NCBI GenBank assembly: GCA_003562845.1
Contig: PWTL01000112.1
Coordinates: 1 to 43,472, forward strand
Reading direction: 5' to 3'
DNA from: Candidatus Acetothermia bacterium
GTDB taxonomy: Bacteria > Bipolaricaulota > Bipolaricaulia > Bipolaricaulales > Bipolaricaulaceae
Length of the DNA: 43,472 bases
A program made the position numbers and the translations under genes. Below are positions 1 through 43,472 of this stretch, one piece after another (position 1 is the stretch's first letter; each line of letters starts with the position of its first letter). Below the pieces are notes generated by a model that ran no database searches, was not told the DNA's origin, and saw nothing but the letters and a program-made list of their open reading frames with translations.

Positions 1-971
1 AAGCCGGCCAGCCCTCGGCGGACGGGGGGGCTGGCCAGGTCATGGCCGAGCGTGACAAGCGCGATCAGAGAGTACACCCAGGGAGGCTGGATTCCCCCCC
101 AGCAGCCGTCTGCCTCCTGGCGGGCGAGGATCCAGTCCTCGCGCGTCCGCAAGGCGCGCTTGCGCAGGGGTTTCCACGGGGAGCGCTCCCACAACCTGAG
201 GACTCTGTCTGCGGCGCGGAACACGGTGGCCCACACCCCGCTCTTCCCGGGGAGGGAGTGCTCGGCCTCGTCTTTCCCTCCCGGGAACAGCTCGTCGACC
301 TGCGACTCCGGGGGCAGGGGGAACACGGGCTGCTTCACCCGCACGACAGCCAAGGGGAGGATCGTCCCCCGGGCCCAAGAGGCAAACGAGTATAGGTTGA
401 CGGGGAACCACCGGGGCAACAGGACGAGCTCCGGGGGGAGCATAGGGGTCGCCTCCCACGGCCACTCTCCGAGGAGGGCGAGCCAGAACTTCGTGAACAC
501 ACGGGCCTTGGGGACACCTCCTCGCTCCAGTATCCAGCATCTGGCCCGTGTCATCTCTTCGGAGGCCGGGTCCACTCCAGCCATCTTCAGCGCGGTGTAG
601 GCCTCCACCGTGGTGGACAGATCCGCCGGACCGCCCTTCCAGTTGGCCCAGGTCCCGTCGGGCCTCTGCTCCTGGAGGAGGTAGCGGGCGATCTCTCCCC
701 ACAGCTTTCGGTCACCCACGCCCAGGATGTGGGTGAGCATGAGGTGTTCGGCAGTGATGGTCACGTTGCTCTCTAGCTCCCCCCACCAGTAGCCTTCCGG
801 ATACTGCTGGTCGAGCAGCCAGTCGACGGCTCGGCTGAGCGCGTTGTCGAGTTGCGTGAGGGGTGAGGGGTGAGGCGTGAGGGGTGAGGCGTGAGGGGTG
901 AGGTGTGCATCCCTCCTGTCGTCGTCTGCCGTTTGCTGGACGTTGTTCACCATGTGCTTGGGATCAGGCAT
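1..971 (-). CDS. shc: Squalene-hopene cyclase, N-terminal part (runs off left window edge)
   Basis: Open minus-strand frame from ATG at 971 to window edge (not in ORF track because no stop in window). Translation includes LDNALSRAVDWLLDQQYPEGYWWGELESNVTITAEHLMLTHILGVGDRKLWGEIARYLLQEQRPDGTWANWKGGPADLSTTVEAYTALKMAGVDP, typical SHC N-terminus with QW-type repeats; adjacent to hpnG/hpnH. Confidence 0.93.
   Translation of the reverse strand, partial: MPDPKHMVNNVQQTADDDRRDAHLTPHASPLTPHPSPLTQLDNALSRAVDWLLDQQYPEGYWWGELESNVTITAEHLMLTHILGVGDRKLWGEIARYLLQEQRPDGTWANWKGGPADLSTTVEAYTALKMAGVDPASEEMTRARCWILERGGVPKARVFTKFWLALLGEWPWEATPMLPPELVLLPRWFPVNLYSFASWARGTILPLAVVRVKQPVFPLPPESQVDELFPGGKDEAEHSLPGKSGVWATVFRAADRVLRLWERSPWKPLRKRALRTREDWILARQEADGCWGGIQPPWVYSLIALVTLGHDLASPPVRRGLAG
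856..904. repeat. Heptanucleotide tandem repeat (GTGAGGN) x7
   Basis: GTGAGGG GTGAGGG GTGAGGC GTGAGGG GTGAGGC GTGAGGG GTGAGGT read directly; lies inside the shc 5' coding region. Confidence 0.95.
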
Positions 972-2091
972 GGACACCTCCTTGGTTCGCCGAACAGTGG
1001 AAACCCTTTGGCATCTCCTTCTCCGCTTGTGCCTTCCCAGGGGCGTCGGCGGCGATCCTCGTTCGAATAAGATCGACAAGCGCTCGGGCGAGCTGAGATC
1101 CCGGAACCTGGGGTTGCACGACCTGTCCGTTCGCGTAGAGGGTTCCCTTTCCGCGGCCGCCGAGGATGGCAAAGTCGGCGCGTTGGGCCTCTCCCAGCCC
1201 GTTTACCGGGCAGCCCATGATCGCCACTCGTAGAGGCTCAGTTACGTCGTGAAGCTCTCGGCGCACCCTCTCGGCGATCCCCGCTATGTCCACCCCGGTG
1301 CGTCCGCAGGTGGGACAGACTACGTAGGTGATTCCGCGTTGTCTGAGCTGGAGGCTGCGCAGGATGTCCCACGCTGCCTCCACTTCCGCCACGGGGTCGC
1401 CGGGCAGTGAGACGCGGATGGTGTCACCGATGCCCTCCGACAGCAGAATTCCCAGTCCCACTGCGGAGCTAACGACTCCGCTCAGTCCGGGCCCGGACTC
1501 GGTGATCCCCAGATGCAAGGGGTAGTCCACTCGGCGGGAGAGGAGACGGTTGGCCTCAACGGTGAGGGGGATCTCGTGGGCCTTGATGGAGACGACGATG
1601 TCCGCGAAGCCCGTCCTTTCCAGGATCTCCACCTGCCACAGCGCTGCCTCCACCAGCCCGGCCGCAGTTATCTTCCCGCCGGAGGTGAAGCGCGAATCCA
1701 CTGATCCTGCGTTCACGCCCACCCGGATGGGCACGCCGCGTTCCCCAGCCGCTGCGGCTACCTGCTCTATCTTGTGGGGGTCCTTGATGTTCCCCGGGTT
1801 AAGGCGCAGCTTGTCCGCTCCCGCCTCCAGGGCGAGGAGAGCCAGGCGGTGGTCGTAGTGGATGTCCGCCACTAGAGGCACGGACACCTCCGCCTTCACC
1901 GCGGCGAGGGCCCGGGCGGCGGCGGCGCTGGGCACGGCCACCCGCACGATCTCGCAGCCGGCGGCCTGCAGGCGACACACCTGCTCTACCGTGGCAGCGG
2001 CATCCCTGATATCGAGGTTCGTCATCGATTGCACTGCCACCGGAGCCCCGCCGCCGATGGGCACGCTGCCCACAGTCACAGCGCGACTCAT
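964..2091 (-). CDS. ispG: 4-hydroxy-3-methylbut-2-enyl diphosphate synthase (flavodoxin) IspG/GcpE
   Basis: MSRAVTVGSVPIGGGAPVAVQSMTN..., CPTCGRTGVDI and GCPVNGLGEA motifs. Start set at internal ATG 2091, overlapping the upstream gene's stop (ATGA). Confidence 0.95.
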   Translation of the reverse strand: MSRAVTVGSVPIGGGAPVAVQSMTNLDIRDAAATVEQVCRLQAAGCEIVRVAVPSAAAARALAAVKAEVSVPLVADIHYDHRLALLALEAGADKLRLNPGNIKDPHKIEQVAAAAGERGVPIRVGVNAGSVDSRFTSGGKITAAGLVEAALWQVEILERTGFADIVVSIKAHEIPLTVEANRLLSRRVDYPLHLGITESGPGLSGVVSSAVGLGILLSEGIGDTIRVSLPGDPVAEVEAAWDILRSLQLRQRGITYVVCPTCGRTGVDIAGIAERVRRELHDVTEPLRVAIMGCPVNGLGEAQRADFAILGGRGKGTLYANGQVVQPQVPGSQLARALVDLIRTRIAADAPGKAQAEKEMPKGFHCSANQGGVHA

Positions 2092-2644
2092 CGGGCCCCC
2101 TCCGCCAGCGCCGGGGCCAACCGGCGAGCCGCTTCGCCGAGGCGTCGGGCGCAGGCCAGCCCTCTCCCCGCCCAAGCCACGCGAGCAGCCCGCTGGGGCA
2201 CCTTCTCCCACAGGGCGTCCAGGACTACACGCACTGCCAGCCACGGTACGGAGAGCTCCTCAAGACCCTGGACCAGCCGCTCCGACTCCAGGTCCACTGC
2301 CAGGGAGTCTAGTCCCAGCCGGGCTTTCTGTTCCGGGGGAGCCAGCTCCTCCGCCGTACAGATGGGGCCTACCTCGGCCTCAGGGAGAGCATGTTGTGCA
2401 CGGGCCAGCATCTCCGGAGAAGGGTGGTGCCCCCCTGTGCCTCGTACGCTCGAGGCTAAGATCAGCGTCCCTGGGGTGAGCTGCGCCCGCAGCCCCCCGG
2501 AGAAACCAACGACGAGCGCCGCCGCGGGCGGCCGCCGCCGCAGTCGAGCTGACACCTCCGGCCACCTCTGCGCCTGCAGGCCCACGCAGGCTTGGGGCCC
2601 GCGGACGAAACAGAGCTCCGTTCTCAGGGCGGCGAGCACGATCA
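2088..2644 (-). CDS. hpnG: HpnG-like hopanoid-associated nucleoside phosphorylase family protein
   Basis: MIVLAALRTEL... and AVDLESERLVQGLEELSVPWLAVRVVLD resemble the PNP/UDP phosphorylase superfamily; sits between hpnH and ispG/shc. ATGA overlaps at both ends. Confidence 0.75.
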
Positions 2645-3643
2645 TCTCTTCACCTTCCGCGTGAGGAGTTTCCAGGGGTGCACAGCTGCGTCCACCGCAC
2701 TGGCCGGTTCGAACCCGGAGTGGAGCATGCACCCGGCGCAGCGGGGGTCCTTTCCGGGGCCATACTTCTCCCAAAGCTCCGGCTCCAGGAGTTCGCTCAG
2801 GTCGTCCGTGTGGCGATCGGCGATCAAGTAGCAGGGGAGCCGCCAGCCGAGCACCGTGCGGGTGGGCACCGCCCATGCCGAGCAAGGGTAGTCGCGCTCC
2901 CCTTTGAGGAAGTCGAGGAACAAAGGGTTGTCGTACAGAGGGAGGTTTGTCCCGTGGTCGAGAAGGTCGCGGAAGATGCGCTGCGACTCTGTCCGGTTCA
3001 AGAAGAGCTCCCGCTCGGGGACCGCTTCGTAGGCATACCCCGGCGACAGCATCAGCCCCTCCACTCCCAGTTCCGTGAGGCGCCCGAACAAGCCTTTGAG
3101 ATCGCCGACGTCTGAACCGTGGAACACCGTGGTGTTAGTTGCGACACGGAATCCGCGTTTCACGGCCTCAGAGATGGCCTGCTCCACCTCGCGGTACGCT
3201 CCCTCATAACCGGTGACCTGATCATGGACGGCTTCGCTTCCGTCGACGTGGACCACCAGGCACAGCCTCCGGTGTCGGGGGAGGCGGTCCAGCTGTTCGC
3301 GTAGAAGGAGGCCGTTGGTGCACAGGAACACCCACCGGCGGTCCTCCACCAGGCCGCCGACCATGTCCCCGATCTCGGGGTGCAGGAGCGGTTCCCCTCC
3401 GGAGAGCGACACCACCGGTGCATCGGCGTCGGCGGCGATTGTGAGCGCCTCCGTTGCAGGCATGCGTACGTCCATGTGCTCTGCGTACTCCCGTACCCGT
3501 CCGCACCCGGCGCAGCGGAGATTGCACGTTTCCAAAGGCTCGAGCATGAGCACGATCGGGGACAGCCGTCCGCGGCGAGCCCTACGGTGGACCCGCCACA
3601 GGTGACGGGCCAGTTCCCAACTCATCTCCCACGGTCGTCCCAT
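2642..3643 (-). CDS. hpnH: Radical SAM adenosyl-hopene transferase HpnH
   Basis: CNLRCAGCGRVREY radical SAM CxxxCxxC, SGGEPLLHPEI, C-terminal CAGCMLHSGFEPA cluster typical of HpnH. Confidence 0.93.
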   Translation of the reverse strand: MGRPWEMSWELARHLWRVHRRARRGRLSPIVLMLEPLETCNLRCAGCGRVREYAEHMDVRMPATEALTIAADADAPVVSLSGGEPLLHPEIGDMVGGLVEDRRWVFLCTNGLLLREQLDRLPRHRRLCLVVHVDGSEAVHDQVTGYEGAYREVEQAISEAVKRGFRVATNTTVFHGSDVGDLKGLFGRLTELGVEGLMLSPGYAYEAVPERELFLNRTESQRIFRDLLDHGTNLPLYDNPLFLDFLKGERDYPCSAWAVPTRTVLGWRLPCYLIADRHTDDLSELLEPELWEKYGPGKDPRCAGCMLHSGFEPASAVDAAVHPWKLLTRKVKR

Positions 3644-3644
3644 A

Positions 3645-4622
3645 TCAGGCCTCCCTCGCTGCCAGTGCCGCGGTCAGCTGGGCGAACGCGCGGCGGCAGT
3701 CATCCTGCCAAGGAAGAGGCGCGAGTTCTCCCCTTGCTGCCTCCAGCCGCCGCTTGACCTCGCTGCGGCAACGGGAACGAACGGCGAGCTCCTCCAGTCG
3801 GCGGAGCACTTGTTCCTTGCGAACAGGAATCTGACGGCAGCGTTGCCAGAGCTGCGGATCCTCCGCGGCGGCGAGCGCCAAGGGGTAAGTCAACTTGCCC
3901 TCTTCCAGGTCGCTTCCCACCGGCTTTCCAGTGAGCTCGGGGTCTCCCCACAGGCCCAACATGTCGTCTTGGATTTGGAATGCCAGGCCCAACTCCTCGC
4001 CCGCGCGGCGATGTGCGGCGGCCAGAACGACCTCTCCGGCCGCCAGCGCCCCCAGCTCCAGGGAGCACCCCAGCAAGGCACCCGTCTTGAGCCGGGCCAT
4101 CTCCAGGTACGCCTCCGTATCCCCCCCAGCCCGCTGCAGCTTGAGGTCCAGGACTTGGCCCTCGATCATTCGCTGGGTGCCCACGAGCAATGCCTCCAGC
4201 GCTCTGTGCACCAAGTCCTCCACCAACGGAGCCTGTTGGGCTGTCTGCAGAGCGAGGACCAAGAGAGCATCGCCAGCGTTGATCGCCTGTTCTGTTCCGA
4301 ACACCTTCCACGCCGTGGCGCGCCCCCGCCGCAGCTCGTCGCCGTCCTGAATGTCGTCGTGAACAAGGGAGAACACGTGGACAAGCTCCAGCGCCGTGGC
4401 CAGGGGGAGCACTCCTTCCGAGGCTCCGCCCAACGCCTCACAAGTGAGGCAAGCGAGAGAGGGGCGCAGCAGTTTTCCGCCGACGCCCGGGCTCGGCTCA
4501 CCGTCGGCTCCGGCGAGCCCCAGAGGATAGCGGATCAAGGGCGCCAGCGGGCCCTGGGCGGGAGCAGCCCTTTGCAGACTGTCCACGATCGGCTCGCGGT
4601 ACCGGCGCAATATGTCAGACAC
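3645..4622 (-). CDS. Polyprenyl diphosphate synthase (FPP/GGPP synthase family)
   Basis: First Asp-rich motif LVHDDIQDGDELRRGRATAWKVFG, second FQIQDDMLGLWGDPELTGKP; GGKLLRP. Confidence 0.93.
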   Translation of the reverse strand: MSDILRRYREPIVDSLQRAAPAQGPLAPLIRYPLGLAGADGEPSPGVGGKLLRPSLACLTCEALGGASEGVLPLATALELVHVFSLVHDDIQDGDELRRGRATAWKVFGTEQAINAGDALLVLALQTAQQAPLVEDLVHRALEALLVGTQRMIEGQVLDLKLQRAGGDTEAYLEMARLKTGALLGCSLELGALAAGEVVLAAAHRRAGEELGLAFQIQDDMLGLWGDPELTGKPVGSDLEEGKLTYPLALAAAEDPQLWQRCRQIPVRKEQVLRRLEELAVRSRCRSEVKRRLEAARGELAPLPWQDDCRRAFAQLTAALAAREA

Positions 4623-5235
4623 CGGGTACCTCCCTTGCCCGGGGGGTCCGTATAACCCCGGCGTCAGTCGCCGCTTGCACGAGGGCGTTGGTGCTGTGTG
4701 CCTTCAGTTTGCGCATGGCCGATGCCTTGTGCGCGCGCACAGTGGCCGGCGCGCGACAGAGAATGCGCGCTGCGTCGCGGAGGGTGTGTCCTTCAGCTAT
4801 AAGCTGGACTACCTCCCGTTCCCGCGAAGTCAACGGAAGCCCCTCGCCCCGTGCCGAGTCCAGGCGCTTCTCCCCGCGCGCAGCCGCCTGGATCGCCTCG
4901 ACGAGGGCCTGGGGGCCGTCACCCTTCAGCACATAGTCCGTCACCTCGGCGCGGGCGGCCTCGGTACGCCACGCGGGATCGTCGTACATGGACACCATCA
5001 CTGTGCGCACGTCTGGAAGGCGCCGGGCCACCCGGCGAGCGACCTCCAGCCCGGAGAGACGCGGCAGTGATGCGTCCAGCACGGCGACCTGTGGTCGGAG
5101 CTGGCGCAGCAAGGACCACGCGGCGCTGCCGTCCTCGGCCTCCCCCACCACCTGGAAACCGGCTGCGGACAGAATCGCGGCCATCCCGGCGCGCACTACG
5201 CCGTGATCGTCGGCAATTACCACACGCACACACAT
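4615..5235 (-). CDS. NarL/LuxR-family response regulator
   Basis: Receiver VVIADDHGVVRAGM / VAVLDASLPRLSG / VLKGD plus LuxR HTH LTSREREVVQLIAEGHTLRDAA. Confidence 0.92.
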   Translation of the reverse strand: MCVRVVIADDHGVVRAGMAAILSAAGFQVVGEAEDGSAAWSLLRQLRPQVAVLDASLPRLSGLEVARRVARRLPDVRTVMVSMYDDPAWRTEAARAEVTDYVLKGDGPQALVEAIQAAARGEKRLDSARGEGLPLTSREREVVQLIAEGHTLRDAARILCRAPATVRAHKASAMRKLKAHSTNALVQAATDAGVIRTPRAREVPGV

Positions 5236-5243
5236 ATCCTTTG

Positions 5244-5272
5244 GTTATGGTAGCCGTGTACCGGGTTGTCAA
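5244..5272 (-). promoter_or_regulatory. Candidate sigma70 promoter before the second response regulator
   Basis: Minus strand TTGACA - 17 nt - CATAAC immediately upstream of the 4615..5235 gene; perfect -35, 4/6 -10. Confidence 0.45.
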
Positions 5273-5292
5273 CGATGGGGGAAGCGCACTAA

Positions 5293-5844
5293 TTAGCGCC
5301 GTGTGGCCCAGGCCCGGAGCTCGGCGGCGCTCTCCTTCCTCAGCTTCTCCTTGAGCCGCTCGATGTGCGACTCTACGGTCTTCACGGTTATCCCCAGACG
5401 CTGCGCGATATCGCCGTTGGACGCCCCGAGAGCCAGCTGTTCGAGAACCTCCAGCTCCCGTCGGCTGAGCTCGGGGAGTGGAGGGAACACAGTCTCCCCG
5501 CGTGCGACACGCGCGATAGCCTCCACGAGTTCCGCGGGGGAGGACGTCTTGGGGAGGAAGGCGTGTGCCCCCGCGCGTGCTACTTCGCATGCTAGAAGCG
5601 CGTCGTCCACAGCGGTGAGGACCACGATGCGAACAGGCTGGGGCAAAGAGGGCAGCGCGTCGAGCCCACTTCCGGGCATGATCAGGTCCCATAGCACTAC
5701 GTCCGGGCGCAGCTCGTGTGCCAGGGCGATCCCCTGTTCCGCCGAGGAAGCGCGGCCGACAACCCGGAGTCCGTAGCGAGTCAGGAGACGGGCCAACCCC
5801 TCCCGCACGAGGGCGTGGTCATCGACTATCAACACGGACGTCAT
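5293..5844 (-). CDS. NarL/LuxR-family response regulator
   Basis: MTSVLIVDDHALVREGLARLL, VVLWDLIMPG, LPKT; HTH LSRRELEVLEQLALGASNGDIAQRLGITVKTVESHI. ATGA overlap with kinase. Confidence 0.92.
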   Translation of the reverse strand: MTSVLIVDDHALVREGLARLLTRYGLRVVGRASSAEQGIALAHELRPDVVLWDLIMPGSGLDALPSLPQPVRIVVLTAVDDALLACEVARAGAHAFLPKTSSPAELVEAIARVARGETVFPPLPELSRRELEVLEQLALGASNGDIAQRLGITVKTVESHIERLKEKLRKESAAELRAWATRR

Positions 5845-7055
5845 GGCAGCGGAATGTAGAATGTGATCTCCGTTCCCTTGCCGGGGACAGAAGAGACTTG
5901 GAGCTCTCCTCCCGCCAGGTCCACCCATTCCCGCATCCCGGGGATCCCCAGCCCTTCGGTCACCGTTCTCGGGGAGAAGCCTACGCCGTCATCGGCCAAC
6001 CGGCCGGTCACTCCACCTCCCTCCCTCCGGACTTCCGCGTGCACTACCCGGGCGTGGGCGTGCCGGCGCACGTTCTCCAGCGACTCCTGTACCACGCGAA
6101 AGGCTGCTGTCTGGGCGGGCTCGGGCACCTGTTCTTCGGGTAGCTCAGCCTCCACCCGCACTCCGGTGGAGCTCTGAAAGCGCTCCAGGAGGTGTCGCAG
6201 AGCTGGACCCAGCCCGAGTTCGTCCAGGAGAGGGGGGCGCAAGTCGCGGGCCAACGAGCGCGTCCCCTCCACGGCCTGTGCCAGGAGCTCCTCAGCCTCG
6301 GCCGTCTCCCCGGCGGCCACCGCCCAGCGCGCGGCTGCCAGCGCCTGACCTAGCTCGTCGTGGAGTCTTCCGGCGATACGCCTGCGTTCCTCTTCTCTGG
6401 CCGACAGAAGCTTGGCCGACAGTCTGCGCAAGACCCGTTCCCGCTTCCTGAGCTCGCGCTGCTGTCGCTCGTACATCCCGGCGAATGCCCGTACAGTGAA
6501 CGCCAGCGCTGCGTATAGCCCCACCGCGCCCACCACGACAGTGGTGATTACGAACGGGAGGTGTCTGTGGAGCGGGTCCGCCGCGGGAAACAGCGGGTTG
6601 TGGGGGAGGAGACCTGCGTATTCGGCCAAAGCTACTGCGATATAGCTGCCCACTGCCAGGCCGGTGATCACGTAGCCGAGGTATTTGGGGAGGAAGAAGT
6701 TGGCGTAGATCACCGTGTACAGGTAGAAAACTGCGCCGATCCACTCCACTCCTCCCAGTCGTTGGACGAGGAGCGCGATCAACAACACCTCGAACGCAAG
6801 AAAGCCGGCGTGTACAAGGTGCAACCTGTTCGTGTTCTGCTGTTTTCCGACTAGCCACTGGAAGGGAATAGTGAGCACTAGCCAACTGAAGGGTACGGCG
6901 AACAGCGGATTGAGTGGGGAAATGTCCGAGGCCAGCACGACGATGGCAGCAACGACGCAGAACATGCCCAGCGAAATCCGGCGCACCAAGATGGTGCGCT
7001 GGACAGTACTTCGCAGCTCGTCCAGTCGTGCTCCTGTACTGGGCAGCTCGCTCAT
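5841..7055 (-). CDS. Membrane sensor histidine kinase (HisKA_3/NarX type)
   Basis: Several hydrophobic N-terminal segments; EEERRRIAGRLHDELGQALAAARW H-box; HATPase VVQESLENVRRHAHA ... DDGVGF ... GLGIPGM. Confidence 0.92.
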   Translation of the reverse strand: MSELPSTGARLDELRSTVQRTILVRRISLGMFCVVAAIVVLASDISPLNPLFAVPFSWLVLTIPFQWLVGKQQNTNRLHLVHAGFLAFEVLLIALLVQRLGGVEWIGAVFYLYTVIYANFFLPKYLGYVITGLAVGSYIAVALAEYAGLLPHNPLFPAADPLHRHLPFVITTVVVGAVGLYAALAFTVRAFAGMYERQQRELRKRERVLRRLSAKLLSAREEERRRIAGRLHDELGQALAAARWAVAAGETAEAEELLAQAVEGTRSLARDLRPPLLDELGLGPALRHLLERFQSSTGVRVEAELPEEQVPEPAQTAAFRVVQESLENVRRHAHARVVHAEVRREGGGVTGRLADDGVGFSPRTVTEGLGIPGMREWVDLAGGELQVSSVPGKGTEITFYIPLP

Positions 7056-7261
7056 GAGCGGGTCAGCTGGGCCAGGTAGTCTTCGATCTCCTCGAGTCCG
7101 TAGATGGTCCGTGAGGCTTCGTAGTCTTCGAGCCAGGCGTCGGCGATGGTGTCGTCGCGGCGGATCTCCACGTCGTCGATCCCGAAAGACTGCACCATGC
7201 GCTTGGCCTCGGCCTCGATCTCGCGGCTCTTCACTCGGAAAAGCATGCGGGGGATACGCAT
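7052..7261 (-). CDS. Small conserved-looking hypothetical protein (69 aa), overlaps kinase start
   Basis: MRIPRMLFRVKSREIEAEAKRMVQSFGIDDVEIRRDDTIADAWLEDYEASRTIYGLEEIEDYLAQLTRS; strong AAGGAGGTGAG ribosome-binding site upstream; 4-nt overlap with kinase. Confidence 0.7.
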   Translation of the reverse strand: MRIPRMLFRVKSREIEAEAKRMVQSFGIDDVEIRRDDTIADAWLEDYEASRTIYGLEEIEDYLAQLTRS

Positions 7262-7343
7262 GGCTGCCTCACCTCCTTGCCTAAGTGGTCACATAGAGTA
7301 TATCCGCCGCGGGAGGAGGGGGCGTCAGGTCCCGTGTCCTCCC

Positions 7344-8393
7344 TCAGTAGAACGGTGTCCGGGTCCGATGACGGGGGCGCTCCTTGTACTTCTTTCCTTG
7401 CCCGCGATTCCACAGCAGGTAGTCGAGCTGCATAGCACTGACCAGTCGCTCCCGGCGGCGGAGCTCAGCACAGAGTAGTTCCACCGCATGCACTGCACAG
7501 GCGCGGATCTCCACTTCCTCGGGTGAGCCTGCGGGGAGGAGCTCTCCTGCGTCCACCGCCCGGGCGAGGGAGGTGTCATACTCGAGGATCCCGTCGCAGC
7601 GTAGGACGTGGGGGACCAGGTTGTCTGCGAACATTGTGAGCCGGTGCAGGTCGTCGAATGCCCCTGCTCCCCGGCCGCCGAAGGCAAGCGACAGATCGGC
7701 GGCCATGATCTGGGCTCGTTTGTAGAAGGGAACAAGCATTCCCTTGTACTGTGCTACGTCCTCGAACAGGGGCATCGCTATGAGCTCTGTCACCAAGCGG
7801 GCCGCTTTCCGTTGGGCGCGGTCCACCAGTTGACGGAAGCTGCCTTGGTGGCGCTCCTCCAGGAACCGGCCCAGGGCGTTCAAAGCGCGGGCGAACAACG
7901 TCATCAGCTCGGCCACGGGCGGGTTGTGCAAGTCCTGTTCGAACACTTGTGCACAGCGTTGTGGCGTGAGGGAAACAAGTCCCTGGGCGTCCCACGGGCC
8001 GTGCCGCTGGAAATGCTCGGTCAGCGCGGTGGCCACGGTGAAGTACCCCGACTTCCCCGCGCGCTTGCGCAGGTGGGGGAAGTAGCCGGAGCCGAAGTTT
8101 ATGGTGTCCAAAGTGACGATGAACGCCAGCGTAGCGTCCCCGTGCCCCAGGTAATGGCTTCCCGGATCGAGGAGGGGACTGCCGATGTTGTCCACAGCCA
8201 GAAGTTGGGCATAGGGGGGCACCTTCTCTGCCACTATCCGCACATGGTTGGCCCTCCGAGCGACTGCGGCGGCTTGATCGCGCACGGATTCCAGGGCGTC
8301 CACAGCTTGAGACACTATCCTCCTTTGAGGAAGGGGCCCCCGGTCTTGCTCCCTGGAGAGTGGGCCTTCAGGCGCGCTTTTCCTCCCGCTCAA
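7344..8393 (-). CDS. Queuosine salvage protein (queuosine 5'-phosphate N-glycosylase/hydrolase, DUF2419/Q_salvage)
   Basis: VDNIGSPLLDPGSHYLG, FIVTLDTINFGSGYFP, LTMFADNLVPHVLRCDGIL motifs. True start probably downstream of the ORF-track start (around 8320) because the ORF overlaps the upstream gene. Confidence 0.82.
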   Translation of the reverse strand: MSGRKSAPEGPLSREQDRGPLPQRRIVSQAVDALESVRDQAAAVARRANHVRIVAEKVPPYAQLLAVDNIGSPLLDPGSHYLGHGDATLAFIVTLDTINFGSGYFPHLRKRAGKSGYFTVATALTEHFQRHGPWDAQGLVSLTPQRCAQVFEQDLHNPPVAELMTLFARALNALGRFLEERHQGSFRQLVDRAQRKAARLVTELIAMPLFEDVAQYKGMLVPFYKRAQIMAADLSLAFGGRGAGAFDDLHRLTMFADNLVPHVLRCDGILEYDTSLARAVDAGELLPAGSPEEVEIRACAVHAVELLCAELRRRERLVSAMQLDYLLWNRGQGKKYKERPRHRTRTPFY

Positions 8394-8571
8394 GGTACTG
8401 GAGGATCGCCTCCACCGCCATGTAATTCAACGAGCGGTCGTGGCGCTGTGCAACCTTCCGCAGTCTTTCCAACACGGCCGCGCCACCTTTGCGGGGAGGA
8501 ACATACAGGGAAAGTTTAGCTGTGCTTTCGTCTTCGTGAATTTTAGTAGTCGGCACCATAAGCGGACTCAC
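8368..8571 (-). CDS. Small ribbon-helix-helix (CopG-like) protein
   Basis: 67 aa: TAKLSLYVPPRKGGAAVLERLRKVAQRHDRSLNYMAVEAILQYLEREEKRA, a beta strand followed by two helices as in RHH proteins. Confidence 0.6.
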   Translation of the reverse strand: MSPLMVPTTKIHEDESTAKLSLYVPPRKGGAAVLERLRKVAQRHDRSLNYMAVEAILQYLEREEKRA

Positions 8572-8627
8572 CTCCCTCGTACGGTGCAGTGTAAAACATT
8601 ACAGGCGTCATGTCCATATGATATACA

Positions 8628-8642
8628 GGTACTATAAGTACC
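8628..8642. promoter_or_regulatory. Perfect palindrome GGTACT-ATA-AGTACC, possible operator
   Basis: 6-3-6 inverted repeat in the AT-rich divergent region between the RHH gene and holB. Confidence 0.45.
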
Positions 8643-8702
8643 ACGCAAAACAAGTACTCCTACCTCCTTGTGTTTGCCGGGCGCGGAGCGTACCTTACGC
8701 CC

Positions 8703-9563
8703 ATGGTGACCACCGTTCCCCACCTGTTCCTTGGGTCCTCTGCCAGAGAAGCGGCGTGGGAGCGTGCAGGAGTTCTTCTTGGGGTGTCTCCTGAAGGGCA
8801 CGTTGACTTCCGCGAACTGGCCCCCACAGGGGAGGCCCAGATCGGCATCGACGCGGTGCGGGAGGTGGTGCTGTGGTCGCGATATGGACCCATCCAGGGA
8901 GAGCGGAAGGTGATCCTGGTGGGGCCGGCGGAGAGGTTATCCCGCGAGGCCGTGAGCGCCTTGCTCAAGTCCTTGGAAGAGACACCCCCGTATTTGGCGT
9001 TCCTCCTCTACGCAGCTGGCCCGGAGCACCTTCTGGACACAATCCGCTCACGCTGTGTATCTTCGTGGACCGCGCCCACCTGGTCGGCACAATTGGAGCA
9101 GGCCGGCCGGCCGCGAGAGGAGCGCGAGTTGGTGGAAGATCTCCTGGAGTGTCACGGGCGACGCGCAAGCGATCTTCTGCAGCAGGAGGAGAATCCGCTT
9201 GCCAGTTGGCGGGCCCTCCTCTCCGAGATGGAAGCTTGCTCCGCTGAAGAGCTGGCTTCGGCGTGGCAGGAGGCGGTAGGCGATCCGCTGCGGGCCCGGG
9301 CGGTGGTGTGGTCCGCTGCCGGCATGTTGGGACAGGCACCGCTGTATGCGGTCCTGCGCCTGGCCAAGGAGGTCGCCGCTGGGGGGAAAGCCTCCTGCCA
9401 GTGCTTTCTCCAATACCTGCTGGGATACGTACGTCGGCAGGAGGAGTCATTGCGTGATCATTCCTGGGCGCGGAAGGTGTCGGTGGCTTGGGGAGAGCTC
9501 CAAGCCAACGCCAATGCCCAGTTGCTCATGGAGGTGGTGCTCCTGTGGCCGAGGAGGAGATGA
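8703..9563 (+). CDS. holB: DNA polymerase III delta'-like subunit
   Basis: GERKVILVGPAERLSREAVSALLKSLEETPPYLAFLLYAAGPEHLLDTIRSRC: clamp loader delta' signature incl. SRC; no Walker A. Followed by ricT as in Firmicutes. Confidence 0.85.
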   Translation: MVTTVPHLFLGSSAREAAWERAGVLLGVSPEGHVDFRELAPTGEAQIGIDAVREVVLWSRYGPIQGERKVILVGPAERLSREAVSALLKSLEETPPYLAFLLYAAGPEHLLDTIRSRCVSSWTAPTWSAQLEQAGRPREERELVEDLLECHGRRASDLLQQEENPLASWRALLSEMEACSAEELASAWQEAVGDPLRARAVVWSAAGMLGQAPLYAVLRLAKEVAAGGKASCQCFLQYLLGYVRRQEESLRDHSWARKVSVAWGELQANANAQLLMEVVLLWPRRR

Positions 9564-10348
9564 AGGCCCTGGTGGCGCGCCTGGGATGTGTCCCCGACGT
9601 TCACGTCGCCCGGTGGGGGCAGGACGTCGGCCGCACGGGGAGCTATTGGCTGGAAGAGGACAGCCGGGGGTTGTGGCCGATACGGATCTTGCGCTCCGCC
9701 GAGCACGGGGACGATGAGCCACAGGGGACGCTGGTGCAGCCTGCATCAGGGGAGGACTTGGAGCGGTTCGACAAACTGCAGGAGGAGGCCGAAGGCTACC
9801 GACAGCGTGCTCAGGCAGCAGCCCGGGATCTGGGACTGTCCATGCGGTTCATAGCGGCGGAGCTGGAGTTCAGGAAGCGCTATCTGCGGCTGCTGTTCAC
9901 CGCGCCGGGGCGCGTGGACTTCCGCGAACTTGTGCGACGATTGGGGCAGAACCTCAAGCTGAAGATCGATCTCAGGCAGGTCGGACCGCGTGATGAGGCA
10001 CGGGTGTTGGGCGGGTTGGGACCGTGCGGGCGAGGGGTGTGTTGTCGCTCTTTCCTGCGGCAGCTGCGGCCGATCCCCCTGGAGATGGCTTTCGATCAGC
10101 AACTGCACTTCTCCCCGGGGAGGATGACCGGCGTGTGCGGACGGCTGATGTGTTGTCTGAGTTACGAGCACGAACAGTATCTGCAAGCTCTGGCCGAAGT
10201 TCCCCAAGTGGGCAGCCGCATTGAACGGGGGGGACAGCAGGGCAGGGTCACGGGCGTGAATATATTCCGCGAGTGCGTGAGCGTTCAGTGGCCAGATGGC
10301 ACCCGGGAAGAAGTCCCTTGGGGAGAACTGAAGGATGAAGATCACTAG
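9545..10348 (+). CDS. ricT: PSP1/RicT (YaaT) family protein
   Basis: FTAPGRVDFRELVRRLGQNLKLKIDLRQVGPRDEARVLGGLGPCGRGVCC...GRMTGVCGRLMCCLSYEHEQY. Start GTG 9545 (or ATG 9560). Confidence 0.93.
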   Translation: MAEEEMKALVARLGCVPDVHVARWGQDVGRTGSYWLEEDSRGLWPIRILRSAEHGDDEPQGTLVQPASGEDLERFDKLQEEAEGYRQRAQAAARDLGLSMRFIAAELEFRKRYLRLLFTAPGRVDFRELVRRLGQNLKLKIDLRQVGPRDEARVLGGLGPCGRGVCCRSFLRQLRPIPLEMAFDQQLHFSPGRMTGVCGRLMCCLSYEHEQYLQALAEVPQVGSRIERGGQQGRVTGVNIFRECVSVQWPDGTREEVPWGELKDEDH

Positions 10349-10351
10349 TAG

Positions 10352-10399
10352 CGTGGCAGCTTGTCTGCCACGTTATGGGGGGCAGCTTGTCTGCCACGT
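10352..10399. repeat. Two direct copies of a hairpin-forming element GGCAGCTTGTCTGCCACGT
   Basis: CGTGGCAG-CTTGT-CTGCCACG (10352-10372), second copy 10381-10399, period 26 bp; between convergent ricT and hflX. Confidence 0.9.
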
Positions 10400-10424
10400 G
10401 GTGCCGTGTTTGCGGAGTTATCGA

Positions 10425-11777
10425 TCAGGCGGAGGATTCGAGGACGGTGATCCCGGACGCGCTGCGAATGCGCGGGAGATGCACGGCGGGAACGGTAACC
10501 CGTGCTCGTAACGCCTTGGGGTCTGGAAGGATCTCCAGCTTCCCCAGTTCGGCCAGCCAGGACAGGAGATCCTGGCGCTCCCAGGGAATGCTCACTAACA
10601 CCCGGGCGAACGCGGGGCCGAGCAAGTCGGCCATCCTTTCCCGTAGCTCGGGCAGCGCTTCTCCCGTCGTGGCCGAAACGCAAACGTGCAGATCAATCTC
10701 CATCCGCGCCCGGTCCAGCAGTGCCCGCTGCTCGGGAGAGCGTACCGCGTCCACCTTGTTCAGCACGTGCAACACTGGGGGCCAGGGTTCATCGTTTCCG
10801 AGGATCTGCTCGGCGAGGACCTCGCGGACCGTCGCGTGGTGCTCGAGCACGTGGGGAGAGGACGCGTCGAGCACGTTGAGCAGCAGCGCTGCCTCCCGGG
10901 TGGACTCCATGGTCGCCTGGAACGCGGGGACCAACTGGTGAGGGAGCTTGCGGATGAATCCCACCGTGTCCGCGGCGACGGCGCGAACACCTCGGGGAAG
11001 CTCCAGGGCCCGGACGCGGGTGTCCAAGGTGGCAAACAGCTTGTCCTCTACGAGGCTGTCGGCACCGGTCAACCGGCAAAACAGCGTCGACTTGCCGGAG
11101 TTCGTGTAGCCAATGATGGCCACCTCGGGCGTTCCCCCGCCCCGGCGCCTCTTGCGGCGGATGCGGCGTACCCTATCCATCTCCTTGAGCTTGCGCCGGA
11201 TCGCCTGTATGCGGCGCTGAGCGTGTCGGCGGTCGCTCTCCAGGCGGGTCTCTCCCGGCCCGCGGGTTCCGATGCCCCCTCCGGGATCTGTGAGCGCGCT
11301 TCCCCAGCCCCGAAGCCGGGGTAGTAGGTACTCGAGCTGTGCCAGCTCCACCGACAGCTCCGCCTCGCGAGTGCCGGCCCGCTGGGCGAAGATGTCCAGG
11401 ATGACCTGGCTGCGGTCGACGACCTTGAGACCGGAAGCTTGCTCCAGGTTGCGGGCCTGGGCGGGCGAGAGCTCGCTGCCCACTACCACCACCTGAGCCT
11501 GGTGCTCTTTGGCCAGTTGGAGCAGCTCCTGCGTCTTGCCTTTGCCGATGAACGTCGCCGGGTCGGGGCGCTGCCTGCGTTGAACGAGGCGTGCCGCTAC
11601 CGTGACTCCCGCAGTCCGAGCCAGTGAGGCGAGCTCGTCCAACGCCTCTTCCTCCTGCCACCCTACAGGGCCCGGAGGGAGCACATCGGCCAAGACGGCC
11701 CTTTCCTCGGCATAGAGCCTGGCTCTTCGCCCGAGATAATCTTCAATCAGTCGTTGCTGTTCTCTTCTCTTTGCCAT
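10425..11777 (-). CDS. hflX: GTPase HflX
   Basis: DPATFIGKGKTQEL, GGIGTRGPGETRLESDRR, GYTNSGKSTLF, DTVGFIRKLPHQLVPAF. Confidence 0.97.
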   Translation of the reverse strand: MAKRREQQRLIEDYLGRRARLYAEERAVLADVLPPGPVGWQEEEALDELASLARTAGVTVAARLVQRRQRPDPATFIGKGKTQELLQLAKEHQAQVVVVGSELSPAQARNLEQASGLKVVDRSQVILDIFAQRAGTREAELSVELAQLEYLLPRLRGWGSALTDPGGGIGTRGPGETRLESDRRHAQRRIQAIRRKLKEMDRVRRIRRKRRRGGGTPEVAIIGYTNSGKSTLFCRLTGADSLVEDKLFATLDTRVRALELPRGVRAVAADTVGFIRKLPHQLVPAFQATMESTREAALLLNVLDASSPHVLEHHATVREVLAEQILGNDEPWPPVLHVLNKVDAVRSPEQRALLDRARMEIDLHVCVSATTGEALPELRERMADLLGPAFARVLVSIPWERQDLLSWLAELGKLEILPDPKALRARVTVPAVHLPRIRSASGITVLESSA

Positions 11778-13003
11778 ATACGAGCACCAAGAGCCGCCAG
11801 CTTGTCCACGAAGGTATCATATCCCCGCTGGAGAAGCTCTTCCCCGGCCAACTCCGTACACCCCTGTGCGGCCAAAGAAGCCGCGAGCAGAGCAGCTCCT
11901 GCGCGGATATCGCTGGCGCGTACTGGTGCCCCGCGTAGCCCTGCCGGACCTTCCACCACAATGGTTCGTCCCTCCACGCGGAGCCTCGCTCCCAGGCGGG
12001 CGAGCTCCGGCACGTGGTGGAACCGTGCTTCGAACACTGTCTCTGTGACTAGCGACTTCCCGGAGGCAGTGCTCATCAACGCCACCCAGGGGGGCTGAAG
12101 ATCGGTGGGAAAACCCGGGTGTGGCGCTGTCTTCACATCCACGGCTTGCATGCCTCCGGGCGAGGAGACCTCGATCCAGTCCGTTCCCTCTTTCACCGCC
12201 GCTCCTGCAGCAGTCAGCGCCGAGCTAAGAGCAGTCTGTAGTGAGGGGTCGGTGCGGACAACGCGCACTGTGCCACGGGTGATGGCGCCGACAATGAGGT
12301 AGGTGCCTGTCTCGATCCTGTCCGGGATCACGGTGTGTGCGGCTCCGTCGAGCCTCTGTTGGCCAAACACGCTGACCCGGTCGGCGGCCCACCGCACTGG
12401 TGCGCCCATGGCCGAGAGCAGCCGCCCGAGATCCTGCACCTCCGGCTCCCGAGCGGGGTTCATCACCACAGTCTCCCCGTGGGCGAGTGCTCCTGCCAGG
12501 AGCAGCTGTTCGGTCGCCCCCACCGAGGGGAAGTCGAGCTGTACGGTAGTACCCCGAAGCTCCCGGGCGCGGGCGTGCACCATCCCCTCTCCAATCTCAA
12601 CCTCCGCCCCCAGCGCAGCCAAGCCCTTGAGGTGTAGGTCTACCGGGCGCGCCCCGATGGCGCAGCCTCCGGGGAGGGGGACAGAGGCCTCTCCCAGGCG
12701 AGCCAGCAGTGGCCCCAGGGCGAGGAAGGAGGCGCGCATGCGGGAGACGATCTCCCTCGGGGGGGCAGGGGAGAGGCATGTTCGTTCACTGATGGCCACT
12801 GTGTCCCCAGTGCGCTCGACCTTCTTGCCCAAGGATTGGACCAGGGCCACTGCGGTTTCCACATCGACGAGCTGGGGGGTGCGCCGGATGAGCACAGGGC
12901 GATCGGTGAGCAAGGCAGCAATGATAGCGGGCAGGGCGGCGTTCTTCGCCCCAGATGCTTCCACCGTGCCCGTCAGGGGCTGGCCCCCTTCCACCAAGAT
13001 CAC
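11747..13003 (-). CDS. murA: UDP-N-acetylglucosamine 1-carboxyvinyltransferase
   Basis: LTGTVEASGAKNAALPAIIAALL, LPGGCAIGARPVDLHLKGLAALGAEV (catalytic Cys), GFPTDLQPPWVALM. Confidence 0.97.
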   Translation of the reverse strand: MILVEGGQPLTGTVEASGAKNAALPAIIAALLTDRPVLIRRTPQLVDVETAVALVQSLGKKVERTGDTVAISERTCLSPAPPREIVSRMRASFLALGPLLARLGEASVPLPGGCAIGARPVDLHLKGLAALGAEVEIGEGMVHARARELRGTTVQLDFPSVGATEQLLLAGALAHGETVVMNPAREPEVQDLGRLLSAMGAPVRWAADRVSVFGQQRLDGAAHTVIPDRIETGTYLIVGAITRGTVRVVRTDPSLQTALSSALTAAGAAVKEGTDWIEVSSPGGMQAVDVKTAPHPGFPTDLQPPWVALMSTASGKSLVTETVFEARFHHVPELARLGARLRVEGRTIVVEGPAGLRGAPVRASDIRAGAALLAASLAAQGCTELAGEELLQRGYDTFVDKLAALGARIWQREENSND

Positions 13004-13845
13004 GGTAGGTAGAGTTGGGGATCCACAGGCACTGCTCCCTCTCGTATCTCGAAGTGAAGGTGGGGACCGGTGGACAGACCCGTGTTCCCCGAGAGACCCA
13101 CTACTTGCCCCTGTTCTACGTACTGCCCCGCCGTGACCGTGGTTCGGGAAAGGTGGGCGTAGTACGTGGAGTAGCCATCCTCATGGTCGACGACGACCAG
13201 TATCCCGTACTCTCCCGACCAACCTGCCTGGGACACGCGGCCCGCCGCTGCTGCGTGTACGGGGGTCCCTTCGGGAACCGCGATGTCCAGACCGATGTGT
13301 AGGTGGAGCTCTCGCAGGATGGGGTGTGTTCTCCAGCCAAAAGGCGACGAGATGCGCCCGCGCAGGGGCCAGATGAACTGGTTCCTGTGGCCTCCTCCCA
13401 GGCGGAGAGCGTCGGAGTGGGGCACCGTAGCCGGCCGGGGGACGAACACGCGGTCCCCAGCTCTGGGCTCGGCGGGGCCTCCCCTCCACTCCAGAGAGGA
13501 CACGGCCACGTCGTAGGTGGCGGCCACATCGTCGAGGGTCTGCCCTGGGCGGAGAGTATGAACCACTCCCCCGTGCGGGAGCACCACGGCCTCGCCCGGG
13601 CGAATCCTATCGGGGTCCTTGGTTGGGTTGCTGGCCAGGAGATAGGACAGGGGGACGTTGTGCCTTGCCGCGATGGCGGCAAGTGAGTCCCCTTCATGTA
13701 CCGTATAGGTCTTGTACGGGAGGGGCGGCATCTCCGGGGCCAGCGTAGACGGCCCGCCCACATCTCGGGGTGGAAGAAACGGTGCCAGGAGAAGAGGCAA
13801 CACGAGCAACCCCAGCAGGGCTGCCAGAGTCACGTCTTTACTCAC
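13000..13845 (-). CDS. LysM-containing M23-family metallopeptidase
   Basis: Signal/TM N-terminus, LysM-like YTVHEGDSLAAIAARHNVPLSYLLASNP, M23 HIGLDIAVPEGTPVHAAAAGRV...GPHLHFEIR. Confidence 0.95.
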   Translation of the reverse strand: MSKDVTLAALLGLLVLPLLLAPFLPPRDVGGPSTLAPEMPPLPYKTYTVHEGDSLAAIAARHNVPLSYLLASNPTKDPDRIRPGEAVVLPHGGVVHTLRPGQTLDDVAATYDVAVSSLEWRGGPAEPRAGDRVFVPRPATVPHSDALRLGGGHRNQFIWPLRGRISSPFGWRTHPILRELHLHIGLDIAVPEGTPVHAAAAGRVSQAGWSGEYGILVVVDHEDGYSTYYAHLSRTTVTAGQYVEQGQVVGLSGNTGLSTGPHLHFEIREGAVPVDPQLYLP

Positions 13846-15094
13846 TGTTCATCAGCTCCAGGAACTGCTTGTTCGTCTTCGTCTGCTCCATCTTCTGCCG
13901 GATGAACTCCAGCGCCACCCCCGGTTCCTGCATCTCGGCAATAAGCTTACGCAGGATCCACACCCGGCGAAGGACATCCGGGGCGAGAAGAAGTTCCTCT
14001 TTTCTCGTCCCCGACTGGTGGAGGTCAATGGCCGGGAACATGCGGCGGTTGGCCAGCTCCCGACTCAAGATGAGTTCCATGTTTCCTGTGCCCTTGAACT
14101 CCTCGAACACCACCTGATCCAGCCGGGAGCCGGTGTCCACGAGCGCCGTGGCCACGATGGTCAGTGACCCCCCTTCCTCGATGTTCCGCGCAGCCCCGAA
14201 AAACTCCTTTGGCTTGTACAGCGCGGTGGGATCTATTCCGCCGGACAGCAGCTTCCCCGAGGGAGCGATGGACAGGTTGTACGCTCTCCCCAGGCGGGTG
14301 AGGGAGTCCATCAGGATCACGACGTCGTGCCCACATTCCACGAGGCGTTTGGCCTCCGAGGTGACCAGCTCGGCCACCCGAGTGTGATGGGCGGGCTCCA
14401 TGTCGAACGTGGCCGCCACCACCTCAGCGTGGTGCACCGAGCGGCGGAAGTCCGTAACCTCCTCCGGTCTCTCGTCCACGAGCAGGATCAACAGCCGTAC
14501 CTCGGGGTAGTTCGTCTCAATGCCCTGGGCGATGTTCTTCAGGAGCGTCGTCTTCCCCGCCTTGGGCGGGGAGACGATCAGACCACGCTGACCCTTCCCA
14601 ATCGGGGAAAACAGGTCGATCATGCGCGTGGACAGCTCCTCGGGGTCGCACTCCAGCGTGAACTGCTCGTCGGGGTGGAGGGGCGTCAGCTGTTGGAACT
14701 CCATCCGTCGACGCACAGCCTCCGGATCTTGGTCGTTGACCCCCTCTACGCGCAGCAGTGCGAAGTACCGCTCTTCTTTCTTCGGGGGACGCACCAGTCC
14801 TCGCAACACGTCGCCGCTCTTCAGCGCAAAGCGCTTGATCTGAGAGGGGGACACGTACACGTCGAACCGGGAGGGCAAACAAGACTTGTCGCGCAAGAAG
14901 CCGTAGCCGTCCTGCATGATGTCCAACACTCCCTCAGTAGAGAGCTCATCGCGCTCCGCCAGGGTCCGCATCACCTCCAACTGCAGCTCCGCGTGCCCCA
15001 GACCCCCTGCCCCGTCCATGTTCTGCTCCTTGGCCAGGGCTTGCAGTTCGTCCACCGTCATATTCCGGACAACACTCATCTCCATACGTACCAC
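13838..15094 (-). CDS. rho: Transcription termination factor Rho
   Basis: GVLDIMQDGYGFLRDKSCLPSRFDVYVSPSQIKRFALKSGD, SPPKAGKTTLLKNIA, LVDERPEEVTDFRRS, HQSGTRKEELLL. Confidence 0.98.
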   Translation of the reverse strand: MVRMEMSVVRNMTVDELQALAKEQNMDGAGGLGHAELQLEVMRTLAERDELSTEGVLDIMQDGYGFLRDKSCLPSRFDVYVSPSQIKRFALKSGDVLRGLVRPPKKEERYFALLRVEGVNDQDPEAVRRRMEFQQLTPLHPDEQFTLECDPEELSTRMIDLFSPIGKGQRGLIVSPPKAGKTTLLKNIAQGIETNYPEVRLLILLVDERPEEVTDFRRSVHHAEVVAATFDMEPAHHTRVAELVTSEAKRLVECGHDVVILMDSLTRLGRAYNLSIAPSGKLLSGGIDPTALYKPKEFFGAARNIEEGGSLTIVATALVDTGSRLDQVVFEEFKGTGNMELILSRELANRRMFPAIDLHQSGTRKEELLLAPDVLRRVWILRKLIAEMQEPGVALEFIRQKMEQTKTNKQFLELMNSE

Positions 15095-15095
15095 C

Positions 15096-16070
15096 TCAAC
15101 TGTTGAGTCCTCGAATTACCACCGCACCCAGGCCCGCCAGGTACGTCATTACTGTGAGACCGGAGGCTAGATCCAAGCGTCCCACGCGCTTGTCTGCCTT
15201 CAACCCCAGCGCTGCTAGGACCACTGAGGCCAGTGCCACTCCCCACGCCCCGACCAAAGTCAATGCCCACGCTTCTTCTCCTAGTCCTCCAAGTATCGGT
15301 TTGCCATAAGTAAGATCAGCGAAAAAAACGGTCAGCACATTGAATACATTGGAGCCGAACACATTCCCAGCGAACATGTCGTAGGCCCTTAGCCGTACGG
15401 CCTCCCAGGAGACGGCCACCTCGGGAAGTGAGGTGGCCATAGCCACCAAGGTCGATCCCAGTAGTGATTGGCTGGCGCCGGTCCCTACGGCCACTTCCCT
15501 CGCCGCAAGGGTCAGCGCGACGCCGGCTACAACCACCGCCACAGCAGATCCTGAGGCCACCCACGCCGCCCGCCCCAGCGGAGGCCCCCCTTCCACAGGA
15601 GCGGCCGGCTCCGCCAGGTACTGTAGCCACGCCGCGGCCAGAAACAGCACCACGATGAGCACAGAGGTCACAGACAGCGGACCAAGGGCCGGCCCGCCGC
15701 CCAAGGCGATGGCCCCCAGGACCACCGCGGTCATCATCATCCCCAAAGCGCAGGAGACGATGTGGGAGGAGGCCAGCTTCCCGAACAGTCCCCTCCCGAT
15801 CAGCAGGCCGAACACTCCCAGGATCCCTAGGTTGAAAGCGTTGGAGCCCAAAGCGTTGCCCACCGATATCGACGGTGCGTCGATCCCTCCTCCGGTCATG
15901 GTGACCACCAACTCCGGCAATGAGGTCACCAACCCCACGAGGATGAACCCCAGCCAGCCGCGGGATAGGCCGGTGGACTCGGCGATCCCCTCTGCTGCCC
16001 GCACCAGACGTCGGCCGGCCCAGAGGATCGTGAGCGCAGAGGCCCCAAGCGTCACCCATGCCCAGAGCAT
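15096..16070 (-). CDS. Sodium/calcium exchanger family (CaCA) membrane protein
   Basis: Two alpha repeats: SLPELVVTMTGGGIDAPSISVGNALGSNAFNLGILG and SLPEVAVSWEAVRLRAYDMFAGNVFGSNVFNV. Confidence 0.93.
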   Translation of the reverse strand: MLWAWVTLGASALTILWAGRRLVRAAEGIAESTGLSRGWLGFILVGLVTSLPELVVTMTGGGIDAPSISVGNALGSNAFNLGILGVFGLLIGRGLFGKLASSHIVSCALGMMMTAVVLGAIALGGGPALGPLSVTSVLIVVLFLAAAWLQYLAEPAAPVEGGPPLGRAAWVASGSAVAVVVAGVALTLAAREVAVGTGASQSLLGSTLVAMATSLPEVAVSWEAVRLRAYDMFAGNVFGSNVFNVLTVFFADLTYGKPILGGLGEEAWALTLVGAWGVALASVVLAALGLKADKRVGRLDLASGLTVMTYLAGLGAVVIRGLNS

Positions 16071-16072
16071 TG

Positions 16073-16507
16073 TTAGTTGCCTTGTCCATCGATCAGAGCG
16101 AGCCGGGCGGCATGTCGCCCGCCGGCGAACTCGGTGCGCAGAAATGAGCGCACTATGTCCTCGGCCAGACCGGGGCCCACAACACGGCCTCCCAGGCAGA
16201 GCACATTTGCGTTATTGTGGGCCCGGGCCATACGCGCCGTGTACTCGTTGGTGCAGACGGCTGCGCGGATCCCGCGGATCCGGGAGGCGGCAATAGCCAT
16301 CCCAATTCCCGTGCCACACACCAAGACTCCCCGCTCCGCTTCCCCGGCGGCCACTGCTTTGGCCACGGCTAGCGCATAACGGGGGTAGTCGGTGGGAGAC
16401 TGGTCGTGGGTCCCCCTATCCAGCAGGCGGTGGTCGCCAAACGCGCTTTCTCTGAGCGCCTGCATCAAGGCGAAACCGGCATGATCGCAACCTATCGCAA
16501 TCACCAT
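16073..16507 (-). CDS. rpiB: Ribose-5-phosphate isomerase B
   Basis: VIAIGCDHAGFALMQAL, DYPRYALAVAKAVAAGEAERGVLVCGTGIGMAIAASRIRGIRAAVC, ARAHNNANVLCLGGR. Confidence 0.96.
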   Translation of the reverse strand: MVIAIGCDHAGFALMQALRESAFGDHRLLDRGTHDQSPTDYPRYALAVAKAVAAGEAERGVLVCGTGIGMAIAASRIRGIRAAVCTNEYTARMARAHNNANVLCLGGRVVGPGLAEDIVRSFLRTEFAGGRHAARLALIDGQGN

Positions 16508-16531
16508 CGCAAGACCTCCAAACCTGCAGGT

Positions 16532-17167
16532 CTACAGCTTTCGGACCAACGAGCGCAGAATGTCCCAGTACATGGAGAGACGGTCCGACAAGCCGGCGTA
16601 CAAGCCATACTTCTCTTCCTTACGTACGTGGCTGACCCCGTCCAGGGTCACTTTCCTCTGGCGCCAACCTTCCTTCAACGCCAACTTGGTAAGTGCCACC
16701 TCGATCCCGAAATCCATGTCGCAAACCATACCTCGAGCCCTCTCCCACACGCGGCGGGACAGGATCCGCTGTCCAGAGAGGAAGGGAACAACTCGCTGTG
16801 AGAAGTCTGTCCCCTTGCGCCCCTCGCGGAACACCCCGATGACGATCTCCCCGTCCCCGTTGGCGTAGGCGTTTACAAGCTGCTCCACATGTTCCACAGC
16901 CAGGCCTGTGAGATCAGCGTCCAGAAACAACAGGACGTTCTCTGAAGCTCTGTTCACTCCAGCATCCAGTGCAGCCGCTTTGCCACTGTTTCTCGACAGG
17001 CGAACCACGGTAGCTCCATATTTCTCCGCCTCAAGGGCGGTTTCGTCGGCGGAGCCATCGTCGACGACGATGACCTCCGTGACCGAAGGAGAGGCACGCA
17101 GCGCACGAACGACTATTCCGATGCGGCCAGCTTCGTTGAACGCCGGAACAACGGCTGAGACTTTCAT
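16532..17167 (-). CDS. Glycosyltransferase family 2
   Basis: KVSAVVPAFNEAGRIGIVVRAL, VIVVDDGSADETALEAEKYGA, NVLLFLDADLTG. Confidence 0.92.
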   Translation of the reverse strand: MKVSAVVPAFNEAGRIGIVVRALRASPSVTEVIVVDDGSADETALEAEKYGATVVRLSRNSGKAAALDAGVNRASENVLLFLDADLTGLAVEHVEQLVNAYANGDGEIVIGVFREGRKGTDFSQRVVPFLSGQRILSRRVWERARGMVCDMDFGIEVALTKLALKEGWRQRKVTLDGVSHVRKEEKYGLYAGLSDRLSMYWDILRSLVRKL

Positions 17168-17199
17168 GGGTTAGGATCGCCGATCAGGGCGCAAACGCC

Positions 17200-17228
17200 A
17201 GTATACTCAGCCTTGCTGTGGCGGTCAA
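17200..17228 (-). promoter_or_regulatory. Sigma70-like promoter for the GT2-rpiB-CaCA-rho-... block
   Basis: Minus strand TTGACC - 17 nt - TATACT, about 30 nt upstream of the 17167 start. Confidence 0.7.
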
Positions 17229-17252
17229 CTTTTCCTCCAGCCAATCGCCCGC

Positions 17253-19832
17253 TCATGGACCCACGGTCTCGCCGTTGTACTCTCCTAGAACCTGGTGCAG
17301 GGCAGTCAGCAACTCCTCCGTGCTGCGCACTCCTCTGACAGGCATGGGCAGCGCCTCGATGAACTCCTGCCCGTATGCTTCGGTCAGCATCCTGGGGTCG
17401 GCGATTACCAGCAGGCCGCGGTCTTCGGGGGAGCGCACCAGACGTCCCGCCCCTTGGCGTAGGCGCAACACGGCCCGCGGCAAGAACAGGCGGCGGAAGG
17501 GATCCCTCCCTTCGGAGCGCAAGCGCCGGGCTTCGGCTTGGACCAGGGGGTCGCCGGGTACGGGAAAGGGAAGGCGGGCGATGACCACCACCTCCACTTG
17601 GTCACCGGGGAGATCCACGCCCTCCCAGAAGGTGTCCAGCCCCAGCAAGAGCACAGGGGGGGACTCGCTTCGGAACCGCCGCACGAGCTGTTCCCTCTCT
17701 CCGTCCCTTCCCTGCACCAGAGTGGGCAGGCCTTTCAGGTGCGGTAGTGTGGCGTCAAGCATCGTCCGCGAAGTGAACAGGACCATCGTCCGGCGGCCTC
17801 CTTCCGCGCCCAGCCGATGGAGGAGCCTCCCCAGGTGGTCCGGATAGGTGCGATGATCGGGACGGGGCAGAAAGCGGGGTACGCACGCCTGCACTCTTTC
17901 ATAGGGGAAGGGAGAGGCCCAGCTGTGCCAGGTTACCTCTGCGGGGGTGATCCCCAGGTCCAAAGCCAGAGGGGTCGCGCCTTCTCCGCCGCTCAGCGTG
18001 GCCGATGTAAGCACTGTCCCCTCAACGCGAGACCACAGACCCTTCTCCAGCAGCGGCCCCAGCTCGACCGGAGATGTCCTCAGGCTGGGCATCCCCCCTT
18101 CGCGTGTGTGCCAGAACACACTCTCCTCCCCTTGCGGGTGGAGAAGGACGAACCACCTTGCAGCCAGCTCTCGCGCCTGCTGCGCGATCCCTTTGGCCAG
18201 TTCTCTAACCTCCCCCTCCGTCTGTTCGCTCAGGAGCACAAGTTCATGAGACAACTCCGTGAGCGCTCGGCAAAGGCGGGTTCCTGCGGGTTGGGCCGGC
18301 TCAACCTGCGACATACTATATTGGGCGGGGTCAGCGGGGAGCACCGGGGCGAGGGCGTTCCAAACCAGACGGTGGGACGCACGTACTTCCTGCCACAGGG
18401 CTGCTGCCCGCTGCGTGTTCACCTCTTTTGTCCAAGCGGAGAGGAGACCCCGCCCGCCCTTGCGGATCTCTCCCAGGAGAGTGGGGACTGTGGACGGGGT
18501 GACAGCCTCGGTGAAGGCATCGCGTGTGGCGGCGGGGAAGGCGTGCGCTTCGTCCACCACTACCGCGCCCAGCGGGCCGAGGATCGCTCCCCCGGCGGCG
18601 GCATCGGCGGCCAACAGGGCGTGATTGACCACCACCAGGTGGGCCTCTCTGGCTCGTTCCCGGGCCTGGCGCGAGGGACACCTGCCGAACACGGGGCAGG
18701 CCCGGCGGGGACAGCGGTGCGGCAGGTCGCGCAGAGTTCCCACGAGGGTCCGCCCCTGCGGGTGTGCCCACAACGCTGCGAGCTCGTCCAAATCACCGCT
18801 TGTGGTGCGCTCAGTCCAGGCGAGCACAGTGCTCAGGAGGTCGCTGTCCGTGAGGCGGCCTCGGGCCTCTTCCAGTCGGCGAAGGCACAAGTAATTCTCC
18901 CGTCCTTTGAGCAGCGCCGTGGAGAGCTCCAGCCCCAGATGGGCCAGGGCGGCGGGGAGATCCTTGTGCCACAGCTGCTCCTGCAGGGCTCGTGTCCGTG
19001 TGGCCACCGCGATGCGGGCGCTTCGCTCCTTTAGATGTAACAGAACGGGAACCAAATAACCGAGGGTCTTTCCAGTGCCCGGCCCGGCTTCCAGGAACGC
19101 GATCTTCCCCTCAGAAAGGGCTTTCTGCACAGCCTGCGCGTAGCGCCGTTGGCCGGCGCGATCTTGCCAAAAGGGGAGCTCTCCCAGCCGGACGAACGCC
19201 CCGTGGAGATCGTGTACGGGAGAGCGGCGCACGGGGGGAGGGGCCTTGGGGGCAAGGGCAGGGGTCAACCAGTCCTGCGCCGGCTCAGGGAGCAGTGCGG
19301 CCACGGCTCGGCGAGCTCCCTCGGGGAAGCGTGCCGCCTCGCCCAGGGCCTTGCCCAACAGGGAGCCGGCCGCTACCGCGTCAGGAAGAGCCCGATGAGC
19401 GGGGCCGTTATCCAGCTGCAGCCGTTTTCGTACAGCCCGCAAGGAATGCGATGGTTCGTGGGGCCAGATCGTGCGCGACAGGGCGAGCGTGTCCACCCAG
19501 TGCGCCGCAAAAGTCAAGCCCAACCGGTCCGCCGCTCGTTGGAGGAACTCCCGGTCAAAGGGGGCGTTGTGGGCGACCACCACCTGCCCGGCCAGTTTTC
19601 GCAGCACCTCTCTCAGTACCGTCGTCGGTTCGGGGGCATCTGCGAGTTCTTCCGGAGCAATGCCCGTCAGTCGGAGGATGTCGTCCGCTGGCCGCAGGGT
19701 GGGCCGGAGGAGACTGGTAAACGTCCCCCGTAGAGCGCCTCCCGCGAAACGGGCCCACGCTACCTCGATGATCTCGTCTCGAGAGGGATCCAGCCCAGTG
19801 GTCTCAACGTCGATCGCGTAGAATTCCACCAC
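17253..19832 (-). CDS. dinG: DinG-family helicase with N-terminal DEDD exonuclease domain
   Basis: FYAIDVETTGLDP exonuclease; EAGPGTGKTLGYLVP Walker A; VVDEAHAF DEAH; Cys cluster CPRRACPVFGRCPS; QGAGRLVRSPEDRG. Confidence 0.94.
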   Translation of the reverse strand: MVEFYAIDVETTGLDPSRDEIIEVAWARFAGGALRGTFTSLLRPTLRPADDILRLTGIAPEELADAPEPTTVLREVLRKLAGQVVVAHNAPFDREFLQRAADRLGLTFAAHWVDTLALSRTIWPHEPSHSLRAVRKRLQLDNGPAHRALPDAVAAGSLLGKALGEAARFPEGARRAVAALLPEPAQDWLTPALAPKAPPPVRRSPVHDLHGAFVRLGELPFWQDRAGQRRYAQAVQKALSEGKIAFLEAGPGTGKTLGYLVPVLLHLKERSARIAVATRTRALQEQLWHKDLPAALAHLGLELSTALLKGRENYLCLRRLEEARGRLTDSDLLSTVLAWTERTTSGDLDELAALWAHPQGRTLVGTLRDLPHRCPRRACPVFGRCPSRQARERAREAHLVVVNHALLAADAAAGGAILGPLGAVVVDEAHAFPAATRDAFTEAVTPSTVPTLLGEIRKGGRGLLSAWTKEVNTQRAAALWQEVRASHRLVWNALAPVLPADPAQYSMSQVEPAQPAGTRLCRALTELSHELVLLSEQTEGEVRELAKGIAQQARELAARWFVLLHPQGEESVFWHTREGGMPSLRTSPVELGPLLEKGLWSRVEGTVLTSATLSGGEGATPLALDLGITPAEVTWHSWASPFPYERVQACVPRFLPRPDHRTYPDHLGRLLHRLGAEGGRRTMVLFTSRTMLDATLPHLKGLPTLVQGRDGEREQLVRRFRSESPPVLLLGLDTFWEGVDLPGDQVEVVVIARLPFPVPGDPLVQAEARRLRSEGRDPFRRLFLPRAVLRLRQGAGRLVRSPEDRGLLVIADPRMLTEAYGQEFIEALPMPVRGVRSTEELLTALHQVLGEYNGETVGP

Positions 19833-20265
19833 GGCTCAACTGGTTCAGAAGGTCGATGCGACGAACTACGCCCACCAGATATCCTGCCTCGTTCGCCACC
19901 GGTATTTGTTTCAACCTCCTGCGGATGAACAGCTGCGCCACTTGAAGATCCTCATCCGAAGGTCGGACAACCACCGGATCTCGGGCCATGAACTCGGATG
20001 CCGGACGCTGCGAGATGCGTTCCAGAGACCGGCCCAGCTGATTCAAGTTAGGTAGTATAGCAGTAGAGTGCAGCATGTCAAAGTAACTGGGGAGTGCGGC
20101 GCGGATGATGTCCCGTTCTGATATTACGCCGACGAGCGTTCCTTCATCGTCCAACACCGGCAAGCTGGAGAGCCCCGATTGCTCCATTACGTAGATGACT
20201 TCGGAGATGGGAGTCTCCGCGTCCACTGACGTTAGATCTTTGCGCATGAACTCGTGCGCCTTCAT
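19804..20265 (-). CDS. Two-CBS-domain protein
   Basis: LTSVDAETPISEVIYVMEQSGLSSLPVLDDEGTLVGVISERDIIRA and DPVVVRPSDEDLQVAQLFIRRRLKQIPVANEAGYLVGVVRRIDLL. Confidence 0.93.
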   Translation of the reverse strand: MKAHEFMRKDLTSVDAETPISEVIYVMEQSGLSSLPVLDDEGTLVGVISERDIIRAALPSYFDMLHSTAILPNLNQLGRSLERISQRPASEFMARDPVVVRPSDEDLQVAQLFIRRRLKQIPVANEAGYLVGVVRRIDLLNQLSRGGILRDRR

Positions 20266-21230
20266 CGTGGGGTCCTCTTCCGTACCTCGATGCGTTCCAT
20301 CTCCGCGTCGATGGCTTGGCGTGACCGAACCAGCTTCTCCTCGGCCTCCGATGACGCCAACGCTGCGGCCATGCCGAACTTCAACGCCGATTCCAAATCC
20401 TCTCCCTTTTTCAGTTGGTACAACAGGCCGCCCACCAACGCGTCGTCAGCCCCTACAAGATTGCGCAGCTCACTGAGGGTGACGCGCGCATCGAGTTCCC
20501 ATACGGCATCCTTGGTCACCAAAACATCCCCTGTGACGTGATGGGACACCAGGAACATCTTCGCCCCTCTGTCCAAGGCGTGGTGGCCAGCGGAGATGAT
20601 CTCCTCCTCGGTGCTGACCGCTTCATCTCCGATGACCGCTCCCTCGCGGATGTCTGGTTTCACAAGGTACGGCCCGGCGGATATCGCCTCCTGCAACGGG
20701 AAACCTCCCGTATGCAGCACCGTCTTCACGTTGTGTTGGGCGGCGATCAGCGCCAGCTGGTGGTAGAAGTCATCGGGGAGGCCGGGCGGCAGTCGCCCGC
20801 CGAGGACTACATACTCTGCGCGGGCCACAGCGTGGCGGTACTTGGCCAGGAAGATCTCCACTGCGCGGGCGGGTACCGTCGGGCCTTCCTCGTGCACCTT
20901 GAGCGAGGCCGCCTGGCGCTCGGGGAGCATTAGGGCGGCATTTGTCCGGGTCTCTCCTTCGATCCACACGAAGTTAGCGGACACCCCTTCGGAGAGGATC
21001 CCGCGCAGGACGATCTGCCCGGTGTGGCCGGCCAGGAAGCCCATGGCCACCGACTCCATGCCCAGCCGCGCCAGCAAGACCGATACGTTGATCCCCTTTC
21101 CCCCCGGCTCGGACAGCGAACGGTGCGCACGCATGATGCGGTCCTCCTCGCCGACAGAGAGGGGTAGATGCGTCTCATCTACCCAGTACGTCTTGTCCAG
21201 GGCCGGGTTAAGGGTCACGGTGATGATCAT
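20262..21230 (-). CDS. PfkB-family sugar kinase (1-phosphofructokinase-like)
   Basis: MIITVTLNPALDKTYWVDE, SEPGGKGINVSVLLARLG, GGRLPPGLPDDFY, VGADDALVGGLLY (variant of GAGD). Confidence 0.88.
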   Translation of the reverse strand: MIITVTLNPALDKTYWVDETHLPLSVGEEDRIMRAHRSLSEPGGKGINVSVLLARLGMESVAMGFLAGHTGQIVLRGILSEGVSANFVWIEGETRTNAALMLPERQAASLKVHEEGPTVPARAVEIFLAKYRHAVARAEYVVLGGRLPPGLPDDFYHQLALIAAQHNVKTVLHTGGFPLQEAISAGPYLVKPDIREGAVIGDEAVSTEEEIISAGHHALDRGAKMFLVSHHVTGDVLVTKDAVWELDARVTLSELRNLVGADDALVGGLLYQLKKGEDLESALKFGMAAALASSEAEEKLVRSRQAIDAEMERIEVRKRTPR

Positions 21231-22537
21231 TCTTCTTCTCCGCTTTCCACATCGCCGCGCATTCCCCCGGGGAACGCCTCGTTGATGCGCACGGTAGCCA
21301 TACTTCCCCGGAGACGCTCCGGCTCTCCCGGAAAGAGCACAGTGCGGAAGTCCCGCGTCTTGCCGTGGCACAGTCCCTTTGCCGCAAGCTGCCCCTCCAC
21401 CAGGACTTCTTCCCGGAAGCCGACGCGCCGGCTGTGCAACTCCAGCGCGCTGCTGCGCGCGACCTCCAGCACTTCCTCCAGCCTCTCCCGCTTCTCCTCG
21501 TCGGACAGGGAGTCGGGCCACTGTGCGGCCTTGGTGTGTGGCCGCGGGGAGTAGCAGGCTGCAAACACTGTGCCGAACTTCACTTCTTGCAGCAGGGCCA
21601 GAGTGGAGCGGAAATCGCTCTCCGTCTCCCGCGGGAACCCCACGATTATGTCCGTAGTCAGGTTGATGCCCGGCACTGTTCGGCGGGCGAGGTCTACAAT
21701 CCTCTCCAGCCGCTCCCGGGAGTAGCCCCTACCCATCGCCGCGAGCACGGCATCGCTGCCCGACTGTACTGCCAGGTGGAGGTGCTCGCATACGGCGGGC
21801 TCTGCGCCCATCGTCTCCAGGACCTCGGGGGTGATGTACGCAGGATGGGAGCTGGTGAACCTCACCCGCGGGATCCCCGCGCGGGCGGCACGTCGCAAAA
21901 GCTGCGCAAAGCTCTCCTGGCCGGGATTGTCCGAGCCATAGGCATCCACGTTTTGCCCGAGGAGGGTTACCTCTTGGTAGCCGCGGTCCGCCAGTTCCGA
22001 CAGATCCTGTTCGACCTCCTGTGGAGGGCGTGAGCGCAGAGGGCCGCGTGCGACCGGGACCACACAGTAGGCACAGCGTTGCGAGCAGCCCTCGGACACG
22101 GCGACAAAGGCCTGGAAAGAGCTTTGCCGCCGCACCGGCAGACGGGTCCCATCCCGGCCAGGCGCCGGGACGGAAATCGCTCGTTCCCCTTGAGCTGCAC
22201 GCCTTACCAACAGGGGGACCTCGGCGAGGTTTCTCGTGCCGAACACAAAGTCAGCTTGCGGGCATGTCTCCGCCAGTGACTCGGCCCGTCCTTGCGCCAT
22301 ACACCCGCCTACCCCGATAAGGGGACGTCCGTTGCTCCTCCTCCCGGAGAGCTCTCCCAGGCGGCCCTGGGCCTTTTCTTCTGCTCTCTGGCGGACCATA
22401 CACGTGTTCAAGATCACCACGTCGGCATGGGCGGGATCGGTGACGATCGTGTACCCGTCCCCGACCAGCACGCCTTCGAGCTCCTCGGAGCGATGCTGGT
22501 TGAGCTGACAACCCCAGGTGAGCACACAAGCTTTCAT
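21227..22537 (-). CDS. miaB: tRNA-2-methylthio-N6-dimethylallyladenosine synthase
   Basis: TWGCQLNQHRSEELEGVL, VILNTCMVRQRAEEK, VGGCMAQ, VSEGCSQRCAYCVVPVARG, LLGQNVDAYG; C-terminal TRAM-like. Confidence 0.95.
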   Translation of the reverse strand: MKACVLTWGCQLNQHRSEELEGVLVGDGYTIVTDPAHADVVILNTCMVRQRAEEKAQGRLGELSGRRSNGRPLIGVGGCMAQGRAESLAETCPQADFVFGTRNLAEVPLLVRRAAQGERAISVPAPGRDGTRLPVRRQSSFQAFVAVSEGCSQRCAYCVVPVARGPLRSRPPQEVEQDLSELADRGYQEVTLLGQNVDAYGSDNPGQESFAQLLRRAARAGIPRVRFTSSHPAYITPEVLETMGAEPAVCEHLHLAVQSGSDAVLAAMGRGYSRERLERIVDLARRTVPGINLTTDIIVGFPRETESDFRSTLALLQEVKFGTVFAACYSPRPHTKAAQWPDSLSDEEKRERLEEVLEVARSSALELHSRRVGFREEVLVEGQLAAKGLCHGKTRDFRTVLFPGEPERLRGSMATVRINEAFPGGMRGDVESGEEE

Positions 22538-22619
22538 GGTGCAGGAGTAAGGATACCCCAATTCCCTGCGGAGCCTCAACTGGGTGGCGGCTCAACCCCG
22601 CTCGAGGCTATGATGGGGC

Positions 22620-25580
22620 GTGGTTCGTCGAGTGGATCGCTACCTGTGGGGGGAGTTGCTGGGCCCGTTCGGCGTGGCGTTGCTGGCGTTCCTCGTGTTC
22701 ATCGGGCTGGAGCTGGTGCTGTCCCTGTCGGACGTGGTTCTGGCCCGAGGGGTAGGTGCGGGGACAATGCTGCGCCTTCTGTCGTTGAAACTGCCCAGCC
22801 TGCTCACGTTGGCCCTGCCTGCTGGTGTCCTGCTGGCCACGTTCCTCGCGTTGGGGCGGCTGGTGTCGGACAGGGAACTCCTCGCTCTGCAGGCGGTGGG
22901 ATATTCGGTGCGGCGTTTGCTGGTCCCGTTTGTGGTGTTCGGGGTCGCGGTGAGCGGCTTGGCGTACATGTTGGGCGAGGTAGTTGTCCCCGCAGCGGAG
23001 TCGGCCTACCGCCAAGAGCTCCTGACTGTCCTGTACAGAGGGGAGGTGCCGGCTCTGCAGGAGCACGTCTTCTTCCGCGGACAGGAAGGCGAGCTGTACT
23101 ATATCCAGAGCTACGAACAAGAGCGGGCGTTGGGGGTGGTCGTCTACGACCTCCAGGGCCGTCTATTCCCGCCGCAAGGGAGATTTCCCACTGTGCTTAC
23201 CGCCGAACAGGGGCGGCTCAGGGGGGGAGATCTGGCTCTGCAAGAGGGGCGCCTGTTCCGCTTCGGTCCCGATGGGGCGTTGGAGGAGATGGCGCGGTTC
23301 GAGGCTCTCACTCTGGAGGTGGGCGAGGATGTCCAGCAAGCAGTCCTCGGAGGGAAAACGCCGGGGGAGATGTCCCTTCGCGAGCTGTCCGAGCGGATAG
23401 AGCTGTTCGAGCGTTCAGGGTTGGATCCGCGTAATCTTGTGGTGGAGTACCACTCCAAGCTCGCGGTCGTCGCTGCGGCTGCAGTGTTCGCCCTCCTCGG
23501 CGCACCATTGGGAGTTCTCTTGGGGCGGCGCGGCCGAGCAGCCGCGGCCATTGCCGGCTTTGCGCTGGTGGCGGGTGCGCAAGGGATGATGATCTGGTCG
23601 CGAACGATGGCCCGACGAGGGATGTTGCCCGCGTCGCTTGGGGGGTGGCTTCCCCACATGGTTCTGGTGGTACTGGGGTTGACGCTCCTTGTGTTTACCG
23701 ACCGGCGGAGGATGCGCCGTGTGGGGGTAGTGCTGGTGGCCCTGGCGGTGGGGACGGTGGGCTGGGCGGCGGAGTGGCCATTTTCGGAGATCGTCGCCGA
23801 GCGGATGGTCCTCGGTCCGAAGGCAAGCTCCTTCACCGCACACGGGGTTACTGCTGTGCTTGCAGAGTACGAGCTCACTGCCGGCGCCTTGCAGGGGGTG
23901 CGGGAGGAAGAGGGGTGGCGCGTGCAGGCGGAGGACGCCCGCCTGTTCGGACCGGACATGGAGCTTGAGGCGGCGCACATCTCTGCCTCGTTCGACCGCG
24001 AGGGGCGACTCAGAGCCGCTGTAGCCGCTGATTTTCGAGGGACCTCCGCGTTTACGGGGCCGGAGAAGGAGGAGCTCCTGGTCTTTCACGGCGAGCGGGC
24101 ACAGGCGACCTTCTCCGGCGGGGAACTGGTGCGGCTCGACGCTGATGAAGTGCGCTTTACCACCTGTCCCTGCCTGGAGGGCGCTCCGTACCGTGTCGAC
24201 GCGTCGCGGTTTGTGCTTCTCCCCGAGCGCTGGCTGTACGCCAGTGGGGTCACGGTGAGATCCTTCGGAGTGCGCGTCGGATGGTTGCCGGTGTACGCTG
24301 CGAGGCTGGGAGAGGAGGCCTCCCCGTTGTTCCCGCAGGTGGGACGGGAAGGGGAGCACTGGTTTTTGCGTTGGCACGTCCCGTGGGCCCTGGGGGAGAT
24401 CCTGTGGGGGGCGGTGGGCATCACGTGGTTTCCCTGGGACGGACGAGCCCTACCGACACTGGATGTGCTGTGGGAGGGAGGGGACCTCCGCCTTGCCTCC
24501 GGCAGGGCGTCGGTGACGGCGCGGGGAGAAGCCCCGTGGGGCGCCTGGCGCGTGGGAGCGGACCTGATAGGCGAGCGCCTGTCTGCCGAAGCGCGGGGCG
24601 ATGTGGGCCCGTGGAACTGGTCGTTTCTGTGGGGGCGGGTGGAAGAGGACGGCGAGCTCGTGTACGAGCGGGCACCGCACGTCACCCTGAGGGGCACAGC
24701 CGGACAGTGGCTTGGAGGCGCACTGCGGGTACAGGTGGAGACAGGTCGGTTCCGGGAAGCCGGCCGTGGGGGAACCCGCAGCGGTGCCGCCGTATCGTGG
24801 ACTCGCAGCTGGGAGGTGGGACCGCTTACGCTCACCAACCCTTGGAGTACAGCACTGGACATGTACGAGGAAGGGCATCGCATCGCCTGGGCGGTCGGCC
24901 CGGCCCTCAATGTAGGTGGACTGCAGCTTTCCTACCGGGGGCGTGTGACTGTGGGTCGCTCTCCGTTCGACTTCGACGCCGCGCCGCCGGAGAGCCGCCT
25001 GGAGGCAACTCTCAGCGGGAGCGCTGAGGACTGGAGCCAGCAGGTGACCTTGGGGTGGGACCTGGTCTCCGGCGCGTCAGTTGCGGGCACGTGGGCTCTG
25101 CGCGGACCGGGGACGAAGGTGGACCTTACGTTCACCCCGATTCCGCTGGAGTTCAGCCGTGCCGCGGGAGAGTTTTCCCGGTCCGGTGAAGACTTGTCAG
25201 TGACCCTGCGGGGAGGGGTGAAGTTGCAGCCGCTTGAGTGGGAGGACGTACTGTTTCGGGGCGCGTGGTCCCCAGAGGGAGGTTCGGCAACTGTGGCGCT
25301 GCGGGTTGGACTGGACCCGCTCGCCGTCAACCGCTCCGCGGGGGAGGTGTCCTGGGCCGTGGGCGGCGACTGGAGCGTGCACGCCTGGGGGGAGTTCGAC
25401 TGGGTTGCGGCAAGGTGGGTGCAGCTCGGGGCCGGGGTGAGCCGCCTCCTGCAGGGATGCCTGCGTATCGGGGTCCAGGCCGATCTTACGGGGCTGCGGA
25501 TCGCAGTGGACGTCCCGGCATTTGCCGAGGCGCGGGTCGTGTTCCGTCCGCAGGACGAGGGGCTGCGCATCGGGGGTTAA
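22620..25580 (+). CDS. LptF/LptG-family permease fused to LptA-like and LptD-like regions (986 aa)
   Basis: N-terminal MVRRVDRYLWGELLGPFGVALLAFLVFIGLELVL...LGRLVSDRELLALQAVGYSVRRLLVP is YjgP/YjgQ (LptF/G). After RRRMRR a hydrophobic VGVVLVALAVGTVGWAAEW segment, then LptA/OstA-like sequence and DEVRFTTCPCLEGAPYRVDASRFVLLPERWLYASGVTVRSFGVRVGWLPVYAARLGEE as at the LptD N-domain/barrel junction, then about 400 aa of alternating beta-barrel-like sequence. GTG start. Confidence 0.85.
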   Translation: MVRRVDRYLWGELLGPFGVALLAFLVFIGLELVLSLSDVVLARGVGAGTMLRLLSLKLPSLLTLALPAGVLLATFLALGRLVSDRELLALQAVGYSVRRLLVPFVVFGVAVSGLAYMLGEVVVPAAESAYRQELLTVLYRGEVPALQEHVFFRGQEGELYYIQSYEQERALGVVVYDLQGRLFPPQGRFPTVLTAEQGRLRGGDLALQEGRLFRFGPDGALEEMARFEALTLEVGEDVQQAVLGGKTPGEMSLRELSERIELFERSGLDPRNLVVEYHSKLAVVAAAAVFALLGAPLGVLLGRRGRAAAAIAGFALVAGAQGMMIWSRTMARRGMLPASLGGWLPHMVLVVLGLTLLVFTDRRRMRRVGVVLVALAVGTVGWAAEWPFSEIVAERMVLGPKASSFTAHGVTAVLAEYELTAGALQGVREEEGWRVQAEDARLFGPDMELEAAHISASFDREGRLRAAVAADFRGTSAFTGPEKEELLVFHGERAQATFSGGELVRLDADEVRFTTCPCLEGAPYRVDASRFVLLPERWLYASGVTVRSFGVRVGWLPVYAARLGEEASPLFPQVGREGEHWFLRWHVPWALGEILWGAVGITWFPWDGRALPTLDVLWEGGDLRLASGRASVTARGEAPWGAWRVGADLIGERLSAEARGDVGPWNWSFLWGRVEEDGELVYERAPHVTLRGTAGQWLGGALRVQVETGRFREAGRGGTRSGAAVSWTRSWEVGPLTLTNPWSTALDMYEEGHRIAWAVGPALNVGGLQLSYRGRVTVGRSPFDFDAAPPESRLEATLSGSAEDWSQQVTLGWDLVSGASVAGTWALRGPGTKVDLTFTPIPLEFSRAAGEFSRSGEDLSVTLRGGVKLQPLEWEDVLFRGAWSPEGGSATVALRVGLDPLAVNRSAGEVSWAVGGDWSVHAWGEFDWVAARWVQLGAGVSRLLQGCLRIGVQADLTGLRIAVDVPAFAEARVVFRPQDEGLRIGG

Positions 25581-25605
25581 CGCCGTGTATAATGGAAGAG
25601 ATCCT

Positions 25606-26148
25606 ATGAAGAGGACGCGTATCCCGGACTTGCTGACTGCGAGCCGGGGTTTCGTCGGGCTGGCGATCTTGGCGATGATCCCCGCGGGGGCGGATGCTTT
25701 GCCCTCGGTGTTGTGGCTGCTTCTTCTCGGGTGGACCACTGACCTTCTGGACGGGCGCTTGGCCCGCAGGTTCGATCTGTTGCCGTCGTGGATTGGAGAG
25801 CACGAGTTTGAGTTCGACATGTCCATGGTCTTCTGTTCTGCCGTCTACCTGGTCGCGACCGGCTTGGTGCCCCGGGGACCGGGCACAGTGTACCTTGTGC
25901 TAGCGTGTCTGTTGGCGCTTCTCTCCTACAGCCGTGCCGGGCACTTCCTCAAGTTCAAGGCGCTGACGATGGCCTTGGCCGTACCGTGGGTGTTCGGCCC
26001 ATTCGTCCTTGCCTACATACGTGGAGAACAAACAGTCGCCTACATGGGCCTCCTGTGGATAGCACTAGGGCTGCTCTTTGACTGGCGTCGTTTTACTGGA
26101 GTGGTGGAGGACTTCCTGGACGGCGCGCGCAGCTTCCTGCGGCGGTGA
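25606..26148 (+). CDS. CDP-alcohol phosphatidyltransferase-like membrane protein (variant active-site motif)
   Basis: IPDLLTASRGFVGLAIL...TTDLLDGRLARRFDLLPSWIGEHEFEFD; TM helices. ATG 25606 preceded by TATAAT. Confidence 0.72.
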   Translation: MKRTRIPDLLTASRGFVGLAILAMIPAGADALPSVLWLLLLGWTTDLLDGRLARRFDLLPSWIGEHEFEFDMSMVFCSAVYLVATGLVPRGPGTVYLVLACLLALLSYSRAGHFLKFKALTMALAVPWVFGPFVLAYIRGEQTVAYMGLLWIALGLLFDWRRFTGVVEDFLDGARSFLRR

Positions 26149-27058
26149 CCAATACCGGCACGGGCACCGGGGCCCGGGCGAGCACTCTTCTTGCCGCGCC
26201 TATGTCCCGGCGGATCTGTTCTTTCAGGGTCTCGGAATCGGCGAAACGCTCGTCTCCTCGCAAGTAGGCGAGGAGGTGGACCTCGACCAGCCTCTCCACA
26301 GTTGCAGCGGGCGGCTCCAAGAGGTGCAGCTCAGCAGAGAGGGACAGGCCTGGAAACGTGGGACGGTCGCCGAGGTAGAATAGGCCGGGCCCTTCGCCGG
26401 CGGCGTGGTGCCCCCACGCTGCGTACACTCCGTGGGCGGGAAGGAGGAGTTCCTCCTCGATGTGTAGGTTGAGCGTCGGATAGCCCAGATCCCGCCCCAG
26501 GCCTGCACCTCGGACCGGTGTGCCCCACAGTGCCGGTGGGCGGCCGAGAAGGGTGGCGGCATCAGCCACCCTGCCTGCGTGCAGGAGTTCGCGTACGCGT
26601 CGCGCGCTGACAGGGGCACCGCCGACCTCCAGCGGCGGAACTACCTCTACCTTCAGCGTAAGTTCGGGAGCTAGTCGACGGGCGAGCTGTGCATCTCCTC
26701 CTCGGTTCTTGCCAAAGCGGTGGTCGGCGCCCATCACTACCGCCCGGGCGTCCAGCCGGCCGGCCAGCTCTCGGCGGAGGAAAGTCTCCGCATCGACTTC
26801 GCGTAGGTCGTCCCAGTCCGCTACCAGCACTGTGTCCGCCAACCGCTGTAGGAGGGCCCGTTTGGCCGCGGTGGGGAGAAGGGCGGGAGCCGTGGCAGGA
26901 AAAGTATAGGCGGTCAGCGTCAGGCCCAGGCGCTGGGCCAGCTGACGGGAGCGCGCAAGCAGCACCTGATGCCCTCGGTGCACGCCGTCGAACCGTCCTA
27001 CCGCGACGACCGTCAACTCAGTAGGTGCCTTCCGTGATGAACACCCAGCCGCCGACAC
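26093..27058 (-). CDS. ribF: Bifunctional riboflavin kinase/FAD synthetase
   Basis: VVAVGRFDGVHRGHQVLL, FGKNRGGDAQ, GRVADAATLLGRPPALWGTPVRGAGLGRDLGYPTLNL. True start may be TTG near 27016 after the upstream stop. Confidence 0.93.
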   Translation of the reverse strand: MSAAGCSSRKAPTELTVVAVGRFDGVHRGHQVLLARSRQLAQRLGLTLTAYTFPATAPALLPTAAKRALLQRLADTVLVADWDDLREVDAETFLRRELAGRLDARAVVMGADHRFGKNRGGDAQLARRLAPELTLKVEVVPPLEVGGAPVSARRVRELLHAGRVADAATLLGRPPALWGTPVRGAGLGRDLGYPTLNLHIEEELLLPAHGVYAAWGHHAAGEGPGLFYLGDRPTFPGLSLSAELHLLEPPAATVERLVEVHLLAYLRGDERFADSETLKEQIRRDIGAARRVLARAPVPVPVLVTAAGSCARRPGSPPPLQ

Positions 27059-27833
27059 GATTGGACGCGTAGGCTAGTTCGTCCCCGTCAGCCGACCACA
27101 CGGGGAAGGCATTACGCCAGTGGTCGCTGGTGAACGGTGTGAGGTCGGATCCGTCCCTGCGGATGACGTAAATGTCGGACTGGCCCTCACGGTGAGCCTC
27201 CATAGCGATCCACTCTCCGTCCGGCGCGAAGCGTGGTGCCCAGTAGAAGTGGGCGTCCGAGGTCAGCTGTTCCAGAGTATCGCGCTCGATATCGAGGATG
27301 AACAGATCCCAGTTCTCCCCCCACAGCCCTACAAACACCAGGCCGCTGCCGTCGGGCGTGAAATCCGGCGTATGCAGCGGCCAGGGGGTGCTAGTGAGGC
27401 GGCGCACCTCCTCGGACACCAGATCGAAAAGGTACAAGTCCCACTGACCGTCCTGGCTGGAGAGGAACGCGATGCGGTCCCCGGCGGGGGCGATCACCGG
27501 TTGGGCGATGGGGGAGGTGGAGAAGTGAACCTGTGTGCGCTCGCCGTCCGCCTCCAGCGGATGCTGCCACAGGGCGTACCCTCCCTCCACCGGGCCGGCG
27601 TAGACGATCCACTCTCCGTCAGGGTGGAAGCGCCCCCAGTCTACCCCTGTGGTCTGTTCGAGCGGCTGCGGGTCACGCCCTGCAGGGGCCGTGCCTAAGT
27701 GGAGCAGGCCTTGGTGGCTGAACAAAAAGCGCGTCCCGTCGGGGGACCAATCCAGGCAAGTCACCTCCACGTATCCGCCGCTTGCGGTCAGCGAAACCAG
27801 CACCAGGCAGGTCGACACCAGTCTCCAGATCAT
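27018..27833 (-). CDS. Secreted TolB/PD40-type beta-propeller protein
   Basis: Signal peptide [20 protein letters not shown]; repeated [50 protein letters not shown]. Confidence 0.88.
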
Positions 27834-27914
27834 GGCCGGTGGATTGTAGGCCGCTCTGGGCACGCTGGGCAAGGTGGTGCGGGAGCCTCCTGCAGGGCTA
27901 CAATGGTCAGGAAG

Positions 27915-28916
27915 ATGTCGGACCGCACGCTAGGACAGCAATCGCAGGACACGGAACGTCCCGCGCGCGCCCTCCGCCCGCGAACTCTGGAAGAGTTCGT
28001 GGGGCAGGGCGGGGTCAAGAAACGTCTGCGCATCTACATCGAGGCGGCAAAAAGCCGTGGGGAGCCGTTGGATCACGTGTTGCTCCTCTCCCCCCCGGGG
28101 TTGGGCAAGACGACCCTGGCCCACATCGTGGCTCAGGCGATGGAGGCCAGCATAAAGGTATCCTCGGGACCGGCCATCGAACGTCCGGGGGACTTGGCAG
28201 CCATTCTCACCCGTCTGTCCCCCGGGGACATCCTGTTTATCGACGAGATCCATCGCCTGCGGCGCCCGGTGGAGGAGGTCCTGTACCCGGCGATGGAGGA
28301 CTACAAGCTGGACATCGTGCTGGGCGAGGGGCCGCACGCTCGCTCCATCAGGCTGGACCTGGCGCCGTTTACCCTGATCGGGGCCACGACCAGAGAGGGG
28401 TTGCTGACCTCCCCTCTCAGAGATCGCTTCGAAGTGACGTTCCGCATGAGCTTCTACACTGCGGAGGAGTTGGCGCTGATTGTGACGCGGGGTGCGCACA
28501 GACTGGGTGTGGAGGCGGCGGAGGACGGGGCGTGGGAGTTGGCTTCCCGGGCGCGGGGCACGCCGCGGATCGCCCTACGTCTCCTCCGGCGGGCGCGGGA
28601 CGTGGCCCAGGTGGAGGGGGCACCGTGTGTGGACCGGGAACTGGCCCGCCGGACGCTGGACATATTGGGGATAGACGAGCAGGGGTTGGACAGCGCGGAC
28701 AGAAATCTCCTCCGAGTGCTCCTGGAGCGGTTCGGTGGAGGCCCCGTGGGACTGGAGACCTTGGCTGCAGCGCTAGGGGAAGACAAGGAGACGATCCTCG
28801 AGGTCTACGAGCCATACCTCATCACCCGGGGGTTTATCCGCCGCACGCCTCAGGGCAGGGTGGCCACGGACAGGGCCAGGACCCACCTGGGCCAGGCGCC
28901 GCCCGGACTGCTCTGA
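27915..28916 (+). CDS. ruvB: Holliday junction branch migration DNA helicase RuvB
   Basis: [93 protein letters not shown]. Confidence 0.97.
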
Positions 28917-28987
28917 GGGTGCTGCGAGCTTTTCAGGTTTGCTTTGGCTTGTGCGGGGTGCAAGGCTCAGGTAGGATTCCCTCCGCT

Positions 28988-29656
28988 GTGTGGGCTCTGG
29001 GCATAGAAACGGCTGGCGAGCGCGGAGGCGTTGCGCTGCTAGTGGAAAACGGGCAAGGTTATGAGCTTGCCTTTGACGCCGGGCGAGTGCACGCCGAGGC
29101 CCTGGGTGTGGCCACAGACAGCCTGCTGCGGGCGGTGGGGAGTGCCCGCGAAGACCTCGGGTTGGTCGCGGTCGACGTTGGGCCAGGTTCGTTCACCGGG
29201 ATTCGCATCGGGATGGCGTTCGCCGCCGGACTGGGCCAGGCGTTGCACTTGCCCACTGTGGGCGTCAGGCACAGCGAGGCCCTGGGGCTTCCGGCGATGC
29301 GGGAGTGGCCCGGGCGGGTGGTGGTGTGGATCCACGATCGCGGGCAACATTTGTACGCGGCGTGGGTCAGTGGAGGCCGCGTGGGACAGGACTCAGCGGT
29401 TACGCTGGACCGTGCGTTGGCGCGACTTTCCGGGCGCAGCCAGGTGCTCGTTGTGGGGAGCGGGGCCCGACGGTTCCGCGAACACCTCGCCCCGCTGGCG
29501 CCCAACGTGCTGTGGTGCCCGGGATGTGTGCATGCACCGCCGCTGGAGGTGGCCCGCAGGGGACTGGAGAAGTGGAAGGCGGGGGAGGCCGTCCCCGCGG
29601 GAGCGTTGGAGCCTTGTTACGTCCATCCTCCGCTGAGCCAAGGAAAGGAGAACTGA
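28988..29656 (+). CDS. tsaB: tRNA threonylcarbamoyladenosine biosynthesis protein TsaB
   Basis: VWALGIETAGERGGVALL, VHAEALGVATDSLL, VDVGPGSFTGIRIGMAFAAGLG; GTG start chosen. Confidence 0.92.
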   Translation: MWALGIETAGERGGVALLVENGQGYELAFDAGRVHAEALGVATDSLLRAVGSAREDLGLVAVDVGPGSFTGIRIGMAFAAGLGQALHLPTVGVRHSEALGLPAMREWPGRVVVWIHDRGQHLYAAWVSGGRVGQDSAVTLDRALARLSGRSQVLVVGSGARRFREHLAPLAPNVLWCPGCVHAPPLEVARRGLEKWKAGEAVPAGALEPCYVHPPLSQGKEN

Positions 29657-29844
29657 TGGCGAGGTTTTGCAGTATATGCGGTCGCGGACCGGACTATGGT
29701 AATGCGGTGAGTCACTCCAACCGCCACACGAAGAGGGTACGTCTGCCCAACCTACAACGGGTGCTGGCTGTGCACGAAGGTCGCCGCAGGCGGATCCGCG
29801 TGTGTACGCGTTGTTTGCGCGCCGGCAAGGTGCAGAAGGTTTAA
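29656..29844 (+). CDS. rpmB: 50S ribosomal protein L28 (zinc-ribbon CxxC form)
   Basis: MARFCSICGRGPDYGNAVSHSNRHTKRVRLPNLQRVLAVHEGRRRRIRVCTRCLRAGKVQKV; TGATG overlap with tsaB. Confidence 0.96.
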   Translation: MARFCSICGRGPDYGNAVSHSNRHTKRVRLPNLQRVLAVHEGRRRRIRVCTRCLRAGKVQKV

Positions 29845-30021
29845 CGACCCCTAGCGTGCGCTCACCGTCCCGGAGAAGGCATCCGCTGCCGGTGGGCGCA
29901 GGTCAGCGTGCCTGACGGCGCGTCCGCGCCCGTCGGCCCGTTCATCGACCAGCAGCGGGGTACGTCTGCCACCAGCGCTTACCTCCAGACCACCACGAAC
30001 TACGAACCAAGAGCTTAGGAA

Positions 30022-30579
30022 CTAAGAGCCAACAATTACCTTTCCCGCTTCCTCGTAGCCTGCCTCCAACGCCTTACGGTTGGCATCCACCAGGCTCTCC
30101 CGGCCCCGTTCTTCCATCTCGTGGGCCATAGCTTGGACGGCGGACTGCAGCGGCACGGAGTCGAGGCCCCTCAGCAACGCTCCCAGGGCGACCATGTTCC
30201 CCGCTCGGGGCATCTCCAGGTTGTGAGCGAGCTGGGTGACGGGGATGGGGACCGCTGTGAGATCGGTGCGTTGCACTGAGCGGTGCACAAGGGAGGTGTT
30301 GATCACTGCCAGACCGCCCTCTGCGAGCTGGGGCTCGAAACGATCCAACGACGGGGCGTTCATCGCCACCAGGGCCCACGGTGCATCCACGATGGGGGCG
30401 CCGATGAGCTCGTCCGAGAGCACCACGGTACAGTTGGCCGTTCCCCCGCGCATCTCCGGGCCGTAAGAGGGCAGCCAGCTCACCTCGAGGCCGTGTTCCA
30501 TCCCCGCCCGGGCCAGCACCTTGCCCGCGAGCAGGATGCCCTGGCCGCCGAAGCCTGCGAATATCACACCTTGTTCCAT
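30022..30579 (-). CDS. korC: 2-oxoacid:ferredoxin oxidoreductase gamma subunit
   Basis: IFAGFGGQGILLAGKVLARAGMEHGLEVSWLPSYGPEMRGGTANCTVVLSDE. Confidence 0.9.
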   Translation of the reverse strand: MEQGVIFAGFGGQGILLAGKVLARAGMEHGLEVSWLPSYGPEMRGGTANCTVVLSDELIGAPIVDAPWALVAMNAPSLDRFEPQLAEGGLAVINTSLVHRSVQRTDLTAVPIPVTQLAHNLEMPRAGNMVALGALLRGLDSVPLQSAVQAMAHEMEERGRESLVDANRKALEAGYEEAGKVIVGS

Positions 30580-30582
30580 TGC

Positions 30583-31353
30583 TCAGTCCCTCACTTTCAG
30601 GTCGCCGAGGGGGAAGGCGGGGAGTGCCTGCTCCACCAGCCACTTGTTAGCTTTCTGCGGGCTCATCTTGAAGTTGGTGGGACAGGAGGCCACGAGCTCC
30701 ACCAAGGAGAAGCCCTTGCCTTCCACCTGGTTTTGGAAGCCGGTCAACAGCGCCTTGCGCGCCTTGGCCACGTGGGGGGCGTCGTGAAGTGACTGCCTTG
30801 TTATGTAGGTCGGACCATCGAGCTGGGCCAGCATCTCGGAGATCTTGAGCGGGTAACCGGTGGTGGCCACGTCCCGTCCCCGAGGAGTGGTCGTCGTGTG
30901 TTGGCCGGCTAGGGTGGTCGGGGCCATCTCCCCTCCCGTCATGCCGTAGATTTGGTTGTTGATGAACACCACGGTGATGTTTTCCCCGCGGTTGGCAGCG
31001 TGTACAGTCTCCGCCGTTCCGATGGCGGCGAGGTCTCCGTCGCCTTGGTAGGAGAAGACGATGAGTTCAGGGTTGGCCCGTTTCAACCCCGTGGCCACAG
31101 CGCATGCCCTTCCGTGGGCCGCTTGGACGAAGTCGCAGCGGTAGAAGCGGTACAGGAAAACCGCGCACCCCACTGGGGCGATGCCCACGGTGCGCTCTTG
31201 GATGCCCAGCTCGTCGATCACCTCCGCCACCAGACGCGTGGCCACTCCGTGGTGGCAGCCCGGGCAGTACGTGGTCGGGGCGTCCGATAGGGAATTCGGT
31301 CGACCGAAGACCTTCGTGTACCCTGCAGGGATTGAGGTCTCAACTGGAGACAT
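30583..31353 (-). CDS. korB: 2-oxoacid:ferredoxin oxidoreductase beta subunit (TPP-binding)
   Basis: TYCPGCHHGVATRLVAEVID, GDGDLAAIGTAETVHAANRGENITVVFINNQIYGMTGGEMAPTT. Confidence 0.92.
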   Translation of the reverse strand: MSPVETSIPAGYTKVFGRPNSLSDAPTTYCPGCHHGVATRLVAEVIDELGIQERTVGIAPVGCAVFLYRFYRCDFVQAAHGRACAVATGLKRANPELIVFSYQGDGDLAAIGTAETVHAANRGENITVVFINNQIYGMTGGEMAPTTLAGQHTTTTPRGRDVATTGYPLKISEMLAQLDGPTYITRQSLHDAPHVAKARKALLTGFQNQVEGKGFSLVELVASCPTNFKMSPQKANKWLVEQALPAFPLGDLKVRD

Positions 31354-32395
31354 AGCGTTTCACCTCGCTCAGTATCTGCCTGGGTGTGGGGACCACCCCG
31401 CCCAGCTCCCCGAAGAACGGTGTTTGAGCACGCTGTTCCACCGCCAACCGTACGTCCTCCCACATCTGCCCGGCGGAAAGCTCCAGGGTGAGCACGGTGG
31501 GTACCTGTGCACTTATCTTGCGGATGGGCTCGTAAGGGAAGGGCCACAGGGAAATCGGCCGCACTAGCCCTGCGCGAATCCCTTCCTCGCGGGCCAAGCG
31601 GACCACCGTCTTGCCGATACGGCCCATGGTCCCGTACGCCACGAGGACGATCTCCGCGTCCTCTGTGTCCACGCACTCCCAGCGGACTTCGGTGCCCTGG
31701 ATTTCCCGGTACGTCTGCTGCAGCTCGCGGTTCATCTCTTTGAGCCCTTGGGGGTCGAGATCGAAACTGAGGACCACGTTGGGGTCGCGCCCTTTGGCCC
31801 CGGTCAGGGCCCATGGCCGTGCGGGAATGCTCTGGGGATCCACCGGCGCGGGGAGTTCCACCGGCTCCATCATCTGCCCCAGCATGCCGTCGGCGAGGAT
31901 CATGGCCGGGACCCGATACCGGTCGGAAAGGTCGAAGGCGAGCATGATGAGCTCCGCGGCCTCCGGGACCGTCGACGGCGCCAGGACGATCAGGCGGTAG
32001 TCCCCATGACCGCCCCCTTTGGTGGCCTGGAAGTAGTCTCCTTGGGCCGGGGCGATGTTCCCCAGTCCCGGCCCCCCGCGCATGATATTCACGATCACGG
32101 CGGGCAGGCGCGCGCCGGCCATGTACGAGATGCCTTCCATCTTCAGGCTGATCCCCGGCGAAGACGAGGAGGTCATGGTGCGCACGCCGGCTGCGGCCGC
32201 ACCGTACACCATGTTGATGGCGGAAACTTCCGATTCCGCCTGCAGAAACACCCCCTCCCGCAGCGGGAGCTCCCGGGCCATGTACTCTACGAGTTCCCCT
32301 TGCGGGGTGATGGGGTAACAAAAGTAGCAGCGGCAACCCGCCCTGATCCCCGCCTCGGCGATCGCCTCATTTCCGCGCATGAGCGTGCGGCTCAT
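31340..32395 (-). CDS. korA: 2-oxoacid:ferredoxin oxidoreductase alpha subunit
   Basis: MSRTLMRGNEAIAEAGIRAGCRCYFCYPITPQGELVEYMARELP, SEVSAINMVYGAAAAGVRTMTSSSSPGISLKMEGISYM. Start at internal ATG 32395. Confidence 0.92.
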   Translation of the reverse strand: MSRTLMRGNEAIAEAGIRAGCRCYFCYPITPQGELVEYMARELPLREGVFLQAESEVSAINMVYGAAAAGVRTMTSSSSPGISLKMEGISYMAGARLPAVIVNIMRGGPGLGNIAPAQGDYFQATKGGGHGDYRLIVLAPSTVPEAAELIMLAFDLSDRYRVPAMILADGMLGQMMEPVELPAPVDPQSIPARPWALTGAKGRDPNVVLSFDLDPQGLKEMNRELQQTYREIQGTEVRWECVDTEDAEIVLVAYGTMGRIGKTVVRLAREEGIRAGLVRPISLWPFPYEPIRKISAQVPTVLTLELSAGQMWEDVRLAVEQRAQTPFFGELGGVVPTPRQILSEVKRYVSS

Positions 32396-32631
32396 GCTGC
32401 ACCCTTGCTCTCGGCCCTGTCCAGGCGGTACACCTCGATGGCCACGTCGGGGCAGATCTGCGCGCACACCATGCACGCGGTGCACTTCTCTGGGTGTTGA
32501 GCCATGGCTACGTTGTACCCGGAGCTGTTGTGCTCCTCGGAGAAAGCGAGGACGCCGAACGGACAAGCGGCAACGCACAACCCGCACCCCTTGCACCTTT
32601 CCTTGTCGATTACCGTCATTCCTTTGGGCAT
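32392..32631 (-). CDS. korD: 2-oxoacid:ferredoxin oxidoreductase delta subunit (2x[4Fe-4S])
   Basis: CKGCGLCVAACPFGVL and CTACMVCAQICPDVAIEVYRL. Confidence 0.92.
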   Translation of the reverse strand: MPKGMTVIDKERCKGCGLCVAACPFGVLAFSEEHNSSGYNVAMAQHPEKCTACMVCAQICPDVAIEVYRLDRAESKGAA

Positions 32632-32640
32632 GCTCCTCCC

Positions 32641-33144
32641 TCACTCACCTTGAATGCGCTCCGTGAGCCGTTTGCCCCTGCGCTTCTCCAAGCAGGCCAG
32701 TGTTTGCTGGGCTTGATCCAACCAGCGCCGCAAGCGCCACTCGGTTCTGTCCTCCCTGCCCTGCCGCTGGGCCACGGCCAGCGAGCGCTCGGCCAGCGCT
32801 GAACGCATCTGCACTACTTCGTCATGGAACTGGGCCATCTGTTTGTCCTCGGAGCTCAGCCTCCGCAGCGAGAGCGTGGGCCGACCGTCTCTGTCCGCGC
32901 CCACCACCTTCACCAGAACCTCTCGTCCCACGGCGAGCGTGGGGGCGTTGCTCTCCCCTCCCGCGGCCATCTCCGAGACGTGCAAGAAGCCTGAGCTCCC
33001 GTCGGGGAGGGAAATTGTTGCCCCGCTCTCTGCGATCTCGAGCACCACTCCGCCGATGATGTCACCGACATTGGGCACCAGGCCCACCTCCCAGCGATGG
33101 TCCCGCAGCTTGGGTGTGTAGCATTGCAGCTTATTGTAGTCCAC
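32641..33144 (-). CDS. S1-domain RNA-binding protein
   Basis: VGDIIGGVVLEIAESGATISLPDGSSGFLHVSEMA...LAVGREVLVKVVGADRDGRPTLSLRRL; charged helical C-terminus. Confidence 0.82.
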   Translation of the reverse strand: MDYNKLQCYTPKLRDHRWEVGLVPNVGDIIGGVVLEIAESGATISLPDGSSGFLHVSEMAAGGESNAPTLAVGREVLVKVVGADRDGRPTLSLRRLSSEDKQMAQFHDEVVQMRSALAERSLAVAQRQGREDRTEWRLRRWLDQAQQTLACLEKRRGKRLTERIQGE

Positions 33145-33304
33145 TGCAAGTGCTCCTCAAGCGTAGGGCGCCGGCGCGCTAGCTTCGCTGCTTCGTAGGG
33201 AGAGGGGGACCTTCCAGGTGCGCAGCGGGCGGCCTTCCCTCCGCCCGCTTCCCTCCGGCGGCGGTTGAGGAGGTGGCCGATAGGGGGTGAGAGCGGTTTC
33301 CATC

Positions 33305-33333
33305 TTGACAATCGCTGCTTTCCTTGCTAGACT
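33305..33333 (+). promoter_or_regulatory. Sigma70-like promoter of the ABC transporter operon
   Basis: TTGACA - 17 nt - TAGACT, then GGAGG ribosome-binding site before ATG 33373. Confidence 0.7.
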
Positions 33334-33372
33334 GACAGTGCTTCAAAAAACTCCTTGGAGGTGGTTTGAGGC

Positions 33373-35562
33373 ATGACCAGCAATGGTTGGTTGAGGCACA
33401 CCAGGTTTGGTGTCCTCCTGGCGTCTTTGTTGTTGGTGGCGGGCTTTGTGGCCGCTGCCGATCACACGGGGGCCTGGGTGGACGAGGTAGTAATCAGTGA
33501 GGAGCCCAGCGAGGCAGCGGGAATCGTTAGGTTGGAAACCGGGGATATCGACATCCACGTGACCTCGATTACCGATGCCGAGCTGTTGGCGCGGGTGGAA
33601 GCCGATCCGAACCTGCGGTACGAGATGTCGTTCGGGTCGTACAACGAAATGTCGTTCAACCCCATCGGGCCTGTCTTCGCCGAGGACGCTCCGGGGCCCC
33701 TCGCCGGAAAGCTGAACCCGTTCTCGGTTCCCCGCGTGCGCGAGGCCATGAACTGGCTGCTCGACAGGGACTACATCGCCGGCGAGATCATGGGCGGGCT
33801 GGGCGTTCCTAAGTTTACCGGCCTGAACTCCGCCTTCGCCGATGCCCGGGAGAGGTATCCGCACATCGTGGAGGACATCCAGGAGTACTACGCGTACGAC
33901 CCGGACAGGGCCGAGGCGATCATCTCTGAGGAGATGGAGAAGCTGGGCGCGTACAAGGTCGACGGGATCTGGCACTTCGACGGCGAGCCCGTGGAGATCA
34001 TCGTCCTGATCCGCGTCGAGGACGAGCGGCTTCTGATCGGCGACTACGTCGCATCGCAGCTTGAGGATATTGGTTTCGTCGTCGAGCGCATGGAACGAAC
34101 TGCCGCCGAGGCGTCCCCGATCTGGCTCCGCGGCGAGCCGGCGGACGCGCGGATGCACATGTACACTGGTGGGTGGCTGTCCACGGCCGTGTCGCGTGAC
34201 CAGGGCACCTTGTTCAACCAGATGTACACTCCGCGAATCATGCCGTTCCCGTTGTTCCAGGCACTGACCCCTGATCCTCGACTCGATGAGCTGAGCGATC
34301 GGCTGTACCGCCGTGACTACAGCTCAATGGAGGAGCGCGAGGAGATCTTCGAAGAGCTGCTGTGGCTGACCATGGAAGACTCCGCACGTGTCTGGCTGAC
34401 CGACGCCGTCGGGTTCAACCCCATGCGGGCGGACCTGGACCTGGCCGTCGACTTGGCCGGCGGTGTCTCCGGCTCCAGCATGTGGGCCCACACGATTCAC
34501 TTCCACGAGGAAGGCGTCCCCCAGGTCGGTGGAACGGTCAACATGACCATTCCTTCGATCCTCACGGACCCGTGGAACCCGATCGGTGGTTCGGCGTGGA
34601 CGTTCGACAACTTCCCCACCCGGGCGACGTTCGACACGGGCGTTGCGCTGGACACGCGGGACGGACTGGCCTGGCCGCTGCGCATCGAGCGGGCCGAGGT
34701 CTACGTCCTGGAGGGGCTGCCCGCCGAGGCGACCCACGACTGGGTGGAACTCAACTTCGTCGATGAGAACATCGTCCCCGACGACGCGTGGGTCGACTGG
34801 GACGCCGAGGAGCAGCGGTTCATCACCGCGGGCGAACTCTATCCCGAGGGGCGGACGGCACGGCGGAAGTCGGTCGCCTACTACCCCGACGACCTCTATG
34901 ACCTCCCGCTACACGACGGCAACACGTTCTCGCTTGCCGACATCATCATGGGCATGATCCTCACGTTCGACCGGGCGAAGGAAGAGAGCCCGATCTTCGA
35001 CGAGGCGGCAGTGCCCTCGTTTGAGAGTTTCATGCGCTCCTTCCGCGGCGTGCGCATCATCTCCGAGGACCCGCTCATCATCGAGACCTACTCCGACGTG
35101 TTCACGTTGGACGCGGAGATCATGGTGACCACGTGGTTCCCGAACTTCTACTACGAGAACCCAGGCTTTTGGCACGTCCTGGCTGTGGGTATCCTGGCCG
35201 AGCAAGAGCGCTCGCTGGCGTTCACTGGGGACAAGGCGGACAAGCTTGGCGTGGAGTGGATGAGCTTTATCTCCGGGCCGAGCCTGGCCATTTTGGCTGA
35301 GCACCTGCAGAAGTCGATCCAGATCGGCTTCATCCCCTACGAGCCCACGCTGGGGCAGTACGTGACGCGGTCGGAGGCTCTGACGCGCTGGGACAACCTC
35401 GATCGCTGGTACCGCGACAAGGGGCACTTCTGGGTCGGCAGTGGTCCGATGTACCTGGAAGACGTGTTCCCAGTTGAGGGCGTCGTGGTGCTGCGCCGGT
35501 TCGAGAACTATCCCGACCCGGCTGACAAGTGGCTGTTCCTGACGGAGCCGCTCCTCGACTGA
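33373..35562 (+). CDS. ABC transporter substrate-binding protein, SBP_bac_5 (oligopeptide/nickel) family, apparently circularly permuted
   Basis: Signal peptide; first half VDEVVISEEPSEAAGIVRLETGDIDIHVTSITDAELLARVEADPNL...NPFSVPRVREAMNWLLDRDYI (normally C-terminal); second half VGGTVNMTIPSILTDPWNPIGGSAW...FSLADIIMGMILTFDRAKEESP...GSGPMYLEDVFPVEGVVVLRRFENYPDP (normally N-terminal). Confidence 0.9.
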   Translation: MTSNGWLRHTRFGVLLASLLLVAGFVAAADHTGAWVDEVVISEEPSEAAGIVRLETGDIDIHVTSITDAELLARVEADPNLRYEMSFGSYNEMSFNPIGPVFAEDAPGPLAGKLNPFSVPRVREAMNWLLDRDYIAGEIMGGLGVPKFTGLNSAFADARERYPHIVEDIQEYYAYDPDRAEAIISEEMEKLGAYKVDGIWHFDGEPVEIIVLIRVEDERLLIGDYVASQLEDIGFVVERMERTAAEASPIWLRGEPADARMHMYTGGWLSTAVSRDQGTLFNQMYTPRIMPFPLFQALTPDPRLDELSDRLYRRDYSSMEEREEIFEELLWLTMEDSARVWLTDAVGFNPMRADLDLAVDLAGGVSGSSMWAHTIHFHEEGVPQVGGTVNMTIPSILTDPWNPIGGSAWTFDNFPTRATFDTGVALDTRDGLAWPLRIERAEVYVLEGLPAEATHDWVELNFVDENIVPDDAWVDWDAEEQRFITAGELYPEGRTARRKSVAYYPDDLYDLPLHDGNTFSLADIIMGMILTFDRAKEESPIFDEAAVPSFESFMRSFRGVRIISEDPLIIETYSDVFTLDAEIMVTTWFPNFYYENPGFWHVLAVGILAEQERSLAFTGDKADKLGVEWMSFISGPSLAILAEHLQKSIQIGFIPYEPTLGQYVTRSEALTRWDNLDRWYRDKGHFWVGSGPMYLEDVFPVEGVVVLRRFENYPDPADKWLFLTEPLLD

Positions 35563-35606
35563 GGGGGGCCCTGAGGGAACGCCGGAAGAGCAGTAGGTAA
35601 CTCGTT

Positions 35607-35651
35607 GGGGGGTCGCCGGTCAGAAGTTGACCGATCGGCGGCCCCCCTTTA
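35607..35651 (+). terminator. Hairpin terminator (attenuator-like) between SBP and permease genes
   Basis: GGGGGGTCGCCGGTCA-GAAGT-TGACCGATCGGCGGCCCCCC followed by TTTAT; imperfect stem. Confidence 0.75.
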
Positions 35652-35714
35652 TGATTGCCGCACAACCGAGAGTCATCGGTGGATCCAGACCTTAAGGAGG
35701 TGTCGGGCGCGATT

Positions 35715-36794
35715 ATGGGCGGCTTCATGAAGATCAGCCGATACCTGATCGTGAGGGCGATCATCCTGTTCTGCACGGTAGTGGTCGCCGTGTACATCAC
35801 TGTCTTTATCGCCAACATGGGCGGCCACATGGACCAGATCCGCAGGGACCAGATCAAGTTCGATGTCGCCCAGGCGGTGTACGCTGACCCGGGGAATATG
35901 GGCGTGCCCACGGCCGAACTCCAGCGCATGATCAACGAGAGGGCGGAGATGCAGTACCGGCGGCTGGGGTTGGATCAACCGTTTATTGTGCGCAGCGTGG
36001 GCTACCTGACAACGGCGCTTTCGCTGAACCTGGGGCGCTCGGAGTACCTGACGAGCGACACCGGTTCGCGTGAGGTGCGCAGGGTGATCACCGAGCGTCT
36101 CATGCCCACGTTGCTGTTGCTGGGGACGGCCGTCATCCTGGTGTTCATCGTTGCCGTCTTCGTCGCCCTTGCCCTGTCCCGACGCTACGGGAGCTTCGTC
36201 GACCGGGCTGTGATTGCGCTCGCCCCGACCTCGTCCGCTCCAGGGTGGTTCTACGGGATCTTTCTGATCCTGCTTTTCGCCGCGGTTCTGCGGGTCATGC
36301 CCTATGGGGGGATGGTGCAGTCGCCTCCTCCCAAGGAACCGTTGGCCTACGCCTTGAGCTTGCTGCGGCACCTCGCCCTCCCGGTGTCGGCGATCTTCCT
36401 CGGGGGCGTGTTCGGAGGGATTTACTCCTGGCGGACGTTCTTTTTGATTTACTCAAGCGAGGATTATGTCGAGTTGGCCAGGGCCAAGGGGCTTTCCTCG
36501 CGCCGCATCCAGAACCGGTACATCCTCCGGCCGACCCTCCCCACGATCATCACCCAGTTCATGCTGACGATTATCACGCTGTGGATGGGAGCGATCGTCC
36601 TGGAGACGGTGTTCAACTGGCCGGGGCTGGGGCGGTTGTACCTCACCGCAGTCAATCTGAGCGACACCCCGATCATCGTAGGTACGGTCGTCATCTACGG
36701 CTACCTGTTGGCCGGGACTGTTTTGCTGCTCGACTTCATCTACGCGATCGTCGATCCCCGCATACGTGTGGGCAAGGGGGGAGGTAGTCGATGA
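35715..36794 (+). CDS. ABC transporter permease, DppB/OppB type
   Basis: ISRYLIVRAIILFCTVVVAVYITVFIANM...DYVELARAKGLSSRRIQNRYILRPTLPTIITQFML...VLETVFNWPGLGRL. Confidence 0.95.
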   Translation: MGGFMKISRYLIVRAIILFCTVVVAVYITVFIANMGGHMDQIRRDQIKFDVAQAVYADPGNMGVPTAELQRMINERAEMQYRRLGLDQPFIVRSVGYLTTALSLNLGRSEYLTSDTGSREVRRVITERLMPTLLLLGTAVILVFIVAVFVALALSRRYGSFVDRAVIALAPTSSAPGWFYGIFLILLFAAVLRVMPYGGMVQSPPPKEPLAYALSLLRHLALPVSAIFLGGVFGGIYSWRTFFLIYSSEDYVELARAKGLSSRRIQNRYILRPTLPTIITQFMLTIITLWMGAIVLETVFNWPGLGRLYLTAVNLSDTPIIVGTVVIYGYLLAGTVLLLDFIYAIVDPRIRVGKGGGSR

Positions 36795-38149
36795 GAACGG
36801 TTGTCCGGGGCCTACAGGAATTGCGGCGCTACCCCTCGGCGATACTCGGGCTGCTGTTGGTGGGGTTGCTTGTAGGGGTGTCGTTGTACGCGGTGATCGG
36901 CATGCCCTATAGCGAGGCGATACACTTGTGGCGCGCGGGGGTCGGAGTGTGGGACGAGTACCCCAGGAACGCCCGGCCTGTGTGGACAGATCTGTTCACC
37001 AGGGAGCGCCTCCCGCGGACGATCGTCGTGCGCAGCGGGGAGGACGGGAGAGTAGCTTCCGAGCCCACGGAGGACGGTACGAGAAGCGTAGAGATTGTCC
37101 TGCCCTTCGACTTCCAGTACGACGGTTTCCCCCGGGAGATAACGCTGTTTGTGGATACGCAGATGACCGAGGGGGAGGAAGTACGGTACACAGTCGTGTG
37201 GCGGACACCTGGGGAGCAGGAGATGACGCTGACCCGGAACCGCAGGGTCAGGAGATCCGACGTCTATCGTATCTCGCAGGACGGGACAGTGCGGATGGCG
37301 CTGCCGGGGATGCCGGCGCCCGAGGTGGGGTTGCTGGCCGACCTGGAACAGAGGCCGGGCCCCGAGGGGCGGACCGTGGTCAAGGGTTCCTACGAGGTAT
37401 TGGTGCGGGCGGAGATCCCCGCCGATGCCGAGCTGACCGCGCGGCTGGTGGTCTACGGACAGATCGCGGGGCTAGCGGGCACCGATCACCGCAGGCGGGA
37501 TCTTATGGTCGCCCTGTTGTGGGGCGCTCCTTTGGCGCTGGCGTTCGGTTTCCTGGGGGCGGTCGGGGCCAATGTGAGTACCTTCGTCCTGGCGGGAATC
37601 GGGACCTGGTACGGGGGCAAGACGGACAGCGTCTTCCAACGGCTTACGGAGCTGTTCATGGTGCTTCCTCTGCTTCCGGTGTTGATCATGGTCGGGCACT
37701 TTTTCAGCCGGAGCCTGTGGCTGATGCTGGGGCTCATCATCGTGATGAGCGTTTTCAGCGGCGCGATGAAGACCTACCGGGCGATGTTCCTCCAGGCGCG
37801 AGAAGCGCCGTACATCGAAGCGGCGCAAGCGTACGGGGCGGGGAATATGCGCATAGTGTTCCGCTACCTTCTGCCGCGGATCGCGCCCGTTCTCCTGCCG
37901 CAGTTTGTGCTTGTGATCCCCACGTTTGTGTTCCTTGAGGCTACGCTCGCGGTTATCGGCCTGGGGGATCCTGTGTTGCCCACGTGGGGAAAGGTCATGA
38001 ACGACGCCCTGGGGCAGGGCGCCCTGTACAAGGGCTACTACTACTGGATGGTCCAGCCGGCAGTGCTGCTCATGGTTACGGGGTTCGGTTTTGCCCTGCT
38101 GGGTTATTCGCTGGACCGGGTGTTCAACCCGCGGCTGAGGGGAGTGTGA
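36791..38149 (+). CDS. ABC transporter permease, DppC/OppC type, with large extracytoplasmic insertion
   Basis: C-terminal core LLWGAPLALAFGFLGAVGANVSTFVLAGIGTWYGGKTDSVFQRLTELFMVLPLLPVLIM...EAAQAYGAGNMRIVFRYLLPRIAPVLLPQ; about 200 aa hydrophilic beta-rich segment after TM1. Confidence 0.94.
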   Translation: MRTVVRGLQELRRYPSAILGLLLVGLLVGVSLYAVIGMPYSEAIHLWRAGVGVWDEYPRNARPVWTDLFTRERLPRTIVVRSGEDGRVASEPTEDGTRSVEIVLPFDFQYDGFPREITLFVDTQMTEGEEVRYTVVWRTPGEQEMTLTRNRRVRRSDVYRISQDGTVRMALPGMPAPEVGLLADLEQRPGPEGRTVVKGSYEVLVRAEIPADAELTARLVVYGQIAGLAGTDHRRRDLMVALLWGAPLALAFGFLGAVGANVSTFVLAGIGTWYGGKTDSVFQRLTELFMVLPLLPVLIMVGHFFSRSLWLMLGLIIVMSVFSGAMKTYRAMFLQAREAPYIEAAQAYGAGNMRIVFRYLLPRIAPVLLPQFVLVIPTFVFLEATLAVIGLGDPVLPTWGKVMNDALGQGALYKGYYYWMVQPAVLLMVTGFGFALLGYSLDRVFNPRLRGV

Positions 38150-38150
38150 C

Positions 38151-39116
38151 GTGAGCGAGCAAGACGGACTGCTGCAAGTCGAGGACCTGAAGCTCCACTT
38201 CCGCACACGGTTGGGGCCGGTGCAGGCAGTGGACGGCGTGCGGTTCTCCCTCGACCGTGGGCCGGCCATGGTCGTGGTCGGGGAATCAGGGTGCGGTAAG
38301 AGCACCCTCGCCCGGGCGGTGCTTAGATTGCTGCCGCGCAATGTGCACACGTACACGGGCCAGGTCATCCTCAACGGCACCGATGTGATGAAGTTGGGGG
38401 AGGAACGGTTTCGCAGGCGGATTCGCTGGGTGAAGATGTCGCTTGTGGCGCAGGCGGCCATGAACTCCCTGAATCCGGTGGTCAAGGTCGGGGTGCAGGT
38501 GGCGGAGCCCCTGCTGGTGCACCGCCAGGTGGGGAACAAGCGAGAGGCGCTGGAACGTGCCCGAGAGGCCTTTCGCCTGGTGGGCGTGTCCACGGACTTT
38601 TTGGAGCGCTATCCGTTCGAGCTCTCGGGGGGCATGCGCCAGCGGGTGGTGTTGGCCATGGCCCTCATCGCGAACCCGGACTTGGTGTTCTTGGACGAGC
38701 CGACGAGCGCGTTGGATGTGCTTACCCAAACGAACATCATGAACGTGCTCAAGGGGATCAAGCGGGACCTGGGGATGACGTTCATCCTGATCACGCACGA
38801 CATCGCCACCTCTAGCGAGTTGGCCGATCGGGCGGCGGTGATGTATGGCGGGCAGCTGGTAGAGCTGTCGGATGCGGGCCAGTTTTTCACGGAGCCGCTG
38901 CATCCGTATGCGGAAAGGTTGATGGCCAGCGTCCCCACGCTGCGGGAAGACAGGGAGCTGGACTTCATCCCCGGACAACCACCGAGCCTGCTCAACCCGC
39001 CGACGGGATGCAGATTTGCAGAGCGTTGTCCGTCGAGGTTTGAGAAGTGCGACGAGGAACCGCCGTTTGAGGATGTGGGCGGCGGCCGCTGGGTCAAGTG
39101 TTGGTTGCACGTATGA
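38151..39116 (+). CDS. ABC transporter ATP-binding protein, DppD/OppD type
   Basis: VVGESGCGKSTLARAVLRLL, ELSGGMRQRVVLAMALIANPDLVFLDEPTSALDV, C-terminal NPPTGCRFAERCPSRFEKC; GTG start. Confidence 0.96.
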   Translation: MSEQDGLLQVEDLKLHFRTRLGPVQAVDGVRFSLDRGPAMVVVGESGCGKSTLARAVLRLLPRNVHTYTGQVILNGTDVMKLGEERFRRRIRWVKMSLVAQAAMNSLNPVVKVGVQVAEPLLVHRQVGNKREALERAREAFRLVGVSTDFLERYPFELSGGMRQRVVLAMALIANPDLVFLDEPTSALDVLTQTNIMNVLKGIKRDLGMTFILITHDIATSSELADRAAVMYGGQLVELSDAGQFFTEPLHPYAERLMASVPTLREDRELDFIPGQPPSLLNPPTGCRFAERCPSRFEKCDEEPPFEDVGGGRWVKCWLHV

Positions 39117-39126
39117 GGCGGGGGAG

Positions 39127-40146
39127 ATGACGGAAGGAACGCTGCTTTCGGTGAGGAATCTGCGAACGTGGTACGAGCTTCGCAAGTGGGGCTTTCTGCG
39201 CGCCGGCTATGTGAGGGCGGTAGATGGCGTCAGCTTCGACCTGGGTCGCCGCGAGGCGGTTACCATCGTCGGGGAGAGCGGATCGGGGAAGACCACCCTG
39301 GCCAAGACGCTGCTGGGCTTGGTGGCCCCTACCGACGGAGAAATGGACGTAGCCGGAAGGCGACTTGACGGGGCTAAAGGAAAGGCCCTGTCCTGGATCA
39401 GGAGCAATGTCGGTTTCGTGCAGCAGGATCCTTACGGGGCCCTCCCGCCGTTCATGAACGTGCGCCGCATCCTCAGCGAACCTCTGGACATCCACAAGGT
39501 GGCCAAGCACGAGCGTGAGCAGCGCATCCGCGACGTGCTGAAGGAAGTGCGGCTCATCCCGGCGGAGGATTACCTGCACAAGTACCCGCACATGCTCAGC
39601 GGCGGCCAGCAGCAGCGATTGGTCATCGCACGCTCGCTGGTGCTCGACCCCAAGCTGATCGTGGCCGACGAGCCCGTGTCCATGCTCGATGCGTCAGTGC
39701 GTGTGGAGGTGCTGCAACTGTTGCGGAATGTTCAAGAGGAGCATGAGCTGGGTGTAATATATATCACGCATGACCTCTCTACGGTGAGGTACTTCTCGGA
39801 GTTTGCATTTGTCATGTACGCGGCGAAACTTGTGGAGAAGGCCGAGGTCAAGGAGTTGATCCACAATCCGCTTCACCCGTACTCGCAGGCCCTGCTCACG
39901 GCGATCTCCGACCCGGACGCCGAGAACGCGAAGATCATCAAGGAGGTCCCGGCCGGTGAGCCTCCCAGCCTGGTCCACCCGCCGCCTGGTTGCCGATTCC
40001 ATCCGCGCTGCAAGCACTTCATGGACGGGTTGTGTGATGTCGAGGAGCCACCGGCGTTCGTGCCGGTGTCCGGACATGAGGTAGAGTGCTGGCTGTACCG
40101 CGAAGGGGAAGGGGCACAAGGGGGAACTTCTGAGGAGTCCGCTTAG
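39127..40146 (+). CDS. ABC transporter ATP-binding protein, DppF/OppF type
   Basis: IVGESGSGKTTLAKTLLGLV, MLSGGQQQRLVIARSLVLDPKLIVADEPVSMLDAS, HPPPGCRFHPRCKHFMDGLC. Confidence 0.96.
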   Translation: MTEGTLLSVRNLRTWYELRKWGFLRAGYVRAVDGVSFDLGRREAVTIVGESGSGKTTLAKTLLGLVAPTDGEMDVAGRRLDGAKGKALSWIRSNVGFVQQDPYGALPPFMNVRRILSEPLDIHKVAKHEREQRIRDVLKEVRLIPAEDYLHKYPHMLSGGQQQRLVIARSLVLDPKLIVADEPVSMLDASVRVEVLQLLRNVQEEHELGVIYITHDLSTVRYFSEFAFVMYAAKLVEKAEVKELIHNPLHPYSQALLTAISDPDAENAKIIKEVPAGEPPSLVHPPPGCRFHPRCKHFMDGLCDVEEPPAFVPVSGHEVECWLYREGEGAQGGTSEESA

Positions 40147-40171
40147 TCTTATCCTGATCGGATTCGCCCTG

Positions 40172-40333
40172 ATGGTGGGCAGTTGGCTGGCGATATTCCT
40201 ATCCGTGATGGCCATATTGCCCTCGTCTCTCGGGCTGGCGATGGTGTACTACTTCGTGTCTGCAGCGGGGCTATTCCTCGGTGTGATAGGTGCTGCAGGG
40301 TACGTGCGCAGCAGAAATCAGAGTCAAGACTAG
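40172..40333 (+). CDS. Small two-TM membrane protein (about 53 aa)
   Basis: Not in ORF track (below its size cutoff): MVGSWLAIFLSVMAILPSSLGLAMVYYFVSAAGLFLGVIGAAGYVRSRNQSQD*; directly after dppF, frame open upstream of the ATG. Confidence 0.6.
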   Translation: MVGSWLAIFLSVMAILPSSLGLAMVYYFVSAAGLFLGVIGAAGYVRSRNQSQD

Positions 40334-41151
40334 GCCTCCTGCGCCATTCGCTTGACGATCTCTGTGAGCAGCCTGCCGAGCTCGGCGCCCTTGCGCTTTG
40401 TCGTCTCCATAACCTCTTCGTGGGACAAGGGCTGAGCGGACACCCCGGCAGCGTAGTTAGTCACGCACGATATTCCCAGCACGGACAGGCCGGCATGGCG
40501 CGCGGCGACGACTTCGGGGACGGTGGACATGCCCACGAGGTCGGCGCCCAACTGGGCGAAGGCCTTGATCTCCGCCGGAGTCTCGTAAGAGGGGCCCATT
40601 GTCGCCACGTACACGCCTTCTGTGAGGGGAATCCCCAGTGAACGTGCGCTGTCCATCGCCTTCCGGAGGAGTGCCGGATCGTAGGCGTAGGACATGTCGG
40701 GGAACCTCGGTCCCAAGGCCTCCAAGTTGGGACCGCGGAGAGGGTTGTTTCCGAGCATGTTGATGTGGTCCTTGATGAGGACGAGGTCGCCCGGGCTGAG
40801 TCCGGGGGAGATCCCGCCCGAGGCGTTGGTGATGATCAGCGTCCGTACCCCGAGGCGAGCGTAGGCCCTGACGGGGAGCACTACCTCCGGCAGCGTGTAC
40901 CCTTCGTAGTAGTGAACGCGGCCGCGTTGTACGAGCAGCGTCATCCCGTTGAATTCCCCTACCTCCACCTGGCCGGTGTGCCCGGCCACCGACGGACGGG
41001 GAAACCCAGGGACGTCGTGGAAGGCCAGGACGCGTGACTCGGGCAGGGAGAGAACTTCGGAGAGGCCCGACCCCAGGATCACGGCTGCCTGGGGACTGCC
41101 CAGCTCGCTGAGGGCTTCTGTCGCTTGTTCGATGTTGCTTTCCTCTATCAC
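40330..41151 (-). CDS. Purine nucleoside phosphorylase
   Basis: AAVILGSGLSEVL, VAGHTGQVEVGEFNGMTLLVQRGRVHYYEGY, NASGGISPGLSPGDLVLIKDHIN, GPSYETPAEIKAFAQLGADLVGMSTVPEVVAARHAGL. Confidence 0.95.
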   Translation of the reverse strand: MIEESNIEQATEALSELGSPQAAVILGSGLSEVLSLPESRVLAFHDVPGFPRPSVAGHTGQVEVGEFNGMTLLVQRGRVHYYEGYTLPEVVLPVRAYARLGVRTLIITNASGGISPGLSPGDLVLIKDHINMLGNNPLRGPNLEALGPRFPDMSYAYDPALLRKAMDSARSLGIPLTEGVYVATMGPSYETPAEIKAFAQLGADLVGMSTVPEVVAARHAGLSVLGISCVTNYAAGVSAQPLSHEEVMETTKRKGAELGRLLTEIVKRMAQEA

Positions 41152-42224
41152 AATCCCTCCAGGGATGAAGCGTAGCCGGTCTTGAACCGCTGCAAGCCCG
41201 ACTTGATGGCCCGGGCGCGCACCTCGGCGATGCCTTTGATGCGCTGCAGCTGACGATGATTTGTGCGTTCCACTTGGTCCAAGGTCCCCATCTCGTCCAC
41301 CAGTCGCTCGATGACCGGCAGAGGAAGGCGGGGCACTTTGGAAAGAAGGCGATAACCACGCGAGGGGATGGCCCGTTCCAGGTCGTCCTCGTCACGGAAG
41401 CCCAACGGGCGCAGCACTCCTTCGGGGGACAGGCGCTGCTCGCTGTCCAGGAACATGATCTCCTCCAACACCTCTCGGGCCGGCCGCACCGGGGGACGCT
41501 GAAAATCCATGATGATGAGCTCCAGCTCTTCGCGTACTCCACGGAGGAGGCCCCGCAGCTGCCGCTCCGGGAGCTCCTTGTGCGTCCCCAGCTCCACAAA
41601 CAGCCGCTTGAGCTCCTCCTCGAGCTCCAGCATCTGGATCATCTTCTGAATCACCGTTCCCACATGGTAGGGGAGGACGCGCCGTTCGAACTCCAAGGGG
41701 GCCAGCTCGCTGAGGAGCTCGCGCAGCTCCCCGCGGTAGCGATCGAGGATTAGCAAGGCTTGCGAGGCTTGCGGCAACAGGGTCAGTGGCTCCTGCAGTT
41801 CGTGTTCCCAAGCGCCGATGTACAGCGTTACCCGGCGTCGCTCCTCGGAGATGGCGACGAGGGGGATGCCCAGCTGTCGCGCTGTCTGCTCGGCGACCCG
41901 GTGCCGCGTCCCCGTCTCTCGGGAGGAGATCCCCGGGTCGGGTACGAGGTGGGCGTTGGCGTAGAGGATCGTCCGCAGTGCCTGGTCGGCGACCACGGCA
42001 CGGTCCATTTTGGCCAGTTCCGCGACTGCCTGCGGGGTGAACGGGGCATCGAGGACGAACCCGGCGGCGATGAGAGGAGAGATGGTATCGCGGTCAGCGA
42101 TGACGATAAGCCCACCCCTGCCGAGTTCCACGATGCGGTCGATGGCTTCCCGCAACGGTGTGCCCGGTGCAGTCCGCTCGAGCAACTCCTCTAGTTCAGG
42201 TCCTCTGGTGGTCATCGATCTCAC
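41148..42224 (-). CDS. disA: DisA-family DNA integrity scanning / diadenylate cyclase protein with DRA in place of DGA
   Basis: GGLIVIAD, FTPQAVAELAKMDRAVVAD...ILYANAHLVPDPGISSRETGTRHRVAEQTARQ; C-terminal HhH RIKGIAEVRARAIKSGLQRF. Start may be ATG 42212 (MTTRG). Confidence 0.92.
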   Translation of the reverse strand: MRSMTTRGPELEELLERTAPGTPLREAIDRIVELGRGGLIVIADRDTISPLIAAGFVLDAPFTPQAVAELAKMDRAVVADQALRTILYANAHLVPDPGISSRETGTRHRVAEQTARQLGIPLVAISEERRRVTLYIGAWEHELQEPLTLLPQASQALLILDRYRGELRELLSELAPLEFERRVLPYHVGTVIQKMIQMLELEEELKRLFVELGTHKELPERQLRGLLRGVREELELIIMDFQRPPVRPAREVLEEIMFLDSEQRLSPEGVLRPLGFRDEDDLERAIPSRGYRLLSKVPRLPLPVIERLVDEMGTLDQVERTNHRQLQRIKGIAEVRARAIKSGLQRFKTGYASSLEGL

Positions 42225-43472
42225 AGCAACTCCAATGCGCGGGCTGCCTCCTCCACGGTTCGGACTTGCTCCACCTGCAAGGGTACCGGGGCGGGGAGGT
42301 TTTGCACAGGGAGGAGTGCTCGTTTGAATCCGAGTTTGGCCACCTCGCGCAGCCGCTCGGGTCCTCTCCGCACCGGACGGATGTCGCCGGCCAAGCCGAC
42401 CTCACCGAGGACGACCGTCTGGGGGGGCAGAGCGCGGACGCGCAGGCTGGAGAGCACGGCGGCGACAATACCCAGATCACAGGCCGGTTCACGCACTTCC
42501 AGCCCCCCCGCCAGCGCCAAATAGCAGTCTTGCATTCCCATATGGGTTCCCAGGTGTTTCTCCACCACCGCGAGCAAAACCAGCACTCGGTTCAGGTCGA
42601 GACCAGCTCCGCGGCGCTGCGGCGGTCCGTACCCCGATGCCGGCGTGACCAGTGCCTGCACCTCGACCAGCAGCGTACGCGAGCCCTCCAACACGGGAAC
42701 GATGGCCGAGCCGGGCTGCTGGGTCCCCATGGCGGACAGGAAGAACGTCGAGGGGTTGGCCACCTCCACCAGGCCTTCTTTCTCCATGCGCAACACGGCC
42801 ACTTCGTCGGTGGCCCCAAAGCGGTTTTTCACCGCGCGGATGATCCGCAGTTCGCCGTCCCGCGAGCCCTCCAAGTACAGGGCCACGTCCACCAGGTGCT
42901 CTACAGTCTTGGGTCCGGCGAACTCGCCCCCTTTGGTGATGTGGGAGACGAGGAAGCAGATGAGCCCTGTGGACTTGGCCAGCATGGCCAGCATCGCCGC
43001 CGCCTCACGGACCTGGGGGACACCTCCCATGTCTCCCCCTTCCTGGCGCGCGCGCACGGTCTGCAGAGAATCCACCACCAGAGCCACCGGGGTCAACTCC
43101 TCCACCGCGCGCAACATAGGCAGTAGGTTCTGTTCGGAGAGGACGTACAGCTTGTCCTGGGGGACACCCAGACGCTGGGCCCGGAGCTTCAGTTGGGAGG
43201 CGGACTCCTCGCCGGAAACGTAGAGGACCGTGCCCTGCGTGGCGGCGAGGGATCCGGCCAGCTGCAACAGGAAGGTGGACTTCCCCACGCCTGGCTCTCC
43301 TCCCACCAGCACCACCGACCCGGGGATGAACCCGCCCCCGAGAAGCCGATCCGTCTCTCCGAGGCCCGTTTGCACACGGGCCTTGGACAAGGCCTCCACG
43401 CGGGACAGGGGACGTGCCCTCTCCCCTCCTGTAGCGGGTTCGGGGTCACGTTCCTCAGTTTGGACGAACGAC
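42221..43472 (-). CDS. radA: DNA repair protein RadA (N-terminus beyond right edge)
   Basis: SVVLVGGEPGVGKSTFLLQLA, YVSGEESASQLKLRAQRLG, AVKNRFGATDEVAVLRM; Lon-like C-terminal domain. Frame stays open to 43472 (SFVQTEERDPEP...). Confidence 0.96.
   Translation of the reverse strand, partial: SFVQTEERDPEPATGGERARPLSRVEALSKARVQTGLGETDRLLGGGFIPGSVVLVGGEPGVGKSTFLLQLAGSLAATQGTVLYVSGEESASQLKLRAQRLGVPQDKLYVLSEQNLLPMLRAVEELTPVALVVDSLQTVRARQEGGDMGGVPQVREAAAMLAMLAKSTGLICFLVSHITKGGEFAGPKTVEHLVDVALYLEGSRDGELRIIRAVKNRFGATDEVAVLRMEKEGLVEVANPSTFFLSAMGTQQPGSAIVPVLEGSRTLLVEVQALVTPASGYGPPQRRGAGLDLNRVLVLLAVVEKHLGTHMGMQDCYLALAGGLEVREPACDLGIVAAVLSSLRVRALPPQTVVLGEVGLAGDIRPVRRGPERLREVAKLGFKRALLPVQNLPAPVPLQVEQVRTVEEAARALELL

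Follow-up and report, generated by a model that had tools for sequence, protein, structure and literature searches.

How does a bacterium use a gene that reads as an Lpt-type inner-membrane permease at one end and as the outer-membrane protein LptD at the other? The question is raised by a 43,472-nucleotide window, contig PWTL01000112.1 of a Candidatus Acetothermia bacterium (a lineage now named Candidatus Bipolaricaulota, PMC6092417), in which 986 codons run uninterrupted from a GTG start. A preliminary description of the window had reported this as one frame, which is indeed open throughout, and had read it as an LptF/G permease joined to an OstA-like stretch and to LptD. The fusion is real, and its features are as follows (window coordinates; a slash within a motif marks a predicted cut).

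22620 to 25580, + strand: whole LptF-LptD fusion ORF, 986 aa, GTG start
22638 to 23690, + strand: LptF/LptG permease domain, residues 7-357, made up of six TM helices and a periplasmic domain
23700 to 23768, + strand: junction (residues 361-383, DRRRMRRVGVVLVALAVGTVGWA), a signal-peptide-like internal segment, putatively cleaved
within 23700 to 23768, + strand: candidate signal peptidase I site GWA/AE, after residue 383
23769 to 24152, + strand: LptD N-terminal beta-taco (OstA-like), residues ~384-511
24144 to 24299, + strand: LptD signature region (residues 509-560) with TTCPC; C516/C518 align with C173 of E. coli LptD
24240 to 25577, + strand: LptD beta-barrel region (residues ~541-986), from strand alternation and LptD profile matches; low model confidence
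25458 to 25460, + strand: C947, a near-invariant late-strand cysteine placed like C724/C725 of E. coli LptD
25606 to 26148, + strand: CDP-alcohol phosphatidyltransferase-like neighbour, 25 nt downstream of the fusion

The nearest named relative that we found, in a one-protein scan of genome contigs, is a Candidatus Acetothermia MAG with 71% identity across the entire length of the protein. The gene was found in 53 of 60 related genomes. In a wider count across Bipolaricaulota the permease exceeded its cut-off in 90 of 100 genomes, and in 77 of these 90 the frame stays open over 860 aa or longer, among them two single-contig genomes (G005 and G015). The preliminary description had proposed a search for the same junction in related genomes, and had named separate genes in all close relatives as one observation that would speak against it; the junction recurs in these 77 genomes, and close relatives with an intact gene all have it fused. 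The 13 genomes below 860 aa comprise two true splits (G050 and G056, both of family f5), four frames that reach contig ends (G009, G060, G099 and G045), six partial matches, and one frame (G077) that stops just within the joint. At this last locus (L092, contig C1 of G077, 2487-3806) LptF terminates just within the junction segment, with VRRAVPFLGGLAAG and then a stop, there is no LptD part, and a convergent clpP adjoins the shortened lptF; this is either a deletion or a misassembly. In G008, G014, G019 and G025 each half is on a contig of its own. That an assembly or sequencing artefact fused two adjacent genes can be dismissed with near certainty: the host is a fragmented draft (1.45 Mb in 127 contigs) and f5 relatives do carry the two genes 2 nt apart, but a fusion that is present across the phylum, single-contig genomes included, is not an assembly error.

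The identity of the first half is straightforward. PF03739 (LptF_LptG) matches residues 7-357 with E=3.2e-78 and 263.7 bits (cut-off 27.9), over positions 1-351 of a profile of 353, and solved LptF chains are its best sequence relatives. Scores for TIGR04407 (155.9, cut-off 230) and TIGR04408 (152.2, cut-off 240) both lie far below the cut-offs for LptF and LptG orthologues, so that the permease half reads as a member of the LptF/LptG family rather than as an orthologue of either. There is a single LptF/G gene per genome, and in the window genome the fusion is the only full PF03739 gene; a second, weak match there, considered as a candidate LptG, was judged from its sequence to be a MacB-like ABC permease instead.

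The second half is far more diverged. Taken alone, the C-terminal half of the window protein matches no Pfam family, the LptD barrel (PF04453) included, and single-sequence searches with it returned nothing useful; profiles were needed. Members of an alignment of 44 relatives were therefore scanned singly against Pfam and NCBIfam. LptD_N is matched by eight of the 44 (best 2e-10) and PF04453 by one (0.004), while the NCBIfam models for LptA and LptD reach 1.1e-6 and 6.6e-5 among the same relatives. DUF3769 (PF12600) is weakly matched by six of the 44 (best 0.006); the likeness to cyanobacterial DUF3769 proteins consists of this weak match only, and that Pfam model contains no permease. A profile built from the 15 most distant members of the alignment finds LptD in the PDB (8h1r, 4.8e-5), and when a profile of distant relatives is compared by hhalign with E. 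coli LptD (E=7.6e-6) the alignment is collinear over preprotein residues 1-229, spanning the signal peptide and the beta-taco, and places TTCxC on C173. Foldseek with a model of the C-terminal half returns LptD as its top PDB match (5e-5), followed by LptA. This AlphaFold model, made from a two-row alignment, is confident in the beta-taco and not in the barrel, because only two sequences were usable; a full-length model made the same way was worthless (mean pLDDT 34). The alternation of residues expected of beta-strands, of which an LptD barrel has 26, is nonetheless far beyond chance in residues 541-986 (z=5.2 alone, 8.2 when averaged across 29 relatives; the LptF half, as a control, gives -1.0).

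The protein has only three cysteines, C516, C518 and C947, all in the C-terminal half and all kept in the 44 aligned homologues, two rows of which have no aligned residue at 947. By sequence this layout is of the LptD type, with cysteines at the end of the beta-taco and near the last strands (C173 and C724/C725 in E. coli) that could form a putative disulphide, and it would fit export of this half. Taken together, these results support the assignment of residues ~384-986 to a homologue of LptD with a beta-taco, a TTCxC motif and a barrel-like region. Some other kind of outer-membrane barrel that has an OstA-like neck and is no LptD seems very unlikely: LptD is matched only weakly by sequence, and the window protein itself yields no family by single-sequence search, but the profiles, the motif, the pattern of cysteines and the Foldseek results lead to LptD or LptA, and nothing else is comparably significant. 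The domain reading in the preliminary description was thus sound, and the C-terminus does not appear to fold as something else, which it had named as a possible objection. Its 'LptA-like' stretch is OstA-like as stated; it is LptD's own N-terminal beta-taco, and nothing in the chain points to a further protein, LptA. Fusions of families f3, f4, f6 and f8 (L038, L039, L043, L044, L046 and L047) have a longer OstA region than the window's family, of about 1.5-2 beta-taco units.

What, then, lies between the two halves? In every fused relative the last LptF helix is followed by basic residues, a short hydrophobic core and then small residues; the n-region is Arg-rich, and some relatives have a core of no more than 12 residues. 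Distant families show textbook signal peptidase sites (AWA/QE, VRA/QE, AFA/QD), compared with which the window's own GWA is weaker. A strict [AVSGT]xA site is found at the joint in 37 of 42 proteins, whereas three ordinary LptF helices, taken as controls, are followed by one in 0, 25 and 29 of 42; the two higher control values are those of TM3 and TM5 in these Ala-rich proteins, and so the count by itself is modest evidence. In the window's family residues 368-383 show the lowest conservation in the protein (0.42, against 0.82 before and 0.67 after) together with changes in length, a pattern that would fit a cleaved signal peptide more than a working helix. In the hhalign comparison the joint falls on the signal peptide of E. 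coli LptD itself. A predicted signal-like segment, such as a polyprotein with an internal signal peptide would have, is therefore present where the two halves meet, and signal peptidase I genes are present as well. In both candidates in the window genome (contig C49, 17961-18707; contig C106, 1872-2618) the PF10502 match is interrupted by an insert of ~280 bases.

Only the two genomes G050 and G056, of the distant family f5, have separate, adjacent lptF and lptD genes. There the TAA stop of lptF is followed, after two bases, by the GTG that starts lptD, which begins with a hydrophobic signal-like segment, and the gene order is contiguous: lptC-like, lptB, lptF, lptD. A tree of LptF did not choose between this split as the ancestral state and a later fission. 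The LptC-like protein of f5 (L078, 10686-11588, - strand) has 301 aa and seemingly two beta-taco stretches, with weak LptC and OstA_2 matches; it is perhaps LptC and LptA in one.

The f5 start codon bears on another way in which LptD might be made from the fused gene, namely by translation initiated internally at an in-frame start near the joint. Many in-frame GTG, TTG and ATG codons do occur there in these GC-rich genomes, and one in the window has a weak Shine-Dalgarno-like match. No position is conserved, though; three relatives (L018, L024 and L034) have no such codon in the tested stretch, a Shine-Dalgarno-like motif is found in almost none, and internal initiation would not need a frame kept open across the phylum. 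Because internal starts are not shared among the fused genes, it was rejected as a conserved mechanism, and we hold it to be highly improbable.

Other parts of an Lpt system are encoded elsewhere in these genomes. LptB is above cut-off in 46 of 60 genomes and adjoins lptF in f5, and a gene of the LptC family sits between pyrG and lptB. PF06835 (LptC) is matched by four distant members (4e-10 to 2e-12); the copy of the window genome, on contig C33, was recognised by a home-made profile and by its position. In the window's family this LptC-like protein starts like a secreted protein, with A-x-A/Q-type sites when judged by eye, and may thus act as LptA does. A home-made beta-taco profile, which does recognise this family, detected no third beta-taco protein, and so no separate LptA, in the window genome, a search that a very divergent LptA could escape; Pfam LptD_N was unusable for it because that model is blind to the family's own beta-taco. 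Omp85 is present in 55 of 60 genomes.

In six genomes that have no permease, LptB above cut-off (Fisher 4e-4) and the LptC-like gene (3e-5) are missing too; these values are inflated by kinship because the six stem from only two lineages. The permease is missing in G037, G039, G083 and G084 (genus g14) and in G041, G044, G047 and G053 (f5); in the six of these eight that were tested, LptB above cut-off and the LptC-like gene are missing as well, although Omp85 is kept. These may be losses of Lpt in diderms.

We consider it likely, from the sequence features described above, that the product of the gene is a polyprotein, part of a minimal lipid exporter of the Lpt type, and that cleavage at the internal signal peptide yields LptF and LptD. 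In the LptF family the C-terminus is cytoplasmic. With the LptF half placed in the inner membrane in this way, the C-terminal half needs one more membrane-inserting segment to reach the periplasm, and the joint supplies one. The internal signal peptide would route the C-terminal half through Sec, and signal peptidase I would cut after about residue 383 and free LptD, which would fold as beta-taco and barrel, acquire its disulphide between TTCxC and C947 in the periplasm, and be handed to the BamA homologue for insertion into the outer membrane. With no further LptF/G gene detected, LptF would pair with itself, and the homodimer would be driven by LptB2; the single LptC-like beta-taco protein encoded beside lptB would form the bridge over which lipid passes from LptF to LptD. 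One frame would yield LptD and LptF in equal amount, setting the stoichiometry of pump to pore, and a symmetric permease might, speculatively, permit two bridges per pump.

Alternatively, the chain may remain uncut, one polypeptide in both membranes serving as pump, bridge and pore: from the permease, with the hydrophobic segment as a seventh TM helix, it would continue by way of the beta-taco to the barrel, as a permanent tether and lipid slide. Such a protein would not be absurd, as MlaD of Veillonella parvula, according to fractionation, combines an anchor in the inner membrane with a barrel in the outer (PMC10665443). It too is a fusion from a non-proteobacterial diderm, in which an inner-membrane part for lipid transport is joined to such a barrel; it differs in belonging to the MCE family, in its alpha-helical spacer, and in being reported as a full-length protein for which an internal signal peptide is not described in the part of that report drawn on here (PMC10665443). 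Retention of the fusion through almost the whole phylum and the imperfect cleavage motif of the window protein would also suit an uncut chain. Against it, the joint is the least conserved segment of the protein and variable in length, the cores of some relatives, at 12 residues, are short for a TM helix, and the segment aligns with an ordinary LptD signal peptide. Moreover, no more than about 10 residues separate the segment from the start of the beta-taco, which at about 130 aa would span an estimated 5-6 nm (about 4.8 angstrom per strand), less than the usual periplasm, and the LptC bridge protein is still retained. If the chain were uncut, the outer membrane would be tethered to the inner across a phylum that apparently has no LPS. 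We regard this as unlikely. Between the options offered in the preliminary description, both of them sensible, a polyprotein or a permanent covalent bridge from inner to outer membrane, the signal-peptide-like joint and its alignment with an ordinary LptD N-terminus thus favour the former and make the latter less likely.

A processed polyprotein of this general design is known from respiration. Bradyrhizobium FbcH, the cytochrome b/c1 polyprotein, likewise joins a multi-helix inner-membrane protein through an in-frame internal signal peptide to an exported protein, and is cut in two; it consists of respiratory proteins, and its product remains at the inner membrane. The parts themselves are familiar from LptB2FGC-A-DE of E. 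coli, which shares the LptF/G permease family, the LptB ATPase, the LptC family and an LptD with beta-taco, barrel, TTC-type motif and late cysteine. Unlike in E. coli, LptF and LptD are here in one ORF, one permease gene replaces two, and separate LptA was not detected; a simpler Lpt machine is suggested, of LptB, one LptC-like protein and LptF-LptD. LptE, the plug of LptD, is poorly conserved. Borrelia burgdorferi, a diderm that has no LPS, also has Lpt homologues and lacks LptE, but as six separate proteins that include LptF, LptG and LptA, and its LptD is free of cysteines (PMC10353723). No published LptF-LptD fusion was found in the open-access literature searched, in which most subscription journals are absent, in agreement with the preliminary description, which knew of no example; within that literature the arrangement is new. 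A 2022 survey of outer-membrane genes, in which Bipolaricaulota are not named, stated that atypical diderms never have lptD (PMC8871954), and a 2018 paper on Bipolaricaulis reported no LPS-associated genes and an envelope type that was hard to decide (PMC6092417). An LptD that shares one ORF with LptF and has diverged beyond the reach of Pfam is the type of gene that such surveys overlook, and the fusion offers a recognisable lipid route to the outer membrane for a whole diderm phylum in which LPS biosynthesis is undetected.

The question of what an Lpt system carries without LPS thereby becomes testable. LpxC was found in none of 60 genomes, in a search in which control genomes gave matches; judged by this marker of the lipid A pathway, the system does not appear to be a canonical LPS-exporting Lpt, and its cargo is probably something other than LPS. 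The CDP-alcohol phosphatidyltransferase-like gene lies immediately 3' of the fusion in all f1 relatives whose flanking sequence is long enough, and also in one genome of f6 (L047). It is possibly a co-transcribed lipid enzyme, and its position is a hint towards phospholipid as cargo. Its motif reads DxxDGxxAR-x9/10-GEH[ED]FxxDM, as against the usual G-x3-D-x3-D spacing.
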